From: Clostridia bacterium
Lineage (GTDB): Bacteria; Bacillota; Clostridia; Christensenellales; Aristaeellaceae
Direction: 5' to 3'
Assembly: GCA_017447185.1 (NCBI GenBank)
Contig: JAFSOC010000029.1
Span: forward strand, 1 to 64,000
Length of the DNA: 64,000 bases
The position numbers were made by a program, and so were the translations under genes. The notes below the pieces were generated by a model. It was not told where the DNA came from and made no database searches. It worked only from the letters and a program-made list of their open reading frames with translations. This document shows, piece after piece, positions 1 through 64,000 of the stretch (positions are counted from its first letter, which is position 1; every line of letters starts with the position of its first letter).

Positions 1-30
1 GTTTGGGTTCCGGCGAGGGCTGTGTTCGTT

Positions 31-402
31 TCAGGCATATACAAGCTCGTTCAACACGATTTCTTCGGCAGAAGCGTGCAGCGAGTTCATTTTACGTACC
101 CAAGCCATCTGTTCTTTGGCCTTCAGCTCTTCTGTAATCCCTTCAGCCATGGCCATTTCTCGAATCATCTGATCCATTCGTCTGCGGCAGGTTGCGTCAA
201 TCTCCTGCAAATGTTCCATCAGCTTTCCGCTCAGAATCATCCTCATGTATAGTCCCTGACGGCTTTCTTCCAGATACTTGCGGCGCATCATTCCGTATTT
301 TCCCAAGGGCATCCTCTCCAGTTCAGTCAAGCCCATATCCGGGAGCAGGTAGTCTCCACATCGAGTGTATGTGCCGCCATTCTGTTCAAAAATCGATTTC
401 AT
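31..402 (-). CDS. TnpV-type transposon-associated protein, copy 1
   Basis: A 123-residue protein matching the TnpV family of small proteins carried by Firmicute transposons and integrative elements. Family features visible are the N-terminal GGTYTRCGDYLLPD segment, the central GKYGMMRRKYLEE segment, and the C-terminal AEGITEELKAKEQMAWVRKMN block. The molecular function of TnpV is not established. A canonical promoter and a 16-bp dyad lie just upstream on the same strand. A second divergent relative lies at 15418-15801, so the two copies bracket the sigma-factor cluster. No transposase or recombinase is seen beside it, so it may be a leftover of an element. The family call is firm; a role in transposition is not shown. 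Confidence 0.8.
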   Translation of the reverse strand: MKSIFEQNGGTYTRCGDYLLPDMGLTELERMPLGKYGMMRRKYLEESRQGLYMRMILSGKLMEHLQEIDATCRRRMDQMIREMAMAEGITEELKAKEQMAWVRKMNSLHASAEEIVLNELVYA

Positions 403-439
403 GCGCTGCCCTCCTTCAAAGATACTCTGTTTATTTATG

Positions 440-455
440 GTAGACAGTTGTCTAC
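440..455. promoter_or_regulatory. Perfect inverted repeat, operator-like
   Basis: The sequence GTAGACAGTTGTCTAC is a perfect 16-bp palindrome just downstream of the -10 element that faces the tnpV gene. It resembles the dyads bound by BlaI/MecI/CopY winged-helix repressors, whose core is of the ACAnnTGT type. No repressor gene of that family lies in the window, so the binding protein is unknown. Confidence 0.5.
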
Positions 456-461
456 ATAAAC

Positions 462-490
462 ATAATATACTTTTCCTTCCTGATTGTCAA
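462..490 (-). promoter_or_regulatory. Sigma-A type promoter for tnpV copy 1
   Basis: On the minus strand TTGACA (490-485) and TATTAT (467-462) are separated by exactly 17 bases. Transcription would start close to the palindrome at 440-455, so a bound repressor would block it. Confidence 0.65.
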
Positions 491-519
491 TCTTTTTTGT
501 ACGACTACTCGGATAACAT

Positions 520-1641
520 TCATTGTCCCCAACTGATATATCCCTGATATTTTTCGATTCCTTTGATCTTCTTCTGCTTCGGCGCGGCATCTCCCGCGAT
601 ACTGAGGATCTCTCCCGTCTGCGCATCAATGGCGATTCGGACACATTCCAGTTTCCCGTGATCGTTGGTCGGATAATCCGGATCGTCCTCTTTCATTTTC
701 ACCTTCCCATTCTTGCACCACCAGGCTTCCACATGCCAGATGGGCTTGGTTGCGCCTGTATATCCTTCCGGATCATCTCTGACATCCACCGAGGCATATC
801 CAAGCCGCATCTCCAGAATTTTTCGTATATGTCCGGATTCAATCTCTTTGCGCAGGGTTTTCTGAACCTTTGAAAAGTCAGCCAACGGAATATCGTCTTC
901 TATAGTTTTCGTCTGCACAGGGTAGAACCCAAAACGCATGCCATTGTAAGCGTTCATTCCCATACTCAGATCGATCCAGGGGATCCGATCCTTCCAGATA
1001 GACAGATCATACGGAAGATAATAGCTCATATGCCAGAACAAAGGGATGTCGCATATAGTCTGGTATGCCAGATAGTCTACCCAGCATTCCTGCGATTTTC
1101 CCGTCTTGGGGTCAGTGGCTACATTCACCATGACATCAAACGGATGCTCAATGTCAAAGCCGGTTTCACCCGGATTGACACATTCAACAGCTACCATCAT
1201 CTCCTGTGCCAGCTCCCGAAGCGTTTTTCCATCAAAATCCGCGAGCCGCATCTCCATATCCACCGGCGCATAGTAATGATTCGATTCCAGCTTCATTTTG
1301 TCGAAGTTGGGCTTGGATGGATCAGAGGTTCTGGAAGCAAATATCCTTTTTCCACAATCCGACTCCCAGCCATCTCCCGGCAGAAGAGAAACATCGATCT
1401 CATTGCTTTCCTTAAGACGAAGAAAAAGGATCGGCATCCTGTCTGTATCCGGCACAATCACAGGCGCGTTGATCTCTACTGTACGCCATTTCGTTTTGAT
1501 ACTTTCCTGCCATCCATTCGGATATTCTTCTTCGATCAAGTCATGCAGCTGGCCAATTGTATAGTACTTCTGTTCTGCTGCCAGGGCAGTGTATGGTATC
1601 AGCAGCAACAGCAAACACAGGATTGAAAGAATCTTTTTCAT
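520..1641 (-). CDS. Secreted protein of unknown function, paralog A
   Basis: A 373-residue exported protein with a signal peptide (KK, a run of leucines, then TALAAEQ at about residues 18-24). It is the last of three tandem paralogs. Shared features are an N-terminal W-Q-E-S motif (about residue 44), a central helical segment (GKTLRELAQEM), a GYASVDV segment, and a C-terminal AQTGEILS strand of the PepSY-like kind. No catalytic motif is recognised. It sits 40 bases after paralog B and is probably co-transcribed with it. The trio lies directly downstream of an ECF sigma/anti-sigma pair. The family is not recognised with certainty. Confidence 0.75.
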   Translation of the reverse strand: MKKILSILCLLLLLIPYTALAAEQKYYTIGQLHDLIEEEYPNGWQESIKTKWRTVEINAPVIVPDTDRMPILFLRLKESNEIDVSLLPGDGWESDCGKRIFASRTSDPSKPNFDKMKLESNHYYAPVDMEMRLADFDGKTLRELAQEMMVAVECVNPGETGFDIEHPFDVMVNVATDPKTGKSQECWVDYLAYQTICDIPLFWHMSYYLPYDLSIWKDRIPWIDLSMGMNAYNGMRFGFYPVQTKTIEDDIPLADFSKVQKTLRKEIESGHIRKILEMRLGYASVDVRDDPEGYTGATKPIWHVEAWWCKNGKVKMKEDDPDYPTNDHGKLECVRIAIDAQTGEILSIAGDAAPKQKKIKGIEKYQGYISWGQ

Positions 1642-1681
1642 TCTGCTTTTCCTCCAATTGTTACCCGGGATAATGTACCAT

Positions 1682-2830
1682 TTACTTCCATGTCAATATT
1701 TTCGGAACATCGCTTCTTTTTCGGGATGTATCCATCGGATCCAGAAGCTTTCCAGTCTGGGCATTGAGATAAAGCAGATGCGCGCCGCTGCGGCTGTAAG
1801 GATTCGCTTCGTCCTCAAATTCCTCTTTCCAGAAATCATCCTTCGCATCCGGAAACCAGTCACAGTCCACCACCCAAGTCGGAACCAGAATCCAATGCTT
1901 TGTATTGTGGTCAGGCTCCACATAGGCAACATAGCCGAGCTGAATCCTGCGGATGTGGCGGATCAGTCCGTCCCGGATCATCTTTTCGACTTGCGCTTTC
2001 CCTTTTTCAAAAGGAACGAGCGGTATATCCTCATGTAGAACGCTCTCTTTCTGCCATAGCTTGACAGACATGAAATAGGAAACTGGAGAACTCATTTCCA
2101 GACGAAGCCAGTTGTCATATACACCTTCCCAACGATGGTTTGTGCGCATCCGCCCATGCTGATAGGTCAGATGCGCATTTCCCAGTGCCGGAATCCCGCG
2201 GATGACTTGCTTGAAATCAAAGCCGTATCCGCGATGATCTACCAGGGGTTGGTTGTCTTTATCCTTGTACAAGCCCATTGTATAGGCATCCCGCAACTGC
2301 AATTCCATGGCTCCGCCGCCATATGTCGTCAGGATTTCATTCAATTTGGCTGTCAGCAGCGTATAGGCTTCGCCCATCGTCATGTCGTTATTTTCTGCAT
2401 GGAGGTTCCAGTCAATTTCCTCCGGTAGGAATACGTCTCCCCAGAAGTGGCATCTCCCAGCGTATTGATCTGGGATCTCAAATTCCCAATACTGATCCAT
2501 CGCCAGTGTAATATCTCTCCCGTCAGATCGGGCCCAGGCATCCACATGTTTGCGGGTTGACCGGGGATAAGTACCATAAGCGTCGCAAAGCGCCGGATCA
2601 AGCGACGGATAGTGCCCCACCCGGATCACAGGAGCAGATTCCACATGGGGGATGATGAACGGCGCGTCAATCGTGACTGTTTCATTCCGAACAGTCTGAT
2701 AGCTTTCCTGCCAGCGCTGTCCATTGTATTGCTCGTATATTTCCGAAATCGTAAATCTGTCTTCTGCTTCCGCTGTGACGCTGAGCAGTAGGACGATCAT
2801 CAGCAGTAAAGATAGAAAGTTGCGTTTCAT
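1682..2830 (-). CDS. Secreted protein of unknown function, paralog B
   Basis: This is the middle member of the secreted trio, about 382 residues. The start is placed at the ATG at 2830, because a GGAGGA ribosome binding site lies seven bases before it. An upstream in-frame ATG at 2845 contains that site and is unlikely to be used. After a signal peptide (ending TAEAED) come the shared RWQESYQT motif, the DMTMGEAYTLLTAKL helix, a GYVAYVEP strand and the C-terminal LNAQTGKLLD strand. Paralogs A and C have the same layout with low to moderate identity, which suggests old tandem duplication. Function is unknown; a cell-surface or periplasm-facing binding role is possible. Confidence 0.75.
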   Translation of the reverse strand: MKRNFLSLLLMIVLLLSVTAEAEDRFTISEIYEQYNGQRWQESYQTVRNETVTIDAPFIIPHVESAPVIRVGHYPSLDPALCDAYGTYPRSTRKHVDAWARSDGRDITLAMDQYWEFEIPDQYAGRCHFWGDVFLPEEIDWNLHAENNDMTMGEAYTLLTAKLNEILTTYGGGAMELQLRDAYTMGLYKDKDNQPLVDHRGYGFDFKQVIRGIPALGNAHLTYQHGRMRTNHRWEGVYDNWLRLEMSSPVSYFMSVKLWQKESVLHEDIPLVPFEKGKAQVEKMIRDGLIRHIRRIQLGYVAYVEPDHNTKHWILVPTWVVDCDWFPDAKDDFWKEEFEDEANPYSRSGAHLLYLNAQTGKLLDPMDTSRKRSDVPKILTWK

Positions 2831-2846
2831 TCCGTGTTCCTCCATA

Positions 2847-3980
2847 CTACCTGATGATCATCGGCGCAACAGCCAAAGAATAATCCGTGCTTTGATTGTC
2901 ATGGACTGCTCCGGTCTGGGCGTTGATGATGATCGGCTGGAAATTCTGTGGGTTACCAAGAAAGATATCCGCGCCTTCGTCCTTGGACGCCAGCGGTTCT
3001 GATTCCGCGTCATTGCAGTATTCGCACCAGGCAACATAAGCTGGAGCCAGCGTATAAGGAGCGTCTCCGTTTTCATTGGCACAGTACTGCACATAACCCA
3101 GACCGACATGATATACATAACGGATATTGCCGCTCATAATCAATGCTTCCAGCCGAGTCTTCACCTGATCGAAAGAGAGCAACGGCACATCATCATACAG
3201 AACGGCGGTTTCTTTCCAGCAATAACTGTTGATGGAAAATGAATCCTGATCATAAATCGCTGCATACACAATCCCCCTTTGTTGAAGCGCATAGAGGTTA
3301 TGCGGCATGGATCCATAATTCACAAATGCCGCAGCAATCGGAGCCAGGAATGGAATACCATGCAGCTTTTGTGTACAGTACAGATAATAACAGCCCTTTT
3401 CCCGGAGATACTGACCACTGCTCTTATTTTGCAATCTGTCATGCAAAGCCACATCCATCAGCTTCAGTTCAATACCTGGAAACGCTTCTTCAAGACGCGA
3501 CTGCGCAATGGAAAAAGCATCCCGCAGCGATAGATCATTGTTGTCGGCATATGCGCCGCCTAGGTTATATTTCAGCAATGAGTGCCAACGTTCCGTGACC
3601 TTGCCGGGTATTTCGCCAGCCTTTTCATCCCAGCCGCCGGGATCAGCATACGATAGAACTGTCTGATAATCATTGGGTCTGAATTCATAATCAAGCTTTG
3701 TTCCTTTAGGCGCGGCATAGCGCTGGAGCAGTGCGCTGTATAACGGCTCTTCAACCGGCGGCATAGCCTGGACCGTCAGGACCGGGAAGTTGCTGACGTC
3801 CGGTATGTCAACAGTGCAGTCCACTTCAACAGTTCTGCCGTTTGCCTGATAGGTTTCCTTCCACTCCGACTGTCCCATCCGGTTCAGCTCTTCGATAGAA
3901 TACATGTGACCTTCAGCCTGAACAGATTGAAGAAGCCATGTCGCCATAAATACTGTGACAATCATCAAAACACGTTTCAT
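2847..3980 (-). CDS. Secreted protein of unknown function, paralog C
   Basis: First gene of the secreted trio, 377 residues. A GGGGG ribosome binding site precedes the ATG at 3980. The signal peptide ends near SVQAEG. Shared features are SEWKETYQ, the DLSLRDAFSIAQSRLEEAF helix, GYVQYCAN and the C-terminal INAQTGAVHD strand. Paralog B starts 16 bases after its stop. A GC-rich hairpin (4003-4030) separates it from the anti-sigma-like gene upstream, so it may have its own promoter or receive read-through from that operon. Function is not recognised. Confidence 0.75.
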   Translation of the reverse strand: MKRVLMIVTVFMATWLLQSVQAEGHMYSIEELNRMGQSEWKETYQANGRTVEVDCTVDIPDVSNFPVLTVQAMPPVEEPLYSALLQRYAAPKGTKLDYEFRPNDYQTVLSYADPGGWDEKAGEIPGKVTERWHSLLKYNLGGAYADNNDLSLRDAFSIAQSRLEEAFPGIELKLMDVALHDRLQNKSSGQYLREKGCYYLYCTQKLHGIPFLAPIAAAFVNYGSMPHNLYALQQRGIVYAAIYDQDSFSINSYCWKETAVLYDDVPLLSFDQVKTRLEALIMSGNIRYVYHVGLGYVQYCANENGDAPYTLAPAYVAWCEYCNDAESEPLASKDEGADIFLGNPQNFQPIIINAQTGAVHDNQSTDYSLAVAPMIIR

Positions 3981-4002
3981 TTCAAATCCCCCGATAAAGA
4001 CG

Positions 4003-4030
4003 GGAGGGCACGGATCACTTCGTGCCCTCC
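4003..4030 (-). terminator. GC-rich hairpin between anti-sigma gene and secreted trio
   Basis: GGAGGGCACG pairs perfectly with CGTGCCCTCC around an 8-base loop. The minus-strand tail (CGTCTTTATC) is only weakly T-rich, so this may be a partial terminator or attenuator that lets some transcripts enter the secreted trio. Confidence 0.5.
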
Positions 4031-4055
4031 TGAGATAACGCTTGGTTTATTACGA

Positions 4056-5306
4056 TCACTTCACACGCACGGCCTGGCTCATATCTGCCACACCATCCTC
4101 AATCGGGGCCAGATACAGCTCAGCAGGAATGTTTTCCAGATAAGGATAGAGGAATTCAGCCCACTCGTTGCCGTAACCGTTCTGCCCGGCGTGTCCGGGG
4201 AATACCAGATTACCCTGTCCATCCACCAGCTCCAGACTGCAGACCCAATCCTGGAATACGTCCATCCCGCCGTAAGGCCACATGACTTCGCCTGCCTCAT
4301 TCTTCGGGCCTTCGCCGTTCGCCTTGATGAATGCCGCCAGGGAATCTGGGTTCACCTTCAGATCCAGGGTGATGTAGGTCATGAGGGGAGAGAAAACGGC
4401 TTCCTTTACCTTCGCGGTGACATCGGGCAGCACTTTTTCTTCTTCAGGATGGAGTGTAGTCACCTGAGACAGAATGTCCTTTGCGTCATAGGTAAAAGTA
4501 ACGATACCCTTTTCCGGAAGCTTTAGAGAGCCGTCCACATCATATTTTTCCGGATGATTCTTTCTGCTGTAGTCTGCCAGATCCTGCTGTTCGCCGATGG
4601 GCAGGCTGATCTGAATCGGTCCGTTCAGAGAAAAGCCTTCATTGTCCAGTCGCCAATATTCTGTATGAATGATTTCACCGGGCACAGTGCTTCCGGATAC
4701 TACGGAGCCGGAATTGTTCGGCATATCCATTGCCTTGCCATTGATCCAGATGGAATCAATCCACCATCCGACATGATGAGCTTCCAGATCTGCTTCAGCA
4801 TTGCCATTCAAGCCTTCTACGATCGTATCGGCAGTCATTCCTTCAGGAATCTGATCACCGAACATTTCTGTAGCAGTCACTCCGTAAGGAGTATCTACAT
4901 CCAGTATCCGATAACTGTACTGGAGCAGAAGCGTCTTGCCGTCATATCCTGCTTCTCTGACTGTGATTTCCACATTGTTGACCGTCCCCTGATACAGATT
5001 GCTCTGCATTACACTGTCCGCGTTTTTCGGAGTACCATTTCCGGTCAGGAAGGGAATACTCGTAAAAAGATTCCACTGTGTTGCTGCAAAGGCAACTGCT
5101 CCTACCAGAAGTGTAATAGCCAGAGCGATTGCAATTGTCTTGCTACTGAAACGGCCAGCAGTTTTGATGGCCTGCTTTGTACTCTCTTTCATTTGTGCCT
5201 CCTGCGTTACGATGGACTCCAGCGTCATTTCCACACGATTATGGAAATGCTCTGGGACTTCAGGGGCCACAGATGTCAGTTTATCTTTGAATTCATTGCT
5301 ATTCAT
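4056..5306 (-). CDS. Putative membrane anti-sigma factor, pair 1 (DUF4179-like)
   Basis: About 416 residues. The ATG at 5306 is preferred, with GGGAGG eight bases upstream; the earlier in-frame ATG lies upstream of that site. Its start overlaps the stop of the sigma gene by four bases (ATGA), the usual coupling for sigma/anti-sigma pairs. A roughly 65-residue cytoplasmic N-terminus is followed by one membrane segment (TIAIALAITLLVGAVAFAA) and a large extracytoplasmic domain rich in beta strands. That layout resembles DUF4179/DUF5643-type anti-sigma proteins. No zinc-binding HxxxCxxC is seen. The signal sensed is unknown. The anti-sigma role is inferred from the pairing and topology. Confidence 0.7.
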   Translation of the reverse strand: MNSNEFKDKLTSVAPEVPEHFHNRVEMTLESIVTQEAQMKESTKQAIKTAGRFSSKTIAIALAITLLVGAVAFAATQWNLFTSIPFLTGNGTPKNADSVMQSNLYQGTVNNVEITVREAGYDGKTLLLQYSYRILDVDTPYGVTATEMFGDQIPEGMTADTIVEGLNGNAEADLEAHHVGWWIDSIWINGKAMDMPNNSGSVVSGSTVPGEIIHTEYWRLDNEGFSLNGPIQISLPIGEQQDLADYSRKNHPEKYDVDGSLKLPEKGIVTFTYDAKDILSQVTTLHPEEEKVLPDVTAKVKEAVFSPLMTYITLDLKVNPDSLAAFIKANGEGPKNEAGEVMWPYGGMDVFQDWVCSLELVDGQGNLVFPGHAGQNGYGNEWAEFLYPYLENIPAELYLAPIEDGVADMSQAVRVK

Positions 5307-5842
5307 GATTCTGCCTCCCATTCTATGAGGAGAGTCTTGCTTAGCTGCTTCCGTGCGCTTCTCATACGGGTTTTGACCGTGCTTTCTGGAATTCCCAGAG
5401 AGCTCGCCACATCCTGTATGGAGTAGCCGTCCACATAATGGAGCGTTATGATCAGGCTGAGTTCGGGTTTCAGCTTTCTCATTGCCTCCAACACCGGGGC
5501 ATCCGGTTCAGGCGGTTCGACTTCCTGTGCGGCGGCGTCCTCCAGGGGATAGAAGCTCCACTTTTTGCGCTTGCGCAGCTGATCCTTGCACTGGTTCATG
5601 AGAATCCGGGTCATCCACGGTTTGAATTGCTTCATATCCCGCAATGACATCCTCTTTTCCCAGGCTTTGATCAATGCATCCTGTACCGCGTCCTCCACAT
5701 CGGCGTTATTGCCCAAATAGGACCAGGCGATGCGGTATAACAGCTTCTCAATCCGCCTGATTTCCGCTTGAAACATCACAGCATCCACGACATCGTTCCC
5801 CTTTGAATTCCCCGGTCTGCGCGTCCGCATTCCGGGAAGCAT
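5303..5842 (-). CDS. ECF-type RNA polymerase sigma factor, pair 1
   Basis: Sigma-70 family protein with region 2 (YRIAWSYLGNNADVEDAVQD) and region 4 (YSIQDVASSLGIPESTVKTR) joined by an acidic linker. It has no region 1 or 3, as expected for ECF factors. The coordinates give the longest form (179 residues). The first 20 or so residues are not sigma-like, so the true start is probably the GTG at 5788 or the ATG at 5776, downstream of AAAGGGGAA. It is translationally coupled to the membrane protein at 4056-5306. It probably directs transcription of its own operon and perhaps the secreted trio; targets are not shown. Confidence 0.9.
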   Translation of the reverse strand: MLPGMRTRRPGNSKGNDVVDAVMFQAEIRRIEKLLYRIAWSYLGNNADVEDAVQDALIKAWEKRMSLRDMKQFKPWMTRILMNQCKDQLRKRKKWSFYPLEDAAAQEVEPPEPDAPVLEAMRKLKPELSLIITLHYVDGYSIQDVASSLGIPESTVKTRMRSARKQLSKTLLIEWEAES

Positions 5843-5901
5843 CCTGTACAGCGCTGATTACAGGTTCCAACCATAAGACGAAGGACAGCTGCCAAAAGGT
5901 T

Positions 5902-6147
5902 TTACTTCTGAACAAAATCTTCTCCAGAAAGTATATCACAAGGCAATTGCCTGTGAAATTGCGTTTGCGGTTTGCAAAGACTAATCAATTCGGGAATTAC
6001 TTTTTCCATGCAGAACATAAGCATACAACCAAATCCGGAAAGCGCAACAGAGCATTCTCCGGTGACTGTATCCCGATAAAACCGGACTGAAGCATGATGA
6101 TGCAGAATCCCGCTCTTCCTGATCACATACAGTCGGTGTTTCCTCAT
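5902..6147 (-). CDS. Small ORF of unknown function behind an ECF-like promoter
   Basis: An 81-codon reading frame in the otherwise gene-poor stretch 5843-6296. The ATG at 6147 has a strong GGAGG eight bases upstream, and a CGTCTATTAG element like those before the sigma genes lies 19 bases above. The predicted peptide is basic at its N-terminus and has three cysteines, a central short hydrophobic stretch and no family match I recognise. It could be the first gene of the pair 1 operon, a remnant, or a chance frame in a long leader. Confidence is low. Confidence 0.35.
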   Translation of the reverse strand: MRKHRLYVIRKSGILHHHASVRFYRDTVTGECSVALSGFGCMLMFCMEKVIPELISLCKPQTQFHRQLPCDILSGEDFVQK

Positions 6148-6165
6148 TCTTATCAACCTCCACAT

Positions 6166-6199
6166 CTAATAGACGTGTATGACGTGAATTTCGGTTAAT
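6166..6199 (-). promoter_or_regulatory. ECF-type promoter upstream of pair 1
   Basis: The -10-like CGTCTATTAG lies at 6175-6166. The -35 region about 16 bases above contains TTAACCG. The -10 matches those before other sigma genes in the cluster; the -35 match is weak. Confidence 0.45.
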
Positions 6200-6237
6200 T
6201 AAGACAGAAAAAGGTAGTTAAAGCTTCCTCTTTTCAA

Positions 6238-6272
6238 TTAATTATAAAGGAGCGCCACGAATGTGACGCTCC
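6238..6272 (-). terminator. Terminator of pair 2 operon
   Basis: On the minus strand a stem GGAGCG/CGCTCC, extended by CAC/GTG inside, is followed by TTTATAATTAATT. It lies 25 bases after the stop of the gene at 6297. Confidence 0.7.
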
Positions 6273-6296
6273 GGATAAGAACAAGCCAGAGAATAA

Positions 6297-7265
6297 TTAT
6301 TCAAGAGAAAACATTTTCTTTAATTCATCGATGGCCAGGTCTGTTGCCCAAATGTCAATGTGCTCTTCATTATAGGCCATAACAAAAGCAGGCATATCAG
6401 GAGTATCTACCCATTTAATGGGAGAATCAAGCAACCTTCGTAAATACAGGGTTGATCCGATGTTTCCTGTGGAATTGATTGCAATAGCGTTTTCCATACC
6501 AGGTACAGTAACAGAGGTAACAGAATTATCAGCGGGAATATTGATTGCTGAATTGTTACTATCTGTGCTTCCAGACAAGGTAGAAGTGATACTAATCGTA
6601 TGCTTTTCGTCATCCTGAAGGAGCAAATAACATTCATCTATAACTTTATTTTCGTCATCGACTGAGTATCTTCTTAGGGTAACCGATCCTTCCTGCTTTT
6701 CTTCAATAAGGTGATAGTCATTTTTTGACTTGAAGGATATCTCTGCATACTGCAAATGGTAACCATCGGGAATCCATGCCGGAAGTGTAATACCACTATT
6801 CTTTGAAAGAGCTTGCTGTAATTCTTCCCAGGAAGTATATTTCTGGCAAAATGATCTCCTTACGCCAGATTGTCCACCTTCCGGATCTGGATATGATGCT
6901 TTAACGATTTCTCCTTCAGGAGCTGATTCAACAAGGCGTTCGGCAATCTGATGCAAATCCGCTTCTTCTGTTGGAACCGGTATTTCCGCTGTTGGTTGCG
7001 GCACAATTTCCGATTCTTCTACAGTTTCGCCTTTCCAGTTAACGCTGATTCGATGATATACTTCTGTTGCGGCATATGCTACAGCAACAAGTGCAAGCAA
7101 AATAGCAATTACGCTGACAAAGCTAAAGGACAGTTTCTTTTTCACAATTTCTTCCTCCTGTTCCTTGATCGGGAGAGAGGATATTTCTTGGTGAATGCAG
7201 TCCTTCAGTTCCTCTGAAGGTTCCATATACATTTTCTGCAATTCACTTTGAGTATACTGCTTCAC
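6297..7265 (-). CDS. Putative membrane anti-sigma factor, pair 2 (DUF4367-like)
   Basis: 322 residues with a GTG start at 7265 that overlaps the sigma stop by four bases. The N-terminus (QYTQSELQKMYMEPSEELKD) is cytoplasmic. One membrane segment (FVSVIAILLALVAVAYAA, about residues 49-66) follows, then a Pro/Glu-rich linker and an extracytoplasmic domain. That domain ends with the pattern of DUF4367 proteins: LPAWIPDGYHLQYAE, a conserved RY/LRR strand, and a C-terminal helix (TDLAIDELKKMF). The domain is common in Firmicute anti-sigma-like proteins. No zinc motif is visible. Pairing with an ECF factor supports the role. Confidence 0.75.
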   Translation of the reverse strand: MKQYTQSELQKMYMEPSEELKDCIHQEISSLPIKEQEEEIVKKKLSFSFVSVIAILLALVAVAYAATEVYHRISVNWKGETVEESEIVPQPTAEIPVPTEEADLHQIAERLVESAPEGEIVKASYPDPEGGQSGVRRSFCQKYTSWEELQQALSKNSGITLPAWIPDGYHLQYAEISFKSKNDYHLIEEKQEGSVTLRRYSVDDENKVIDECYLLLQDDEKHTISITSTLSGSTDSNNSAINIPADNSVTSVTVPGMENAIAINSTGNIGSTLYLRRLLDSPIKWVDTPDMPAFVMAYNEEHIDIWATDLAIDELKKMFSLE

Positions 7266-7729
7266 GATTCTCCCTCCTCTCTGAGTTCAATCCGTAGACT
7301 TTTCTTTGCTCGTTTCAGTCGCGACTTCAGAGCAAACAACGTTATACCGATAACGGAGGCTGCTTCCTGCGAACTGTATCCTTCCATGTAAACCAGCAGA
7401 AACGGGAGCCGTAGTTTTTCAGGAAGTCTTTCCATCGCACCCCGCAGTTCCATGATCTTCGTTTCGGGTTCTGCCTGATCCGGGAATACTGTTACAGGGA
7501 CGATACGCTGCCGAAGGCGCTGAATGTTATGGCACTCATTGATGACAATCCTGGCCAGGTATGCTTTTTCTTTGCCGTATTGGATTGTATCAATCTGCTG
7601 CCATGCCTGCAGAACAGCCTGCTGGACAGCATCTTCAGCATCTGCGGGCTGCCGCAGAATGCTTTGAGCCAGCCGGAACAATCCCGGGAGATGCTGTATA
7701 TACAGCTCCTCGAAGGCAATCTTGTTCAT
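7262..7729 (-). CDS. ECF-type RNA polymerase sigma factor, pair 2
   Basis: 155 residues, a compact ECF factor. Region 2 is FRLAQSILRQPADAEDAVQQ, and region 4 is YMEGYSSQEAASVIGITLFA with a following basic recognition helix (LKSRLKRAKKSL). The ATG at 7729 has GAGG about eight bases upstream. The DUF4367-like gene starts inside its stop codon. A CGTATAATAAG element upstream could be read by an ECF or by the housekeeping sigma factor. It belongs to a different subgroup from the sigma factors of pairs 3, 5 and 6. Confidence 0.92.
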   Translation of the reverse strand: MNKIAFEELYIQHLPGLFRLAQSILRQPADAEDAVQQAVLQAWQQIDTIQYGKEKAYLARIVINECHNIQRLRQRIVPVTVFPDQAEPETKIMELRGAMERLPEKLRLPFLLVYMEGYSSQEAASVIGITLFALKSRLKRAKKSLRIELREEGES

Positions 7730-7756
7730 CAGGGAACCTCCGTTTGAAGATCTTCA

Positions 7757-7767
7757 CTTATTATACG
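7757..7767 (-). promoter_or_regulatory. -10-like element before sigma gene of pair 2
   Basis: CGTATAATAAG on the minus strand, 28 bases before the sigma start. It fits both the cluster's CGTCTAnTA theme and a sigma-A TATAAT. No clear -35 was found. Confidence 0.35.
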
Positions 7768-7907
7768 TTTTGGAGAGGCCAAAAGAGCCATGCTGTGGAA
7801 AATTCTGAAAATTATTATACTTTCAGAGAAAATGGGCACTTTGTAACAGTCAAAAAAGGCTCATCGCCAGGATATGTTTTCATTTTGCTTTAATTCTATG
7901 CTGCAAT

Positions 7908-7945
7908 AAAAAAAGGACGCCATCGGAACGAGTACGATGACATCC
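7908..7945 (-). terminator. Terminator of pair 3 operon
   Basis: On the minus strand an 11-base-pair stem (GGATGTCATCG with CGATGGCGTCC, two G-T pairs) is followed by seven T residues. It lies 22 bases after the stop of the gene at 7968. Confidence 0.85.
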
Positions 7946-7967
7946 CCGCAGACTTTACAATTTCGAG

Positions 7968-9323
7968 TTATTGCTTGTTAATTGTGAAGGTCTGCCTCAT
8001 GTTTTCATAATGGTCCACCCATTGGAGATAGATGGTTTCTGGAAACTCATCGGGAACAATGCAAGAACGCAGGAAAGAAATAGCTTCTTCGTTTAACTGA
8101 TAGCAAGAAACAAATAGTTTGCTATAAGAAATGAAGCTACCAGGCGTTTCATTCTCATAAATCAGAAGATGCTCATATACACGGTCCAAGTCACTGTATT
8201 CTGCAAGACAGTAATCATTTAGCTGTGTACGAACAAACTGAATGTGAATATGGCCATTCATCTCAGGATTCGAAAGCAATGGGATGTCTCCATCATATTC
8301 CGCTAATATCGTTGAACTGACTGTAGGATTGTCTGGAAAAACAAATGACAGTATCCCTCGTTCACGATTATCCATGTCATATATTGGCTCTTTAGGGTCA
8401 AGACCAGGAGAATCATAATCTGCAGGATCTTCTTTCCCGTCCCCGGTCATTCTCCATGGCATCATAAAGCAGGCAATTTCATATTCCTTTTGATTCATAA
8501 AACCACCGGCAATCATGATCAGAGAAGTCCCGTCCTCTTCTAATACCATTCGCCGATTAATATAGGAATCAAAGCCTGAGCCGTTGCTGACCAGGTCGTA
8601 TGACCATCCGTCGGACTGAACAGTCTGTTTATCCGCAATTGCAGGATCAGGATCATACTTTTCGGAGGAAATCAGTCGACCATGTGTGTATGGTTCAGGC
8701 AAAGGCGACCCTATGGAAAGCCGGATTAGTTGCTTATATTTATGGTTTACAGCCCATTCAGCCAGCGTCTGGTTTTGATAATCTGATACTTGACCAATTA
8801 TCTCCGGAGAAGATTCAAATGGATTGATGCTCCAATCCAGCAAAAGAATATCCGGATTCGAAGGAACTGCCGCTATGGACAGATAAATCCCATATCCATC
8901 TGTTACAGCTTCTCTGATCGAAAGTGTGGCAAAATCAAATTCGCAGCTTTCTGTTGAAATCGCCACTACTTCCATTGGAATAATTGCTTGTGTTTCGGAC
9001 GGAGACGCAGTAGCCTCCTGCAAAATCTGTTCGGAATCCGGATAAATTTTCTGCGTAGCAGTAACAGCCGTGCTGTTGGGCTGTGCTTCAAAAATCCAGT
9101 TAAGTACACCCCATGGTTTTCCATTGATAGCAATTCCAGTGGCCATTGCGGATGCCATGATACCGACCAGAACAAAAGCAATGATCGCAGTGCTTGATAA
9201 CTTTTTTCTTTTATATGCTTTTTCTTTCGTGCCCGTAATGATTTTCTGGACAATATACGGATTGCTCTGGAGACCGGAAAGAGATCGATTCAGCGCATCC
9301 TGAGCGTCTTTCTTAGTAATCAT
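7968..9323 (-). CDS. Putative membrane anti-sigma factor, pair 3
   Basis: About 451 residues, starting at the ATG at 9323, which has AAGGAG ten bases upstream and overlaps the sigma gene by 11 bases. The cytoplasmic N-terminus has a SLSGLQSNPYIVQKII segment. One membrane helix (TAIIAFVLVGIMASAMATGIA) and a long extracytoplasmic region follow. The N-terminal segment matches those of the proteins at 11580-12728 and 14044-15222 (a Gly, then Pro-Tyr/Trp, then basic residues and the membrane helix), so the three are paralogs. The outer domain is not recognised. The anti-sigma role is inferred from gene pairing. Confidence 0.7.
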   Translation of the reverse strand: MITKKDAQDALNRSLSGLQSNPYIVQKIITGTKEKAYKRKKLSSTAIIAFVLVGIMASAMATGIAINGKPWGVLNWIFEAQPNSTAVTATQKIYPDSEQILQEATASPSETQAIIPMEVVAISTESCEFDFATLSIREAVTDGYGIYLSIAAVPSNPDILLLDWSINPFESSPEIIGQVSDYQNQTLAEWAVNHKYKQLIRLSIGSPLPEPYTHGRLISSEKYDPDPAIADKQTVQSDGWSYDLVSNGSGFDSYINRRMVLEEDGTSLIMIAGGFMNQKEYEIACFMMPWRMTGDGKEDPADYDSPGLDPKEPIYDMDNRERGILSFVFPDNPTVSSTILAEYDGDIPLLSNPEMNGHIHIQFVRTQLNDYCLAEYSDLDRVYEHLLIYENETPGSFISYSKLFVSCYQLNEEAISFLRSCIVPDEFPETIYLQWVDHYENMRQTFTINKQ

Positions 9324-9846
9324 CTGGTTCATCTCCTTCAAGTGTATCGCCAAGAATGGCTCGCAATTTTGACAATGCCCGTTTTAGTCTGCCCGAAACA
9401 GCTTGCTGTGATATATGAAGCGTTTCAGCAATTTCCACTGTTGTCATGTCCTCAAAATAGTATAAAAGCACAGTTTCCCGCAGTCGAGGCGGCAATTCCA
9501 TCACCGCAACCGTCAGATCATCATCCTTTTCTGATGGGTTCTCTGAAGGCGCTGGCAGCATATCCGGTGTAATTCTTCTGTCAAAGAAACGAGTCCATGC
9601 GCTTTTGTTCATATCTCTGCAGCAATTAATCGCAATATGAGATAGCCACGTTTTTTCACTTGATTCGTTTCTGAAGCCGGTAATACTCCGATATGCTTTC
9701 AGGAATGTTTCCTGTACTGCGTCCTCTGCAAGAGTTCTGTCATGAAGGTAAGCGAAACACAGCCGAAGTAAAGAAAGTTGGTACTTCTCTGCCAAACGCG
9801 ATATCTCTTCTTCTGGCGTACGGTTTGGATCCTTAACCGTGTTCAT
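9313..9846 (-). CDS. ECF-type RNA polymerase sigma factor, pair 3
   Basis: 177 residues from the ATG at 9846, which follows AGGAGG by ten bases. An upstream in-frame extension is hydrophobic, unlike sigma, and crosses the promoter. Region 2 contains CFAYLHDRTLAEDAVQETFL. A FFDRRITPDMLP linker motif is shared with the sigma factors of pairs 5 and 6. Region 4 is FEDMTTVEIAETLHISQQAV. The paired membrane protein begins inside its 3' end. The similarity to pairs 5 and 6 points to duplication of the whole pair. Confidence 0.93.
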   Translation of the reverse strand: MNTVKDPNRTPEEEISRLAEKYQLSLLRLCFAYLHDRTLAEDAVQETFLKAYRSITGFRNESSEKTWLSHIAINCCRDMNKSAWTRFFDRRITPDMLPAPSENPSEKDDDLTVAVMELPPRLRETVLLYYFEDMTTVEIAETLHISQQAVSGRLKRALSKLRAILGDTLEGDEPDDY

Positions 9847-9870
9847 GGTTTCGCATCCTCCTTTCACCAA

Positions 9871-9903
9871 TAATAGACGATTCAGGGAAATAAAATACAA
9901 CAT
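9871..9903 (-). promoter_or_regulatory. ECF-type promoter, pair 3
   Basis: On the minus strand ATGTTGTA (9903-9896), 16 bases, then CGTCTATTA (9879-9871). The pair 5 promoter has the same two elements at the same spacing, which suggests autoregulation by related sigma factors. Confidence 0.6.
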
Positions 9904-9960
9904 TAAAAAAGTGACCAAAGAAGGTACAAAAAAAGGAAATACAAGGAAATACACTTTAAG

Positions 9961-9995
9961 AGAAAACTTGCACCGAACGCGTGGCTCGGTGCAAG
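9961..9995 (-). terminator. Terminator of pair 4 operon
   Basis: A perfect 10-base-pair stem CTTGCACCGA/TCGGTGCAAG with a 9-base loop, followed on the minus strand by TTTTCT. It ends the transcript from the gene at 10013. Confidence 0.8.
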
Positions 9996-10012
9996 TTGTA
10001 TTGCTGATTATA

Positions 10013-11014
10013 TCAGCGCTCTTTTCTGCGTTGCAGCCAAACCTGCCACGTTAGTGTGAACAGGAAGTATAATGGAGTTGCAATCACAAGGATAAAATAC
10101 AGTTCTCTTCCCATGAAGTAGCTTGTTGTTGCCGTTCCCTTTAGAAGAATGTGTGCGGCAATATACGCTATCGGGGCAAAAAAGATCTGCCGCATGATGA
10201 TTCCGGCTTTCTCCCCGTGGAAAATAAACCATAGCAATCCGGAAACGGCTGCCAGCGCAGCGGCAATCATCAAATAGTAAGCCAAAGCGAGACGCGGCAA
10301 TACTTCCAGTCCGCCTTTCAAAGGTTTGCCCCACAAAAACCGCTGTGAGCTGCCGTTGCCATAGATAACACGGTCCGGAACAGGATAAATTACAATTTCG
10401 TTGTTCTCCTCATTGTTTTCCAGGAATCTGCCAGACTGGGAAAGCTCAGGATTCACTGCATACTGTATGGACATCAGATCGGGCAGTAGAGATTTCTTGG
10501 TATACATCTGAATCACAACCGTATAGGATCCATCCCCATCCGGATATACGTTGCTCATGATTCCGTATGATCCGCCGAGTGTTTTCAGAATCAGCGCCTC
10601 GCCTGTGTATTTCTCCGGCGCAGGGAGTAATTTGGACAGCATGTAAAATGCACGTTCGTTCCGGTCTTCCGGGGTAATTGTTTCAACGCCTTTTACATCG
10701 ATCAGTCCATCCTTCCATTCCACATGCTCCACTTTGTTCGTGTGGTAGAAAGCGGTAAACAGCAGAACAAACACACAGAGGGCTGCGATGGCTGCTGCTC
10801 TCAGCCGTCTCAGGCGAATCTGTTTCTTCAGATTCAGAAGGGGCCTGGTTGTTTCAATCGGCGGTTCTGCCTTTTCATTCATGGCGGAAAGCTTTTGCCT
10901 ACATTCAGAACACTCCGCCAGATGTTCATTCACCAGATTTTCTGTTTCCTGCTCCACCATTTTTTCCGCATACAGCGGGAGCAAATCCCTTATAACAGAG
11001 CATGGTATCTTCAT
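10013..11014 (-). CDS. Zinc-finger (zf-HC2) membrane anti-sigma factor, pair 4
   Basis: 333 residues. The N-terminal cytoplasmic domain carries the H-x3-C-x2-C motif of ZAS-type anti-sigma factors (EHLAECSECRQ, about residues 31-41), so this is the best supported anti-sigma factor in the cluster. A membrane helix follows at about residues 70-90 (AAAIAALCVFVLLFTAFYH). After an outer domain there are further hydrophobic segments near the C-terminus (ALAYYLMIAAALAAVSGLL and later ones), so it probably spans the membrane several times. The ATG at 11014 is preferred for its spacing from GGAGGG; an ATG two codons earlier overlaps the sigma stop. Confidence 0.85.
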   Translation of the reverse strand: MKIPCSVIRDLLPLYAEKMVEQETENLVNEHLAECSECRQKLSAMNEKAEPPIETTRPLLNLKKQIRLRRLRAAAIAALCVFVLLFTAFYHTNKVEHVEWKDGLIDVKGVETITPEDRNERAFYMLSKLLPAPEKYTGEALILKTLGGSYGIMSNVYPDGDGSYTVVIQMYTKKSLLPDLMSIQYAVNPELSQSGRFLENNEENNEIVIYPVPDRVIYGNGSSQRFLWGKPLKGGLEVLPRLALAYYLMIAAALAAVSGLLWFIFHGEKAGIIMRQIFFAPIAYIAAHILLKGTATTSYFMGRELYFILVIATPLYFLFTLTWQVWLQRRKER

Positions 11015-11016
11015 GA

Positions 11017-11499
11017 TCATCCCTCCATCTTTTCTTTGAGCTTCGCCCGGGCTCTGTGGTAAACAACACAGGCCCAGTTTTCTGATTTGTCGAAGAGTTC
11101 GCCAATATCCCGGAAGCTGAGCTGGCCTAAAGTCCGTAAAGTGAATACTTCCCGATATGGTTCATCCAAGTGATGCAGGAGCCGATGGATGCGCATGCTT
11201 TCATCCTGACGAATTATTCTTTCTTCTGGCCCCACAGACGGATCGGCCAGAGAAGTAGCTTCGTCAACCGGCTGAACATTTTTCTTCCTCTGCTCTAATA
11301 GCCATTGATTTTTAGCTATGGCACAGAGCCAGCTCTTCAGATTGCTTTTACCCTGAAACTGGTCCAGGGAATGTAGAGCTTTGAAAAAAGTCTCCTGTGT
11401 AATCTCCTCGGCAACAGCAGAATTCTCGGAGATAGAGAGCACATACCGGTATACGGGGTCAAAATAGTTCTGATAGATCTGATCAAAATCTTCCTGCAC
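11017..11499 (-). CDS. ECF-type RNA polymerase sigma factor, pair 4
   Basis: 160 residues with a GTG start at 11499 after GAGGAGG. Region 2 contains YRYVLSISENSAVAEEITQE and FFKALHSLDQFQGKSNLKSW. Region 4 has the TLGQLSFRDIGELFDKSENW pattern ahead of a basic recognition helix. The SFRDIGELFDKSENWACVVYHRA type is typical of Firmicute ECF factors paired with zinc-finger anti-sigma proteins, which agrees with its neighbour. It differs from the other sigma factors in the cluster, so it likely answers a separate signal. Confidence 0.93.
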   Translation of the reverse strand: MQEDFDQIYQNYFDPVYRYVLSISENSAVAEEITQETFFKALHSLDQFQGKSNLKSWLCAIAKNQWLLEQRKKNVQPVDEATSLADPSVGPEERIIRQDESMRIHRLLHHLDEPYREVFTLRTLGQLSFRDIGELFDKSENWACVVYHRARAKLKEKMEG

Positions 11500-11518
11500 C
11501 TGGCTCTCACCTCCTCAT

Positions 11519-11551
11519 ATATTAGATGCATAAATCGCGGAAATCTTACAA
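11519..11551 (-). promoter_or_regulatory. ECF-type promoter, pair 4
   Basis: On the minus strand TTGTAAG (11551-11545) is followed after about 16 bases by CATCTAATATA. This resembles the TGTAA-type -35 and CGTC-like -10 of SigV/ECF30-type promoters. The exact boundaries are uncertain. Confidence 0.45.
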
Positions 11552-11579
11552 AAAATTTTGTTTTTTTGTTTTATCTTTT

Positions 11580-12728
11580 TTATCTGACTTTAATCGGGAA
11601 GACCATTCTCTCTCCGTCTGGGAAGTAATACGTTAATGATATTGTATCCGGTAAATCATCTGCTTTGATACCATTCCAGCTGAAACGCCCAATATGGGGG
11701 GATGCTCCATATTCTTCACCCATGCTTGGCCAGAAACGATCCCGGTCAGCCTCGGTCAGAGATTTTCCTTCTCCATCTGATAATTCCAGCCAGCCTCCAT
11801 GCAGGACTGTCTTGTCTTTGGGGTTGATTTCAAGCGTCAGGTAGAGGCCGAGCGGCGTGATTTCTGCGGTTTTGTATGATGCAGTGCAGTATTCGTTTTC
11901 ATATTCAGCTTCTGTTTCCAGTATGGTATATCCATCGGTCGGTTTCGCTATATCAAATGAAACGGTCAATTCTTCTGTCAGATAATCGCCCATTCCCTGC
12001 GCCGGGTTTTTACCAATCCAATGAACCCAGCGCTTTTCGTTCTCATCGTAGCCGACGAATCCTTCTCCCTCTGCGATAACATAATACCCTTCTTTCGCTT
12101 TCTGCTCTGCAATCCCGGGATCAAAAACATCCATCTGATATACAGGTCGCGTCGGCCGATACAGCTTCACTTTCATATGAATGTGCAGCTGCTCAGAACC
12201 CTGGAGTTCTTCGGGCAACAGAATTAATTCGCCATCCTGCCAAGCGCCTGTGGAAAACATCCCCGGAATCCATTGCTGATTAAAACTGTCTGTGCCATCT
12301 GTCCAGATAGAAACATCATTTGCAGTAAATTCCTCTACACTGCAAAACATTTCTGTTTCAGGCCGCTTGTTTTCGATATACCAGTCAAAGGCCAGCATTC
12401 TTCCGTCATAGACCGCGGAATCAACTTTCAGATAAGCCCCATCTGATACAGATTCCTGATGAATTGGCATAACATCCATCTCAGGCTTAATCTCTCTTCC
12501 CCCAAAGAGAAAATCAAGAACGCTCCATCCGCTGACTGCGGCAATTGCAACGCTCATGGTAACAACTGCCAAACATATAACCAGTACCATACTGAATGAA
12601 ATCTTTTTTTTCATTTGTATTTGTTCATTCCTTTCTGCACGATGAAGAACCTGCTGGTACAGCCAGGGATTCTCCCGGATACCGGAAAGGGCATCGTCAA
12701 GACAGTCTTTTAGTTTTTCATTCCTCAT
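11580..12728 (-). CDS. Putative membrane anti-sigma factor, pair 5
   Basis: 382 residues. The ATG at 12728 follows AAAGGAGG and overlaps the sigma stop by 11 bases. The N-terminal ALSGIRENPWLYQQVLHRAE segment and the membrane helix (VLVICLAVVTMSVAIAAV) are shared with pairs 3 and 6. The outer domain contains VYDGRMLAFDWYIENKRPE, comparable to the DUF4179-like strand pattern in pair 1. No zinc motif is seen. No clear terminator follows; the next promoter begins within about 40 bases. The anti-sigma role is inferred from coupling and topology. Confidence 0.7.
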   Translation of the reverse strand: MRNEKLKDCLDDALSGIRENPWLYQQVLHRAERNEQIQMKKKISFSMVLVICLAVVTMSVAIAAVSGWSVLDFLFGGREIKPEMDVMPIHQESVSDGAYLKVDSAVYDGRMLAFDWYIENKRPETEMFCSVEEFTANDVSIWTDGTDSFNQQWIPGMFSTGAWQDGELILLPEELQGSEQLHIHMKVKLYRPTRPVYQMDVFDPGIAEQKAKEGYYVIAEGEGFVGYDENEKRWVHWIGKNPAQGMGDYLTEELTVSFDIAKPTDGYTILETEAEYENEYCTASYKTAEITPLGLYLTLEINPKDKTVLHGGWLELSDGEGKSLTEADRDRFWPSMGEEYGASPHIGRFSWNGIKADDLPDTISLTYYFPDGERMVFPIKVR

Positions 12729-13239
12729 CGATTCTGCCTCCTTTCAGTACGCTCTTCAGCTTATCCCGTGCTCTTTTCAGCCTGCCTGTCACAGCCGGCT
12801 GTGTAATGTTCAACGTTTCCGCAATTTCCAGTGTGTTCAGTCCCTGGTAATAGTATAGAATGATGACCTCTCTCAGTTTCCGTGGAAGATTCATGACAGC
12901 AACCGCTATATCACAGTGATATGGGTCTTTGATCTCTTCGCTTCCCGGAAGGGCATCAACTGTCACTCTGCGATCAATATGACGAAACCACCCTGACCGG
13001 AGCATATCTTTGCATGTGTTGATAGCGATTCTTGTCAGATATGTCCTTTCATTTGCATCGCCACGATAATCGTTCATAGACCGGAACATTTTCAGAAAGG
13101 TTTCCTGAACAGCGTCTTCAGCCATATCCTCATCATGGAGGTAAAGATAGCAGAGCCGCTTTAATGAAACCTGATTCTCCTGAATCAATCGTTCGAGAAT
13201 GATCTCCGGATGACTGTCAGGCGCCTTGACAGTTTCCAT
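12718..13239 (-). CDS. ECF-type RNA polymerase sigma factor, pair 5
   Basis: 173 residues from the ATG at 13239. The GTG four codons earlier lies inside the AAAGGAGGTG ribosome binding site and is rejected. Region 2 is CYLYLHDEDMAEDAVQETFL, the linker is RHIDRRVTVDALP, and region 4 is YQGLNTLEIAETLNITQPAV. These closely match pairs 3 and 6. Its promoter shares both elements and their spacing with the pair 3 promoter, so the two sigma factors may cross-recognise promoters. Confidence 0.93.
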   Translation of the reverse strand: METVKAPDSHPEIILERLIQENQVSLKRLCYLYLHDEDMAEDAVQETFLKMFRSMNDYRGDANERTYLTRIAINTCKDMLRSGWFRHIDRRVTVDALPGSEEIKDPYHCDIAVAVMNLPRKLREVIILYYYQGLNTLEIAETLNITQPAVTGRLKRARDKLKSVLKGGRIDEE

Positions 13240-13260
13240 GACAGGTTTCACCTCCTTTAC

Positions 13261-13294
13261 CTATTAGACGGGGAAAGCATAAGAATTATAACAT
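13261..13294 (-). promoter_or_regulatory. ECF-type promoter, pair 5
   Basis: On the minus strand ATGTTATA (13294-13287), 16 bases, then CGTCTAATAG (13270-13261), a few bases above the ribosome binding site. It matches the pair 3 promoter. Confidence 0.6.
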
Positions 13295-13378
13295 GGTGAT
13301 AAGTACAGAAAAGAAAGAATACTCGAAGAGAATAGAATCTTTCTTGAAGCAAGTGATGGTGCGGTTGATTGACCAGCG

Positions 13379-13415
13379 GGCTCTGTGGAGTTTATACTCT
13401 GCAGAGCCATTTTTT
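13379..13415 (+). terminator. Orphan plus-strand terminator in the divergent intergenic region
   Basis: A 13-base-pair stem (GGCTCTGTGGAGT with ACTCTGCAGAGCC, two G-T pairs) around a TTAT loop is followed by a T-rich tail. No plus-strand gene precedes it within the intergenic region, so it ends either a short untranslated RNA or transcription coming through from the left. Positions 13295-13378 hold no gene that I can support. Confidence 0.7.
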
Positions 13416-13472
13416 ATTATGTGATATGATTTTTCTTGAGAGGTTTTCCAGTGGTCCAGTTTTTTCCGAAAA

Positions 13473-13507
13473 ATGCAAGAATCCCGGTTCAGCATCGTCT
13501 GTATAAG
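13473..13507 (+). promoter_or_regulatory. ECF-type promoter, pair 6
   Basis: ATGCAAGA (13473-13480), 15 bases, then CGTCTGTATAAG (13496-13507), directly above the AGGAGG of the sigma gene. It resembles the -10 elements before pairs 1, 3 and 5. Confidence 0.5.
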
Positions 13508-13526
13508 TGAAGGAGGTGGTTGCCGG

Positions 13527-14051
13527 ATGAATGCAGAGTTGGGCCCGCCCTGCATAACGGAAGAATCATTCGAACAGCTGGTCCTGGACTACCAGATGCC
13601 GCTGAAACGGATGTGTTATATGTACCTGCACGATATGGCGCTGGCCGAGGATGCTGTACAGGAAACCTTCCTGAAGGTATACCGGAGCCTGCCGCAGTTC
13701 AGCGGCAGCTGCAGCGCCAGGACATGGATCATGAAGATCGGCGTGAACACCTGCCGGGACATGCTTCGTTCCGCGTGGTTCCGCCACCATGACCGGCGGA
13801 TCGTCCCGGAGGAGCTCCAGGTTCCCGCGGAGGAAAACGCCTCCCCAGAGGAAACGAACGACCTGGGACAGGCGATCCTGAAACTGCCGGTCAAATACAA
13901 GGATGTCATTCTGCTATATTACTACCAGGATATGAACCAGGACGAGATCGCGGAAATCCTGCAGACCTCTGCCTCCACCATATCCAGGCGGCTGAAACGC
14001 GCACAGGAAAAACTGCGGGATGTGCTGAAGGGAGGTCGTGAAGATGAATGA
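13527..14051 (+). CDS. ECF-type RNA polymerase sigma factor, pair 6
   Basis: 174 residues from the ATG at 13527, which follows GGAGG; an upstream in-frame ATG lies in the promoter. Region 2 is CYMYLHDMALAEDAVQETFL, the linker is RHHDRRIVPEEL, and region 4 is YQDMNQDEIAEILQTSASTI. It is a paralog of the sigma factors of pairs 3 and 5 but lies on the opposite strand. It has visibly more GC-rich codons, matching the sequence to its right. It may be the native copy from which the others arose, or an independent acquisition. Confidence 0.93.
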   Translation: MNAELGPPCITEESFEQLVLDYQMPLKRMCYMYLHDMALAEDAVQETFLKVYRSLPQFSGSCSARTWIMKIGVNTCRDMLRSAWFRHHDRRIVPEELQVPAEENASPEETNDLGQAILKLPVKYKDVILLYYYQDMNQDEIAEILQTSASTISRRLKRAQEKLRDVLKGGREDE

Positions 14052-15222
14052 CCTGGACATCAGGAAACAGGTTCATCAGGCCGTGGACGGGATGACAAAA
14101 ACGGCAAAGGAAGACCCCTGGCTCGCGCAGCGGATCCTGGCGCAGGAGAAAGGAGAACAACCCATGGCCAGGAAAATTTCAACATCGATGGTCATTGTCA
14201 TCGTATTGATTATCATTTCCCTGTCCGCCGCGTTGGCGGCCGGACTGGGCGTATTCGACAGCCTTTACCGGGGTGGCTACCCGGATGAGCGCCTGCCCGT
14301 TCTGGAAACTGTATCTGAACCGGTCGGAACCACCGAAACTACCGAAGAAGGTGTCACCCTGGACATCAGCCAGGCCTACTATGAAGGAAACCGCGTGTTC
14401 GTTGGCTACCGGATCACCGGACCCCTGCTGCATATTGAACTCCATGAAGGCGCTCCCGAAAAGGAATATGAATGGTACGCAGTCGATGAAAACGTTGTCA
14501 TGGCTGCCAATTTTGGTTCCGATAATCCGGAAAAGCAGCAGATGATTCAGTTCCTGGACGGCAGCGGGCAGAGATGGGCCGTCATTGAAGAGACCGGCCT
14601 GGCAGACGGCATGGTCCTGGAAGACGGAACCCGCCTGGATATTGTCAGCGACGGTGAACAGGTGCAGGCAGACGGATCGGTCATCGGCTGGAAGGAATGT
14701 ATCGTTCCGGATGACCACCTGGCGGATACCCTGACCTTTAATGTCAGGCTCCTCCATTCTCGCACGATTTACTTCCAGGATAACACCACGCTGAAACAGG
14801 CTTCGGATCAGAAAGGCGGCGATACGGAAGTCCCGTTCACCCTGAACCGGAACGAGCGCTGTACCTTTCTGAAGGGTAGCACGCAGCGGGAAGACTATTC
14901 AGCCGCTGCAGCGTTCACCTGCGGACAGGTCGATATCCGGGGCACCCTGTTCATGACCTGCCCTGCGGAATGGGCCGCTGCCTATGATGACTGGGAATGG
15001 AACGGAATCACAGACGTCATCTGGGACTGGTATGTCTGTCAGGGAGATACGCTGATCGCCGAAGACGCCGTACAAGCCGTTTCCGGGGAAGGCACCACGG
15101 ACGTGGAGTTCGAGCTGCTCCTCCCGAAGATGGATGACACCAGCGGGCTGAAGCTGGTACCCGTCTACACGAAAAGCGGTGCCCATCCGGATGAGGCAAT
15201 CTCGATTATTCCCGTCCCCTGA
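14044..15222 (+). CDS. Putative membrane anti-sigma factor, pair 6
   Basis: 392 residues. The ATG at 14044 has GGGAGG nine bases upstream and overlaps the sigma stop by eight bases. The N-terminus (HQAVDGMTKTAKEDPWLAQR) and membrane helix (STSMVIVIVLIIISLSAALA) match pairs 3 and 5. The outer domain begins with VTLDISQAYYEGNRVFVGYR, similar in pattern to DUF4179-type proteins, and the rest is not recognised. It ends before a strong terminator, so the operon is just these two genes. Confidence 0.7.
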   Translation: MNDLDIRKQVHQAVDGMTKTAKEDPWLAQRILAQEKGEQPMARKISTSMVIVIVLIIISLSAALAAGLGVFDSLYRGGYPDERLPVLETVSEPVGTTETTEEGVTLDISQAYYEGNRVFVGYRITGPLLHIELHEGAPEKEYEWYAVDENVVMAANFGSDNPEKQQMIQFLDGSGQRWAVIEETGLADGMVLEDGTRLDIVSDGEQVQADGSVIGWKECIVPDDHLADTLTFNVRLLHSRTIYFQDNTTLKQASDQKGGDTEVPFTLNRNERCTFLKGSTQREDYSAAAAFTCGQVDIRGTLFMTCPAEWAAAYDDWEWNGITDVIWDWYVCQGDTLIAEDAVQAVSGEGTTDVEFELLLPKMDDTSGLKLVPVYTKSGAHPDEAISIIPVP

Positions 15223-15237
15223 ACCACACAAAATCCG

Positions 15238-15269
15238 GGACACTGCCCGAGCGGCAGCGTCCTTTTTTT
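15238..15269 (+). terminator. Terminator of pair 6 operon
   Basis: GGACACTGCC pairs with GGCAGCGTCC with one mismatch, and is followed by seven T residues, 16 bases after the stop of the anti-sigma-like gene. Confidence 0.85.
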
Positions 15270-15384
15270 GTTCCCCCTGTTTTTCTGCTTTGACAATTCC
15301 GTGAATAAGGTCGCTTTTCAAGGTAAGTTCCGGTTTTTGTGCAGTCTGTCATGAGTCGCAAATAGTTTTGCAATTATAGAAATG

Positions 15385-15406
15385 GCGGCACCGAATGATG
15401 CCGCCG
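15385..15406 (-). terminator. Possible terminator of tnpV copy 2
   Basis: GGCGGCA pairs with TGCCGCC around an 8-base loop, 12 bases beyond the stop. The minus-strand tail ATTTCTATAATT is only moderately T-rich. Confidence 0.5.
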
Positions 15407-15417
15407 TGTGGTGCTGA

Positions 15418-15801
15418 TCAGTTGTAGATCATTTCTTCCCGGATAGTTTCCTCAGCTCGGTTCCGGATATTATTCATCCGTCTGACCCATTCCATCTGGT
15501 TTTCTGCCTTCAGGGACTCTGTAATTCCTTCTGCAGTTATCATCTGGGAAACAATTGTTTCAAAACGTTCCTGTGCCTGACGATCCAGATCATGCAGCGT
15601 AGAATAGAGTTTGCCGGACAGGATCAGGCGTGTGTAAAGACCAGAACGGTTCTCTTCCAGGAAATGCTTGTATTCACGTCCCCAGCGTCCAAGTGGTTTG
15701 GAATCGGATTCACTCAAAGCGATATCGGGCAGATAATAATCCCCGTGCAGAATGTATTCGATTCCGTTCTGAGACGTTTTTTCGGGCAGATTGGTTTTCA
15801 T
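15418..15801 (-). CDS. TnpV-type transposon-associated protein, copy 2
   Basis: 127 residues, clearly related to the protein at 31-402. It has GDYYLPDIALSESDSKPLG near the N-terminus, LDRQAQERFETIVSQM in the middle, and the signature AEGITESLKAENQMEWVRRM. A good AGGAGG precedes the ATG at 15801. It lies between the sigma cluster and the tRNA scar, which supports a mobile origin for this stretch. No recombinase accompanies it. Its upstream region contains CTGAATTCAG, not the dyad seen before copy 1. Confidence 0.8.
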   Translation of the reverse strand: MKTNLPEKTSQNGIEYILHGDYYLPDIALSESDSKPLGRWGREYKHFLEENRSGLYTRLILSGKLYSTLHDLDRQAQERFETIVSQMITAEGITESLKAENQMEWVRRMNNIRNRAEETIREEMIYN

Positions 15802-15983
15802 GGTGAGTTCCTCCTTCGTTATCGTTTAGTTCATTATGGGAGACTCCTGAATTCAGATAACTTTGTGAGGGAAATGTGCTGTTCTCCCCGAAAAGGAGAA
15901 AACGGTTCAAAAACGGTTCAGACTATATATTGATTTTGCTCTGAGGGTTGATTCATAAGGGCTCCGTTCCTCGGGATGTGGAG

Positions 15984-16025
15984 CTACGAATCAAAAGGTC
16001 GTGGGTTCGAATCCCGCCGGGCTCA
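15984..16025 (+). pseudogene. 3' half of a tRNA-Arg(ACG), likely integration-site remnant
   Basis: The 42 bases fit a tRNA from the anticodon loop to the discriminator base. They comprise loop CT-ACG-AA, anticodon stem TCAAA, variable loop AGGTC, T arm GTGGG-TTCGAAT-CCCGC, and acceptor strand CGGGCTC with A. The acceptor requires GAGCCCG on the 5' side, and nothing like it or a D arm is found upstream. The gene is therefore truncated. Integrative elements often recreate or leave exactly this part of a tRNA. A functional tRNA from here is unlikely. Confidence 0.8.
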
Positions 16026-16028
16026 CTT

Positions 16029-16067
16029 CCCCGGAGCGTTAAAAAATAAGGCGCTCCGGGGTTTTTT
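16029..16067 (+). terminator. Strong terminator after the tRNA fragment
   Basis: A perfect 10-base-pair stem CCCCGGAGCG/CGCTCCGGGG is followed by TTTTTT. It starts three bases after the tRNA 3' end, as for an intact tRNA gene. Confidence 0.9.
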
Positions 16068-16119
16068 ATGTCCTCCGACAAAAAGCCAAAAACAGCGCTA
16101 TATACCCACGTTTTTGGGT

Positions 16120-16141
16120 GCTACTACCGAGCTACTACCGA
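16120..16141. repeat. Tandem direct repeat, 2 x 11 bp
   Basis: GCTACTACCGA occurs twice head to tail. It lies between the two tRNA fragments, in a stretch (16068-16335) with no gene I can support, probably the eroded inside edge of an element. Confidence 0.6.
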
Positions 16142-16335
16142 GTTGTATTTTGTCGATTTTTGCCTGGTAAGCAACTTTGATAATAATCTTATAATAACGG
16201 GTAATGAATGGGCACTAATTTGGGTTCTACTCACTCCAAAAATGCCAACATCAGCCGATACCACCCACATATCGAAAGAACGTTGAAATACAATGGATTA
16301 TCGGCTATTGCGAAACTGGCCAAAAGCTATTTATA

Positions 16336-16357
16336 CTACGAATCAAAAAGGTCGTGG
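16336..16357 (+). repeat. Second copy of the tRNA-Arg core (att-like repeat)
   Basis: It repeats the anticodon-loop-to-T-arm segment of the fragment at 15984 with one extra A in the A run. The match stops at GTCGTGG. The next tRNA segment, GAATCCCGCCG, reappears about 160 bases later at 16518-16528. The two partial copies fit the att sites of an integrative element that has decayed. Confidence 0.6.
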
Positions 16358-16560
16358 AGGAGCGAGCCGAGTGTTGCCCCGGTGGGGCATTCGCCGGAGG
16401 CGAAAACGAGGTGTGATCGAGTCAGGCGAAACGAGTGGCGAGCGCGCTCCAAGCGCGAGCAGCGACGATTGAACTTGCGTTTCGATTCCGCTATATCAGC
16501 AGTGCCTGGCTGCGGATGAATCCCGCCGTTTCCGCAGCGCCTGACTGCGGACGACTCCCG
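16358..16560. repeat. GC-rich stem-loop block, unidentified
   Basis: Dense short inverted repeats: GCCCCGGTGGGGC, TTCGCCGGAGGCGAA and GAGCGCGCTC, together with recurrent CGAG/GCGA words. The last third has two related segments with CTGCGGA followed by GAATCCCGCC or GACTCCCGTC. No reading frame is credible. It looks like a small structured repeat inserted in the second tRNA-Arg copy. I do not recognise a named family. Confidence 0.5.
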
Positions 16561-16580
16561 TCAGATTTTTCAACCAACTC

Positions 16581-16610
16581 TTGATACAGCCGCATCAGTT
16601 CTGCTATCAT
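16581..16610 (+). promoter_or_regulatory. Promoter for the XRE-receiver/kinase operon
   Basis: TTGATA (16581-16586), an 18-base spacer, then TATCAT (16605-16610). It lies about 30 bases before the preferred start of the regulator. Confidence 0.5.
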
Positions 16611-16639
16611 GAAAAAAAACGAAAGTGGATTTATGTTTC

Positions 16640-17236
16640 ATGAATACCCTTTTTGCGGAAACACTGAAGAAACTGAGAAAAGAAAAAGGCCTTTCCCAGA
16701 TCCAGCTGGGAAAGCAGATGTTTGTCAACAATTCGACCATCGCCCGGTGGGAAAACGGCAGCCGCCTGCCGGACGCCGCCATGATCGCCCGCCTCTCCCG
16801 GGTGCTGGGCGTGGATGTCAGCACACTGCTCTCCATGGCGGCCGAAAGCAGTGAATCTCCCAACATCATCATGGTGGACGATAGCGAGGTTCTCCTCACC
16901 GACAACCTGTCCGTTCTGGAAGAGGTCATGCCAAATGCCACGATCACAGGCTTCATCTGGCCGCAGGAGGCAATTGAATACGCGAAATCGAACCCGATTT
17001 CCCTGGCGATCCTGGACATCGAGCTGGGAACAGCCAGCGGCCTGGACCTTTGCCGTACGCTGCTGGAAATCAATCCACGCACCAACGTGGTCTACCTGAC
17101 TGCCTATCCCGACTATTCCCTCGATGCGTGGGAAACGAAAGCAAGCGGATTCATGGTCAAGCCGCTGACACCGGAGAATGTGCGAAAACAGCTCGATATG
17201 CTGCGGTATCCTTTACAGAGAGGTGCTGACGCGTGA
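16640..17236 (+). CDS. Response regulator with N-terminal XRE helix-turn-helix
   Basis: 198 residues. Residues 5-63 are an XRE/HTH_3 DNA-binding domain (LRKEKGLSQIQLGKQMFVNN). Residues 75-190 are a CheY-like receiver with acidic pair D80/D81, phospho-acceptor D126 in LAILDIEL, T154 and K174, all expected for phosphorylation. Having the DNA-binding domain first and an XRE fold instead of a C-terminal winged helix is unusual. The start is uncertain: ATG at 16640 is chosen from domain fit, but GTG at 16625 is possible and neither has a strong ribosome site. The kinase gene overlaps its stop by four bases. Together they form a two-component system of unknown signal. Confidence 0.9.
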   Translation: MNTLFAETLKKLRKEKGLSQIQLGKQMFVNNSTIARWENGSRLPDAAMIARLSRVLGVDVSTLLSMAAESSESPNIIMVDDSEVLLTDNLSVLEEVMPNATITGFIWPQEAIEYAKSNPISLAILDIELGTASGLDLCRTLLEINPRTNVVYLTAYPDYSLDAWETKASGFMVKPLTPENVRKQLDMLRYPLQRGADA

Positions 17237-18525
17237 ACTGGATTGATTATTTCTACGTGTTCATCAGCAGTGCCGCGCTGTTGCTGAGCATGATGGGGCT
17301 GTGGCTCACTGCCATGATTCCGTGGATGGACCGCTGGAACAAGCGTTTTTTTCTGTGGTATTTTTTCGTTTTTTTCCTGTTCTGCTGTACCGTTCTCATC
17401 GAAGGAATCCTGGAATTATCTTCCGTATCAGGCAGAACCATCTATTGTATACTGCTTCTGGAAACCCTGCTCCTTTCGGTGCCGCTGCCTATGCTGACGC
17501 GTTACCTGCTGCACTGCAGCGGTGATGACCCGCGGAGGAGTAAACTTTTCCGTACAGTAACCGGTCTGTGGGGCGCCTATTTCGTCATCCTCGCGGTCGC
17601 TTTATTCACAGAAGGGTTCTCCCAGGTATCGGCGGACAATCAGTATTCCCGCGGACCGCTGTACCCGCTGCTGGTGATCCCTGTCCTCGTGATCATGCTG
17701 CTCAATCTGGCGGGCACCCTGCGGCGCCAGGAACAGTTTTCCCGCAAAATTTTCCTGGGTTTCCTCATCGCCATCCTGCCGATGACAGTCGCCCTGATTG
17801 TGCAGCTTTTCATCGATGTCTTTCCGCTTCTTGATATCAGCATCGTTCTCTCCGCCCTGTCCATGTACGGCTTCGCCCTGTCTGACCAGGTCGAACGGGA
17901 CCGGCGGAACCAGCAGGAGATTATCCGCCAGCAGCAGGAAATTGCCCATGAGCGTGCCAGCATTATGGTACTGCGTATGCGGCCCCATTTCATCTATAAC
18001 ACCCTGATGTGCATCTACAGCCTCTGCAGCCAGGATCCCCAGGAGGCCCGGCAGGTCACGAAGGATTTCACCGAATACCTGCGCAAAAACTTCAATGCCA
18101 TATCCAGCGACACCACCATTCCGTTTACCGCTGAACTGGAGCATACCCGCGCCTACCTCGCCGTGGAACAGGCGCAGCACAAAAACATGCTTCTGGTGGA
18201 GTATGATACACCCTTTACCCGTTTCCGCCTGCCGCCGCTGACCCTGCAGCCCCTGGTGGAAAACGCTGTCAAGCACGGGATGGACCCGTATGCCGGGCCG
18301 CTTCACATCTTCGTCCGGACAAGGCACACAGATACCGGCACTGAAATCACCGTGGAGGACGACGGTACAGGGTTTGATCCGGACGACAGAAGCACGCCGC
18401 ATACCACGCTGGAGAACATCCGGCAACGGCTGGAGATGATGTGCGGTGGCAGTTTGGCCATCCGGTCCCGTGACGGCGGTGGCACGTCAGTGACCATCAC
18501 CATTCCGGACAGCACCGTACAATAA
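17233..18525 (+). CDS. LytS/YehU-type sensor histidine kinase
   Basis: 430 residues, GTG start overlapping the regulator stop (GTGA). The N-terminal half (residues 1-218) has six or seven hydrophobic helices with short loops, a membrane sensor without a large outer domain. A short coiled coil (about 220-245) leads to the His_kinase motif LRMRPHFIYNTLMCIYSLCS with H252. The ATPase follows, with LQPLVENAVKHGMDP as the N box and VEDDGTGFD as the G1 box. It probably phosphorylates D126 of the adjacent regulator. LytS-type kinases normally pair with LytTR regulators, so the XRE partner is notable. Confidence 0.92.
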   Translation: MNWIDYFYVFISSAALLLSMMGLWLTAMIPWMDRWNKRFFLWYFFVFFLFCCTVLIEGILELSSVSGRTIYCILLLETLLLSVPLPMLTRYLLHCSGDDPRRSKLFRTVTGLWGAYFVILAVALFTEGFSQVSADNQYSRGPLYPLLVIPVLVIMLLNLAGTLRRQEQFSRKIFLGFLIAILPMTVALIVQLFIDVFPLLDISIVLSALSMYGFALSDQVERDRRNQQEIIRQQQEIAHERASIMVLRMRPHFIYNTLMCIYSLCSQDPQEARQVTKDFTEYLRKNFNAISSDTTIPFTAELEHTRAYLAVEQAQHKNMLLVEYDTPFTRFRLPPLTLQPLVENAVKHGMDPYAGPLHIFVRTRHTDTGTEITVEDDGTGFDPDDRSTPHTTLENIRQRLEMMCGGSLAIRSRDGGGTSVTITIPDSTVQ

Positions 18526-18556
18526 ACAGCCGGGTCCCGGAGACCCCAAACTGATT

Positions 18557-18586
18557 TTGACATACCGGCGATCCTTGTGATACTAT
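18557..18586 (+). promoter_or_regulatory. Sigma-A type promoter for the 18.6-19.5 kb genes
   Basis: TTGACA (18557-18562), an 18-base spacer, then TACTAT (18581-18586), 37 bases before the small frame at 18624. Confidence 0.6.
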
Positions 18587-18623
18587 TCAGAAAACAAAAA
18601 ATCAATGCAAAGGAGGCGGAAAA

Positions 18624-18794
18624 ATGGATAAAAAGTTGCTGCAGGAGCTGGAATCTTCCAGCGGAAATATGAACCTGGACGATCTGAAGGAATAGGCCGC
18701 AAATCATCAGGCGGAGCTCGAAAAGATCATCTCCTACCTTGAAAGCATCGGAAAAGTGCGCAGGGAAAGCGATGGCAGCATTACCATACTGTAA
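18624..18794 (+). pseudogene. Small ORF (57 codons) interrupted by an in-frame TAG
   Basis: The ATG follows a perfect AAAGGAGG. The frame runs 23 codons, meets TAG at 18693-18695, then continues in the same frame for 32 coherent codons to TAA. The second part (LEKIISYLESIGKVRRESDG) reads like helix-turn-wing of a small winged-helix domain, comparable in pattern to FeoC-like proteins. A single CAG to TAG change would explain the stop. Most likely it is a recent pseudogene. Read-through, or a 23-residue peptide as the real product, cannot be excluded. Confidence 0.6.
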
Positions 18795-18812
18795 AAAAAG
18801 ATGGTGTGAATC

Positions 18813-19496
18813 ATGAAAAAAGCGCTGAGCGGTCTTTTGTCCCTCTCTCTCCTTCTGTTGGGCTGCGGTTCAGCAATGGCTGAAGAAAGCTCCCCCGGTA
18901 CGCTTCTGTACCAGGGTCACGGAAGCCTGCGGATCGTCACGGGTGAGGGAAAAGTCATCTATATTGATCCGTATGCCGGCGAGGGATACGACCTTCCTGC
19001 TGATCTGATCCTGATCACCCACGGGCATCAGGACCACACCGCTGTCAACCTCATCAAAAGCCGGAATGAGGACTGCCAGATCATCACCTGGAAGGAAGCC
19101 CTGGTAAAGGGAGAATACAAAACCTTCGACCTTGGATACGCCACTGTCGAAGCGGTACAGGCCGGAAACAACAAAAACCACAGCATCAGGGAATGTGTCG
19201 GATGGCTGATCACCTTCCCGGACGGCATTACCCTGTATGCCACCGGCGACACTTCCACCACGGACCAGATGAAGGAACTGGCCGGACGGAATATTGATTA
19301 TGCCTTCTTTGTCTGTGATGGGATTTATAACATGGACATGAAGGAAGCGATTGCCTGTGCGAACCTGGTAAAAGCAAAGCACAGCATTCCCTATCACATG
19401 GCTCCGGGAAAGCTGTTTGACCAGAAAAAGGCTGAACAGTTTGATGTTCCGGGCCGTCTGATTGTCCCGGCCGGAGAAGAAATCACCCTGAAATAA
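18813..19496 (+). CDS. Lipoprotein metallo-beta-lactamase fold hydrolase (UlaG-like)
   Basis: 227 residues. The N-terminus has a lipobox (LLLLGC, Cys about residue 18), so the mature protein is probably a membrane-anchored lipoprotein. The metal-binding motif THGHQDHT (about 69-76) and later conserved ATGDTS and PYHMAPGKL histidine/aspartate positions fit the UlaG-like L-ascorbate-6-phosphate lactonase branch of the MBL superfamily. The substrate is not predictable, and an exported member is unlikely to act on a cytosolic sugar phosphate. It lies 18 bases after the interrupted small ORF and ends at a bidirectional terminator. Confidence 0.85.
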   Translation: MKKALSGLLSLSLLLLGCGSAMAEESSPGTLLYQGHGSLRIVTGEGKVIYIDPYAGEGYDLPADLILITHGHQDHTAVNLIKSRNEDCQIITWKEALVKGEYKTFDLGYATVEAVQAGNNKNHSIRECVGWLITFPDGITLYATGDTSTTDQMKELAGRNIDYAFFVCDGIYNMDMKEAIACANLVKAKHSIPYHMAPGKLFDQKKAEQFDVPGRLIVPAGEEITLK

Positions 19497-19504
19497 CTTT
19501 CACA

Positions 19505-19553
19505 GCATATGAAAACAACGCTGTCCTTACCGGGCGGCGCTGTTTTCATATGC
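19505..19553. terminator. Bidirectional terminator between converging genes
   Basis: GCATATGAAAACAACGC and GCGCTGTTTTCATATGC form a 17-base stem with one mismatch, with A and T runs inside the arms. It serves the hydrolase on the plus strand and pyruvate kinase on the minus strand. Confidence 0.75.
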
Positions 19554-19554
19554 C

Positions 19555-20970
19555 TTATCGGATCATTTCCACCTTGATGGTATTTGTGTTTCCCGGCGCA
19601 CCGTTGATCTGCCCGCCGGTCAGCACCACATTGTCCCCGGACTGAAGCGCGAAGAGATCCTTTGCCAGTTTCAGGTCCTGCCAGAACATTACGTCAATGG
19701 AAGAGTAGGCTTCCGTCAGCACCGGCGTGACGCCCCAGGACATGTTCAGCTTCCGCCAGGCTTTCGGATTGGTGGTGGTTCCGATAATGTTTACCGGGCA
19801 GCGGAAGCGGCTCACCATCCTGGCGGTCCGCCCGGAGATGGAATTGACCACGATGGCTTTCGCACCCACATCCACCGCCATGGAGCATGTGGCATGAGAG
19901 ATGGCGTCCAGGTTGTTGTGAATCCGGAATTCCATCGTACGGAAACGTTCCGTATAGTCGATACCGGCTTCGGTAAACTCTGCCGTCTGTGCCATGGTGG
20001 AAACAGCCTGTACGGGATATTTCCCTGCGGCGGTTTCCCCGCTGAGCATGATCGCGGAAGATCCGTCATACACAGCGTTCGCCACGTCCGAGATTTCCGC
20101 CCGGGTGGGCCGCGGATTGTGGATCATACTCTCCAGCATTTCCGTTGCGGTAATGACCCGTTTCCCGAGCATACGGCATTTACTGATCAGGTATTTCTGC
20201 AGCGCGGGCACTTCCATGAACGGGATCTCCACGCCCAGGTCACCGCGGGCGACCATGATTCCGTCCGCCACCTCGCAGATTTCCTCGATATGGTCCACGC
20301 CGCTGCGGTTCTCGATCTTGGCGATCAGGTCCACGTCCTTCCCGCCATTCTGGTCCAGCAGGTCCCGGATTGCCTGGATATCCTCCCGGGTGCTGACAAA
20401 GGACGCCGCTACAAAATCAATATCGTTTTCCAGGCCGAAAAGAATATCTTTCCGATCCTGTTCGGAAAGGAAATCCTGTTTGAATACCCTGCCCGGAAAA
20501 TTCATGCTCTTCCGGTCGCTCAGCACACCGCCGGCTTCCACTTTGCAGAGGATATCCTTCCCGGCAATCCGCTGCACGGTAAGAATCACAAGGCCGTTAT
20601 TGATCAGCACAGTGTCCCCTTCGGAAAGCTCTTCCGGCAGTTTCCGGTAGGATACGGAAACCCGGTTCTCATCCCCGGTAACATCCTCCGTGGTCAGCGT
20701 GAATTCCGCTCCGTCCTGCAGCATCACCGGACCGTTTCCGAATGTGCCGATCCGGTATTCAGGTCCTTTCGTATCCAGCATGATGGCGATAGGAAGCTCC
20801 AGTTTCTCCCGGACCTGCTTGATCAGGTCGATCCTCCGCAGGTGATCCTCATGGACCCCGTGGGAGAAATTCAGCCTGGCCACATTCATTCCGGCTTTGC
20901 AGAGTTCCGTCAGCGTTTCTTCATTGTCACAGGCAGGCCCGATTGTACAGATAATCTTCGTTTTCCTCAT
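19555..20970 (-). CDS. pyk: Pyruvate kinase
   Basis: 471 residues, the usual length for a bacterial enzyme without the extra C-terminal PEP-utiliser domain of Bacillus. It converts phosphoenolpyruvate and ADP to pyruvate and ATP, the last step of glycolysis, in the cytosol. Motifs include LNFSHG, LDTKGPEYRIG, the K/E active site IAKIENRSG, DGIMVARGDLGVEIP and TATEMLESM followed by PTRAEISDVANAV. The start at 20970 follows GGGAGGGGAG. A 39-codon upstream extension is not kinase-like and is rejected. A promoter lies at 21023-21051. It is divergent from cstA. Confidence 0.97.
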   Translation of the reverse strand: MRKTKIICTIGPACDNEETLTELCKAGMNVARLNFSHGVHEDHLRRIDLIKQVREKLELPIAIMLDTKGPEYRIGTFGNGPVMLQDGAEFTLTTEDVTGDENRVSVSYRKLPEELSEGDTVLINNGLVILTVQRIAGKDILCKVEAGGVLSDRKSMNFPGRVFKQDFLSEQDRKDILFGLENDIDFVAASFVSTREDIQAIRDLLDQNGGKDVDLIAKIENRSGVDHIEEICEVADGIMVARGDLGVEIPFMEVPALQKYLISKCRMLGKRVITATEMLESMIHNPRPTRAEISDVANAVYDGSSAIMLSGETAAGKYPVQAVSTMAQTAEFTEAGIDYTERFRTMEFRIHNNLDAISHATCSMAVDVGAKAIVVNSISGRTARMVSRFRCPVNIIGTTTNPKAWRKLNMSWGVTPVLTEAYSSIDVMFWQDLKLAKDLFALQSGDNVVLTGGQINGAPGNTNTIKVEMIR

Positions 20971-21022
20971 GAGGTCTCCCCTCCCTGTTAATTTTTTTAC
21001 ACACCGCTGGTTACCAGTTTTT

Positions 21023-21051
21023 ATGTTACCACACATAAGCATCCGCAACAA
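21023..21051 (-). promoter_or_regulatory. Promoter for pyk
   Basis: On the minus strand TTGTTG, a 17-base spacer, then TAACAT. The same pair of hexamers with the same spacing precedes the TIR gene at 29675-29703. Confidence 0.5.
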
Positions 21052-21165
21052 GGGAGGACTGCTGTCCGCGAAACTTTCTCTTCCCACTTGCCAGAAAATG
21101 GTGTAAAATCAGAGAATCAAAAACAATTATCCGCATTCCTTGCGGCACAAAGGGGCAATGTTCTG

Positions 21166-22623
21166 ATGTTTTCCCTGTTGATTTCTCTTGCGGTCCTGAT
21201 CGTCGGTTATCTGGTCTACGGTCGTATTACAGAACGCGTTTTTGCGCCGGATGACCGGCAGACACCTGCTGTTGCCATCAACGACGGAGTGGACTGCGTT
21301 CCGATGAAGCCCTGGCGGGCCTTTATGGTCCAGCTGCTGAACATTGCCGGCACCGGCCCGATTTTCGGACCGCTGATGGGCGCAGTGTTCGGACCGGTGG
21401 TATTCATCTGGATCGTCCTTGGTGCGATCCTCGGCGGTGCGGTGCATGATTATATGAGCGGCATGATTTCCGGCCGCCACGGTGGAAGCTCCATTGCGGA
21501 GCTGAGCGGCATTTATATGGGAAACGCGTTCAAATGGGTGATGCGCGTGTTCTCTGTGATTCTGCTGGTGCTGTGCGGCGTTGTGTTCGTGACGAGCCCG
21601 GCAGGCCTGATAAACGACCTGCTGGACAAGTCTACGCCTGCCTGGATGAACGGGACGTTCTGGGCGGTTGTGATCCTGATCTATTACCTGCTGGCAACAC
21701 TGCTGCCGATCGATAAGGTGATCGGAAGACTGTATCCGGTGTTCGGTGTGCTGCTTGTGACCATGGCGGCAGCCGTCATCGGCGGAATCCTGTTCTCCGG
21801 CGGAAAGTTCACGATCCCTGAAATATCGCTTGCCAACCTGCATCCTGAAGGAACGCCTGTATGGCCGTATATGTTCATCACGGTGGCTTGCGGCGCAATT
21901 TCAGGCTTCCACGCAACCCAGTCCCCGATGATTGCCAAATGCATCACCAGTGAGAAACAGGGACGGAAGATTTTCTACGGCGCCATGATCAGTGAATCGA
22001 TCATCGCTCTGATCTGGGCCGCAGCGGGCGTGGCCTTCTACGGTGCCACCCAGCTGCTGAATGACGCGCTGAAAGCCGGACCGTCCAAGGTGGTATACGA
22101 TATTTCAACCGGTGTCCTCGGCACGGTCGGCGGCATTCTGGCAATTGTGGGCGTAATCGTGTGCCCGATTACCTCCGGTGACACAGCATTCCGGAGCGCT
22201 CGGCTGATCCTGGCGGAAACCTTCCACCTTGAGCAGAAACAAATCCGTAACCGCCTGGTCATCACCCTCCCGCTGCTGGCTGTCGGCGGGCTTCTGACCT
22301 GGTTCGCAATCTCGAACAGCAACGGATTCCAGATCATATGGCGTTATTTCTCCTGGAGCAACCAGACGCTGGCGATGATTTCTCTGTGGGTAGCCACAGC
22401 CTATCTCATGAAAGAGAAGAAGCCCCTGCGTGCCATTCTGCTGACCGCGCTCCCGGCCACATTCATGTCCGCTGTCAGCATGACCTATATCCTGAGTGCA
22501 AGCGAAGGATTCCGTATCCCCACCACCGTATCCTACCCGGTTGGTATCGTCTTTGCCGCGGCACTGTTCCTGTTCTTCCTCTACAAAGAGAGGAAGACAC
22601 GCCATACGCTGGCCAATTGCTGA
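21166..22623 (+). CDS. cstA: CstA-family peptide/pyruvate transporter
   Basis: 485 residues from the ATG at 21166, which has AAAGGGG ten bases upstream. The longer in-frame form adds 26 polar residues that are not part of the family. About 12-13 membrane helices. Family motifs are PWRAFMVQLLNIAGTGPIFGP near the N-terminus, GGAVHDYMSGMISGRHGG, and GFHATQSPMIAKCI. CstA-family proteins import peptides or pyruvate; this short form (about 480 residues, not 700) is common in Firmicutes. Its divergence from pyruvate kinase hints at a link to pyruvate use, but that is inference. Confidence 0.92.
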   Translation: MFSLLISLAVLIVGYLVYGRITERVFAPDDRQTPAVAINDGVDCVPMKPWRAFMVQLLNIAGTGPIFGPLMGAVFGPVVFIWIVLGAILGGAVHDYMSGMISGRHGGSSIAELSGIYMGNAFKWVMRVFSVILLVLCGVVFVTSPAGLINDLLDKSTPAWMNGTFWAVVILIYYLLATLLPIDKVIGRLYPVFGVLLVTMAAAVIGGILFSGGKFTIPEISLANLHPEGTPVWPYMFITVACGAISGFHATQSPMIAKCITSEKQGRKIFYGAMISESIIALIWAAAGVAFYGATQLLNDALKAGPSKVVYDISTGVLGTVGGILAIVGVIVCPITSGDTAFRSARLILAETFHLEQKQIRNRLVITLPLLAVGGLLTWFAISNSNGFQIIWRYFSWSNQTLAMISLWVATAYLMKEKKPLRAILLTALPATFMSAVSMTYILSASEGFRIPTTVSYPVGIVFAAALFLFFLYKERKTRHTLANC

Positions 22624-22662
22624 GCATCCTGAACGCATACCCCCAAAGGGAGGTCTACGTAT

Positions 22663-24189
22663 ATGATCCGTCCTGTGCAGCGTGATGAACTGTCCTCCTG
22701 CGCGTCCCTGATCCGCAAAAGCTTCCAGACCGTAGCGGATGAATTTGGCTTTACTCCGGAGAATGCTCCCCGCTTCACCGCTTTTGCCACCACGGAAGAG
22801 CGCCTGCTCTTTCATCTTGACGGAGAACACCGCCTGATGTTCCTCGATGAGGAGAATGGCATCCCCTGCGGTTATTATTCCCTGCGCCTGCAGGAAAACG
22901 GCAGCTGCGACCTGGGAAATCTCGCAGTGCTTCCGGAGTACAGGCACCGGGGTATCGGCGGCTTACTGCTGCGTCATGCCATGGAAACCGCCAGGGCGCA
23001 TCACTGCGATGTCATGGAACTGAGCATTGTGGAGGAAAACCAGGTCCTCCGGAGATGGTATGAGCGCAACGGAGCCATCCATACCGGAACGGAGAAGTTT
23101 GATTTCTTCCCATTTACCTGCGGCTATCTGAAGATTGATCTGCAGGCTCCTCCGGCAAAGAAGATTCAGAATATCGCGATAGTCAGCCTCTCCAGCGGAA
23201 TCATCGGCGAACCGTCCGTTCAGTTTGAGGTGGATATCGGCGTCCGGAGGCTGCAGGAATACGGGCTGAACGTGAAATTCATGCCCCACGCGCGCATGGG
23301 ACTGCAGTATGTGTTCGACCATCCAAAGGAGCGGGCAGAGGATCTGCTGACTGCCTTCCGCGATCCGGACATTGACATGATCCTGTGCGCCATCGGCGGG
23401 GACGATACCTACCGCCTGCTTCCCTACCTGTTTGATCACAACGAACTGGCAGAAGCGGTAAGCGATAAAGTCTTCCTCGGTTTCTCCGATACGACGATCA
23501 ACCACCTGATGCTCCACAAGATAGGGCTCAAAACCTTCTACGGTCAGGCTTTTCTTTCGGACCTGTGCGAGCTGAGCCCGGAGATGCATCCCTATACGCG
23601 GAAATATTTCGAGGAACTGATTACCACCGGACACATCCGGGAGATTACCCCCAGCGACTGCTGGTACAGCGAGCGGCAGGAATTCTCGCCGGATCAGGTG
23701 AGCAAAATGCTCCCTTCCCATCCCAACGCCGGATTCGAACTGCTGCAGGGATCTCCTGTGTTCTCCGGGAAAATCCTGGGCGGCTGCATCGATTCCATGT
23801 TTGACTTTTTCGATCCCGGCCGCTATGCGGATATGCCGGTGTTGTGCAGCAGGTACCGTCTCTTCCCGGACGCGGAAGACTGGAAGGGCCGCATTCTCCT
23901 GCTGGAATCCAGTGAGGAAAAGCCCACCCCCGAAGTCTACCGGAAATCACTGGAGTACCTGAAAGGGACCGGTGTCTTTGATGCTGTTTCCGGCGTGCTG
24001 GCCGGTAAGCCTATGGATGAAACCTATGCGGATGAATACAAAAAGCTGCTGGTGGAAGTCATCGGCAAGCCGGATCTCCCGATCGTCTTCAACCTGAACA
24101 TCGGGCATGCCATGCCGCGCTGCATCATGCCCTTCGGCGTGGAGGCCACCGTGGATGTGAACCGTCAGGTGATCCGTTTCGCCGAATAA
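22663..24189 (+). CDS. Fusion of GNAT acetyltransferase and S66 (LdcA/MccF-like) peptidase
   Basis: 508 residues. Residues 1-160 are a GNAT domain with the acetyl-CoA loop RHRGIGGLLLRHAM (95-107). Residues 167-505 are an S66 serine carboxypeptidase fold with all three expected catalytic positions: Ser275 in FLGFSDTT, Glu415 in LLLESSEE and His482 in NLNIGHAMP. The GGDDTYRLLPYL segment (246-256) is of the MccF type. MccF enzymes cleave the acyl-phosphoramidate of microcin C, and some GNATs acetylate the same toxin, so one polypeptide could carry two self-protection activities. LD-carboxypeptidase action on muropeptides is the alternative. It starts after a GGGAGG 40 bases past cstA. Confidence 0.9.
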   Translation: MIRPVQRDELSSCASLIRKSFQTVADEFGFTPENAPRFTAFATTEERLLFHLDGEHRLMFLDEENGIPCGYYSLRLQENGSCDLGNLAVLPEYRHRGIGGLLLRHAMETARAHHCDVMELSIVEENQVLRRWYERNGAIHTGTEKFDFFPFTCGYLKIDLQAPPAKKIQNIAIVSLSSGIIGEPSVQFEVDIGVRRLQEYGLNVKFMPHARMGLQYVFDHPKERAEDLLTAFRDPDIDMILCAIGGDDTYRLLPYLFDHNELAEAVSDKVFLGFSDTTINHLMLHKIGLKTFYGQAFLSDLCELSPEMHPYTRKYFEELITTGHIREITPSDCWYSERQEFSPDQVSKMLPSHPNAGFELLQGSPVFSGKILGGCIDSMFDFFDPGRYADMPVLCSRYRLFPDAEDWKGRILLLESSEEKPTPEVYRKSLEYLKGTGVFDAVSGVLAGKPMDETYADEYKKLLVEVIGKPDLPIVFNLNIGHAMPRCIMPFGVEATVDVNRQVIRFAE

Positions 24190-24213
24190 ATCAGGAGAAT
24201 GCCGCATTCCCCC

Positions 24214-24242
24214 TTGACGGATGCGGTTTCGCGGAGTATACT
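24214..24242 (+). promoter_or_regulatory. Sigma-A type promoter for the 33-codon ORF
   Basis: TTGACG (24214-24219), a 17-base spacer, then TATACT (24237-24242), 33 bases before the small ORF start. Confidence 0.75.
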
Positions 24243-24274
24243 CACCCCAATCTTTCCGGAAAGGAGCTCTTTGT

Positions 24275-24376
24275 ATGACCGTGCGCATTGTTTATCATGA
24301 ATATATGATGACCGAAGCTTATATTCGCGGCGGCCGCATTTTTGCGTACAGCCATCCGAAGAGCAGAGAAGTGTAG
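24275..24376 (+). CDS. 33-codon small ORF, possible leader peptide
   Basis: The ATG has AAAGGAG at ideal spacing. The frame codes for 33 residues beginning MTVRIVYHEYMMTEA and ending SHPKSREV, with no repeated codons of one amino acid that would mark a classical attenuator. It has its own near-consensus promoter and ends 25 bases before a strong terminator. After the terminator comes the P-loop kinase gene with its own ribosome site. It could be a leader peptide that controls terminator read-through, or a free small protein. No homolog is recognised. Confidence 0.6.
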   Translation: MTVRIVYHEYMMTEAYIRGGRIFAYSHPKSREV

Positions 24377-24401
24377 ATCCGGAACTGAAGTTGGTATTCA
24401 G

Positions 24402-24440
24402 CGATCACTTATCTCTCATCGGATAAGTGATCGTTTTTTT
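24402..24440 (+). terminator. Terminator or attenuator between small ORF and kinase gene
   Basis: A perfect 12-base-pair stem CGATCACTTATC/GATAAGTGATCG is followed by seven T residues. No separate promoter is obvious between it and the kinase start at 24459. Confidence 0.85.
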
Positions 24441-24458
24441 GTAAAGGAGATGGGAACC

Positions 24459-25016
24459 ATGAAGCTGGTATTCATTTTCGGCAGCGGTGCTGTCGGCAAG
24501 ATGACCGTGGGGCAGGAACTGATGAAGCAGACCGGTCTGCGCCTTTTCCACAATCACATGACGATCGAACCGGTCATCGCGCTTTTCGGGTATTATAACG
24601 GAAAAGTCGTTTCCGAAATGCGGGAATCCATCTTCCGTGAATTTGCCGCTTCCGATCTCCCCGGGATGATTTTTACCTATATGTGGGCCTTCGATCAGCA
24701 GGCGGACTGGGATTACGTCGAACATGTGAAAGAGATCTTCGCGCCCTACGGAACGGAATTCTATTATGTGGAGCTGATCGCGCCCCAGGACGTCCGCCTG
24801 GCCCGGAACGCCACGGCCAACCGGATCGCAAACAAGCCTTCCAAGGCGGATGTGGCTCTGTCCAATGCCCGCCTGAAGGATGAGGATGCGAATTACCGCC
24901 TCGTCAGTGATGAAGGCGAGATCCCCTTTGACAATTACCTGCGGATTGACAACAGCAACCTGACACCGGAAAAAGCCGCGACCCTGATCCGCGAAACTTT
25001 CCGGCTGGACAGCTGA
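24459..25016 (+). CDS. P-loop kinase-like protein of unknown substrate
   Basis: 185 residues from the ATG at 24459, after AAAGGAG. The N-terminal Walker A is FGSGAVGKMTVG (residues 7-18), where the usual serine is replaced by methionine before threonine. HNHMTIEPV, FTYMWAFD and later R/N-rich segments resemble small-molecule kinases of the shikimate kinase/chloramphenicol phosphotransferase type. The substrate cannot be told from sequence. Expression probably depends on read-through of the terminator at 24402-24440. Confidence 0.75.
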   Translation: MKLVFIFGSGAVGKMTVGQELMKQTGLRLFHNHMTIEPVIALFGYYNGKVVSEMRESIFREFAASDLPGMIFTYMWAFDQQADWDYVEHVKEIFAPYGTEFYYVELIAPQDVRLARNATANRIANKPSKADVALSNARLKDEDANYRLVSDEGEIPFDNYLRIDNSNLTPEKAATLIRETFRLDS

Positions 25017-25081
25017 CACCCGCCCTTCCGCGGGAAAATGATTCATGGTAAGATAAGAAAGAAGCAAGGAGTTGTATTGAT

Positions 25082-26128
25082 ATGAATAAAACAGGAACCC
25101 GGCGGATTGAAACCCACCGTCTGATCCTGCGCCCCTTCACGATGGAGGACGCAGAAGATATGTTCACTAACTGGGCCTCCGATCCGGAGGTGACAAAATT
25201 CCTGACCTGGCCGACACATTCGGGTGTTGATATCACCCGGAAGGTACTTTCCAGCTGGATTGACCGGTATGAGGGCGGCGGCTTTTTCAACTGGGCTATC
25301 GAATGGAAGGAAACCGGCCGCGTCATCGGCAATATTTCCGTTGTGAACCTGCACGAAGCGGCGGAAGCGGCGGATCTCGGCTACTGCCTGGGCCGCGCCT
25401 TCTGGGGCCGGGGTATCATGCCGGAAGCCCTGCGGGCCGTCATTGATTACCTGTTCGACACGGTGGAGATTCACCGGATCGCCGCCTGTCACGATGTCAA
25501 CAATCCCAAGTCCGGCCGTGCGATGGAAAAAGCAGGCCTGAAGCAGGAAGCCATTCTCCGCGGTGCCGGAAAGAACAACCTGGGCATCTGCGACGAGGTC
25601 TGGCATTCCCTCCTCCGGGAGGACCGGAATCCCCCTCCCCGCAGGGAGAAAGCACAGGTCACTGTCCGCTTCGCCCGGGAGGAGGAACTGGATCAGGTCA
25701 ATGTCCTGCGCGAGCAGGTGAACCGCGTGCATGTCGAAGGAAAACCGGAGGTTTTCAAGCCCGGGTTCTGCGATGAGTTGCAGAATCATGTCCATACCAT
25801 CTGGAACGATCCCCGGCAGAAGATCGTCGTGGCAGAAGCGAATGGCCGTATCTGCGGTTTCGCAGTACTGAACCATATCACCCGCCCGGAAAACCCTTTC
25901 ATGTTTGAGCGGGATTTCCTGGACGTGGACGAATTCGCAGTAGATGAGAACTGCCGGCGGATGGGCATCGCCAGCGCGATGGTCTCCTTTATCCGGGATT
26001 ACGCCAGGGAGCAGGGCTTCAGGCGGCTCGAGCTGAATATGTGGGAGTTCAACCGCGGCGCGCTGGCCTTCTACGAAGCCGCAGGATTCAGGACCTACAG
26101 GAGATATATGGAGATCAATCTGGATTAA
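25082..26128 (+). CDS. Double-domain GNAT acetyltransferase
   Basis: 348 residues with two GNAT domains. Residues 1-180 are of the RimJ/RimL type (ETHRLILRPFTMEDAEDMF and the loop LGRAFWGRGIMPEA). Residues 196-348 form a second, classical GNAT domain (VTVRFAREEELDQV, the loop DENCRRMGIASAM, and the ending ALAFYEAAGFRTYRRYMEI). Both have a recognisable acetyl-CoA loop. Substrates are unknown. The RimJ-type half resembles enzymes that acetylate protein N-termini or small metabolites. It has AAGGAG before the ATG, and mnmM follows 13 bases after the stop, so the two are co-transcribed. Confidence 0.88.
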   Translation: MNKTGTRRIETHRLILRPFTMEDAEDMFTNWASDPEVTKFLTWPTHSGVDITRKVLSSWIDRYEGGGFFNWAIEWKETGRVIGNISVVNLHEAAEAADLGYCLGRAFWGRGIMPEALRAVIDYLFDTVEIHRIAACHDVNNPKSGRAMEKAGLKQEAILRGAGKNNLGICDEVWHSLLREDRNPPPRREKAQVTVRFAREEELDQVNVLREQVNRVHVEGKPEVFKPGFCDELQNHVHTIWNDPRQKIVVAEANGRICGFAVLNHITRPENPFMFERDFLDVDEFAVDENCRRMGIASAMVSFIRDYAREQGFRRLELNMWEFNRGALAFYEAAGFRTYRRYMEINLD

Positions 26129-26141
26129 CGGAGGGAACCCC

Positions 26142-26711
26142 ATGCCTTACGAACTGAAGTCCGCCCGCTACCTGGCCCGGGATATTCTCCTGCGCGCCGT
26201 GCGGCCGGGAGATACGGTGGTGGATGCCACCATGGGCAACGGCCATGATACGCTGTTCCTCGCCGGGCAGGTAGGCCCGGAGGGGCACGTCTATGCTTTC
26301 GATATCCAGGCGGACGCGGTGGAATCCACCCGGAAGCTCCTGGCGGAGCAGAATCTGTCGGACCGGGTGACGCTCCTGTGCCGGAGCCATGCGGAACTGG
26401 TGGAAGCTGTTCCCGCCGGCGTGGCCGCCGTGGTCTTTAACCTGGGATGGCTTCCCGGCGGAGATCACTCGATTACCACCCTGTGTGCCTCCACTGAAAA
26501 GGCGGTATCCGCCGCGCTGGAGATCCTGAAGCCCGGTGGCGTTGTCACCGTCTGTGCCTATCCCGGCCACGCGGAAGGTACCCGGGAGCTGGAAATGCTG
26601 ACGGACCGGCTGGCATCGCTGTCCAACCGGGAATATAATGTGCTCCGGCACACCTTCCTGAATGCCGGTCCCGGCGCTCCGGAATGTTTTGTGATCCAAA
26701 AGAATTTTTGA
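26142..26711 (+). CDS. mnmM: tRNA U34 methyltransferase MnmM (YtqB family)
   Basis: 189 residues, the YtqB/MnmM size. It is a class I SAM-dependent methyltransferase with VVDATMGNGHDTLFLA as motif I, VYAFDIQADAV as motif II, and the family motif VVFNLGWLPGGDHSITT. In Bacillus and relatives this enzyme completes the mnm5s2U modification at the tRNA wobble position. It follows the double GNAT gene by 13 bases and precedes a small acidic protein by 19 bases. The family call is firm. Confidence 0.9.
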   Translation: MPYELKSARYLARDILLRAVRPGDTVVDATMGNGHDTLFLAGQVGPEGHVYAFDIQADAVESTRKLLAEQNLSDRVTLLCRSHAELVEAVPAGVAAVVFNLGWLPGGDHSITTLCASTEKAVSAALEILKPGGVVTVCAYPGHAEGTRELEMLTDRLASLSNREYNVLRHTFLNAGPGAPECFVIQKNF

Positions 26712-26730
26712 CAGAAAGAGGTGTCTCCCC

Positions 26731-26952
26731 ATGCGTTTTGACCTGACCGATCTCCCGGATCTGTCCTCCCTGACGCCTGAAGATCTCCGCGCGCTGTATG
26801 CCCAGGCGGAGGAACTGTATCATGAAGTGGAAACCCAGGAGCCGGATGAGGAAGACGAAGAATATGAAGACTGGCTCAATGACCTGGAAGAAATTGAGGA
26901 CCTGATGGATGAGATTGAGGAACGGCTGGAATCGGCCGGTTCCGGCCGGTAA
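26731..26952 (+). CDS. Small acidic protein of unknown function
   Basis: 73 residues, about a third Asp and Glu, predicted to be one helical, coiled-coil-like segment (ALYAQAEELYHEVETQEPDE and following). A weak AGAGG precedes the ATG. It is the last gene of the GNAT-mnmM operon and ends at a bidirectional terminator. No family is recognised. Confidence 0.65.
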   Translation: MRFDLTDLPDLSSLTPEDLRALYAQAEELYHEVETQEPDEEDEEYEDWLNDLEEIEDLMDEIEERLESAGSGR

Positions 26953-26965
26953 TCCTCCGGTTTCT

Positions 26966-27003
26966 GAAAAGAGCCTGCGCGTTCATTTGCGCAGGCTCTT
27001 TTC
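26966..27003. terminator. Bidirectional terminator, copy 1 of a repeated hairpin
   Basis: The stem GAGCCTGCGC/GCGCAGGCTC is flanked by GAAAA and TTTTC, so it works on both strands. A nearly identical 36-base sequence lies at 29704-29739, on the other side of the TIR gene. Read on the minus strand, this copy spells the last codons of nnr (EKSLR, then a stop). Confidence 0.85.
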
Positions 27004-27020
27004 TCGGGATTACTGTTCTC

Positions 27021-29621
27021 TCATTTTCCCCTGGCATAGGCGTACAGGCTTTCCTCGTCGTCAAACATCCTGGCCGCCAGCGCGCTGCCGTCCGCATAGC
27101 AAAGCACCGCGTCACCCGTTGCTTCGTCAAATCCCCAGGAAGCAACTTCCTTTGTCGCGTGCATCACATACAGCGTCTGTCCGTTGGAAACAGAATAAAT
27201 CCGGAAGCTGCTGCAGTTGAAATCCGCTGCCATCAGGTACAGTCCGTTCCGGTTGAATTTAACCTCGGACAGGGAACGGGCCAGGTAAGTGTCCGTAAAG
27301 GAGCGGACCAGCTTGCCAGTCTCCAGCTCATAGACCACAATGTGGCCGGCGGCGCCTGCCACCGCCGCATACCGGCTGTCCGCGGAGAAACTGAGGTCAA
27401 TCGCCTCCACATGATCCCCGACAGAGAAATCGTAGAGCCGTGCAATGGGTTCGTTGCCTTTTTCAAGGTCATAAACCGGAATATATCCGCCCAGGTTCGT
27501 TATCAGGTAAAACCGGGTGTCTGGACTGAAAAAGCTCCGGGACAGAATATATCCTGTCGTGGAAGATCCATAAGGGTCGTAAAATCCCAGCGTGGTACCT
27601 TCTTCCACTTTCGGGTCCGTATAGTCCGGGATTTCCAGGATACTCCCCTCGTATTTGTCCAGGGTGTACTGGCTGCCGTTCCCCGGAGACAGTTCCAGGT
27701 AGGCTTTTTTGTTCCGCGCGGCAATCGTATCCGGATTTCCGGGAAGTCCGCGGCTGTATTCCGTTGCCCGGTAAACAACCAGGCGGTCTCCCGCGGGACT
27801 CATCGCCTTCAGTGTTCCGGGAACATCCGCATACCAACTCCCGTCCGAAACGCGGTAGAAAGCGTTGGCATCAAAGAAATACTGTTCGTCCGGTGTGACG
27901 CCGAGGCAGTTATTCTCCGTTGTGTAAACCACTTCCCCCGTAAGGGCATTATAGGCGTTCCCGCAATCCAGGATGATCCCGCCGGTCCACACCGGAGCGC
28001 AGTCCCCTGTGGTGAGATTCGCCTTGGCCGCATCCGCCTTCCAGCGGATTTCATCCGTGGAAAGGTTCATCACAAAGCACTGGTCGTACTGATGCACAAA
28101 AATCCATTGTCCGTCCGGCGAAACGGTATAACCTGCTATCATTTTATTCTCCGGCATTTCCACGCAGAAATACTTTTCCGAACCGGTTTCCTTTACAAAG
28201 ATCCGGTACGAAAGAAAATTCTCGCAGAATGTAATAAACCGGTCATTTCGCAGCGAGGCGGAAGTGAAGAACTGATCCTCATCAATCTGGAAAACATAAG
28301 GGAAATTCTCATCGCTGACCGCCGGTTCCCAGCAAACCAGTCCCTGTGAGAAGGCAATGAGCACGTTTTCCCCTTCAAAGATCGCGTTGGCCGCCCATGG
28401 AATCATTGCTTCCTTCAGGTGTTCACCGGTGGCGGCATCCACGATGCAGACGGTATGCCCCGCCATGGCTGTCACAACCAGGCGCGTGCTTTCCGCATTC
28501 CAGTGGACGGATGTGATGTCATGGCTGAAAGGCAGCGAAACCCACAGGCGCTCCCCCGATGCCGCATCGCACAGTGTCAGACCGGCGCGGGAATCAATTA
28601 CCGCAATCTTTGTCCCGTCCGGGGAAAAGCAGCAGTCAGGATCATAGTTCACCAGACCCGGGAAATCCAGCTCTGCCTCCACGGCGAAGTCTCCCATAAA
28701 GCAGGAAACTGCCAGCGCTTCCCGGATTTCATCCTTTGCGTAATTATCCACCGTCTCGGAAACGGCTTTTGCCTCCAGCGCGAGCCGGGTCGCTTCCGGC
28801 TTCCGGTTAATGGATGAATAGTAGACAGATTTTTCAACCAGCAGGTCGCACTCATTCCGGGCTGCGGTGGCGCGTTCCTCTCCGATCAGGACATTCTGCT
28901 CCCTGATCTGCTCGTTCTGGCTGGTGATCTGTTCATTCTGCTCCGTCAGCTGGCTGTTCTGCGACTCAATCTGCTCATTCTGCGCACGGATATGCCCGTT
29001 CTGAATCAGCGCATAGGCCAGGAAGCTACCCAGAACCGCCATCGCGGTCAGCGAAGCAGCCAGCACGTTGCGAAGCACTCTCCGCCGGTGGCGCTGGTAC
29101 AGGCCGTCGAAGCTTGTTCCGACCATCGGTGCAAGAATCCGGAACTTTTCTTTTTTCAGTCTTTTCAGGTTCTCTGCCAGGCTTCCGCCCCGGACGTCCG
29201 CCGCCAGCGGCTCGCGTTCCCGCCTGTTTCCGTTCTCATCTGTTTCATACAGCAGCAATTCCGGAAAACTGTCCTGCGGTTCCCCTTCCACAAGCACCGC
29301 CAACACCCGGTCCCGCCCTTTGCGTGAGATGAAATATTCCACTTCCCGCAGGCACCAGCGGCTTTCCAGATATCGGGGGGAACAAATGCAGATCAGCCAG
29401 TCACTGTTATCCAGGGCGGTTTCAATATCCTTCCCCAGGTCAGAAGACAGGGGCAGTTCCTCCTGGTCCCGGAAGACCTTTCCGAGGTGCCTTTCCTTTT
29501 CCGTCCGCAGGGCCGAAGGAATCCCGTATGTTTCGATCATACGGTGAAGCTTTTTGGCAATCTCCTGGTCCGGGGTCTGATGCCGGTAGCTGATAAACGC
29601 GGAGTACTGTCCGGAAAGCAT
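27021..29621 (-). CDS. TIR domain, membrane helix, coiled coil and beta-propeller protein
   Basis: 866 residues. Residues 5-145 are a bacterial TIR domain (YSAFISYRHQTPD, DNSDWLICICSPRYLES) with the WCLRE motif whose Glu93 matches the NAD-cleaving glutamate of active TIR enzymes. A membrane helix (about 184-207) is followed by a coil made of repeated NEQI/SQN units (about 210-248). The rest is a WD40/YVTN-like propeller of at least seven blades (for example CCFSPDGTKIAVIDSRAG). TIR would face the cytosol; the propeller may be outside or inside depending on topology. Such proteins could be phage-sensing NADases or signalling proteins. The ATG follows GGGGGG. No partner effector gene is adjacent. 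Confidence 0.88.
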   Translation of the reverse strand: MLSGQYSAFISYRHQTPDQEIAKKLHRMIETYGIPSALRTEKERHLGKVFRDQEELPLSSDLGKDIETALDNSDWLICICSPRYLESRWCLREVEYFISRKGRDRVLAVLVEGEPQDSFPELLLYETDENGNRREREPLAADVRGGSLAENLKRLKKEKFRILAPMVGTSFDGLYQRHRRRVLRNVLAASLTAMAVLGSFLAYALIQNGHIRAQNEQIESQNSQLTEQNEQITSQNEQIREQNVLIGEERATAARNECDLLVEKSVYYSSINRKPEATRLALEAKAVSETVDNYAKDEIREALAVSCFMGDFAVEAELDFPGLVNYDPDCCFSPDGTKIAVIDSRAGLTLCDAASGERLWVSLPFSHDITSVHWNAESTRLVVTAMAGHTVCIVDAATGEHLKEAMIPWAANAIFEGENVLIAFSQGLVCWEPAVSDENFPYVFQIDEDQFFTSASLRNDRFITFCENFLSYRIFVKETGSEKYFCVEMPENKMIAGYTVSPDGQWIFVHQYDQCFVMNLSTDEIRWKADAAKANLTTGDCAPVWTGGIILDCGNAYNALTGEVVYTTENNCLGVTPDEQYFFDANAFYRVSDGSWYADVPGTLKAMSPAGDRLVVYRATEYSRGLPGNPDTIAARNKKAYLELSPGNGSQYTLDKYEGSILEIPDYTDPKVEEGTTLGFYDPYGSSTTGYILSRSFFSPDTRFYLITNLGGYIPVYDLEKGNEPIARLYDFSVGDHVEAIDLSFSADSRYAAVAGAAGHIVVYELETGKLVRSFTDTYLARSLSEVKFNRNGLYLMAADFNCSSFRIYSVSNGQTLYVMHATKEVASWGFDEATGDAVLCYADGSALAARMFDDEESLYAYARGK

Positions 29622-29674
29622 AAGGAAGTCCCCCCTGTTGTTTATTTTTCATCATCATCTCGGTCGCTGTCCCT

Positions 29675-29703
29675 ATGTTATCACACAACAGGCTGAACAA
29701 CAA
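29675..29703 (-). promoter_or_regulatory. Promoter for the TIR-propeller gene
   Basis: On the minus strand TTGTTG (29703-29698), a 17-base spacer, then TAACAT (29680-29675). It directly abuts the second hairpin copy. Confidence 0.5.
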
Positions 29704-29739
29704 GAAAAGCCTGCGCGTTCATTCGCGCAGGCTCTTTTC
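29704..29739. terminator. Terminator of nnr, copy 2 of the repeated hairpin
   Basis: The stem GCCTGCGC/GCGCAGGC has flanking AAAA and TTTT tracts. The hairpin overlaps the last seven codons of nnr. It lacks two bases (GA) found in copy 1 at 26966-27003 and differs at one loop base. Confidence 0.8.
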
Positions 29740-31215
29740 ACGGAATACTTCGGGAAGGGCTGCCGCGGTATCCCCCGCAGTCATGCTCACATCTCCCATT
29801 CTCTCCTGGGCAATCTCCCCGGCCCGGCCGTTGATCCACGCCGCGGCCGCCGCTGCCTTCACGGGAATATCCGGATGTACTGCGGCCACCGCTGCCAGCA
29901 CGCCGCTGAGCACGTCCCCGCTTCCGCCGGACGCCATGCCCGGCGCCCCGCGGTCTGTCAGGATCGTTTCCGTTCCGTCCGTCACGATAGTGGCCGGCCC
30001 CTTCAGCAGCAGCGTCACCCGGTGCTTCCGGGCGAACTCCTCCGCCAGGGGAATCGGATTGTTTTGGATCTTTTCCATGCTTTTGCCGCTCAGCCGTGAA
30101 AACTCCCCGGGATGCGGTGTCAGGATCACGCTTGCCTTTGTTTCCGCCAGGCCTTCGCACTGCATTCCCGCCAGGGCATTCAGTCCATCCGCATCCAGGA
30201 TCAGCGTGCCTTCCGCCTGCTGCAGCAGATACTTCACCGCCTTCGCGGTCTCTTCCGTGTTTCCGGCGCCCATCCCGAAGGCCGCGGCGCGGATGCCCCG
30301 CAGCGCTTCTGCGAAGGTTTCCTCCCGGAACAGCAGGTTCCCGTCCGTCTCATCCAGCGGGAACAGCGTGGCTTCCAGCACTTCCGGAACCATCTTTTCG
30401 CACAGGCTGCGCGGCGCGCAGAGGCGCACGATGCCGGCACCGCTCCGCATGCCGGCATTGGCCAGGGCGGCCAGCCGGATGGCACCGGAATAGCGGAGCG
30501 ATCCGCCGATCAGGGCAATCGTTCCGTAATCTCCCTTGTGGCTGAAATGCTTCCTGGGCGGAAACAATTCATACACGTCCTCCGCCTCCAGCAACTTCAT
30601 TCCCCGTCCCTTGGGCGGAATACCGATATCCACGCAGACCTTCTCCCCGATCAGGTCCCCCGCCATGTTCAGGAAGTGACCGGGCTGCCAGCTGCCGACG
30701 CAGACCGTCAGGTCGCTCCGTACCGCTTCCGCCGCCATACCGTTGTCGCCGTTCAGGCCGCTGTTGATGTCCGCACTGACCACATAGGCCCCGCTTTCAT
30801 TGATCAGGCGGATCATTCTTGCTGCTTCGCCCTCCGCCTGCCCGTGGAACCCGGTGCCGAAAATACAGTCCGCGACGGATCCGTAATCCCGGAGCGTTTC
30901 CACCTCCGCCCATTTCCGGACCGGGATGTTCCGGGCAGTGCAGCAGCCAAACCAGAACTTCCCGTCCGGCGTAAATTTCTCTTCCTGCAGCAGGATTTCG
31001 CAGGGAATGCCGGCTTCCTGCAGCATCATGGCTGTCACATATCCATCCCCCGCGTTATTGCCCGTTCCGCAGACGACTGCCACCGGCGGCTTCCATTCCG
31101 CTGCGCGGAAGATGCCTTCCCCGGCCCGGCGCATCAGCTCCATCCCCGGCACAAAGGACGAGATGGCAATCGCGTCACTCATCCGCATTTCCCCGACTGA
31201 TAACAGATCCTGCAT
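29719..31215 (-). CDS. nnr: Bifunctional NAD(P)H-hydrate epimerase/dehydratase
   Basis: 498 residues from the ATG at 31215, which has GGGGAG five bases upstream; a longer frame lacks support. The N-terminal epimerase (YjeF_N) has GTGNNAGDGYVTAMML. The C-terminal ADP-dependent dehydratase (YjeF_C) has SHKGDYGTIALIGGSLRYSG, ILDADGLNAL, LTPHPGEFSRL, LLLKGPATIV and GMASGGSGDVLSGVLA. Together they repair damaged NAD(P)H hydrates in the cytosol. The arrangement matches the standard fused bacterial enzyme. Its final codons lie within a terminator hairpin. Confidence 0.96.
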   Translation of the reverse strand: MQDLLSVGEMRMSDAIAISSFVPGMELMRRAGEGIFRAAEWKPPVAVVCGTGNNAGDGYVTAMMLQEAGIPCEILLQEEKFTPDGKFWFGCCTARNIPVRKWAEVETLRDYGSVADCIFGTGFHGQAEGEAARMIRLINESGAYVVSADINSGLNGDNGMAAEAVRSDLTVCVGSWQPGHFLNMAGDLIGEKVCVDIGIPPKGRGMKLLEAEDVYELFPPRKHFSHKGDYGTIALIGGSLRYSGAIRLAALANAGMRSGAGIVRLCAPRSLCEKMVPEVLEATLFPLDETDGNLLFREETFAEALRGIRAAAFGMGAGNTEETAKAVKYLLQQAEGTLILDADGLNALAGMQCEGLAETKASVILTPHPGEFSRLSGKSMEKIQNNPIPLAEEFARKHRVTLLLKGPATIVTDGTETILTDRGAPGMASGGSGDVLSGVLAAVAAVHPDIPVKAAAAAAWINGRAGEIAQERMGDVSMTAGDTAAALPEVFREKSLRE

Positions 31216-31321
31216 TGTTTCTCCCCGCCTGATGAAAGATTCGTTTCCTGTAAGTAAAAGCATACTCGGTTTTCCCGCTTTTGAAAAGCTTTTTCCCCTT
31301 CCCCGGACTGCATTTGGCATC

Positions 31322-31350
31322 TTGACAGTTCTGTATTTTTGATGTATTAA
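31322..31350 (+). promoter_or_regulatory. Promoter for the GntR regulator
   Basis: TTGACA (31322-31327), a 17-base spacer, then TATTAA (31345-31350), about 47 bases before the start codon. Confidence 0.7.
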
Positions 31351-31397
31351 TTATCCAAAGTGCAGAAAAAAAACTGCGCTGTGGAGGAGGTACTTCT

Positions 31398-32084
31398 ATG
31401 TCATTCACTTTCCAGCCGATGATGGAGAGCCGTCCGATTCGCGAGATCGCTTACGATGTACTGAAGAAAGCCATCATCACCGGGGAAATCCCTGCCGGAG
31501 AGCGGATCGTTGAAACCGAATATGCCGACCGCCTGCATATTTCCAGGACTCCCCTGCGCGAAGCGCTGCGCAAGCTGGAGAGGGACGGGCTGGTGGAATA
31601 TGTGATGCGCCGCGGTGTGATCGTGCATGCGTTCACCACCGAGGACGTGGATCAGATTTATACCATCCGTAATTCCCTGGAAATGCTGACGCTTCCCTAT
31701 ATTATCGAGAATGCTACGGCTGAAGATATCGCCGCCCTGCGGGAGAAGCTGGCTGAAATGGATAAACTCATGGAGAAGGACGATATCGAGTCCATCTCTC
31801 CCCTGGCCCGCGAATTCCACACCTCGCTGACCGCCATTTCCGGCAAGAACCGGATTCTCCGGGTCATCGAGGGCCAGGATGAATACATCCGCCGTTTCTC
31901 CGCCATGGCCATCAAGCAGGAAAACCGCCGCAGCGCCGCCCACGAGGAGCATCACCGCCTGGTGGACCTGGTGGAAAAGCGGGATCTGCCCGCCTTCGAA
32001 TCCCTGATGAAGCAGCACATTGAGCGCAGCAAGGACTGCTGCCTGGCTGCCCTGGCGGCCCGGAAGCAGAATCGCGACCTGTGA
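31398..32084 (+). CDS. GntR-family (FCD) transcriptional regulator
   Basis: 228 residues. The N-terminal winged helix (residues 12-75) has EIAYDVLKKAIITGEIPAGE and ISRTPLREALRKLERDGLVE, typical of GntR. The C-terminal all-helical FCD domain (about 85-220) carries the usual metal/ligand residues (FHTSLTAISGKN, and HEEHHRLVDLVEKRD with HIERS). FCD ligands are often carboxylates. GGAGGAGG precedes the ATG. It is divergent from nnr and upstream of secG, which has its own promoter. The target is unknown. Confidence 0.93.
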   Translation: MSFTFQPMMESRPIREIAYDVLKKAIITGEIPAGERIVETEYADRLHISRTPLREALRKLERDGLVEYVMRRGVIVHAFTTEDVDQIYTIRNSLEMLTLPYIIENATAEDIAALREKLAEMDKLMEKDDIESISPLAREFHTSLTAISGKNRILRVIEGQDEYIRRFSAMAIKQENRRSAAHEEHHRLVDLVEKRDLPAFESLMKQHIERSKDCCLAALAARKQNRDL

Positions 32085-32097
32085 GCCAAAATAATCC

Positions 32098-32126
32098 TTG
32101 CTTTTTAACTGTCGCTGTGTTATGAT
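32098..32126 (+). promoter_or_regulatory. Promoter for secG
   Basis: TTGCTT (32098-32103), a 17-base spacer, then TATGAT (32121-32126), 33 bases before the secG start. Confidence 0.6.
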
Positions 32127-32158
32127 CGTTGGGCTGATTTGTAAGGAGGTTTGTTTCT

Positions 32159-32386
32159 ATGGCTACCGTGCTTTCCATCGTGCTGATCATTGCGGCACTG
32201 TTTTTGATTGTTACTGTTCTGCTTCAGTCTTCTGATGACGGCGGTATCGGCGCCCTCACCGGCAAGAGCGACAGTTATTTCAGCAAGGCCAAGTCCAAGA
32301 CTTTTGAGGCCAAGCTGGCCCTGGGCACCAAGATTGCTGCCGGCCTGTTTGTTGTGCTGTCCATCCTGCTGCTGGTTGTGAAGTAA
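32159..32386 (+). CDS. secG: Preprotein translocase subunit SecG
   Basis: 75 residues with two membrane helices (residues 4-22 and 54-73). Between them is the conserved SecG loop, LLQSSDDGGIGALTGKSDSYF. It is the small accessory subunit of the SecYEG channel in the cytoplasmic membrane. AAGGAGG precedes the ATG, and a strong bidirectional terminator follows 16 bases after the stop. In many Firmicutes secG precedes rnr and smpB; neither is here. Confidence 0.95.
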   Translation: MATVLSIVLIIAALFLIVTVLLQSSDDGGIGALTGKSDSYFSKAKSKTFEAKLALGTKIAAGLFVVLSILLLVVK

Positions 32387-32402
32387 TCGGAACGGATATG
32401 GA

Positions 32403-32433
32403 AAACTGCCTCCCGTGTGGAGGCAGTTTTTTT
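32403..32433. terminator. Bidirectional terminator after secG
   Basis: A perfect 11-base-pair stem AAACTGCCTCC/GGAGGCAGTTT is followed by TTTT. It also serves the converging minus-strand operon. Confidence 0.85.
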
Positions 32434-32441
32434 GTTTCCAT

Positions 32442-32681
32442 TTACTCCTCAATGCCGTTGATCTTGAACCGCAGGCGCTGGGGAGCGATCCCCTTTTCCT
32501 TCCCCAGTTCAAACATCGCCTGCATCAGTTTGGCTTTGGCCACCCGTTCCGTCATTTCTTCCGAGGAAACGCTGACCTTCAGGTCGGAATGTTCCGGATC
32601 TTCGCAGATGAGCATAAAGACCGCCGGTTCGACGGTGCGGTCCACATGCCAGCGGATCCGGATCGTTTTTTCTGTATCCAT
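32442..32681 (-). CDS. Small protein of unknown function
   Basis: 79 residues, basic and acidic residues alternating, predicted alpha/beta (IRIRWHVDRTVEPAVFMLIC, then a helix ERVAKAKLMQAMFELGKEKG). It is the last gene of the fumC-alaX operon, 18 bases after alaX. No family is recognised. Confidence 0.6.
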   Translation of the reverse strand: MDTEKTIRIRWHVDRTVEPAVFMLICEDPEHSDLKVSVSSEEMTERVAKAKLMQAMFELGKEKGIAPQRLRFKINGIEE

Positions 32682-32699
32682 GCTGTCACCTCGTCCAGC

Positions 32700-33890
32700 T
32701 TATTTCATTTCAGTAACCAGGATCTTCCGGGCTACATTTACGCATTCGGGAATCCCGGCACCGCTGGCCAAATCCGGCCGTCCGCCGCCGCGTCCGACCC
32801 GGCGGATCAACTCCGCCATGTCCACCTTCACGTCCGCGGAACGGGCAAAGGTCAGCCGTTCCCCGGCTGCCAGCAGCAGCAGTTTTCCCTTCTCTTCGAT
32901 GTACTCGGAAACCGCGGCCGAAACAGCCCGCGGGTCCGCTTCCCCGGTGATCACGGCAGCCAGTGTGATGCCCTTCAGGTCGCCGGTGCTTTCCGCCTGC
33001 CGGAACTGCTCCAGCAGTTCTTTCGTTTCAAACCGGTTGGCTTTCCGTTCCGCTTCCGCCAGCCGGCTTTTCAGTTCACTGGCAGAGCGGCTCAGTTTCT
33101 CCACCGGGCAGCTCAGGGCGGCGCCTGCCTTGTCCGCGCAGCGCATGTATTTCCGGAACACCGCCGCCGCCCGTCCTCCGCAGACGAAGGAAATCCTTGC
33201 CTTCCCCTTTGCGGGAATCACCGACAGGATCTTCAGCATGCCGATCCGTCCCGTGGAGGACGGATGGGTACCGCCGCAGGCCACCATTTCAAAGTCGCCC
33301 ATGGCCACAATGCGCACATGCTCCGTTACCGTCGGCGCTTTCCGCAGTGGAAGCTGCGCCAGCTCTTCCTCTTCCGGGAACCAGCAGCGGATCGGCGCAT
33401 CCAGCCGGATACGTTCATTCACCGTATCCTCCAGCAGGCAGATTTCTTCCTCTGTCAGGTGGGTCCGCTCACCGGGCAGCGCCACGTCAATGGTGGAATC
33501 CTCCTGGCCCAGGTGCAGTCCGATCGTTGTTCCCTGCAGTTTTTCCCAGATGGCTCCGGCCAGCATATGCTCGCCGCCGTGCTGCTCCATGTGGTCCGTC
33601 CTGCGCTTTCCGTCGATCACGCCGTGCACCGCGGTTCCTTCGGGAACAACCTTGTCCAGCGTATGCCAGACTTCGCCTTCCCGGTCCACTTCCACGTCCG
33701 TAACCTCGGCTTCTCCGCCTGCAAATACAAACTTCCCTGTATCAAAGGGCTGTCCGCCGGAGGTGGGATAAAAAGCACTGCGGTCCAGTGCCGCTTCCCA
33801 GGTGCCCGCTTTCTTTCCTTCCCGGACCCGGGTCACCGTTCCGTCAAACTCCCATAAATAGGAATCTTCATAATAAAGCCGTTCTGTCAT
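32700..33890 (-). CDS. Alanyl-tRNA editing protein, AlaX-L type with DHHA1 domain
   Basis: 396 residues from the ATG at 33890. It resembles the C-terminal part of alanyl-tRNA synthetase: an editing domain with zinc-binding HGGEHMLAGA (HxxxH) and CGGTHPSSTG (CxxxH), a helical linker, and a C-terminal DHHA1 domain ending RVGRGGGRPDLASGAG. Such proteins hydrolyse Ser-tRNA(Ala) or Gly-tRNA(Ala) in trans. The N-terminal beta-barrel has FYPTSGGQPFDTG, the usual AlaX start. It is in an operon with fumC (33 bases upstream) and a small ORF. Confidence 0.92.
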   Translation of the reverse strand: MTERLYYEDSYLWEFDGTVTRVREGKKAGTWEAALDRSAFYPTSGGQPFDTGKFVFAGGEAEVTDVEVDREGEVWHTLDKVVPEGTAVHGVIDGKRRTDHMEQHGGEHMLAGAIWEKLQGTTIGLHLGQEDSTIDVALPGERTHLTEEEICLLEDTVNERIRLDAPIRCWFPEEEELAQLPLRKAPTVTEHVRIVAMGDFEMVACGGTHPSSTGRIGMLKILSVIPAKGKARISFVCGGRAAAVFRKYMRCADKAGAALSCPVEKLSRSASELKSRLAEAERKANRFETKELLEQFRQAESTGDLKGITLAAVITGEADPRAVSAAVSEYIEEKGKLLLLAAGERLTFARSADVKVDMAELIRRVGRGGGRPDLASGAGIPECVNVARKILVTEMK

Positions 33891-33923
33891 ACTCTTCCCC
33901 ATTAAACTCTAATGATCACTGCG

Positions 33924-35309
33924 TTATGCCATCTGTTCCGGATGGAAGCACTCGTCAAAGGCCTCCGCCGTCAGAAATCCAAGCTCCACACAGGCTTCCT
34001 TCAGGGAGACACCGTCCCGGAAAGCCTTCTGCGCGGTCTTCGCCGCCTTTTCATATCCGATCACCGGATTCAGGGCTGTCACCAGCATCAGGGACCGGGA
34101 AACGTTCTCCGCCATTTTCTCCCGGTTGGCCTTGATGCCGCAGACGCAGCGCCCCCGGAAGGAATTCATGCTTTCCGCCAGCAGACGTGCGCTCTGCAGG
34201 AAGTTGTAGGCGCATACCGGCAGGAAAACATTCAGTTCAAAATTGCCCTGGCTGGCCGCCATGCTTACGGCCGTATCGTTGCCCATGACCTGGACCGCCA
34301 CCATCGTCACCTGCTCGCACTGGGTGGGATTGACCTTTCCCGGCATGATGGAGGATCCCGGTTCGTTGGCGGGAATCGTAATCTCGCCCAGTCCCAGCCG
34401 CGGCCCGCTGGCCAGCCAGCGGATATCGTTGGCGATCTTCATCAGGTCGCAGGCCAGCGCCTTCAGCGCGCCGTGGGCTGCCACCATCTCGTCCAGGGAC
34501 GTCAGGGCGTGGAATTTGTTTTCCGCTGTATGGAAAGGAATCCCGAGGGTTTCCGCCAGGATTTCCGCGCTCAGCCGGTCGAATCCTTCCGGCGCGTTCA
34601 GTCCGGTGCCCACCGCCGTGCCGCCCAGGGCCAGCTCATGCAGCGGCTCTCCCGCGGCGCGGATCAGCTCCAGGTCCCGCTCCAGGCTCGCCCGCCATCC
34701 GGAAATCTCCTGGGAGAAGCGGATCGGCGTCGCGTCCTGCAGGTGCGTACGTCCGCATTTCAGGGCGTCCCGGTTTTCCTCTTCCAGGCCGCGCAGCGTT
34801 TCCGCCAGTTCCTTCAGCGCCGGCAGCACCAGCTCCTCGATGGCCGTAGCCGCCGCGATATGCAGTGCCGTCGGGAATGTATCGTTGGAGGACTGGCTCA
34901 TGTTCACGTCGTCATTCGGATGCAGTAGCGTCCTGCCGGCAATGGCGTTTCCCCGGTTGGCAAGCACCTCGTTCACGTTCATGTTGCTCTGGGTGCCGCT
35001 TCCCGTCTGCCAGACCACCAGCGGGAAATGATCCTTCAGCGCACCGGAGCGCACTTCCTCCGCCGCGGCGCAGATGGCAGCGCATTTCTCTTCCGTCATC
35101 TTCTCCGGCCGCAGCTGCCGGTTGGCCCGGGCTGCCGCTGCTTTCAGCGCAGCAAAAGCGCGGATAATTTCCTCCGGCATGGGCTCCCTGCCACTGCCGA
35201 TGGGAAAATTGTTACGGCTCCGTTCTGTCTGTGCACCCCAGTACCGGTCCGCCGGTACCCGCACCTCGCCCATGGAGTCGTGTTCAATCCTGTATTCCTG
35301 CGATGCCAT
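33924..35309 (-). CDS. fumC: Fumarate hydratase, class II
   Basis: 461 residues from the ATG at 35309, which follows AAGGAGG; a nine-residue extension is unsupported. It interconverts fumarate and L-malate without an iron-sulfur cluster. Signature segments are TGSGTQSNMNVNEVLANRG, HPNDDVNMSQSSNDTFPT, KCGRTHLQDATPIRF, LGGTAVGTGLN and GSSIMPGKVNPTQ. Aspartate ammonia-lyase shares the fold; the GTAVGTGLNAPEGF segment and the NDTFPTA motif favour FumC. First gene of an operon with the alanyl-tRNA editing protein. Confidence 0.92.
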   Translation of the reverse strand: MASQEYRIEHDSMGEVRVPADRYWGAQTERSRNNFPIGSGREPMPEEIIRAFAALKAAAARANRQLRPEKMTEEKCAAICAAAEEVRSGALKDHFPLVVWQTGSGTQSNMNVNEVLANRGNAIAGRTLLHPNDDVNMSQSSNDTFPTALHIAAATAIEELVLPALKELAETLRGLEEENRDALKCGRTHLQDATPIRFSQEISGWRASLERDLELIRAAGEPLHELALGGTAVGTGLNAPEGFDRLSAEILAETLGIPFHTAENKFHALTSLDEMVAAHGALKALACDLMKIANDIRWLASGPRLGLGEITIPANEPGSSIMPGKVNPTQCEQVTMVAVQVMGNDTAVSMAASQGNFELNVFLPVCAYNFLQSARLLAESMNSFRGRCVCGIKANREKMAENVSRSLMLVTALNPVIGYEKAAKTAQKAFRDGVSLKEACVELGFLTAEAFDECFHPEQMA

Positions 35310-35380
35310 GTCTCGTCGCCTCCTTGCCAATGCCATAAAAATATCATCTTTTCGCCTTCAGTTCAACTGTTTCCGGCGAT

Positions 35381-35408
35381 TTGACGAAACCTCCGATTTC
35401 CTTATAAT
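35381..35408 (+). promoter_or_regulatory. Promoter for the CCA/HD gene
   Basis: TTGACG (35381-35386), a 16-base spacer, then TATAAT (35403-35408), about 70 bases before the start codon. Confidence 0.7.
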
Positions 35409-35476
35409 AAGTCTGTAATGACCATACATTTTATCTGCTGATCACTGATCACAGATATCGGAAAGGAGGCGCGTGG

Positions 35477-36826
35477 ATGGATCTGCCCCGCCCGGTTTCG
35501 GATCTGATCAGCCGCCTGGAGCAGGCCGGCTTTTCCGCCTACGCGGTAGGCGGCTGTGTCCGCGATACCCTCCTTTCCCTGGTGCCTCATGACTGGGACC
35601 TGTGCACCTCCGCCCGTCCGGAGGAAATGATGGAAGTTTTCCGCGGCGAACATGTGGTGGAGACCGGGCTGAAGCACGGGACCCTCACCGTCGTCCTGGA
35701 TCATATCCCCTATGAAATCACCACCTTCCGCACCGACGGGAGCTATACCGACCACCGGCATCCGGATTCTGTCACCTTTGTGGAGGATGTATCCGGGGAT
35801 CTTTCCCGCCGGGACTTCACCGTCAATGCCATGGCTTATTCCCCCCACACCGGCCTGGTGGATCTTTTCGGCGGGCAGGAGGACCTGGATCTCGGCGTCA
35901 TCCGCTGCGTAGGCGTTCCGGAAGAACGCTTCCGGGAGGACGCTCTGCGTATCCTCCGGGCCCTGCGCTTTGCCGCTGTCTTTGATTTTGCCATTGATCC
36001 GGAGACGGAAAAAGCGCTGCGCCTGCTGGCCCCCTCCCTTTCCAATGTGGCCGCGGAGCGGATCCGGGAAGAGTTCTTTAAACTGCTGTGTGGCCCGGGC
36101 GCCGGGCGGATCCTTCGGGCTTTTCCGGATGTGCTGGCCCATATCGTGCCGGAGATTTCCGTCATGGTGGGCTATGACCAGCTGAACCACCATCATTCCT
36201 ATGATCTCTGGGAGCATACGGTCCAGGGACTGGAAAACGTGCCGGCGGATCCGGACCTGCGCCTGACCATGCTCCTGCACGATACAGGAAAACCGGCTGT
36301 CCGCGTCATGGATGACAAGGGCGAAGCCCACTACCGCGGTCACCAGGCCGCTTCCGCCGAAATCGCGGAGCGGGTTACCGACGACCTGCGCTGCGACCGG
36401 GAGACCCGGGACCGGGTGATCCGCCTGGTGCGGTATCACGATATTCCCCTGCGCACGGAAAGCGGAGAGGTCAACCTGGACCGCTCCTTCCTGCTGCGCC
36501 GCCTCAACAAGTTCGGCGAGAAGGATCTTCGCGCCCTGTTCCTGATTCACCGGGCGGACCGAATCGCCACCGGCTATTCCACCCGGGAGAAGGAAGACCG
36601 CCGTATGGCAGAGCGGATGGCCGCCCTGGATGCGCTCCTGGCCGAACAGCCCTGCTTCACCCTGAAGGACCTGGCTGTCAACGGGAACGATCTGAAGGCC
36701 TTCGGGTTGAAAGGACCTGCCCTCGGAGAAGCCCTTCAGCAGCTGCTGGAAGCCGTTATGGATGGCAAAGTTGCCAACGAAAAAGATGCTCTTAATGATT
36801 TTGTAACAAAGTTTATAAAAATTTAA
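35477..36826 (+). CDS. cca: CCA tRNA nucleotidyltransferase with HD domain
   Basis: 449 residues. The N-terminal class II nucleotidyltransferase head has AVGGCVRDTLL and the catalytic HDWDLCTSA, then RRDFTVNAMAY and EDALRILRALRFAA. Residues about 235-350 are an HD domain (HSYDLWEHTVQGL, LLHDTGKP, VRYHDIP), and a C-terminal helical domain follows. It adds or repairs CCA ends of tRNAs; the HD part may have phosphodiesterase activity. A GGAGG lies upstream. It stands just before the alpha ribosomal operon, not in its usual Bacillus setting. Confidence 0.94.
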   Translation: MDLPRPVSDLISRLEQAGFSAYAVGGCVRDTLLSLVPHDWDLCTSARPEEMMEVFRGEHVVETGLKHGTLTVVLDHIPYEITTFRTDGSYTDHRHPDSVTFVEDVSGDLSRRDFTVNAMAYSPHTGLVDLFGGQEDLDLGVIRCVGVPEERFREDALRILRALRFAAVFDFAIDPETEKALRLLAPSLSNVAAERIREEFFKLLCGPGAGRILRAFPDVLAHIVPEISVMVGYDQLNHHHSYDLWEHTVQGLENVPADPDLRLTMLLHDTGKPAVRVMDDKGEAHYRGHQAASAEIAERVTDDLRCDRETRDRVIRLVRYHDIPLRTESGEVNLDRSFLLRRLNKFGEKDLRALFLIHRADRIATGYSTREKEDRRMAERMAALDALLAEQPCFTLKDLAVNGNDLKAFGLKGPALGEALQQLLEAVMDGKVANEKDALNDFVTKFIKI

Positions 36827-36846
36827 GATTTTTGCTCAAAAAATGA

Positions 36847-36875
36847 TTGCCTTTTAAAAACCCCTGTGATACACT
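36847..36875 (+). promoter_or_regulatory. Promoter for the rpsM operon
   Basis: TTGCCT (36847-36852), a 17-base spacer, then TACACT (36870-36875). It leaves an untranslated leader of about 240 bases. Confidence 0.6.
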
Positions 36876-36879
36876 GTAG

Positions 36880-37120
36880 CAGTTAGCCCTGGTTTGCCTC
36901 CGGGCGGCTGCACGCGTTGACAGCGCGTGTTCCGGCGGTAAATCAACCCGTCTCTTTTCTGGGCACTGTCCTGCCGTTCCTTCCAACGCGGCCGGGTAGT
37001 GTTGTCGTGCGCCTGCTTTCACCTGGCGCCGGCGCGGAGTCGTGTTTCACCGGGTCCGGTAGGGTTGTCGGCCTGCGTGGAGCTCACTTTTTCAAAACAT
37101 ACGGAGGTGTAATACGAAAC
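36880..37120 (+). promoter_or_regulatory. Long structured leader of the rpsM operon
   Basis: No gene is supported here. The leader is GC-rich with two imperfect direct repeats: GGTAGTGTTGTCG (36995-37007) with GGTAGGGTTGTCG (37058-37070), and TTTCACCTGG (37017-37026) with TTTCACCGGG (37045-37054). A second possible promoter (TTGACA with TAAATC, 16-base spacer) lies inside it. Its length and repeats suggest a ribosomal-protein autoregulatory leader, perhaps S4-bound, but no known fold was recognised. Confidence 0.4.
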
Positions 37121-37498
37121 ATGGCACGCATTGCAGGTGTTGACCTGCCAAGAGAAAAGCGCGTTGAAGTCGGCCTGACCTACATTTACGGCATCGGCCT
37201 GACCACATCGCAGAAGATGCTCGCGGAAGTCGGCGTTAATCCCGACACCCGGGTGAAAGATCTCTCCGAGACCGAAATCAGCAAGCTGCGTGAATATATT
37301 GAGCATCATCTGAAGGTGGAAGGTGATCTTCGCCGTGAAGTATCTCTCAATATCAAACGCCTCATCGAAATCGGCTGCTACCGCGGTGTTCGTCACCGTC
37401 ATGGCCTTCCTGTCCGCGGGCAGAATACCAAGCAGAACGCCCGTACCCGCAAGGGCCCCAAGAAGACCATCGCCGGCAAGAAGAAAGCTACCAAGTAA
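37121..37498 (+). CDS. rpsM: 30S ribosomal protein S13
   Basis: 125 residues from the ATG at 37121, with CGGAGG upstream. The start [14 protein letters not shown], the helix-two-turn-helix [12 protein letters not shown], and [20 protein letters not shown] are diagnostic. It sits in the head of the 30S subunit and contacts tRNA and 5S-side bridges. It is the first gene of a five-gene operon with rpsK, rpsD, rpoA and rplQ. The infA and rpmJ genes that usually precede it are absent. Confidence 0.98.
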
Positions 37499-37564
37499 GC
37501 TTTATTTCAAAGCTTCTACTGAATTGATTCCCGCCTGAAGGCGGGTTACGGAGGGAGAAAATCA

Positions 37565-37966
37565 ATGGCACCTAAGCAAAAGCTGAAGAAGGCTACGCGT
37601 AAACGCCGTGAGCGCAAAGTCGTTGAACGTGGCGCTGCGCATATCCGTTCTTCTTTCAACAATACTATCGTGACCATCACCGACACCCAGGGCAATGCTC
37701 TTTCCTGGGCGAGTGCGGGTGGTCTGGGCTTCCGCGGCAGCAAGAAATCTACTCCTTTCGCCGCGCAGATGGCCGCTGAAACCGCTGCCAAGGCCGCTAT
37801 GGAATACGGTCTGCGCACGGTGGAAGTCTATGTCAAAGGACCCGGGTCCGGCCGTGAGGCTGCTATCCGTTCCCTGCAGGCCGCCGGTCTGGATGTGAAC
37901 ATGATTAAGGACGTGACGCCCATCCCCCACAACGGTTGCCGTCCGCCCAAGCGCCGTCGCGTGTAA
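37565..37966 (+). CDS. rpsK: 30S ribosomal protein S11
   Basis: 133 residues, the usual length. Diagnostic segments are [38 protein letters not shown], and the C-terminal [17 protein letters not shown]. The GGAGGG ribosome site lies about ten bases before the ATG. It binds the platform of the 30S subunit. It follows rpsM by 66 bases. Confidence 0.98.
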
Positions 37967-37986
37967 TTTAAGGAGGACAGACGAAA

Positions 37987-38583
37987 ATGGCAGTAAATAA
38001 ACAGCCGATCGCCAAGAAGTGCCGGAGCTTCGATATTTCCCCGGCCGTCATGGGCTATGGCAATAAAAAGTCTACCCGGAATCCCGGCGGAAACCGCCGC
38101 CGGAAGGTCTCCGAATACGGCGCGCAGCTGCAGGAAAAGCAGAAGGTGAAGTTCGTATACGGCGTCCTGGAAAAGCAGTTCCATAAGTATTATCTGAAGG
38201 CCGCCAATATGAAGGGCATCACCGGTGACAACCTGCTCCGCCTGCTGGAGCTGCGTCTGGACAACGTTGTGTTCCGTCTCGGCCTGGCCAAGACCCGCCG
38301 CATGGCCCGTCAGATCGTGAATCACGGTCACATCCGGGTCAACGACATCAAAGTGGACATTCCTTCCTACCAGGTGAAGGTGGGCGACAAGATCACCCTC
38401 CGCAAGCGCAGTGAGGAAATGGAAATGTTCAAGTCTCTGCGTGAAGGCACCGGCACCCTGACCCCCAAGTGGCTGAGCTTCGACGCCCAGAACCTGGCCG
38501 GTACGGTTGCTGCTCTTCCCACCCGCGAGGATATTGACCTGCAGGTACAGGAGAACATGATCGTCGAATACTACTCCCGTTAA
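37987..38583 (+). CDS. rpsD: 30S ribosomal protein S4
   Basis: 198 residues. The S4 RNA-binding domain is clear in LLELRLDNVVFRLGLAKTRR and MARQIVNHGHIRVNDIKVDI. It nucleates 30S assembly and in many bacteria represses its own operon at the leader. The N-terminus (AVNKQPIAKKCRSFDISPAV) lacks the usual MARYxGPxxKxxRR start and the four-cysteine zinc motif (only one Cys), so it is a zinc-free variant. AGGAGG precedes the ATG. Confidence 0.97.
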   Translation: MAVNKQPIAKKCRSFDISPAVMGYGNKKSTRNPGGNRRRKVSEYGAQLQEKQKVKFVYGVLEKQFHKYYLKAANMKGITGDNLLRLLELRLDNVVFRLGLAKTRRMARQIVNHGHIRVNDIKVDIPSYQVKVGDKITLRKRSEEMEMFKSLREGTGTLTPKWLSFDAQNLAGTVAALPTREDIDLQVQENMIVEYYSR

Positions 38584-38621
38584 TGATGAATGGACGACCC
38601 AATTGAGGAGGGCAATACGAA

Positions 38622-39569
38622 ATGATCGTCGAAATCGAAAAAGCCCGCATCGAATGCGTCGAAGTTGGTCAGAACGGTTCTTACGGCCGGTTTATTGTAG
38701 AGCCGCTGGAACGCGGTTTCGGCCACACGCTGGGCAACTCCATGCGCCGCGTACTTCTTTCCTCCCTCCCCGGTGTGGCAGTCTCGTCCGTGCACATCGA
38801 CGGTGTGCAGCATGAGTTCACCACGATCCCGGGAGTCAAGGAAGATGTTACGGAGATCATCCTGAACCTGAAATCCATCGCCTGCAAGATGTTCGCAGAC
38901 GGCCCCAAGCAGCTCAACATTGATGTGAAGGGTCCCTTCGAACTGAAGGCCGGAGATATCAAAACGGATGACGAAGTGGAAATCGTAAACCCGGACCTGC
39001 ATATCGCCACCCTGAATGAAGATGCCCATCTGCAGATGCAGCTGACCATCGAACGGGGCCGCGGCTATGTGAGCGCCGACAAGAACAAGACCGCCAGCAT
39101 GCCCATCGGTGTGATCCCGATCGACTCCATCTTCACCCCCGTGAAGAAGGTCAACTACATGGTGGAAGACACCCGTGTAGGCCAGATCACCGACTATGAC
39201 AAGCTGACCCTTGAAATCTGGACCAACGGTACGCTGAAGCCTGAAGAGGCAATTTCCAGCGCTGCGAAGATCCTGAACGAGCATCTGAATCTGTTCATCA
39301 GCCTGACCGATCAGGTCATGCCTGTGAGCATGGTTCAGCCCGAGGACGACAAGAAGGACAAGGTTCTGGAGATGACTATCGAAGAACTGGACCTCTCCGT
39401 CCGCGCCTATAACTGCCTGAAGCGTGCCGGCATCAACAGCGTTGCTGAGCTGGTGCAGAAAAATCAGGACGACATGATGAAGGTTCGCAACCTCGGCCGC
39501 AAGAGTCTGGAAGAAGTTGAGCAGAAGCTCAACGCGCTCGGACTGGGCCTGCGACCCAACGAAGACTAA
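38622..39569 (+). CDS. rpoA: DNA-directed RNA polymerase subunit alpha
   Basis: 315 residues, the standard length. The N-terminal dimerisation domain includes [20 protein letters not shown] and [20 protein letters not shown]. The C-terminal DNA- and activator-binding domain includes [20 protein letters not shown] and [15 protein letters not shown]. It is the scaffold for RNA polymerase assembly. GAGGAGG precedes the ATG. Its place in the operon is the common Firmicute one. Confidence 0.98.
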
Positions 39570-39584
39570 GAGGAGGAAATTCCC

Positions 39585-40097
39585 ATGGCTAACCAACGCA
39601 AGCTGGGTCGCACGGCTGATCAGCGCAAAGCGCTGCTTCGCAATCAGGTGACCAATCTGATCTGGTATGGCCGCATTGAAACGACCATCTCCAAGGCTAA
39701 GGAAGTCCGCCGGATCGCCGATCGGATGATCACTCTGGCTGTGCGCGAATGCGACAATACGGTTTCCACCACCAAGGAAACCCATAACGACAAGGGACAG
39801 CTTGTTACCCTGGAGGTCGTGAATGACGCTCCTTCCAAGCTGCATGCCCGCCGCCTGATGATGGCTTATCTCTACGACCTGAAGGAAGAAAAGAAGGACG
39901 ACGAGAACAAGGCCGATTATCGGGAACGTACCAAGGACAACAAGCACCCTGTTGTGGAGAAGCTCTTCCGGGAAATCGGACCCAAGTACAAGGCCCGCAA
40001 TGCCGAAAAGAACTGCTCCGGCGGCTACACCCGCATCTATAAGCTCGGACCGCGCCGCGGCGACGCCGCCGAAATGGTCATCCTCGAGCTGATCTGA
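39585..40097 (+). CDS. rplQ: 50S ribosomal protein L17, enlarged
   Basis: 170 residues, about 50 more than the Bacillus protein. The family N-terminus ([20 protein letters not shown]) and C-terminus ([20 protein letters not shown]) are intact. The extra length is mainly an insertion at about residues 57-85, before PSKLHARR, plus a longer charged segment after [11 protein letters not shown]. Larger L17 proteins are known in some Clostridia. Last gene of the operon; a terminator follows 31 bases after the stop. Confidence 0.96.
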
Positions 40098-40128
40098 TTC
40101 TGTTTCCCAACACATCAAGCAATCAAAC

Positions 40129-40163
40129 GCGCCTTCCTATTTGCACAGGGAAGGCGCATTTTT
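40129..40163 (+). terminator. Terminator of the rpsM-rplQ operon
   Basis: GCGCCTTCC pairs with GGAAGGCGC around an 11-base loop, followed by ATTTTT. Confidence 0.85.
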
Positions 40164-40178
40164 CGAAGGAGCACCGTT

Positions 40179-40658
40179 ATGCAGACTTTCTACACGGATC
40201 AGTCCTATAATGATATCAACCGCCAGCTGCATCGCCGGCTGTTTATCCTGTATGCAGTCCTGGCTGTTCTGCTGGGCCTGTTCCTGTGGGCCATGATCAC
40301 CCGCATCGAGTGGCTGGCCATGGTATCCGCCAGTCTGGCCGGATGCTTCGCCATCTTCTTTGTGGATCTGTTCTGCATGCCGCTGGTCCGCTACCGCCGC
40401 CTGGTGCGCTCCGCCCTGTCCGGCCGGAGCCATGACAGGGCGATTGAATTCGTCCGGACGGAAACGGATCCCTCCGTGGTGGACGGTGTCACCTGCCGCG
40501 GCCTGATCTTCCTCGGCGATCCGGATAAGCACGGTTCCCGTGAAATGCTTCTCTACTGGGACGAAGAGCTTCCCCTCCCCGCCCTGGAGAGCGGCAAAAC
40601 CTATACGATCCGCTATACCGGAAAGAATATTATCGGGATTCAGTCGGAGGCTGCCTGA
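40179..40658 (+). CDS. Membrane protein of unknown function, two helices
   Basis: 159 residues. Two adjacent membrane helices (about 21-41 and 45-67) follow a short cytoplasmic N-terminus. The C-terminal soluble domain (about 70-159) is beta-rich and ends TYTIRYTGKNIIGIQ. A ribosome site AAGGAG is present. Its last 19 bases overlap the 3' end of the converging gene at 40640. No family is recognised. Confidence 0.7.
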   Translation: MQTFYTDQSYNDINRQLHRRLFILYAVLAVLLGLFLWAMITRIEWLAMVSASLAGCFAIFFVDLFCMPLVRYRRLVRSALSGRSHDRAIEFVRTETDPSVVDGVTCRGLIFLGDPDKHGSREMLLYWDEELPLPALESGKTYTIRYTGKNIIGIQSEAA

Positions 40659-42109
40659 ACCGGCAGATCCGTCATCCCGCCTTTGATCAGATAAAACAGC
40701 GTCGATCCGTCGACGGTCACGGCATCATGCATGCCGTCCCAGTCACTGAGGATCACCGTATGCGTTCCGCCGCTCAGCGTGTGGAACGTAAATTTTTTAT
40801 ATCCATCTTTCCATTCCGCGTCCTTTGGAAGCGTTCCGCTGAAGGTTACCGTCAGCAGCCGGTCGTATGCCGCCTCAAAGGTGTTCCAGGGGATTTCCTT
40901 CCCGTTCAGAAAGCACCGCTTTGCCGCGTCTTCATCCTCCGTGCTTTCCGCTTCCTGCAGCACATATTCCCGCACTTCCCCGTTTTCCTCCACCGTCACC
41001 CGCTCCAGGGACTCAAGCGGTGTCAGCACAGGGTATTTTGCCACCGTGTCCATCGGTTTCGTCTCGAGGAAGGCAGCCATGGTGAAATGGCTCACCGTGA
41101 AGATTTCTTCCCCGAACCGCACATAGTCCGCCAGGTCATCCGGCGCGCCGCCGATGATCAGCATGACCGTGTTTTCCGCATGCTCCGTTACGTCGTAGAC
41201 CCCGCTGTCGGATACGGTGCCGGTGCTGCCCGCCGCCATATGGAAATAAAGGATCCTGCGCGGAATATCAAACCCGTACTTCTCCAGATTCTCCTCCGTC
41301 GCCGGCGCCGTATAGGCGCCCAGGCGAAGGTTCTCCGCACTCTTCTTCAGATTCTGCATGGTTTCTTCGTCTGTCGGATAGTGGAAAGGCACTGTCACAG
41401 CCCAATTGCTGGCCGCATCCCTGTCCGTGATGTCACCCTGCAGCACCCATTCAGTGATCACCTTTTCACTGTCATAGATGGTAATCCGGTCCAGCAGGGA
41501 CGCGTAAATCTCCGGCCGCGGCACCGGGTGCAGCAGCTCATATTCAATGTTCAGGTCCTCCACCAACGCCGCGGCAACAGCATACAGGCGATCATCCCCG
41601 TCCGCGGTCACATAGTGCCAGTCATCCTCCAGGCCCGTATCGTTGCCGATCCGGATCGTCTTTTCCGTCTGGTCCGTGTAGCGGGCAGTTACGGTCACCA
41701 GCGGCTCCTCCAGTCCGAAATCCGCGGGATTTGTGCGGTAGACTTCCGGATCCTCCGTCAGGATTTCCTCGTAACGCAGCTGCGTCACAGCCTCCTGCAG
41801 CAATTGTCCCTGCTGCTCCGCCACGGTCCAGTCCCCGCCGTTCTCCGGCATCAGTGTGCCGTTTTCCGTGCGGTATAGGGTCCAGGCTTCCTTCCCCCGG
41901 CGACAGACCGTTACGGAAACCAGCTCTTCCTCCTGCCGGTTGATCAGCATGCCCCAGTGGACTTCCTCCTCCGGGATTTCCTCCACCGGTTTGCGCGACA
42001 GCAGTACCGCAGCTGTCACGCTGCCTGCCAGCAGCACAAGTACCGCCGCCAGCCAGATCAGCCGCCGGTGTTTCCTCTCCTGATGCTGTTTTCTTTCAAC
42101 CTTCTGCAT
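40640..42109 (-). CDS. DUF4340 membrane-anchored protein of a Gld-type ABC operon
   Basis: 489 residues. An N-terminal membrane anchor (about residues 17-38, LIWLAAVLVLLAGSVTAAVL) is followed by a long outer part with repeated beta-rich modules. Two stretches fit the DUF4340 pattern: FGLEEPLVTVTARYTDQTEK with IGNDTGLEDDWHYV, and YGFDIPRRILYFHM with VMLIIGGAP. In Firmicutes such proteins are encoded right after GldF/GldG-type ABC genes. It is the third gene here, 46 bases after the fused permease. Cargo and role of these systems are unknown. Confidence 0.82.
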   Translation of the reverse strand: MQKVERKQHQERKHRRLIWLAAVLVLLAGSVTAAVLLSRKPVEEIPEEEVHWGMLINRQEEELVSVTVCRRGKEAWTLYRTENGTLMPENGGDWTVAEQQGQLLQEAVTQLRYEEILTEDPEVYRTNPADFGLEEPLVTVTARYTDQTEKTIRIGNDTGLEDDWHYVTADGDDRLYAVAAALVEDLNIEYELLHPVPRPEIYASLLDRITIYDSEKVITEWVLQGDITDRDAASNWAVTVPFHYPTDEETMQNLKKSAENLRLGAYTAPATEENLEKYGFDIPRRILYFHMAAGSTGTVSDSGVYDVTEHAENTVMLIIGGAPDDLADYVRFGEEIFTVSHFTMAAFLETKPMDTVAKYPVLTPLESLERVTVEENGEVREYVLQEAESTEDEDAAKRCFLNGKEIPWNTFEAAYDRLLTVTFSGTLPKDAEWKDGYKKFTFHTLSGGTHTVILSDWDGMHDAVTVDGSTLFYLIKGGMTDLPVQAASD

Positions 42110-42155
42110 AATACCCTTCTATACACTGCTCATATCACTGATCACTGACCATTTG

Positions 42156-44351
42156 TTATCTTCTCCGCCGCCGTGCCAGCACCAGCAGCGCCGCCAGCAG
42201 TACCGCCGCCGGCAGGGCTGCCACCATTACGGCGCCCGGGCCGATACTGCCCGTGCCCAGCGCCGGTCGGATGGCTTCCTTCGCCAGGATTTCCAGGTCG
42301 GATGCTTCCAGGTTCAGCAGGAACTCCGCCATCCGGACAATCAGCTGCTGGATATCCGTCATCGCGTAAACCTGCTCGTTTACCAGCGCGCCGGAGCATC
42401 CGATCACGCAGGCCCGGGATACATAGCCTTCACCGGTAATCCGCCGGGCCTGCAGTGCCAGGGCAAACGGTCCGTCCTGGTCCCCTTCAGCCTTCTCCAG
42501 GTTGGTTTCCGTGCCTGTCAGCTGCTTCAGGAAGGCGGTGTCCCCGCTCTTCAAAAGCGTGGCGGTGATCAGGTTCCGGTCCGTGTCTTCCGGTTCCTCG
42601 AATCCCCTGCTCCCCGGCAGCAGGATCCGGTCTGCGCCGGATCCGATCAGGTCCATCGTCAGGTCTGTAGAGCACATTTCCGGAATCAGGTACATCCGGT
42701 TGCCGTTATAGTATGATCCGCTATCCGCCCGGTCCGCCAGCACAATGCCTTCCAGCGGCAGGAAACCGTAGCTCCGCAGCAGCGCTGTATATCCCGGCAT
42801 CCTGGCCAGCGGATCCGTATAGTCACAGGTAAACAGGAAGCTCCCGCCCTTCTCGGCGAAGGCTTTCACCTTGTTCATTTCTTCCTCGTTCAGATCCTTC
42901 TGCGGGCTGAAGAAGACAAGCACATCCCCCGGATCAGGCACGTAGTCCGGATCTGTCAGGTCTGCATAGGCGATTTCAAAACGGTTGGCTGCCAGCAGCC
43001 CGTCAAAATGCGTCACGGTCTCCCCATCCAGTTCGCCGTGCCCCTGGACGATGACGATCCTGGATACCTGCTCCCGGGTCACGTAGGCGATGGCGTTGGT
43101 GATACTCCGTTCATAGGTCCAGCCGCTGTAGGTGTATTCCCCGGTCTCCGTATTCATGCTCAGGCTGACATAGTCTTCCGGTCCCAGCGTCCGCCATCTT
43201 CCGGTTTCTTCGCAGTAGACAATCAGTGAGTTCTCTCCCGGTGTTTCCGTATCCGTCGCAAAGCGGCTGATCAGCGCCGGGTTCAGGCTCGGCTCCAGCT
43301 GCTCCCAGGTTACCTTGTCGCTGGCGGCCGCGTACCGGTTCAGCAGCTCCATCAGCGGCGCGTCCTCATCCCCCTTGCGGAACAGGGCATACATGTGCAC
43401 CGGATGCTGCAGGTTCTCCAGCGTATCCTTTGTCACAGCGCTGTGAGTGGAAATGCTGTTAAAGGAGAAGTCCGCACGCCATCCGTTCCGCTTTTCCAGC
43501 TGCTCCGCGCCGATATTCACCGCGATCAGGCTGACTGCCACCGCCACTGCGACCGCAGCGGAAAAGCGTCTGGTGCGTTTCCGGCCGGCACGGGCCTGCT
43601 TTTCTTCCCGGGTCGCGGGATCCTTGTGTCCGATGCGATACGTCCTGCCGCCGATCCGCTCCCGGTCCAGCTTGTAGATCGTCAGCATCACGAACAGAGC
43701 AATCACCGACAGGTCAAACAGAATACCCGAAAAGCTCAGCTGTCCCATCAGGAACGATTCATTCCGGGCGTACAGGGAGCAGAACCGCAGTACCTCGGCG
43801 ATCCATTCCGCGTGTACTGCGTTCTCCAGCAGGTCCAGGATCCACAGCAGGAAATTGGCCCCAAAGGCCAGCACCGCTGCCGTCACCGGCGTCCCCGCGC
43901 ATCCGCTCAGGAACATGTCCAGCGCAACGAAAGCGCATCCCTGCAGGAAGAATCCCAGGTAATTCACCGCCAGCTCCGCGGGATACACCTTCCCGTAAAT
44001 CGCCACAATCAGCACATACAGCAGCGTCAGCGCCGTAGCCATCAACAGCACCGTCACCGCCGCCAGGTATTTCCCGATCACAATCCGTGGAAGAGATACG
44101 GGGCTGGTCATCAGCAGCTGGTCTGTTTTCTTCTGCCTCTCCTCCGCCAGCAGGCGCATCGTCAGCACCGGGCTCAGCAGCATCCACAGGTAGCTCATTT
44201 CGCCAATAAAAGTCGGCAGGTCCCCACTCCGCTGGTTCAGGATCTCCAGATAAAAAAGAACGGAGGAAACCGTCAGGAAAACGCCCAGGAATACGTAGCC
44301 GGTGGCAGTATAGAAATACCCCTGCATCTCCCGCTTCCAGATGGCTTTCAT
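42156..44351 (-). CDS. Fused GldF-type ABC permease and GldG-type domain
   Basis: 731 residues from the ATG at 44351, after AAAGGAGGGG. Residues 1-235 are an ABC-2 permease of the GldF type (AIWKREMQGYFYTATGYVFL at the start, six hydrophobic helices). After a basic linker, residues about 265-715 are a GldG-type domain with its own anchor helix, IVIVQGHGELDGE, a large outer fold (VLVFFSPQKDLNEEEMNKVK), and a C-terminal helix. In Flavobacterium GldF and GldG are separate; here they are one chain. The ATPase gene is upstream and the DUF4340 gene downstream. Confidence 0.87.
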   Translation of the reverse strand: MKAIWKREMQGYFYTATGYVFLGVFLTVSSVLFYLEILNQRSGDLPTFIGEMSYLWMLLSPVLTMRLLAEERQKKTDQLLMTSPVSLPRIVIGKYLAAVTVLLMATALTLLYVLIVAIYGKVYPAELAVNYLGFFLQGCAFVALDMFLSGCAGTPVTAAVLAFGANFLLWILDLLENAVHAEWIAEVLRFCSLYARNESFLMGQLSFSGILFDLSVIALFVMLTIYKLDRERIGGRTYRIGHKDPATREEKQARAGRKRTRRFSAAVAVAVAVSLIAVNIGAEQLEKRNGWRADFSFNSISTHSAVTKDTLENLQHPVHMYALFRKGDEDAPLMELLNRYAAASDKVTWEQLEPSLNPALISRFATDTETPGENSLIVYCEETGRWRTLGPEDYVSLSMNTETGEYTYSGWTYERSITNAIAYVTREQVSRIVIVQGHGELDGETVTHFDGLLAANRFEIAYADLTDPDYVPDPGDVLVFFSPQKDLNEEEMNKVKAFAEKGGSFLFTCDYTDPLARMPGYTALLRSYGFLPLEGIVLADRADSGSYYNGNRMYLIPEMCSTDLTMDLIGSGADRILLPGSRGFEEPEDTDRNLITATLLKSGDTAFLKQLTGTETNLEKAEGDQDGPFALALQARRITGEGYVSRACVIGCSGALVNEQVYAMTDIQQLIVRMAEFLLNLEASDLEILAKEAIRPALGTGSIGPGAVMVAALPAAVLLAALLVLARRRRR

Positions 44352-44405
44352 AACAGGTCCCCTCCTTTCCGCCGGAGATAAAGATTCCGGCAAATCCCTT
44401 GTTTC

Positions 44406-45350
44406 TTACAGCTGGGACTGAATCGTCCGCAGGAACACCTCTTCCAGGTCTTCCCTTTCCTCCCGCATCAACCGGACCGGAAGTCCGCTGTCCGCCAGGA
44501 TCCGGAAGGCCCGGTCCAGGGCTGCGCCGCTGTCGCTTCCCCGCTCCAGGGTCACCCGCGCCTCCACCGTCTCCGCCTCCTCGGCCGGCAGGAGTTCCGC
44601 CGCCGCAAAGCCGTCCAGGTGCCGCAGGCGTTTCATCACCGCATCTTCCTTTCCGGCAATCTTCAGCCGCAGGCGGATCAGGCCGTCCGGGGCCGCGTTC
44701 GCGTCATGGTCCAGCACCATCCGGCCTTCCTCCAGGATAATCACCCGGGAGCAGATCTGCTGCACCTCGCTCAGGATATGGCTGGAGAAAACAACCGTAT
44801 GCTCCGCCCGAAGCGCCTTGATCAGCTCCCGGATTTCCGCCGTCTGTTTCGGATCCAGGCCGACAGTGGGCTCGTCCAGGATCAGGATCTCCGGCGCGCC
44901 GCACAGGGCCTGGGCAATGCCAGCCCGCTGCCGGTATCCCTTGCTCAAGTGCCCCAGCACCCGTCCCCGTACTTCCTGCAGCCCGCACAGGGTCAGGATT
45001 TCCTCCACATGATCCCGGATCCCTTGCTTTTTCACTTCCCGCAATTCACACACAAACCGGAGATAGCTCTCCGCGGTCATCTCATCGTACAGCGGAGGCT
45101 TCTCCGGCAGGTATCCGATTTTTCGTTTGCAGGCTGCAGGATCTTCCAGCATGCTTTTGCCGCAGATCCTCACCTGCCCGGCATTGGGGGGAAAATACCC
45201 GGTCATCAGGTTCATAAGCGTCGTTTTCCCGGCGCCGTTCCGCCCCAGCAGCCCTACGGTTTCATTTTCCCGTACCTGAAAGGAGATGTCCCGCAAAGCC
45301 GTCCGGTTTCCGTACATCTTTGTCACCCGCTCCAGCGAAATCACAGGCAT
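44406..45350 (-). CDS. ABC transporter ATP-binding protein (GldA-like)
   Basis: 314 residues. Walker A is GLLGRNGAGKTTLMNLMTG (about 34-52), the signature is HLSKGYRQRAGIAQAL, Walker B is ILILDEPTVGLD and the switch is SSHILSEV. The C-terminal 90 residues form an extra domain typical of exporter and GldA-type ATPases. It energises the fused permease that follows 54 bases downstream. The ribosome site GGAGG is nine bases before the ATG. It lies 60 bases after dnaE. Confidence 0.93.
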   Translation of the reverse strand: MPVISLERVTKMYGNRTALRDISFQVRENETVGLLGRNGAGKTTLMNLMTGYFPPNAGQVRICGKSMLEDPAACKRKIGYLPEKPPLYDEMTAESYLRFVCELREVKKQGIRDHVEEILTLCGLQEVRGRVLGHLSKGYRQRAGIAQALCGAPEILILDEPTVGLDPKQTAEIRELIKALRAEHTVVFSSHILSEVQQICSRVIILEEGRMVLDHDANAAPDGLIRLRLKIAGKEDAVMKRLRHLDGFAAAELLPAEEAETVEARVTLERGSDSGAALDRAFRILADSGLPVRLMREEREDLEEVFLRTIQSQL

Positions 45351-45410
45351 CTCCTCCTTCCCACTTTACAGTAAAGACCAGGAACCTAAATCCAACTGAA
45401 AACTGACAGC

Positions 45411-48400
45411 TCAGCGGAGAACCACATTCTCCGCCCCCAGCGCCTCCTGCAGCCTGAGCAGGCAGCTTTCGCTGCCGTTGCACCAGCTGCTCTTCGGACA
45501 CAGCAGCGTCATCTTCTCCGCCGGGATATGCATATATACGGGAATTTCACCGGCCTCCAGCGCCAGGATGGCGCTGATCCGGTCCATGTCCCTGCGTTCC
45601 AGCCGCAGGAACAGTTTCTTCTCCGCTTTGGAGGCCAGCTGCGCATCTGTCAGCTTCGGCCCGCCAGAGAAGGTCCTTTCTTCTTTCGGCTGCCGGGTCC
45701 ATTCCTCCATCCGGCTCACCCGTTCCGCCAGCAGCTTGGGGGCTTCTTCCTCCCGTACGCTGATCTTTCCGCTGATGACCACAGCCGCGTCTTCCCGCAG
45801 CAGTGTCTGGTATTTTTCATAAACCTTGGGGAATACCAGGCACTCGATCTGTCCGCCCATGTCTTCCAGCGTCACAAAGGCCATGTAGTCGCCCTTCTTC
45901 GTGGCTTTCCCCTTGACCTCCGTCAGGATGCCGCCCATATCCACAAAGCGCCCGTCCAACGGATCCTCGCCCTCTTTCGGCGTTTCCTCTTCCAGCTGGG
46001 CGGTTGTGAAACTCATCTGCTTCAGAATGTCCTTGTATTCATCCAGCGGATGACCGCTCATATAGACGCCTGCCGCTTCCTTCTCCATCTGCAGTTTTAC
46101 CCGCGGCGGGCAGTCCGGCAGGTCAGGCAGCTCGATCCGGGTACCGAGAAGCTGTGCGCTTTCGTCCCCGAACATATCGAACAGGCTTACCTGCCCGTCC
46201 ACGTTCTTCTTCCGGGAGGACTGGTTCGCGTCCATGGCCTGCTCGTACACGGACAGCATCTGCGGCCGGTTCGCCGGCATCCGGTCAAAGGCGCCGGCCT
46301 TGATCAGGCTTTCCACCACCCGCTTGTTGCATTCCGTCGGGTCCACCCGGCGGCAGAAATCAAAGATATCCTGATACGGGCCCCGGCTCTCCCGCTCCCG
46401 GCGGATCGCGTTCACAGCATTCTCGCCGACGCTCTTCACCGCGCCCAGACCGAACAGGATCGCCGGTTTGCCTTCCGCGTCCTGGTCCACCGTAAATTTC
46501 CAGCGGCTCCGGTTCACATCCGGCGGCAGCACCGCAATGCCCCGCCCGCGGCAGTACTGGATGTATCCGGCGATCTTTCCGGTGTTGCCATATACGCTGT
46601 TCAGCATGGCCGCCATGAACTGCACCGGATAATAGCGTTTCAGCCAGGCCGTCTGCATGGCCACCACGCCGTAGGCTGCGGCATGGGACTTGTTGAAGGC
46701 GTAGCTGGCAAAGGAGATCATCTCGTCATAGATCTCGTTGGCCACCTGCTCCGGCACGCCATTGCGTACGCATCCGGGCACCGTGATGTTGCCATCCTTG
46801 TCTTTCAGGCCGTGAACAAAGATTTCCCGCTCCTCGTCCATTACCTTGTGCTTTTTCTTTGCCATGGCGCGGCGCACCAGGTCACTCCGGCCGTAGCTGT
46901 ATCCCGCCAGGTCCCGTACGATCTGCATGACCTGCTCCTGGTACACCATGCAGCCGTAGGTCACGTCCAGGATCGGGCGCAGTTTTTCGGTTTTATACTG
47001 TACGCTGGCCGGATTCACCTTCCCCGCGATATACCGGGGAATGGAGTCCATAGGGCCCGGCCGGTACAGGGAAATAGCAGCGATAATGTCTTCAAAACAG
47101 GAAGGCTTCATGTTCGTCAGGAAGCCGGTCATGCCCGCGCCTTCCATCTGGAATACGCCTTCCGTGTCGCCCCGGCTGATCATCTCGTATACGCTCGGGT
47201 CATCCAGCGGAATTTCTTCGGGTGACATATCCTTCCCGGCTTCCCGCATCATGTCCAGGGTGTCCCGGATCACTGTCAGCGTCCGCAGGCCCAGGAAGTC
47301 CATTTTCAGCAGTCCCAGCCGCTCAATGGTGCCCATGGGGTATTGGGTGGTGATGACTTCGTCGTTCCGCTGCAGCGGCACATATTCCATTACGGGTTTT
47401 CCGGTAATCAGCACGCCTGCCGCGTGAGTGGAGGCATGCCGCGGCATTCCCTCCAGCGTCATGGCGGTATCGATCAGCTCCTGCACCCGCGGCTGTTCGT
47501 CATACATCTGCCGCAGTGACGGGGACAGGTTCAGCGCCTTCTCCAGGGTGATGCCCAGGTCCATGGGAACCGCCTTGGCCACCGCGTCCGTCTCCTGGTA
47601 GCTCATTCCCAGCACACGGCCCACATCCCGCACCACGCCGCGGGCCGCCATTGTACCGAAGGTGATGATCTGGCTCACGTGGTCCGCGCCGTATTTCCGC
47701 GCCACATAGTCGATCACTTCCTGCCGCCGTTCGTAGCAGAAGTCCACGTCGATATCCGGCATGGAAACCCGCTCCGGGTTCAGGAAGCGTTCAAACAGCA
47801 GCTGGTACTTCAGCGGATCCAGCATCGTGATGCCCAGGGAATACGCCACAATGGATCCGGCGCCGCTTCCGCGGCCGGGTCCCACCATAATTCCGTTTGA
47901 TTTTGCGTAATGAATGAAATCCCATACGATCAGGAAATAGTCCACATAACCCATCTGCTCGATGGTGCTCAGCTCGTATTCCAGCCGCCGGTAGGGTTCG
48001 TCCCCTTCCTTTGCTTCCGGATACAGCCGCCGGATTCCCTCCCCGCACAGGCGTCGCAGCATCTGCTGCGCGGTTTCGCCTTCCGGCACCGGATAGTGCG
48101 GCAGCCGTGTCACGCCGAATTCAAAGGTTACGTTGCACCGGTCCGCGATCTCCCGCGTCCGGTCTACCGCGTCCGGCACGCTCCGGAACAGGGCGCGCAT
48201 TTCCTCTTCGCTCTTGACGTACAGCTCCCCGGTTTCCATCCGCATCCGCTGCTCGTCCGCCAGCGTCTTTCCGGTCTGGATGCACATCAGCACTTCCTGG
48301 GCCGGCGCGTCCTTCTTTTCCAGGTAGTGGCAGTCGTTCGTCGCCACCAGGGGTACGTCCATTTCCCGAGCAATCGCAATCAAACGGGGGAGAACCGTCT

Positions 48401-48941
48401 TCTCCTCCCGCAGATTGTGATCCATAATTTCTACATAGAAGTTTTCTTTTCCGAAGATGTCCTGCATTTCCCGGATATACGCGTGAGCGCTTTCATCCTG
48501 CCCGTTCAGCAGCATTTTCGGCAGGTCGCCGCTCAGGCAGGCACTCAGGCAGATCAGTCCCTCGTGATACTGGCGGATCAGGTTGTAGTCGATCCGCGGC
48601 TTGTAGTAATATCCGGTCAGGAACCCTTCGCTGATCAGGCGCATCAGGTTCTGGTATCCTGTGTTGTTTTCGCACAGCAGGATCAGGTGGCTGTTTTCCC
48701 GCCCCGTGGCGGACTTGTCTGTCCTGTCCCTGCACACATAGGCTTCGCATCCGATGATGGGCTTGATCCCCGCATCGTTCATCGCCGTATAGAAATCGAT
48801 GGCGCCGTACAGTACGCCGTGGTCCGTGATGGCGCACGAATCCATGCCGAGTTCCTTCAGCCGTTTCACCAGTGAAGAAATCCGGCAGGCTCCGTCCAGC
48901 AGGCTGTACTCTGTATGAAGATGCAGGTGTGTAAAGCTCAT
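45411..48941 (-). CDS. dnaE: DNA polymerase III subunit alpha (DnaE)
   Basis: 1176 residues. The N-terminal PHP domain (1-210) keeps HLHTEYSLLDGACR, ITDHGVLYG and TNDCHYL. The palm has GPGRGSGAGSIVAYSLGI and the catalytic PDIDVD (395-400), with the third acidic residue in LKMDFLGLRTL. A helix-hairpin-helix and an OB fold follow near the C-terminus (about 990-1090). There is no proofreading exonuclease, so it is DnaE and not PolC. The start overlaps the preceding gene's stop (ATGA), so translation may be coupled. Firmicutes with PolC use DnaE for primer extension; PolC is not in this window. Confidence 0.97.
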   Translation of the reverse strand: MSFTHLHLHTEYSLLDGACRISSLVKRLKELGMDSCAITDHGVLYGAIDFYTAMNDAGIKPIIGCEAYVCRDRTDKSATGRENSHLILLCENNTGYQNLMRLISEGFLTGYYYKPRIDYNLIRQYHEGLICLSACLSGDLPKMLLNGQDESAHAYIREMQDIFGKENFYVEIMDHNLREEKTVLPRLIAIAREMDVPLVATNDCHYLEKKDAPAQEVLMCIQTGKTLADEQRMRMETGELYVKSEEEMRALFRSVPDAVDRTREIADRCNVTFEFGVTRLPHYPVPEGETAQQMLRRLCGEGIRRLYPEAKEGDEPYRRLEYELSTIEQMGYVDYFLIVWDFIHYAKSNGIMVGPGRGSGAGSIVAYSLGITMLDPLKYQLLFERFLNPERVSMPDIDVDFCYERRQEVIDYVARKYGADHVSQIITFGTMAARGVVRDVGRVLGMSYQETDAVAKAVPMDLGITLEKALNLSPSLRQMYDEQPRVQELIDTAMTLEGMPRHASTHAAGVLITGKPVMEYVPLQRNDEVITTQYPMGTIERLGLLKMDFLGLRTLTVIRDTLDMMREAGKDMSPEEIPLDDPSVYEMISRGDTEGVFQMEGAGMTGFLTNMKPSCFEDIIAAISLYRPGPMDSIPRYIAGKVNPASVQYKTEKLRPILDVTYGCMVYQEQVMQIVRDLAGYSYGRSDLVRRAMAKKKHKVMDEEREIFVHGLKDKDGNITVPGCVRNGVPEQVANEIYDEMISFASYAFNKSHAAAYGVVAMQTAWLKRYYPVQFMAAMLNSVYGNTGKIAGYIQYCRGRGIAVLPPDVNRSRWKFTVDQDAEGKPAILFGLGAVKSVGENAVNAIRRERESRGPYQDIFDFCRRVDPTECNKRVVESLIKAGAFDRMPANRPQMLSVYEQAMDANQSSRKKNVDGQVSLFDMFGDESAQLLGTRIELPDLPDCPPRVKLQMEKEAAGVYMSGHPLDEYKDILKQMSFTTAQLEEETPKEGEDPLDGRFVDMGGILTEVKGKATKKGDYMAFVTLEDMGGQIECLVFPKVYEKYQTLLREDAAVVISGKISVREEEAPKLLAERVSRMEEWTRQPKEERTFSGGPKLTDAQLASKAEKKLFLRLERRDMDRISAILALEAGEIPVYMHIPAEKMTLLCPKSSWCNGSESCLLRLQEALGAENVVLR

Positions 48942-49426
48942 TTCCCGTCAGTCCTTGCCGTGATACTCTCAATAATCTCCAGCGTCAGGTCCGCCGCGTT
49001 CTGGTTGGCGTACCAGAAGCAGATCTGCTGCGCCACATCCCCTTCCAGGAATACATAGGTGATGAATTTCATGGCTTCCGCGGGATCGTCATCCGGATCC
49101 GTTCCCTCATATACGATCATATCGATCCCGGAAACCCTGCGAATTTCGGCGTCATAGCCATCCTCCCGCAGCACGGTCGCCATAGCCTTCAGCGTAACAT
49201 TCCGGTCGTTTTTCGCATGGGTAAACTGGATTTCAAGCCCCAGCGCGTCGGAGAGCCAGACGAAGTCCACATCGTCCGCACTGTTCCTCTTCCCGCTGTA
49301 CGCCATGCCGTCCGGAATCGTTACGCTGTAGCCGCTTTGCGGAAGGTCCACCTTTTCCGCCAGTGCGTTTCCGCCGAAAAGCACCGCCAGCATCAGCGCC
49401 AGTACCAGACATAAACCCTTTTTCAT
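48938..49426 (-). CDS. Small secreted protein of unknown function
   Basis: 162 residues from the ATG at 49426, which follows GGAGGGG. The signal peptide (KKGLCLVLALMLAVLFGGNA, cleavage after ALA) precedes a compact alpha/beta domain starting VDLPQSGYSVTIPDGMAYSG and ending LTLEIIESITARTD. The pattern resembles PsbP/MOG1-like lipocalin-type folds in Clostridial secreted proteins, but the match is not firm. It overlaps dnaE by four bases, an odd partner for a replication gene. Confidence 0.72.
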   Translation of the reverse strand: MKKGLCLVLALMLAVLFGGNALAEKVDLPQSGYSVTIPDGMAYSGKRNSADDVDFVWLSDALGLEIQFTHAKNDRNVTLKAMATVLREDGYDAEIRRVSGIDMIVYEGTDPDDDPAEAMKFITYVFLEGDVAQQICFWYANQNAADLTLEIIESITARTDGK

Positions 49427-49479
49427 CGTTTTCCCCTCCGCTGAATCTAACAACTAAAAACTAGCAACCAACAGCAAAA

Positions 49480-51159
49480 TCAACCTGCGCAGTAATACTT
49501 ATCCACGTTCTTCATCAGGATCCTGTAAGCCAGCACCGACAGCACGATAAGGATTACCGCCAGCACGGCGAACACAGGAATCATTTCCCATCCGTTGCTG
49601 ATCATCACGTAGCATAGTCCGGCCAGGGCGGCCAGGATAGCCCAGGAAACCAGCATGGAAATCAGCACGCCGAAGTTCTGCTTCACCGCTTCCTGCTCCG
49701 TTACCCAATCCAGCCGCGGTTTCTTCACATCCCGGCTCAGCGCCAGGCAGGAGCATCCGAAGCTGAAGATCAGGCACAGAACGATCGCCAGGATGGTTTC
49801 CAGCGTAAATCCGGGCATCAGAATCAGGATCGCGATCCCCGCGAACAGCACGCCGAGAATTTCCAGTCCGAAGCCCACCGCGATCTTCGCGTGGATCAGT
49901 GTCCGGGCCGATACAGGCAGCGCTTTGATAAAGTCGTGGCCTTTACCTTCCCGGGTCACCGCTGTGCTCAGCGCAGGGCTCATGCCGCTCATATAGGCCA
50001 TTGCGGCAGCAAGGATACACATAACCAGAACAGGAGACAACTGCGCCAGCAGCTGGGTGAAACCGCCTTCCGCGCTGTTGCGGCCCATGGACACGCCGAG
50101 CATGACGATAATCAGCAGCGGCATGAAGGTAATCGGCAGGATATTGATGGCGTAGGACGGCACCCGCAGGATCAGCAGGGCTTCCCGCTTCACATTCGCC
50201 TTGAAGGCGTTTCCTTCGCGGATGGATCCCTTCTGGATACCCTTCTTCCCGGTAGCGGTGGGTGCCTCACTCTGCAGCAGGGAAAGCTTCCGGTAGAAGA
50301 TTCCCAGCACGCCGATCAGCAGAGCCAGTGCGGCAAAGCTCACCGCCGCAAACAGTCCCAGCTGTCCCCAGTCGCCCAGCAGTCCGTGCGCAGCCCAGCC
50401 GGCCGGCGGGAAATACTCGGTCATTCCGGAGATGCGGGCGGAATTGTTCATGAAGAACTCTTTCAGCATCTCTCCGCTTTCCGCGGAATTCCCGGTGATG
50501 CTGCCCACGTTCATCATCAGGATCATATATCCGATGAAGAGGGCAAAACCGCCTACGGTCAGGAAAATTTCCCGGTGCTTCCACAGTCCGGAAATCCGGA
50601 TCAGGAAGGCGGAAAGCACTCCAGCGATGCAGATCGGCAGAATAGCGATCGTCAGCCAGATCAGTACCATCCGGATATAGAATCCGGCGTCTTCTCCCAC
50701 CCGGGTACCGTACAGGATGCAGGCCGGCAGCAGGATCACCGCGTCAATCAGCGTTTCCGACAGCCAGACCTGCGCCAGCTTTGCGCCGAGGAGCGTGCGG
50801 GGTTTGATGGGCATGGAGGCGAGGAACGCCGCGTCCCGGCCCAGGTACAGAGAACTCATGATGAAGAAGAAAGCCATCACCAGGGTTCCGGCGGTGCTCA
50901 GCACAACCGCCATGATCACCAGCAGGTTCCGCAGGTCAACCGGTTGCGGAGACCCGGCCACCGGGGACAGCACGTCCAGTGCCTTCGTCTCAATGATGTA
51001 CAGGATCACGCCCAGGTAAATGAACAGGAACGCGATCGCGATAAACATACCGACCGTCCGCCCGCGTTTGTCACGCAGGGCATTTTTCAGGTTCTTCGGC
51101 TTCAGGTCCGCATAGCGGGTCAGCAGCTGAAGCCTCAGCAGGGCAAAGAAAGCGGTCAT
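49480..51159 (-). CDS. ABC exporter permease, about 12 membrane helices
   Basis: 559 residues. Two blocks of about six hydrophobic helices (about 35-310 and 340-555) flank a basic cytoplasmic segment (SIREGNAFKANVKREALLIL). A SSLYLGRDAAFLASMPIKPR segment and its second-half counterpart REGKGHDFIKALPVSARTLI are typical of the large ABC_tran_2/putative ABC exporter family of Firmicutes. Its start overlaps the ATPase stop by four bases. Substrate unknown. Confidence 0.85.
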   Translation of the reverse strand: MTAFFALLRLQLLTRYADLKPKNLKNALRDKRGRTVGMFIAIAFLFIYLGVILYIIETKALDVLSPVAGSPQPVDLRNLLVIMAVVLSTAGTLVMAFFFIMSSLYLGRDAAFLASMPIKPRTLLGAKLAQVWLSETLIDAVILLPACILYGTRVGEDAGFYIRMVLIWLTIAILPICIAGVLSAFLIRISGLWKHREIFLTVGGFALFIGYMILMMNVGSITGNSAESGEMLKEFFMNNSARISGMTEYFPPAGWAAHGLLGDWGQLGLFAAVSFAALALLIGVLGIFYRKLSLLQSEAPTATGKKGIQKGSIREGNAFKANVKREALLILRVPSYAINILPITFMPLLIIVMLGVSMGRNSAEGGFTQLLAQLSPVLVMCILAAAMAYMSGMSPALSTAVTREGKGHDFIKALPVSARTLIHAKIAVGFGLEILGVLFAGIAILILMPGFTLETILAIVLCLIFSFGCSCLALSRDVKKPRLDWVTEQEAVKQNFGVLISMLVSWAILAALAGLCYVMISNGWEMIPVFAVLAVILIVLSVLAYRILMKNVDKYYCAG

Positions 51160-51896
51160 TCTTCTTCGCCTCCGTTGTCATCCGTCAGCTCCAGGAACAA
51201 TTCTTCCAGGCTGGCGCCTACTTCTCCGGAGCGCAGTTCTTCCAGTGTGCCGACCGCTTTCAGGCTGCCGTGGGCAATCACGCCGATGCGGGTACACAGT
51301 TTTTCCGCCACCTCCAGCACGTGGGTGGAGAAGAACACCGTGTTCCCTTCCCTGCAGTGCCGGATCATTTCTTCCTTCAGCAGGTGCGCCGCCCGGGGAT
51401 CCAGGCCGCCCAGCGGCTCGTCCAGAATCCATACCGGCGGATTGTGGATCAGTGCGCCAATCACCACCAGCTTCTGCTTCATACCCTTACTATAAGAACG
51501 AATCTGGTTGTTGATGGCATCCTCCAGGGAGAAAATATCCAGGTATTTCTCAATGTGCGCCTTGCGCTTTGCGGTGTCCACCTGGTAAATGTCCGCCATG
51601 AAGTTCAGGTATTCCATACCGGTCAGCCGGTCATACAGGTCGTTTCCATCCGGCACAAAGCCGATCATCCGCTGCGCCTCCAGGCGTTCCTGGTCCATCC
51701 GGTGCCCGGCCATGGTAATGGTACCGCTGTCCGGGGTCAGCACGCCGGTCATCAGCTTGATCGTGGTGGTCTTGCCGGCGCCGTTCGGTCCGATAAAGCC
51801 GAACAGTTCCCCGCCGTTTACCTGCAGTGTCAGGTCGTCCACCGCTTTGACATTGCTCTTCGCATAAGCTTTGGTCAGATGTTGTAAGTCAATCAT
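51156..51896 (-). CDS. ABC transporter ATP-binding protein
   Basis: 246 residues from the ATG at 51896, after GGGGGGG; a 79-residue upstream extension in frame is not ATPase-like. Walker A is GFIGPNGAGKTTTIKLMTG, the signature is SYSKGMKQKLVVIGAL, Walker B is VWILDEPLGGLD, and the switch is STHVLEVAEKL. It pairs with the large permease directly downstream. Export of a small molecule or peptide is likely but unproven. Confidence 0.93.
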   Translation of the reverse strand: MIDLQHLTKAYAKSNVKAVDDLTLQVNGGELFGFIGPNGAGKTTTIKLMTGVLTPDSGTITMAGHRMDQERLEAQRMIGFVPDGNDLYDRLTGMEYLNFMADIYQVDTAKRKAHIEKYLDIFSLEDAINNQIRSYSKGMKQKLVVIGALIHNPPVWILDEPLGGLDPRAAHLLKEEMIRHCREGNTVFFSTHVLEVAEKLCTRIGVIAHGSLKAVGTLEELRSGEVGASLEELFLELTDDNGGEEE

Positions 51897-52025
51897 TCCA
51901 ATCCCCCCCCTGCCGTTCTTCGGCAACTCTATCATTTCTGACAGGGAGAATTTTACCACATCCGGCCCTTTCTGAAAACCGCAGGAACAGCAAATTATGC
52001 GTACATATTTTGCTTTTCCGGATAT

Positions 52026-52051
52026 CAAAACGCGCGGCTTTCGCCGCGCGT
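52026..52051 (-). terminator. Terminator of the VanW-family gene
   Basis: CGCGCGGC pairs with GCCGCGCG around a four-base loop; the minus-strand tail is TTTTGAT. It lies six bases after the stop codon. Confidence 0.75.
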
Positions 52052-52056
52052 CAGGT

Positions 52057-53244
52057 TCAGTGTACCTTGTAGATCCGCATGGACAGCGCTCCATCGCTGC
52101 TGGTGCATCCTTCAATCCGGATCGGGAAATCATAATTGTTCTGGAACCGGAAATTCAGTTCTTCCGTTCCCACCGCCGCGTCACAGTGGATCGGCAGGTA
52201 GCTCGCGCCGCCGCCGCCATGGGCCCGCCGCTTCAGCACCTTCAGTCCCGGCAGCTGCAGCACCGCATTGTACAGCGTACTGGAAACCTGGCAGGTTCCG
52301 CCGCCGTATCCCGGAACCGTCTGCCCGTTGATCAGGACGGGAGCCTCTTCGTATCCCTTTTTCCTTCCGTAGGGGCCCATAATCGCGTTCCCGTCAAAGA
52401 TCTCACCCGGCTGGAGCACAACGGAAACCAGTCGGGCGCCCACGGCGATATTGTGGATCCGGCTGATGTTGGTTTTGCTCTGCACCATCTTGTAGTAGCT
52501 GGTGTAAGCCGCGATGGGACAGTCTTCAAACAGTTCCTCGTCCGTCGGGGATACAGGCAGCACATCCGTCAGTTCGTTGGGATCGATGTAGCCGTATTCC
52601 CGCATGTAGTTCACGACAGCCCAGCCTTCGTAGAACTTCCAGATCGTGATCTTCGTGCCCGGATTCAGGATGACGTAGTTGTTTCCGTCGTCCTCTTCCC
52701 CTTCGTTGAAGCTCATATTCTTCCGCACGTGGCAGGCTGTTGCCGTCGTCGCGATATAGGAGTGCTTCTGTTCATTAAAGGGCGGGGTGTTGGCCGGATC
52801 CACAGCCTCCACAGACTGCTTGTCCACCCACTGCCGCCACACATAGCCGATCACGTTGTCCTTCCGGACGATCATGCACCGCAGGCCGACGTACAGTACT
52901 TCCACGCCCTTGATCGTTCCGCTGCCCTTGTAGGCGTAATTCTTCATGTCCGGATCCATGTCCTTGAAGATGTAGGGCTTCTTGGCGGAAATCGAGCAGG
53001 TGTAGATCGCCGGGGAGCTCATGTTGAAGTCCGCCAGTGTGGGTTCCGGATAAACCTTGCCGGTCACCCGTTCAATCGGTTCATCCGCGTCCAGCTCCAT
53101 GATTTCCTCGATCTCATCCTCGGACAGTCCGGATTCCTCCGGGATTACCTCGGCGCTCGGGATCTCTTCATTTTCAGCCGCAGCAAAACTGAGCCCGGTC
53201 CACAGCAGGCACAGGCACAGGAATCCGCAAACAAAGCGCTTCAT
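52057..53244 (-). CDS. Secreted VanW-family protein
   Basis: 395 residues from the ATG at 53244, after AAAGGGGG; an upstream 40-residue extension is rejected. A signal peptide (FVCGFLCLCLLWTGLSFAAA) precedes an acidic stretch and two SH3-like segments (about 75-135 and 145-205). The C-terminal VanW domain (about 235-390) has NIAVGARLVSVVLQPGEIFD, YGGGTCQVSSTLYNAVL and ASYLPIHCDAAVG. VanW-domain proteins are linked to cell-wall processes and the glycopeptide-resistance gene vanW, but their activity is not defined. The SH3-like repeats suggest peptidoglycan binding. Confidence 0.87.
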   Translation of the reverse strand: MKRFVCGFLCLCLLWTGLSFAAAENEEIPSAEVIPEESGLSEDEIEEIMELDADEPIERVTGKVYPEPTLADFNMSSPAIYTCSISAKKPYIFKDMDPDMKNYAYKGSGTIKGVEVLYVGLRCMIVRKDNVIGYVWRQWVDKQSVEAVDPANTPPFNEQKHSYIATTATACHVRKNMSFNEGEEDDGNNYVILNPGTKITIWKFYEGWAVVNYMREYGYIDPNELTDVLPVSPTDEELFEDCPIAAYTSYYKMVQSKTNISRIHNIAVGARLVSVVLQPGEIFDGNAIMGPYGRKKGYEEAPVLINGQTVPGYGGGTCQVSSTLYNAVLQLPGLKVLKRRAHGGGGASYLPIHCDAAVGTEELNFRFQNNYDFPIRIEGCTSSDGALSMRIYKVH

Positions 53245-53366
53245 GCGCTCAACCCCCTTTGTCATTGTCTCATTATCCCTGTTTTCCCCATGCCTGTCAA
53301 GCGTTCCGTCCGCAAAACCATGCGCAAAATCTAGTGTTCCCCTTTTCTTTTCCCTACATTCCATGG

Positions 53367-53372
53367 TATAAT
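53367..53372 (+). promoter_or_regulatory. Extended -10 promoter for the topoisomerase operon
   Basis: TGGTATAAT includes a TG dinucleotide one base before TATAAT, the extended -10 form. The -35 region is poor (TTTCTT-like). Confidence 0.5.
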
Positions 53373-53448
53373 AAAGAGTCTGCTGGCAAGTCGGACCCCG
53401 TCCGGCATCCGCCGGTAAACAGTCAAATGAAACTCAGGGAGTGACCTC

Positions 53449-55485
53449 ATGGCATCGCAAACCTACAACGCCGGGAATATTCAGGTACTGGAGGGGCTGG
53501 AAGCCGTCCGTATGCGTCCCGGCATGTATATCGGCACCACCTCTTCCCGCGGTCTGCACCACCTGCTCTGGGAAATTGTGGACAACGCGATCGACGAAGC
53601 CGCCAACGGCTTTGCCGACGAAGTATCCGTCACCCTGCATAAGGACGGGTCCGCCAGTGTATGGGACAACGGACGCGGCATGCCGGTGGATACCCATCCC
53701 ACCCTGGGCATTCCCGGTGTGGAAGTCATCTTCACCGTGCTGCATGCCGGCGGTAAGTTTAATAACGAGAATTACGACTATTCCGGCGGCCTGCATGGCG
53801 TGGGCGCCAGCGTTGTCAACGCGCTGAGCCGCTGGCTGACGGTGGATGTGTTCCTGAACTGGACCCATTACCGTATGGCCTTCACCTCCGATACCGATCC
53901 GGCGACCCGTAAGATCGCTGCCGGCAAACCCACCGGCCCTCTGGAGGTCGTGGGCAACACCCGCAAGAAGGGTACCCTCGTCCGCTTCCTTCCCGATGAC
54001 CGGATCTTTGAGGATGTCAAATTCCATACGGAGACCGTGGCCCGCCGCCTGCAGGAACTGGCCTACCTGAACCGCGGTATCCGCATCAGCTTTACCGATG
54101 AACGCCTGGCCGATCCGGAAGCGCGCACCCGTGTCTTCTGCTATGAGGGCGGCATCTCCGATTACGTCCGCTACCTCAACGCCGGCAAGAATGCCCTGCA
54201 GGAAGATGTCATCTATCTCGAGGGCAAGAGGGATACAGTCATCTGCCGTGCCGCCATCCAGTATACCGACGGGTTTACCGAAAGCCTTTTCTCCTATGTC
54301 AACAATATCAACACGCCGGAAGGCGGCACCCACGAAACCGGGTTCAAGGCCGCGTTCACCAAGTGCTTCAACGATTATGCCCGCCGCGTCGGCCTCCTGA
54401 AGGAAAAGGACAACAACCTTTCCGGCGAGGACTTCCGCGAGGGCCTCACCTGCGTGCTCACCACCATGGTCAAAAATCCCCAGTTCGAGGGGCAGACCAA
54501 GGGCCGCCTCGGTAACAGCGAAGTGCGTCCCGCGGTGGAAGCCGTCATCTCCCAGCAGCTCACCGACTGGCTGGACAACCTGAAGAACCAGGAAGTGGCC
54601 TCCACCATCGTGGCCAAGGCCATCCGCGCCGCCCAGGCCCGGGAAGCTGCCCGCAAAACCCGGGACAATATCCGCAAGGCCAGTCAGCTGGAAGCTGCGC
54701 CTCTGGTGGGCAAGCTTTCCTCCTGCACCGGCAAAAAGTGGGAGGATAACGAACTCTTCATCGTGGAGGGCGATTCCGCTGGCGGCAGCGCCAAACAGGG
54801 CCGCGACCGCCGCTTCCAGGCAATCCTTCCCCTCCGGGGCAAGCCGCTGAACGTGGAAAAGAAGCATCTGGACCAGGTGCTGGCCAATGAGGAATTCCGT
54901 TCCCTGATCACTGCCCTGGGCACCGGGATTGACGAGGGTTTCTCCCTCTCCAGCCTGAAATACGGCAAGGTTATCATCCTTTCCGATGCGGATCAGGACG
55001 GCGCCCATATCCGCGCCATTCTGCTCACTTTCTTCTTCCGCTATATGAAGGATCTGATCACCAACGGTCATGTCTACATCGGCATGCCGCCCCTCTACAA
55101 GGTCCAGAAGGGCCAGAACATCATCTACGCTTACGATGACAAGGAACTCTCCAAAGCCACGAGCGCTGCCGGCAAGGGCTATACCCTCCAGCGCTACAAA
55201 GGCCTTGGCGAAATGAACCCCGAGCAGCTGTGGGAAACAACCATGGATCCCTCCCGCCGCAAGCTCATGCGCGTCTCCATTGAGGATGCCGCCCTCGTCG
55301 ACCAGCTGACCACCGTCCTCATGGGCGACAAGGTGGAGCCCCGCCGGGACTATATCAGCGAGCACGCAGACTTTAACAAGGCGGATACCTTCGATGAAAA
55401 GCTGGACCAGAGCGCTGCTTCCCGCCGGGACAATGCCGCCGCGGCCGCTTTTGACGCGAAACTCATGGCGGAAGGAGGCGTGTAA
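53449..55485 (+). CDS. Type II topoisomerase ATPase subunit (ParE/GyrB-type)
   Basis: 678 residues. The GHKL ATPase has LLWEIVDNAIDEA, VWDNGRGMPV and YSGGLHGVGASVVNALS. The transducer follows, then the TOPRIM domain with EGDSAGGSAKQGRDR and the metal-binding LSDADQDGAHIRAI. It lacks the large insertion of Gram-negative GyrB. The partner subunit starts three bases after its stop. Whether the pair is gyrase or topoisomerase IV cannot be settled from this subunit; see the next gene. Confidence 0.94.
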   Translation: MASQTYNAGNIQVLEGLEAVRMRPGMYIGTTSSRGLHHLLWEIVDNAIDEAANGFADEVSVTLHKDGSASVWDNGRGMPVDTHPTLGIPGVEVIFTVLHAGGKFNNENYDYSGGLHGVGASVVNALSRWLTVDVFLNWTHYRMAFTSDTDPATRKIAAGKPTGPLEVVGNTRKKGTLVRFLPDDRIFEDVKFHTETVARRLQELAYLNRGIRISFTDERLADPEARTRVFCYEGGISDYVRYLNAGKNALQEDVIYLEGKRDTVICRAAIQYTDGFTESLFSYVNNINTPEGGTHETGFKAAFTKCFNDYARRVGLLKEKDNNLSGEDFREGLTCVLTTMVKNPQFEGQTKGRLGNSEVRPAVEAVISQQLTDWLDNLKNQEVASTIVAKAIRAAQAREAARKTRDNIRKASQLEAAPLVGKLSSCTGKKWEDNELFIVEGDSAGGSAKQGRDRRFQAILPLRGKPLNVEKKHLDQVLANEEFRSLITALGTGIDEGFSLSSLKYGKVIILSDADQDGAHIRAILLTFFFRYMKDLITNGHVYIGMPPLYKVQKGQNIIYAYDDKELSKATSAAGKGYTLQRYKGLGEMNPEQLWETTMDPSRRKLMRVSIEDAALVDQLTTVLMGDKVEPRRDYISEHADFNKADTFDEKLDQSAASRRDNAAAAAFDAKLMAEGGV

Positions 55486-55488
55486 TCC

Positions 55489-57984
55489 ATGGCAAAGCGT
55501 AAAGAACCGGAAAAGCCCATCGTGAAGGACGATCCTTCCCGCATTATTGAAATCAATATGGAAGACGTCATGCACAACAGCATGATGCCCTATGCCGAGC
55601 ACGTCATCCTCGAACGCGCCCTGCCCCGGGTGGAGGATGGCCTCAAGCCCGTCCAGCGGCGTATCCTCTATACCATGATGGAACTGGGCACCACCCCCGA
55701 TAAGCCGCACCGCAAGTGCGCCCGTATCGTGGGTGACTGCCTTGGTAAATATCATCCTCACGGGGACTCCTCCGTGTACGGCGCCCTCGTGCATATGGCG
55801 CAGGATTTCTCCATGCGCGCCCCCATGGTGGACGGCCACGGTAACTTCGGCTCCATCGACGGGGACGGCGCTGCCGCCATGCGTTATACCGAAGCCCGCA
55901 TGACGCCCCTCGCCATGGAAATGCTCCGGGACATCGAAAAGGATACGGTTCCCTTCCGCCTGAATTTTGACGATACCCTGAAGGAACCGGATATGCTCCC
56001 CGCCCGTTTTCCCAACCTGCTGGTGAACGGTGCCAACGGTATCGCTGTCGGCCTGGCTACCAATATCCCCACCCATAACCTTTCCGAATCCATCCATGCC
56101 GTTCTGGCACAGATGGACAATCCGGATATTACCCTGGATGAGCTCATGCAGATTCTCCCCGGGCCGGACTTCCCGACCGGCGGTGTCCTCCTCAATAACG
56201 AGGAGATCCGCAGGGGCTATGAAACCGGCCGCGGCAAACTGACCCTCCGCGCCCGCGTCCATGTGGAGGATGGGACCAACGGTAAAAAGATGCTGGTCAT
56301 CACCGAGGTTCCCTACCAGGTGAACAAGGCCGCCATGCTGGAGAAGATCCATAAACTCAGCGAGGAAAAGAAGGTCGCCCTGGGCGGCATCTGCGACATC
56401 CGCGATGAGAGCGACCGCACCGGTATGCGCGCCGTCATCGAGCTGCGAAAGGATGTCAGCCCGGAGAAGGTCCTCGCCTACCTCTACAAGTATTCCGACC
56501 TGCAGGTCACCTTCGGTGTCAACATGGTGGCCATTGCCGACGGCAAGCCCGTCCTGCTGACGCTGAAGCAGCTGATCGACGGATATATCACCTACCAGAA
56601 ACGGGTCGTCACCCGCCGCACGGAATATGAGCTCAAGCAGGCCAAAGCCCGCGCTCATATCCTGGAAGGCCTGATGATCGCCCTGGACAACCTGGATGAA
56701 GTCATCGCGCTGATCCGGGCCAGCAAGAGCCCGAAGGAAGCCCGCGTTGCCCTCATGGAGCGCTTCGCGCTCACCGAGGTGCAGGCCCAGGCAATCCTGG
56801 ATATGCGCCTGCAAAAGCTTACCGGCCTGGAGATTGAAAACCTCCGGAAGGAATATGCCGATATCCTGAAACTCATCAGCCGCCTGGAAGGCATCCTGAA
56901 GAGCGAACGGAAACTGCGGGAAGTCATCCGCAAGGAAATGGAAGAGCTGGCAGAGCAGTACGGCGATGAGCGCCGCACCACGCTGGAAGCGCCGGAAGAC
57001 GTTCCCGTGGACCTGCCGGACAACACCCCCGTTCCGGAGGATGCGGTGGTCGTCTTCACTGAAAACGGCTACCTCAAGCGGATCTCCCCGGCGCAGCTGA
57101 AGCGGACGCCCCTGCCCACGGCAGAGGAGAATCCCGGCGATTCCGCCCGCTTCCTCATGCCCTCCACTACGGCGGAAACACTCTATATCTTCACGGATCT
57201 CGGTAACTGCTATCCCGTCAACGTCGGGAAGCTGGCCGAATGCAAGCCCAGGGACCGCGGCCAGCTGCTGGCCGGCGTCCTGGCCGGTCTGGAGGACGCG
57301 GAGCAGGCCCTCTGGATGTTCACCGCCGATTCCGCAAAGCTCAAAGCCATGCCTGACTTCCTCTTTGTCACGAAGCACGGCATGATCAAGCGTTCCGCGG
57401 CCGAGGACTATGATGTCCGCTCCCGCAAGTATCCCGCCCTGTCCCTGAAGAAGGGCGACGTCCTGCTGGATGTGCGTCCCGCCTCCACGGATCAGGATCT
57501 GCTGCTCATCACCCGCGGCGGCATGAGCATCCGCTTCCCGCTTTCCGGCGTGCCGGTACAGGGACGTACTGCCTCCGGTGTCCGGGCCATGTCCCTGGAT
57601 TCCGGCGATGAGGTCTGCTGCTTCCGCCAGCTGACGGAGGGTGACGAGATAATCCTCTTCTCAGAACGCGGCTGGGCCAAGCGCATTCCCCAGGTGGACT
57701 TCGAGTCCCAGAACCGTTCCGGCAAGGGTGTCCGCTGCTTCTACTTCAACAAAAACGGTTCCAACGGCCGCGTGATCGCAGGCGTCTGCATCCTTCCGGA
57801 GAATGTTCCCTGCAAACTGCTGGTTTCCCAGCTCCGTTCCCCGGTCACGCAGCTGAACCGCAATGAGATCCTGCTCCAGAACCGTTCCGGCAAGGGCATG
57901 CCTTACATCATGGCCATCCTCGACGATGTGGTCACCGGCGTGATCCCCGTCATCCTTCCCCCGGAACCGGAAGCACAGCAATAA
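55489..57984 (+). CDS. Type II topoisomerase DNA-cleaving subunit (ParC/GyrA-type)
   Basis: 831 residues. The catalytic tyrosine is Tyr133 in [15 protein letters not shown]. The quinolone pocket reads [18 protein letters not shown] (88-105). The C-terminal domain has beta-pinwheel repeats ([47 protein letters not shown]), but the canonical gyrase box QRRGGKG is not found. NRSGKG occurs twice near the end. This suggests a topoisomerase IV-like or specialised second enzyme rather than the main gyrase. Glycine occupies the place of E. coli GyrA Asp87. Confidence 0.92.
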
Positions 57985-58029
57985 CGTTGATATGGGGATT
58001 TCCTCCCCTTTATGAAAGGAGATTTACTT

Positions 58030-58368
58030 ATGGCAAGACAGAATTTCGGCGGCTTCGGTGGAGGAGCCAACATGCAGCAGCTCATGCGCCAGGCGCAGAA
58101 GATGCAGCAGCAGATGCAGGAAGCCCAGGAGCAGCTGGATGCTGCGGAATATGAAGCTTCCTCCGGCGGCGGCATGGTCTCCGTCAAGGTAACCGGCAAG
58201 CGGGAGCTGACCTCCATCACCATTGATCCCCAGGTCGTTGACCCGGACGATATTGAAATGCTCCAGGACCTGATCCTGGCCGCGGTGAATGAAGCGCTCC
58301 GCAAGGGCGAGGAAACCCGTGAGGCGACAATGAGCCGCATGGCGCCCGGAATGGGCGGTCTGTTCTGA
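58030..58368 (+). CDS. YbaB/EbfC nucleoid-associated protein
   Basis: 112 residues from the ATG at 58030, with AAAGGAG upstream; six extra codons before it contain that site. A Gln/Met-rich helical N-terminus (MQQLMRQAQKMQQQMQEAQE) precedes the conserved core GGGMVSVKVTGKRELTSITI and DPQVVDPDDIEMLQDLILAA. These DNA-binding dimers are typically encoded just before recR, as here. Stop and recR start are one base apart. Confidence 0.95.
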   Translation: MARQNFGGFGGGANMQQLMRQAQKMQQQMQEAQEQLDAAEYEASSGGGMVSVKVTGKRELTSITIDPQVVDPDDIEMLQDLILAAVNEALRKGEETREATMSRMAPGMGGLF

Positions 58369-58369
58369 G

Positions 58370-58972
58370 ATGAGCAGTCAGATTGAACCCATCGAGACCA
58401 TGGCTGCGGAGCTTCACCGGCTCCCCGGCGTCGGGCAGAAAACCGCCATGCGCTTTGCGTATTTCATCGCCTCCATGCCCCTGGAGGAGGTTCGCAGCCT
58501 CTCCGTCGCGCTGTGGGAAGGCCGCAAAGCCATCCGCTTCTGCAGTGTCTGCGGCAATTACTCTGCCGGAGACCTGTGTTCCGTCTGCGCTGATCCGGAG
58601 CGTCATAACGGCCAGATCTGCGTCGTCCGGGATCCGCGGGATGTAGCTGCGCTGGAGCGCACCCACGAGTATGGCGGCCTGTATCACGTCCTGCACGGCA
58701 CACTCTCACCCATGGAAGGCATCGGCCCGGATGATATCCATATTCGGGAGCTCATGTCCCGCCTCGGCTCGGAGAAAGTCTCCGAGGTCATCCTGGCGAC
58801 CAATCCGGATGTGGAGGGCGAAGCCACGGCATCCTATATTGCCCGCCTCCTGCATCCCATGAATATCCGCTGCACCCGCATCGCCCACGGCGTTCCCGTG
58901 GGCGGTGACCTGGAATATACCGATGAAGTCACCCTCCTCAAGGCCCTGGAGGGAAGAAGGGAAATGCCGTAA
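58370..58972 (+). CDS. recR: Recombination mediator RecR
   Basis: 200 residues. The helix-hairpin-helix HRLPGVGQKTAMRFAYFI, the four-cysteine zinc finger (CSVCGNYSAGDLCSVC), and the TOPRIM part (ICVVRDPRDVAALERTHEY, ATNPDVEGEATASYIAR) are intact. It ends with the conserved GVPVGGDLEYTDEVTLLKAL. With RecO it loads RecA on SSB-covered gaps. It belongs to the operon with the topoisomerase pair, ybaB and rmuC. Confidence 0.97.
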   Translation: MSSQIEPIETMAAELHRLPGVGQKTAMRFAYFIASMPLEEVRSLSVALWEGRKAIRFCSVCGNYSAGDLCSVCADPERHNGQICVVRDPRDVAALERTHEYGGLYHVLHGTLSPMEGIGPDDIHIRELMSRLGSEKVSEVILATNPDVEGEATASYIARLLHPMNIRCTRIAHGVPVGGDLEYTDEVTLLKALEGRREMP

Positions 58973-58974
58973 GC

Positions 58975-60174
58975 ATGTCCACAGAGTTCTACCTTCTCCT
59001 CGCCTGCCTGGTACTCCTGGTGGTCCTGCTGATCCGGCAGGCTGCCCTGACGCACCGTCAGGAGAAAGACCGTCTCCGGCAGGAGCACGATCTTTCCGTC
59101 CTCGGCAATCAGCTGCTGGATGAGCTGGACGCCCAGCGGGATGAATCCATTTCCTCCCTGCAGGCCACGAACCAGAACCTGCTCACCACCATGTCCCAGA
59201 TGGGCCAGAACCAGTCCACGCTGCTGGAAAGTATGCAGCGCCAGGTACTGCTGTCCACCCGCAACCAGGAGGAGAAGATCAATGCCCTCCGCCTGGAAAA
59301 CGAGCGCCAGCTGGATGAGATGCGGAAAACCGTGGACCGGCGCCTGTCCGTCAGCCTGGACAAAAAGCTGGATACCAGCTTCGCCCAGGTCAGCGAACGG
59401 CTGGAATCCGTCTATAAAGGGCTGGGTGAAATGCACTCCCTCGCCGCCGGTGTCGGAGATCTGAAAAAGGTCCTCACCAATGTGAAGACCCGCGGGATCT
59501 GGGGTGAAATGCAGCTGGGCAACCTGATCCGCCAGACGCTGGCCCCCAACCAGTATGAAGAGAATGTTGCCGTCGTTCCGGATTCTTCGGAGCGGGTGGA
59601 ATTTGCCATCCGCCTGCCGGACCGTACCGGCGGCACGGTGCTCCTCGCGGTCGACAGCAAATTTCCGCAGGAGGATTATATCCGCCTCACCGAAGCCTCC
59701 CAGGCCGGCGATGCCGCCGCTACGGAAGCCGCCCGGAAGGCGCTGACCCAGCGTCTCCGCGCCGAGGCGAAAAAGATCGCTTCCAAGTATATCGCCCCGC
59801 CGTATACCGCGGATTTTGCCGTGATGTTCCTGCCGGTGGAAGGCCTCTATGCAGAAGCCATCCAGACTCCCGACCTGGTGGAAACCCTCCAGCGGGAGGA
59901 ACGGGTGGTCCTGGCCGGTCCTGGCACCTTCTCCGCCATGCTGAATGCCCTGCAGCTGGGCTTCCGTACCATGGCAATCGAGAAGCGCAGCGATGAAGTA
60001 TGGCATCTGCTTGGGGAAATCAAGACGGATTTCGCCCGCTTCGCGGAAATGCTGGAAGCCACCCGCCACCGCCTGGAGCAGGCCGGTGAATCCATTGATT
60101 CCGCCGTGTCCCGCACTCGCACCATCCGCCGGAAGCTTTCCGACCTGGAGGATCTTCCGGAATCATCCGAATAA
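58975..60174 (+). CDS. rmuC: DNA recombination protein RmuC
   Basis: 399 residues. An N-terminal membrane anchor (residues 6-22, YLLLACLVLLVVLLIRQ) leads to a long coiled coil (about 25-150). The conserved RmuC nuclease-like core (about 165-370) includes TRGIWGEMQLGNLIRQTLAP, DSKFPQEDYIRL, FAVMFLPVEGLYAEAI and VLAGPGTFSAMLNALQLGF. It suppresses DNA inversions; its exact activity is not settled. It starts two bases after recR, as last gene of the operon. Confidence 0.95.
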   Translation: MSTEFYLLLACLVLLVVLLIRQAALTHRQEKDRLRQEHDLSVLGNQLLDELDAQRDESISSLQATNQNLLTTMSQMGQNQSTLLESMQRQVLLSTRNQEEKINALRLENERQLDEMRKTVDRRLSVSLDKKLDTSFAQVSERLESVYKGLGEMHSLAAGVGDLKKVLTNVKTRGIWGEMQLGNLIRQTLAPNQYEENVAVVPDSSERVEFAIRLPDRTGGTVLLAVDSKFPQEDYIRLTEASQAGDAAATEAARKALTQRLRAEAKKIASKYIAPPYTADFAVMFLPVEGLYAEAIQTPDLVETLQREERVVLAGPGTFSAMLNALQLGFRTMAIEKRSDEVWHLLGEIKTDFARFAEMLEATRHRLEQAGESIDSAVSRTRTIRRKLSDLEDLPESSE

Positions 60175-60205
60175 TAATTCCTTGATGGTCCCTGTCTTTG
60201 TGATC

Positions 60206-60249
60206 AGCATCAGCACGGCATCCCTGTATGGTTTGCGCTGATGCTTTTT
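60206..60249 (+). terminator. Terminator of the topoisomerase-recR-rmuC operon
   Basis: AGCATCAGC pairs perfectly with GCTGATGCT, with a 22-base loop that can fold further, followed by TTTTTA. It partly overlaps the end of the converging gene. Confidence 0.65.
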
Positions 60250-60979
60250 ATTTTACAGGCATATCCTTCGTGTGTTTCCGGTCTTCCACGTCCGGTTCAA
60301 GTCCTGCGATCAATGCCAGTTTCTTTTTCCGGCTCATGCGCTTGATGTGCCACTCCCGGCTGAGCGCTTCATGCCGGTCCTCATACGCCTCCTGCCAAAC
60401 CATTTCCACCGGCAGCCTGGAGCGGGTGTATTTCGCGCCTTTCCCGCTATTGTGGGCCGCAAGCCTGGCTTCCGGATCCGTTGTCCATCCGCAGTACAGC
60501 GTGCCGTCCGCACAGCGGAGGAGATAAACATAATTCTTTTCTTTCAGCGCCGGAATTTCCTCCGGCGCGTTTTCTGCGTCCACAACCCTGAACCCTGCCC
60601 GGAGGACCGCTTCCGCGAAGATCCCCTGCCCGGGAATCAGCTTTCCGGAAAAGGTTCCGTCATATCTCTGTTTTACGCCGCAGCTGGGGCTCCGGGACTG
60701 GAGGACGACGCAGTCCGGCTTCTCCCTCTCCGCGATCTCCAGGGCTTTTTCCGCGCCCAGCCGGAAAGCACTGTCCACGGAAACGCCCTCCCGGGTCATC
60801 ACTTCCCCGTTCACGATCTCCGCCGGAACCCGGGGCACCGGCAGTCCGCCCATCACTTCCGGACAAACCGGAATCACGGTATGCCCGGACAGCAGTCGGA
60901 GGAGTTCCTCATTTTTGTTGTTTCCGCCGTTATACTTGCAGTTCTCGCCCAGCAGGCAGGCGCTGACCATGATCTTCAT
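60248..60979 (-). CDS. Fusion of DUF523 (TudS-like) and GIY-YIG endonuclease-like domain
   Basis: 243 residues from the ATG at 60979, after CGGAG. Residues 1-145 are DUF523: VSACLLGENCKYNGGNNKN, CPEVMGGLPVPR, and VLQSRSPSCGVKQRYDGTF, with the cysteines that hold an iron-sulfur cluster in 2-thiouracil desulfidase TudS. Residues 153-235 are a small UPF0213-type GIY-YIG domain: NYVYLLRCADGTLYCGWTTD, HNSGKGAKYTRSRLPVEMVW, and LSREWHIKRMSRKKKLALI. Both are known as separate proteins. A joint role in removing or repairing thiolated nucleobases is speculative. Confidence 0.88.
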   Translation of the reverse strand: MKIMVSACLLGENCKYNGGNNKNEELLRLLSGHTVIPVCPEVMGGLPVPRVPAEIVNGEVMTREGVSVDSAFRLGAEKALEIAEREKPDCVVLQSRSPSCGVKQRYDGTFSGKLIPGQGIFAEAVLRAGFRVVDAENAPEEIPALKEKNYVYLLRCADGTLYCGWTTDPEARLAAHNSGKGAKYTRSRLPVEMVWQEAYEDRHEALSREWHIKRMSRKKKLALIAGLEPDVEDRKHTKDMPVK

Positions 60980-61011
60980 GCTGTTTCTCCGTTGACAGGC
61001 GTACAGGTTGG

Positions 61012-61653
61012 TCAGTGCAGCGCCTTTCGCATGGCTTCCTGCAGCATCTCTTTCTGTTCTGACGTCAGTTTTTCGTCCGCTTCCACCTGGGCCATCATCG
61101 CTTCCATGGTTTCGCCGATCACCTTGTCCCGGTTCCGGCCGAAACGGATGCCGAAGATCGTTCCCATCAGCCGGCTGTCTTCCTTCAGGAAGATATCCAC
61201 ATACTCCCGGCAAAGCCGCTCCAGGTATTCCCGGTGCTTTGCTTCCGGATCCTCATACGTTGCCAGCACCGCCAGCAGCTGCGGGCTGTCAAACAGTTCC
61301 CGGCGCATGGCGTCTTTCCGTTCTGTGGAAAAATCGCCGGGGTTCCGGTACATCTGCAGCGCCCAGCTTTTGATAATGGAAAAGTCGATGGAACCGCGCT
61401 TCGGTTTCGGATCCGGGGTGCCGATAAACAGCAGTTCCCAGTCGATGGCGGGATCGTCCGGGCAGGCTTTCTTCGCCTCCTCCAGGATCACCTTGCGGTC
61501 CGGCAGGCTGGTCTTTTTCATGGCTTTCGCAATCCATTCCGCCGCTTCCCTGGATACTTCCTTTTCTTCTGCCACCGCGATTTTGCTGCCGCAATAAGGA
61601 CAGAATGCCATTCCCTCGCCCGTGATTTCTTTCCCGCATTTATTGCAAATCAT
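61012..61653 (-). CDS. Zinc-ribbon protein of unknown function
   Basis: 213 residues from the ATG at 61653, after CCGGAGG. The N-terminal zinc ribbon (ICNKCGKEITGEGMAFCPYC, residues 2-21) is followed by a helical domain with LKEDSRLMGTIFGIRFGRNR and an acidic, methionine-rich C-terminus. It is upstream of the DUF523 fusion by 32 bases and probably co-transcribed with it. Function is not recognised. Confidence 0.75.
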   Translation of the reverse strand: MICNKCGKEITGEGMAFCPYCGSKIAVAEEKEVSREAAEWIAKAMKKTSLPDRKVILEEAKKACPDDPAIDWELLFIGTPDPKPKRGSIDFSIIKSWALQMYRNPGDFSTERKDAMRRELFDSPQLLAVLATYEDPEAKHREYLERLCREYVDIFLKEDSRLMGTIFGIRFGRNRDKVIGETMEAMMAQVEADEKLTSEQKEMLQEAMRKALH

Positions 61654-61740
61654 TCTGTATTCCTCCGGATATGATGAAGCACTTTTCTCCCATTGATGAT
61701 ACAGAGATTCCGGCAAAATGTCAAAACTGAAACCGCTTCA

Positions 61741-61769
61741 TTGACTATCTCCGTGGAATAGCATACAAT
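61741..61769 (+). promoter_or_regulatory. Promoter for the YidC-sulfatase fusion gene
   Basis: TTGACT (61741-61746), a 17-base spacer, then TACAAT (61764-61769), 35 bases before the start codon. Confidence 0.7.
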
Positions 61770-61804
61770 TCTTCCTGTATTTTCACGAGATCAGAGGTTA
61801 CGGC

Positions 61805-64000
61805 ATGATTCTGGATATTCTGCACAGGTTGATCCTCGGCCCGCTTGAACTGCTGTTCGACGCGGTTTATGCCATCGGCTACCGGATCACAGGAAATCCC
61901 GGCCTGTCCATTGTCCTGCTGAGCCTTATCATGAACCTGCTGATGCTCCCGCTGTACCGCCGGGCTGACGTCCTGCAGGAGGAAGAACGTCTCCAGGCGC
62001 AGACAATGAAGCCCGGGATCGACAAAATCCGGCGGGCTTTCAGGGGCGACGAACGCTTCATGATCCTGCAGACCTATTACAGGCAGAATAACTATAAACC
62101 CTGGTATGTGCTGAAGGGTTCCCTCTCCCTGCTGCTGGAGATCCCTTTCTTCATCGCGGCCTACCGTTATCTTTCCGGGCTGAGCCTGCTGCAGGGCGCC
62201 GCCTTCGGGCCCATCGCCGACCTGGGGAAGCCGGACCGGCTGATTTCCCTTTTCGGCACGCAGGTTCACCTGCTTCCCATTCTGATGACAGTGATCAATA
62301 TCGTTTCCGGGGCGATCTATACCCGGGAAATGCCGCTGCGGAGCAAGATCCAGCTGTACGGAATGGCCCTGGTTTTCCTGGTGCTGCTGTACAATTCTCC
62401 CTCCGGGCTTGTTTTCTACTGGACCCTTAACAACCTGTTCTCCCTGGTCAAAAACATCATCCTGAAGAAAACCGGAAGCGCGGAAAAAGCGGCTGCGAAA
62501 AAGGCAGCGCCTGGGAAGCCCGCCGGCGCCCCTGCAGCAGGCAGGCAGTACAAGGTTCTCTTCTACAGCTGTTGTGTTTTCCTGACGATCCTCCTGGGGA
62601 TCCTGATTCCTTCTGCGATCGTGAACGCTTCCCCCGCGGAGTTTGTGGAGCTGGATGATTTCCGGTCCCCGCTGCGCTATGTGCTTTCTTCCGCGCTGCT
62701 GGCTGCCGGAACGTTCCTGATCTGGTGCGTGATCTTCTTCCGCCTTTCCTCCGACAGAGGCAGGAAACGCTTTGCGCTGGCCGCCGCGGTCCTTTCCGTT
62801 GTCGCGGTTATCAACTATATGTTCTTCGGTACGGGATACGGCAACCTGACCGCGCTCCTCAAATATGACAATCCCCTGTCCGTGCAGGTTTCGGATACGC
62901 TGCTGAACCTGGGGATCATCCTGCTGGCCGCCTGCGTGGTAGTCTTCATCTGGAAGAAAAAGCCGGAGATCCTGAAGGCGATCTGTATCGCGGGCTGTAT
63001 CGGCCTCACCGTCATGTCCGTCAGCAATATCCGCGGCATCGGCGCGTCCTTTGCGGAGCTGGAAGTCCTGACGGAAAAGGAACGGGAAAAACCCTCCTTC
63101 ACCCTGTCCCGCACCGGAAAGAACGTGGTCGTCATCATGCTCGACCGGTGCATCAGCGGGTTTGTTCCATATATCTTTGAGGAAAACCCGGGGGTGGCGG
63201 AGCAGTTCCGGGGCTTCACCTATTATCCGAACACCCTGTCCTTCGGACGGAACACAAACGTCGCCACGCCTTCCCTTTTCGCCGGCTATGAATACCGTCC
63301 CTTTGAGCTGGACAAGCGTTCGGACACCGGGCTGCCGGAAAAGCAGAACGAAGCCCTGAAGGTCCTGCCGGTGCTGTTCATGGAAAACGGCTATGACGTC
63401 ACTGTATGCGATCCGCCCTATGCGGGATACCTGTGGATCCCGGATCTGGGCATTTTCGACGATTATCCTTCCATCCACCGCTATATCACCCACGGTGCCT
63501 TCATCGACAACAGTGAAGCCATCCGCAAGAAGAACCGAGTCATCAACCGCAACCTGTTCTGCTACAGTGTTTTCCGTGCGTCCCCTGTGCTGCTGCAGGC
63601 CGGCCTCTACAATGACGGAAGGTATAACGAAGCGGAAGCTCTCCATATTTCTGATGAGAGCAGCGTGATCTTCACGGAGGAATCCGAAGTCCGGAGCACA
63701 GGCATTTCGGATGAATTCATGAAGGCCTATACTGCGCTGCAGCATCTGCCTGCGATGACAAAGACGGACACGTCCGGTGAAAACACCTTCCTGATCCTGA
63801 GCAATACCGCCACCCATGATGTCACCATGCTCCAGGAGCCGGCCTTCGTTCCGCAGCAGATTGTGGACAACGCAGCCTATGAGGCTGCGCATAAGGTCCG
63901 CACCTCAGCCGCCGGCGGACGCCTGGAGCTGAAAACCGCCGAGCAGATGGAGCATTACCAGAGCGATACCGCCGCCCTGATCCAGCTGGCCCAGTGGTTC
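61805..64000 (+). CDS. Membrane insertase (YidC/Oxa1)-like domain fused to a sulfatase-type transferase, 3' end cut by the window
   Basis: 732 codons are open from the ATG at 61805 (AGAGG upstream) to the window edge. Residues about 20-222 match YidC/Oxa1: GNPGLSIVLLSLIMNLLMLP, a charged hairpin with FRGDERFMILQTYYRQNNYK, SLLLEIPFFIAAYRYLSGL, and YNSPSGLVFYWTLNNLFSLV. An Ala/Lys-rich linker (223-247) and four or five more membrane helices (250-405) follow. From about 438 comes an alkaline-phosphatase-superfamily domain starting NVVVIMLDRCISG (metal-binding Asp447), with NTLSFGRNTNVATPSLFAGY holding the likely nucleophile threonine, as in LtaS-type and phosphoethanolamine transferases. The typical YidC gene context (rnpA, jag) is absent. 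It is probably a surface-polymer or lipid-modifying enzyme. Confidence 0.88.
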   Translation, partial: MILDILHRLILGPLELLFDAVYAIGYRITGNPGLSIVLLSLIMNLLMLPLYRRADVLQEEERLQAQTMKPGIDKIRRAFRGDERFMILQTYYRQNNYKPWYVLKGSLSLLLEIPFFIAAYRYLSGLSLLQGAAFGPIADLGKPDRLISLFGTQVHLLPILMTVINIVSGAIYTREMPLRSKIQLYGMALVFLVLLYNSPSGLVFYWTLNNLFSLVKNIILKKTGSAEKAAAKKAAPGKPAGAPAAGRQYKVLFYSCCVFLTILLGILIPSAIVNASPAEFVELDDFRSPLRYVLSSALLAAGTFLIWCVIFFRLSSDRGRKRFALAAAVLSVVAVINYMFFGTGYGNLTALLKYDNPLSVQVSDTLLNLGIILLAACVVVFIWKKKPEILKAICIAGCIGLTVMSVSNIRGIGASFAELEVLTEKEREKPSFTLSRTGKNVVVIMLDRCISGFVPYIFEENPGVAEQFRGFTYYPNTLSFGRNTNVATPSLFAGYEYRPFELDKRSDTGLPEKQNEALKVLPVLFMENGYDVTVCDPPYAGYLWIPDLGIFDDYPSIHRYITHGAFIDNSEAIRKKNRVINRNLFCYSVFRASPVLLQAGLYNDGRYNEAEALHISDESSVIFTEESEVRSTGISDEFMKAYTALQHLPAMTKTDTSGENTFLILSNTATHDVTMLQEPAFVPQQIVDNAAYEAAHKVRTSAAGGRLELKTAEQMEHYQSDTAALIQLAQWF

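Follow-up and report, generated by a model that had tools for sequence, protein, structure and literature searches.

The gene at the 3' end of the window, by which we mean the whole 64,000-nucleotide stretch of clostridial DNA analysed here, encodes a YidC/Oxa1-type membrane domain joined to a sulfatase-type enzyme. This fusion is a real gene, and it is one half of a two-gene cassette whose other half encodes a PF04464-type enzyme. We propose that the cassette relays phospho-headgroups to the cell surface, with a lipid-linked intermediate that would be handled by the groove of the YidC-derived part; for the whole chain we put the probability at about 0.45, slightly below one half. A role in surface decoration, taken alone, is probable. 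The families to which the parts belong are already known. Among the open-licence PMC papers listed we found neither a YidC–sulfatase nor a YidC–PF04464 fusion, and their combination, its mirror image and its gene context did not appear among those papers.

A YidC core and a catalytic domain in one frame

The fusion gene runs from an ATG at 61805 to a stop codon at contig position 64444 (G000:C26) and encodes 879 amino acids; all coordinates given here are for features on the + strand. The first 732 of its 879 codons fall inside the window (61805..64000), where the frame is still open. The first-pass annotation had read a single frame made up of a YidC core (residues 20–222), membrane helices and a sulfatase-type domain. 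Profile matches agree with this layout, and the contig supplies the 3' end that lay beyond the window, with the partner gene directly after the stop.

The YidC/Oxa1 core, a divergent paralogue, spans residues 20–222 (61862..62470), as judged by the profile matches and by alignment with the E. coli YidC core. Pfam 60KD_IMP (PF02096) matches residues 33–222 with 86.4 bits (cut-off 35) and TIGR03592 (yidC_oxa1_cterm) matches the protein with 87.9 bits (cut-off 84.3), so that similarity to YidC is present where the first-pass annotation had placed it. YidC is also the best solved relative of this N-terminal part by sequence. The fusion at locus L095 gives 66.5 bits with TIGR03592, under the same cut-off. 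Five hydrophobic segments follow, defined by hydropathy, between the YidC core and the catalytic domain within about residues 251–412 (62555..63040); those of the window protein fall at roughly 257–403. The alkaline-phosphatase/sulfatase-type catalytic domain starts at residue 439 and ends beyond the window (63119..64000). Here the profile evidence is borderline for the window protein itself, with Pfam Sulfatase (PF00884) covering residues 439–767 at 24.6 bits, marginally below the cut-off of 25.

The catalytic residues are invariant. Asp447 (putative metal ligand, 63143..63145), Thr484 (putative nucleophile, 63254..63256) and His671 (putative active-site histidine, 63815..63817) are conserved in 61 of 61 named fusion proteins, as are D751 and H752 beyond the window end. 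We take the roles of D447, T484 and H671 to be those of the alkaline phosphatase superfamily. A profile built from 22 catalytic domains, the window's included, matched 42 PDB sequences at E≤10; the best was a phosphonate monoester hydrolase (5.7e-6), sulfatases were also matched, and none of the 42 was an entry named LtaS. The earlier likening to LtaS thus survives in layout and catalytic residues and not in the structural matches. Like LtaS/EptA-type phosphotransferases, the fusion protein has five hydrophobic segments followed by a catalytic domain that carries Asp, Thr, His and Asp-His; unlike them, it has a YidC domain in front.

Spread of the fusion

A scan of named genomes returned at least 592 stretches, at least 571 of them encoding a relative of some part of the protein, and the best 80 gave 79 loci. 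All 79 match the query from residue 1–18 to residue 847–879, a coverage that is partly a ranking effect because these loci are the best 80 of at least 571 relatives. Scans with Pfam and YidC models took 49 of the 61 named fusion proteins, and at E≤0.01 they found 60KD_IMP in 49/49 and Sulfatase in 48/49. By their titles, the 79 best loci belong to Clostridia, mostly from rumen or gut, to Schwartzia succinivorans and to genomes titled Eggerthellaceae and actinobacterium; fusion-bearing isolates include Butyrivibrio sp. INlla21 and Schwartzia succinivorans DSM 10502. Two or more copies over 700 amino acids are present at 23 of the 79 loci.

Within the genus we aligned 16 proteins of the fusion kind from 12 genomes, with 35–77% identity to the window protein. 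PF02096 is over its cut-off in 14 of the 16, including L069, which is truncated where its contig stops. In L080 it gives 31.4 bits, below cut-off, and the class profile still gives 110 bits; L081 has no PF02096 match and a reduced YidC part, and the class profile still gives 39 bits. The distribution is patchy, with the fusion in 7 of 196 class genomes and 3 of 398 phylum genomes in even draws that both count the window genome. A sequencing or assembly error joining two genes is a vanishingly small prospect beside the 79 best named loci with the same end-to-end fusion and the 14 genus proteins with a Pfam-detectable YidC and catalytic part in one frame, and we reject it. The survey across Clostridia suggested by the first-pass annotation, with its 79 best named loci and 12 genus genomes, thereby excludes the error that annotation had itself considered.

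A PF04464-type partner gene

The neighbouring gene, P0002, starts 1 bp beyond the fusion stop codon and encodes 415 amino acids. It matches PF04464 (CDP-glycerol phosphotransferase-type) with 53.3 bits (cut-off 22.1). A P0002-like gene is present at 69 of the 79 named loci, and at 66 of the 79 it is on the same strand and within 200 bp or overlapping. The overlap is often 4 bp. An N-terminal YxDPG segment is shared by 69/69 of these enzymes. In the genus, 11 of the 12 fusion genomes have a stand-alone P0002-like gene; in the exception, G006, the fusion sits where the contig ends. Of the 33 genomes outside the 12, G003 has a complete P0002-like gene and G029 part of one, and each of the two also carries a fusion fragment. 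In the class draw of 196, searched at E≤1e-30, the P0002-like gene was found in 7/7 genomes with the fusion and 0/189 of the others, one of which (G404) carries a YidC–PF04464 fusion, the mirrored arrangement described below.

The partner raises the question of substrate. One alternative is that a polyglycerol- or ribitol-phosphate polymer is made or decorated, with CDP-glycerol and phosphatidylglycerol as donors, and that choline and phosphonate genes near such cassettes serve other steps. The PF04464 match points this way, as do the best solved match of P0002, which is TarL and weak (E 0.0048), and the LtaS layout of the fused enzyme. Yet P0002 falls far below the equivalog models for TarL (20.9 bits, cut-off 1000) and TarF (18.4 bits, cut-off 550). 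Nor does glycerol-3-phosphate cytidylyltransferase reach its cut-off in the window genome (43.5 bits, cut-off 165.4), and headgroup-type genes cluster on the cassette. We regard a polymer substrate of this kind as unlikely. It concerns substrate and is compatible with a relay.

An altered groove beside an ordinary YidC

The YidC part is the most conserved section of the fusion, with a mean pairwise identity among the 61 named proteins of 0.615, compared with 0.470 for the catalytic domain and 0.335 for the membrane part. Over 64 pairs, distances in the YidC part track the P0002-like neighbour (r 0.71) more closely than the protein's own catalytic domain (r 0.62), and the catalytic domain correlates with the P0002-like enzyme (r 0.64); 0 of 2000 permutations were as high in each case, and shared ancestry of the loci contributes to all three values. 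The polar residues S40, T162, N165 and N209 are invariant in 61/61 fusions.

Whether the basic residue of the YidC groove is kept had been named as a check, and it is not. Where E. coli YidC has R366 in its groove, the window protein has by alignment Asn44 (61934..61936), and across the fusions the residue is Asn in 59 and Ser in 2 of 61. Lys or Arg is found there in 60/60 canonical YidCs and in 14/14 YidC–PF04464 fusions, and an excerpt of Chen et al. (2022, PMC8920935) describes the positive groove residue as strictly conserved in YidC. At the place of E. coli Y517, again by alignment, the window protein has Trp206 (62420..62422); Trp occupies this position in 61/61 fusions and in 57/60 canonical YidCs. 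The equivalent of E. coli residue 429 is Glu in 49 and Gln in 12 of the 61. Together, Asn or Ser at the 366 position, Glu or Gln at 429 and Trp at 517 indicate that the chemistry of the groove has changed. We do not take the lost arginine as proof that insertase function is lost, since the same excerpt reports that E. coli YidC R366N is functional if residue 517 is Trp, the residue that the fusions have.

The fusion is additional to an ordinary YidC. A canonical yidC (frames of 285–432 amino acids) is present in 38 of 45 genus genomes, including all 11 others with the fusion, and each of 14/14 genomes outside the genus bearing either kind of fusion has one of canonical size (241–456 amino acids). 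The separate standard yidC sought at the outset was thus found in the 14 other fusion genomes examined and not in the window genome, which is 88.7% complete and in which the fusion is the only PF02096 protein. An assembly gap is the likeliest cause, because 11/11 other genus genomes with the fusion have a canonical gene and the window genome is incomplete.

These features allow a comparison with YidC/Oxa1/Alb3 proteins (PF02096, TIGR03592). The fusion resembles them in its core profile match, a cytoplasmic loop region retained in the alignment, Trp at 517 and polar groove positions. It differs in being joined to a phosphotransferase-type enzyme, in being extra to canonical yidC, in having Asn or Ser for the basic groove residue and in having mostly Glu for Gln or Thr at 429.

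The first-pass annotation had offered two readings of the YidC part, a repurposed lipid- or polymer-handling membrane domain and an insertase dedicated to a surface modification. In the form in which we weigh the second, the YidC part would insert the fusion's own membrane segments or the partner. The retained cytoplasmic loop fits it, as do the YidC models matched in 49/49, the working Asn366–Trp517 pair in the excerpted E. coli data (PMC8920935) and the canonical YidC also present, next to which the fused copy could specialise. Against it stand the basic residue, gone in 61/61 fusions and kept in canonical and mirrored proteins alike, and the mirrored cassette, whose separate sulfatase-type enzyme has membrane segments without YidC. 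We judge a dedicated insertase to be quite improbable and place it second to the repurposed domain. The latter fits best because the fused copy is extra to canonical yidC (14/14), the basic residue of the groove is lost and the partners resemble surface-polymer phosphotransferases; the relay step that we attach to it below is a proposal of our own.

Mirrored and reduced cassettes

PF02096 proteins of the genus fall into three classes: canonical yidC, YidC–sulfatase fusions and YidC–PF04464 fusions, the last comprising 13 genes in 10 genomes. In the four mirrored fusions tested, the YidC domain and PF04464 are both over cut-off (4/4). At 7 of 15 mirrored loci, the YidC–PF04464 fusion adjoins a separate sulfatase-type enzyme that has the same D/T/H/D-H residues and membrane segments and lacks a YidC part. 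The neighbour is a reduced form in one further locus, and in four the genome holds the reduced form at another site. At the other 3 of the 15 neither a separate nor a reduced sulfatase-type gene was seen to adjoin, and L081, one of these three, has a reduced fusion in its vicinity. P0002 and the four mirrored fusions thus resemble TagB/TagF/TarL-type CDP-alditol phosphotransferases in exceeding the PF04464 cut-off; unlike those enzymes, P0002 is small with an N-terminal YxDPG, and the mirrored enzyme carries a YidC domain.

The reduced form, recognized by its pattern of matches in 7 genomes, is a sulfatase-type relative of the fusion protein, similar to it, in which YidC is mostly or wholly lost. 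The class profile gives 32–40 bits in five of six tested, matching at its beginning and along a stretch in the middle; the sixth, L078, is not among the matches. A YidC–PF04464 fusion is present in 5 of the 7 genomes; in G005 a PF04464-type match that may or may not belong to such a fusion lies close to where a contig stops. In G008, whose sulfatase-type protein keeps a YidC remnant, we found neither a P0002-like partner nor a full YidC fusion. From the five genomes and the mirrored loci we conclude that there is mostly one full YidC domain per enzyme pair, on either enzyme. The remnant in G008 and the reduced or undetectable YidC in L081 and L078 indicate that the domain is dispensable in cis.

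Mirrored fusions align to P0002 from its residue 34–55 onward, and YidC stands at the place of the YxDPG segment. YIDPS occurs near the N-terminus in 3 of the 7 separate sulfatase-type proteins. We considered that the YxDPG segment had been swapped for the YidC domain, and do not claim it, since the segment profile did not pick the YIDPS proteins above shuffled sequences.

The mirror also bears on a scaffold, in which the YidC part has no transport role and serves to tie the cytosolic enzyme to the extracytoplasmic one, or to anchor the PF04464 enzyme. YidC on either partner, its co-variation with the neighbouring PF04464 enzyme, its position where the separate P0002-like enzyme has YxDPG, and its reduced or undetectable state in six aligned reduced-form loci and in L081 are all in keeping with such a scaffold. 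One would not, however, expect a mere anchor to show the highest conservation in the protein, with four polar residues invariant in 61/61, and we think the scaffold somewhat unlikely.

A quick tree of 73 rows, with 7 of 30 canonical genus proteins and 18 of 61 named fusions, places the fusion class and the mirrored YidC domains each in a clade on a long stem (SH-aLRT 100, no bootstrap). With both fused groups forced into one clade, p-AU was 0.87 and the tree scored higher. We therefore do not claim two independent recruitments of YidC, since the one-clade constraint is not rejected.

Headgroup-type genes near the cassette

Members of gene families for the synthesis of CDP- or CMP-activated headgroups lie within 3 kb at 31 of the 79 loci. 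For the 44 loci whose sequence extends 3 kb or more to both sides, the figure is 23. No headgroup-type gene was found within that distance at 48 of the 79 and 21 of the 44. Assignments were made by BLAST to representatives checked with Pfam and NCBIfam. Among the 31 loci, 17 have a choline/ethanolamine kinase, 5 a PEP mutase and 6 a LicC-like enzyme alone, and 3 have a nucleotidyltransferase fused to a threonine-phosphate-decarboxylase-like domain (184 bits, cut-off 290). PEP mutase, phosphonopyruvate decarboxylase and AEP transaminase each have one representative that passes the NCBIfam cut-off of its family. The density of such genes per 10 kb falls from 2.33 at 0–2 kb (58 genes) to 0.61 at 2–4 kb, 0.11 at 4–6 kb and 0 at 6–8 kb. 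This fall-off is the sole control on neighbour counts that are partly circular, because the gene families were chosen for recurring in the same loci. Some mirrored cassettes have headgroup-type genes too (L092, L222 and L081).

LicD is a known phosphocholine transferase. It was found in 2 of the 74 neighbour proteins scanned (129 frames had been picked, 79 of them on the cassette strand, and 5 of those 79 were left out); at some loci a different enzyme may therefore do the work. In this the cassettes both resemble and depart from the Lic and Pnt pathways (LicA/B/C; PepM, Ppd, AEP transaminase, PntC): gene kinds that form CDP-choline or CMP-AEP stand beside many cassettes, but LicD is rare and a two-gene cassette is present where a transferase is expected.

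For the window genome itself, choline as headgroup was rejected, choline kinase having no match in this 88.7% complete genome; a LicC-like match reaches only 26.6 bits. Nor does choline kinase track the cassette in the genus: 8 genomes pass its cut-off, and G033 alone of these belongs to the 12 fusion genomes.

A proposed headgroup relay

On hydropathy and alignments only, the YidC part may have the five-segment core with a hydrophilic groove. From hydropathy and family knowledge we infer that this core ends in the cytoplasm, a topology that both fusion orders would fit. The PF04464 domain would then be expected in the cytosol and the sulfatase-type domain outside.

We propose three steps. The PF04464-type enzyme, anchored at the inner face, would put a small CDP- or CMP-activated phospho-headgroup on a membrane lipid or lipid-linked acceptor; in related cassettes the candidates are choline, 2-aminoethylphosphonate or a related amino-alcohol. 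The YidC-derived domain, not required as a general insertase, would offer the headgroup a polar, membrane-open groove, by which the lipid-linked headgroup would reach the outer side or be displayed there. The outer enzyme, whose superfamily and residues are apparent, would take the phospho-headgroup on its threonine and pass it to a surface polymer.

We favour this relay because a cytosolic transferase, a grooved membrane domain and an outer transferase would resemble glycosylation systems, and because YidC-type insertases are reported to scramble lipids. An excerpt of a 2023 preprint by Li et al. (PMC10491306) describes lipid scrambling by E. coli YidC in vitro and by related insertases in simulation. 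The linked partner gene, the mirrored cassette, the strong conservation of the YidC part and the clustering of headgroup-type genes also speak for the relay. Counting against it are the 48 loci with no such gene within 3 kb, the lack of a choline kinase match in the window genome, the poor agreement between choline kinase and cassette in the genus, the rarity of LicD, and the loci with a reduced or undetectable YidC part. In multi-component transmembrane glycosylation of the CsbB–GtcA–YfhO type, as outlined in an excerpt of a review (PMC8035078), a lipid is loaded in the cytosol, flipped, and used by a transferase outside. The cassette shares this chain of cytosolic transferase, membrane domain and outer transferase; it would differ in having a phospho-headgroup for the sugar and a YidC-derived domain for the GtrA- or Wzx-type flippase.

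Taken further, the YidC fold might be a dedicated translocator of lipid-linked phospho-headgroups (choline phosphate, aminoethylphosphonate or similar), on whichever enzyme carries it, a generalization that we hold as possible and somewhat doubtful. We know of no dedicated lipid job for a YidC/Oxa1-type insertase. If the generalization is true, it would add a new class of flippase or scramblase to surface-polymer synthesis, and would supply the missing late step by which Clostridia decorate themselves with phosphonates and, in some pathways, with phosphocholine. An excerpt of Rice et al. (2019, PMC6697681) calls the later Pnt steps enigmatic and leaves open those after CMP-AEP; the cassette may be a candidate for the transfer step after CMP-aminoethylphosphonate. 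More broadly, a spare YidC copy in many gut and rumen bacteria, within a two-enzyme set whose probable task is to attach small charged groups to the cell surface, suggests that the fold can be reused for another job. A YidC paralogue fused in two ways to phospho-headgroup-type enzymes, with ordinary yidC kept, makes the lipid-moving question testable, also in named isolates.

Surroundings of the window locus

The fusion gene is not next to rnpA or jag, as the first-pass annotation had observed. On its 5' side lie rmuC and two opposite-strand genes, as well as gyrase-type genes and recR, identified by eye. Searches of the window for tRNAs, and for Rfam families at gathering score, gave no match. 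The same annotation had given the fusion its own promoter, and a promoter-like site is indeed present: TTGACT-17-TACAAT, at 61741..61769 and 35 bp 5' of the start codon, agrees with the consensus at 10 of 12 positions, a consensus match only. With both strands pooled, the region holds 2 such sites, compared with 0.6 expected from shuffles.

Additional observations

At four named loci (L167, L168, L132 and L143) at least three frames of the YidC-sulfatase kind stand in tandem, some of them cut by the locus ends, and the part of each locus that was covered has either one PF04464 (CDP-glycerol phosphotransferase-type) gene or none. Perhaps several outside transferases, the sulfatase-type enzymes of the proposed relay, are served by a single PF04464 loader in these loci.

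In the mirrored cassette, in which YidC is fused to the PF04464 enzyme, three of the separate sulfatase-type enzymes (L089:11196-13619, L091:3138-5591 and L221:6780-9050) carry an N-terminal YIDPS and hydrophobic segment. This segment resembles the YxDPG segment of P0002, the PF04464 partner of the window fusion; a profile search gave no support for kinship between the two.

At least three genomes from other families of the same order have PF02096 (YidC/Oxa1) matches (G114:C183:1078-1836, G141:C3:191526-192074 and G281:C29:25331-26098) within frames of 638-713 aa, which exceed the usual yidC here. These frames may be additional fusions.

Beside the cassette of four loci, a LicC-like nucleotidyltransferase and a threonine-phosphate-decarboxylase-like domain are combined in one chain of about 600 aa (L097:12080-13876, L110:4915-6720, L172:8185-9984, and also in L092); its product could be a CDP-amino-alcohol. 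LicC-like and cytidylyltransferase-like matches share one frame (690 aa in genome G009, C12:42122-43123) in several genomes of the genus, cassette-free genomes included. The window genome has the cytidylyltransferase-like match (G000:C33:3825-4091) in a 489 aa frame.

Near the window fusion, 2-thiouracil desulfurase-type and GIY-YIG domains occupy a single frame on the minus strand (60248-61213). Past the window, at L002:10683-11020, inspection by eye shows an 89-codon frame with the look of a membrane protein. The end of P0002 overlaps it, and an inverted repeat follows close to the contig end.
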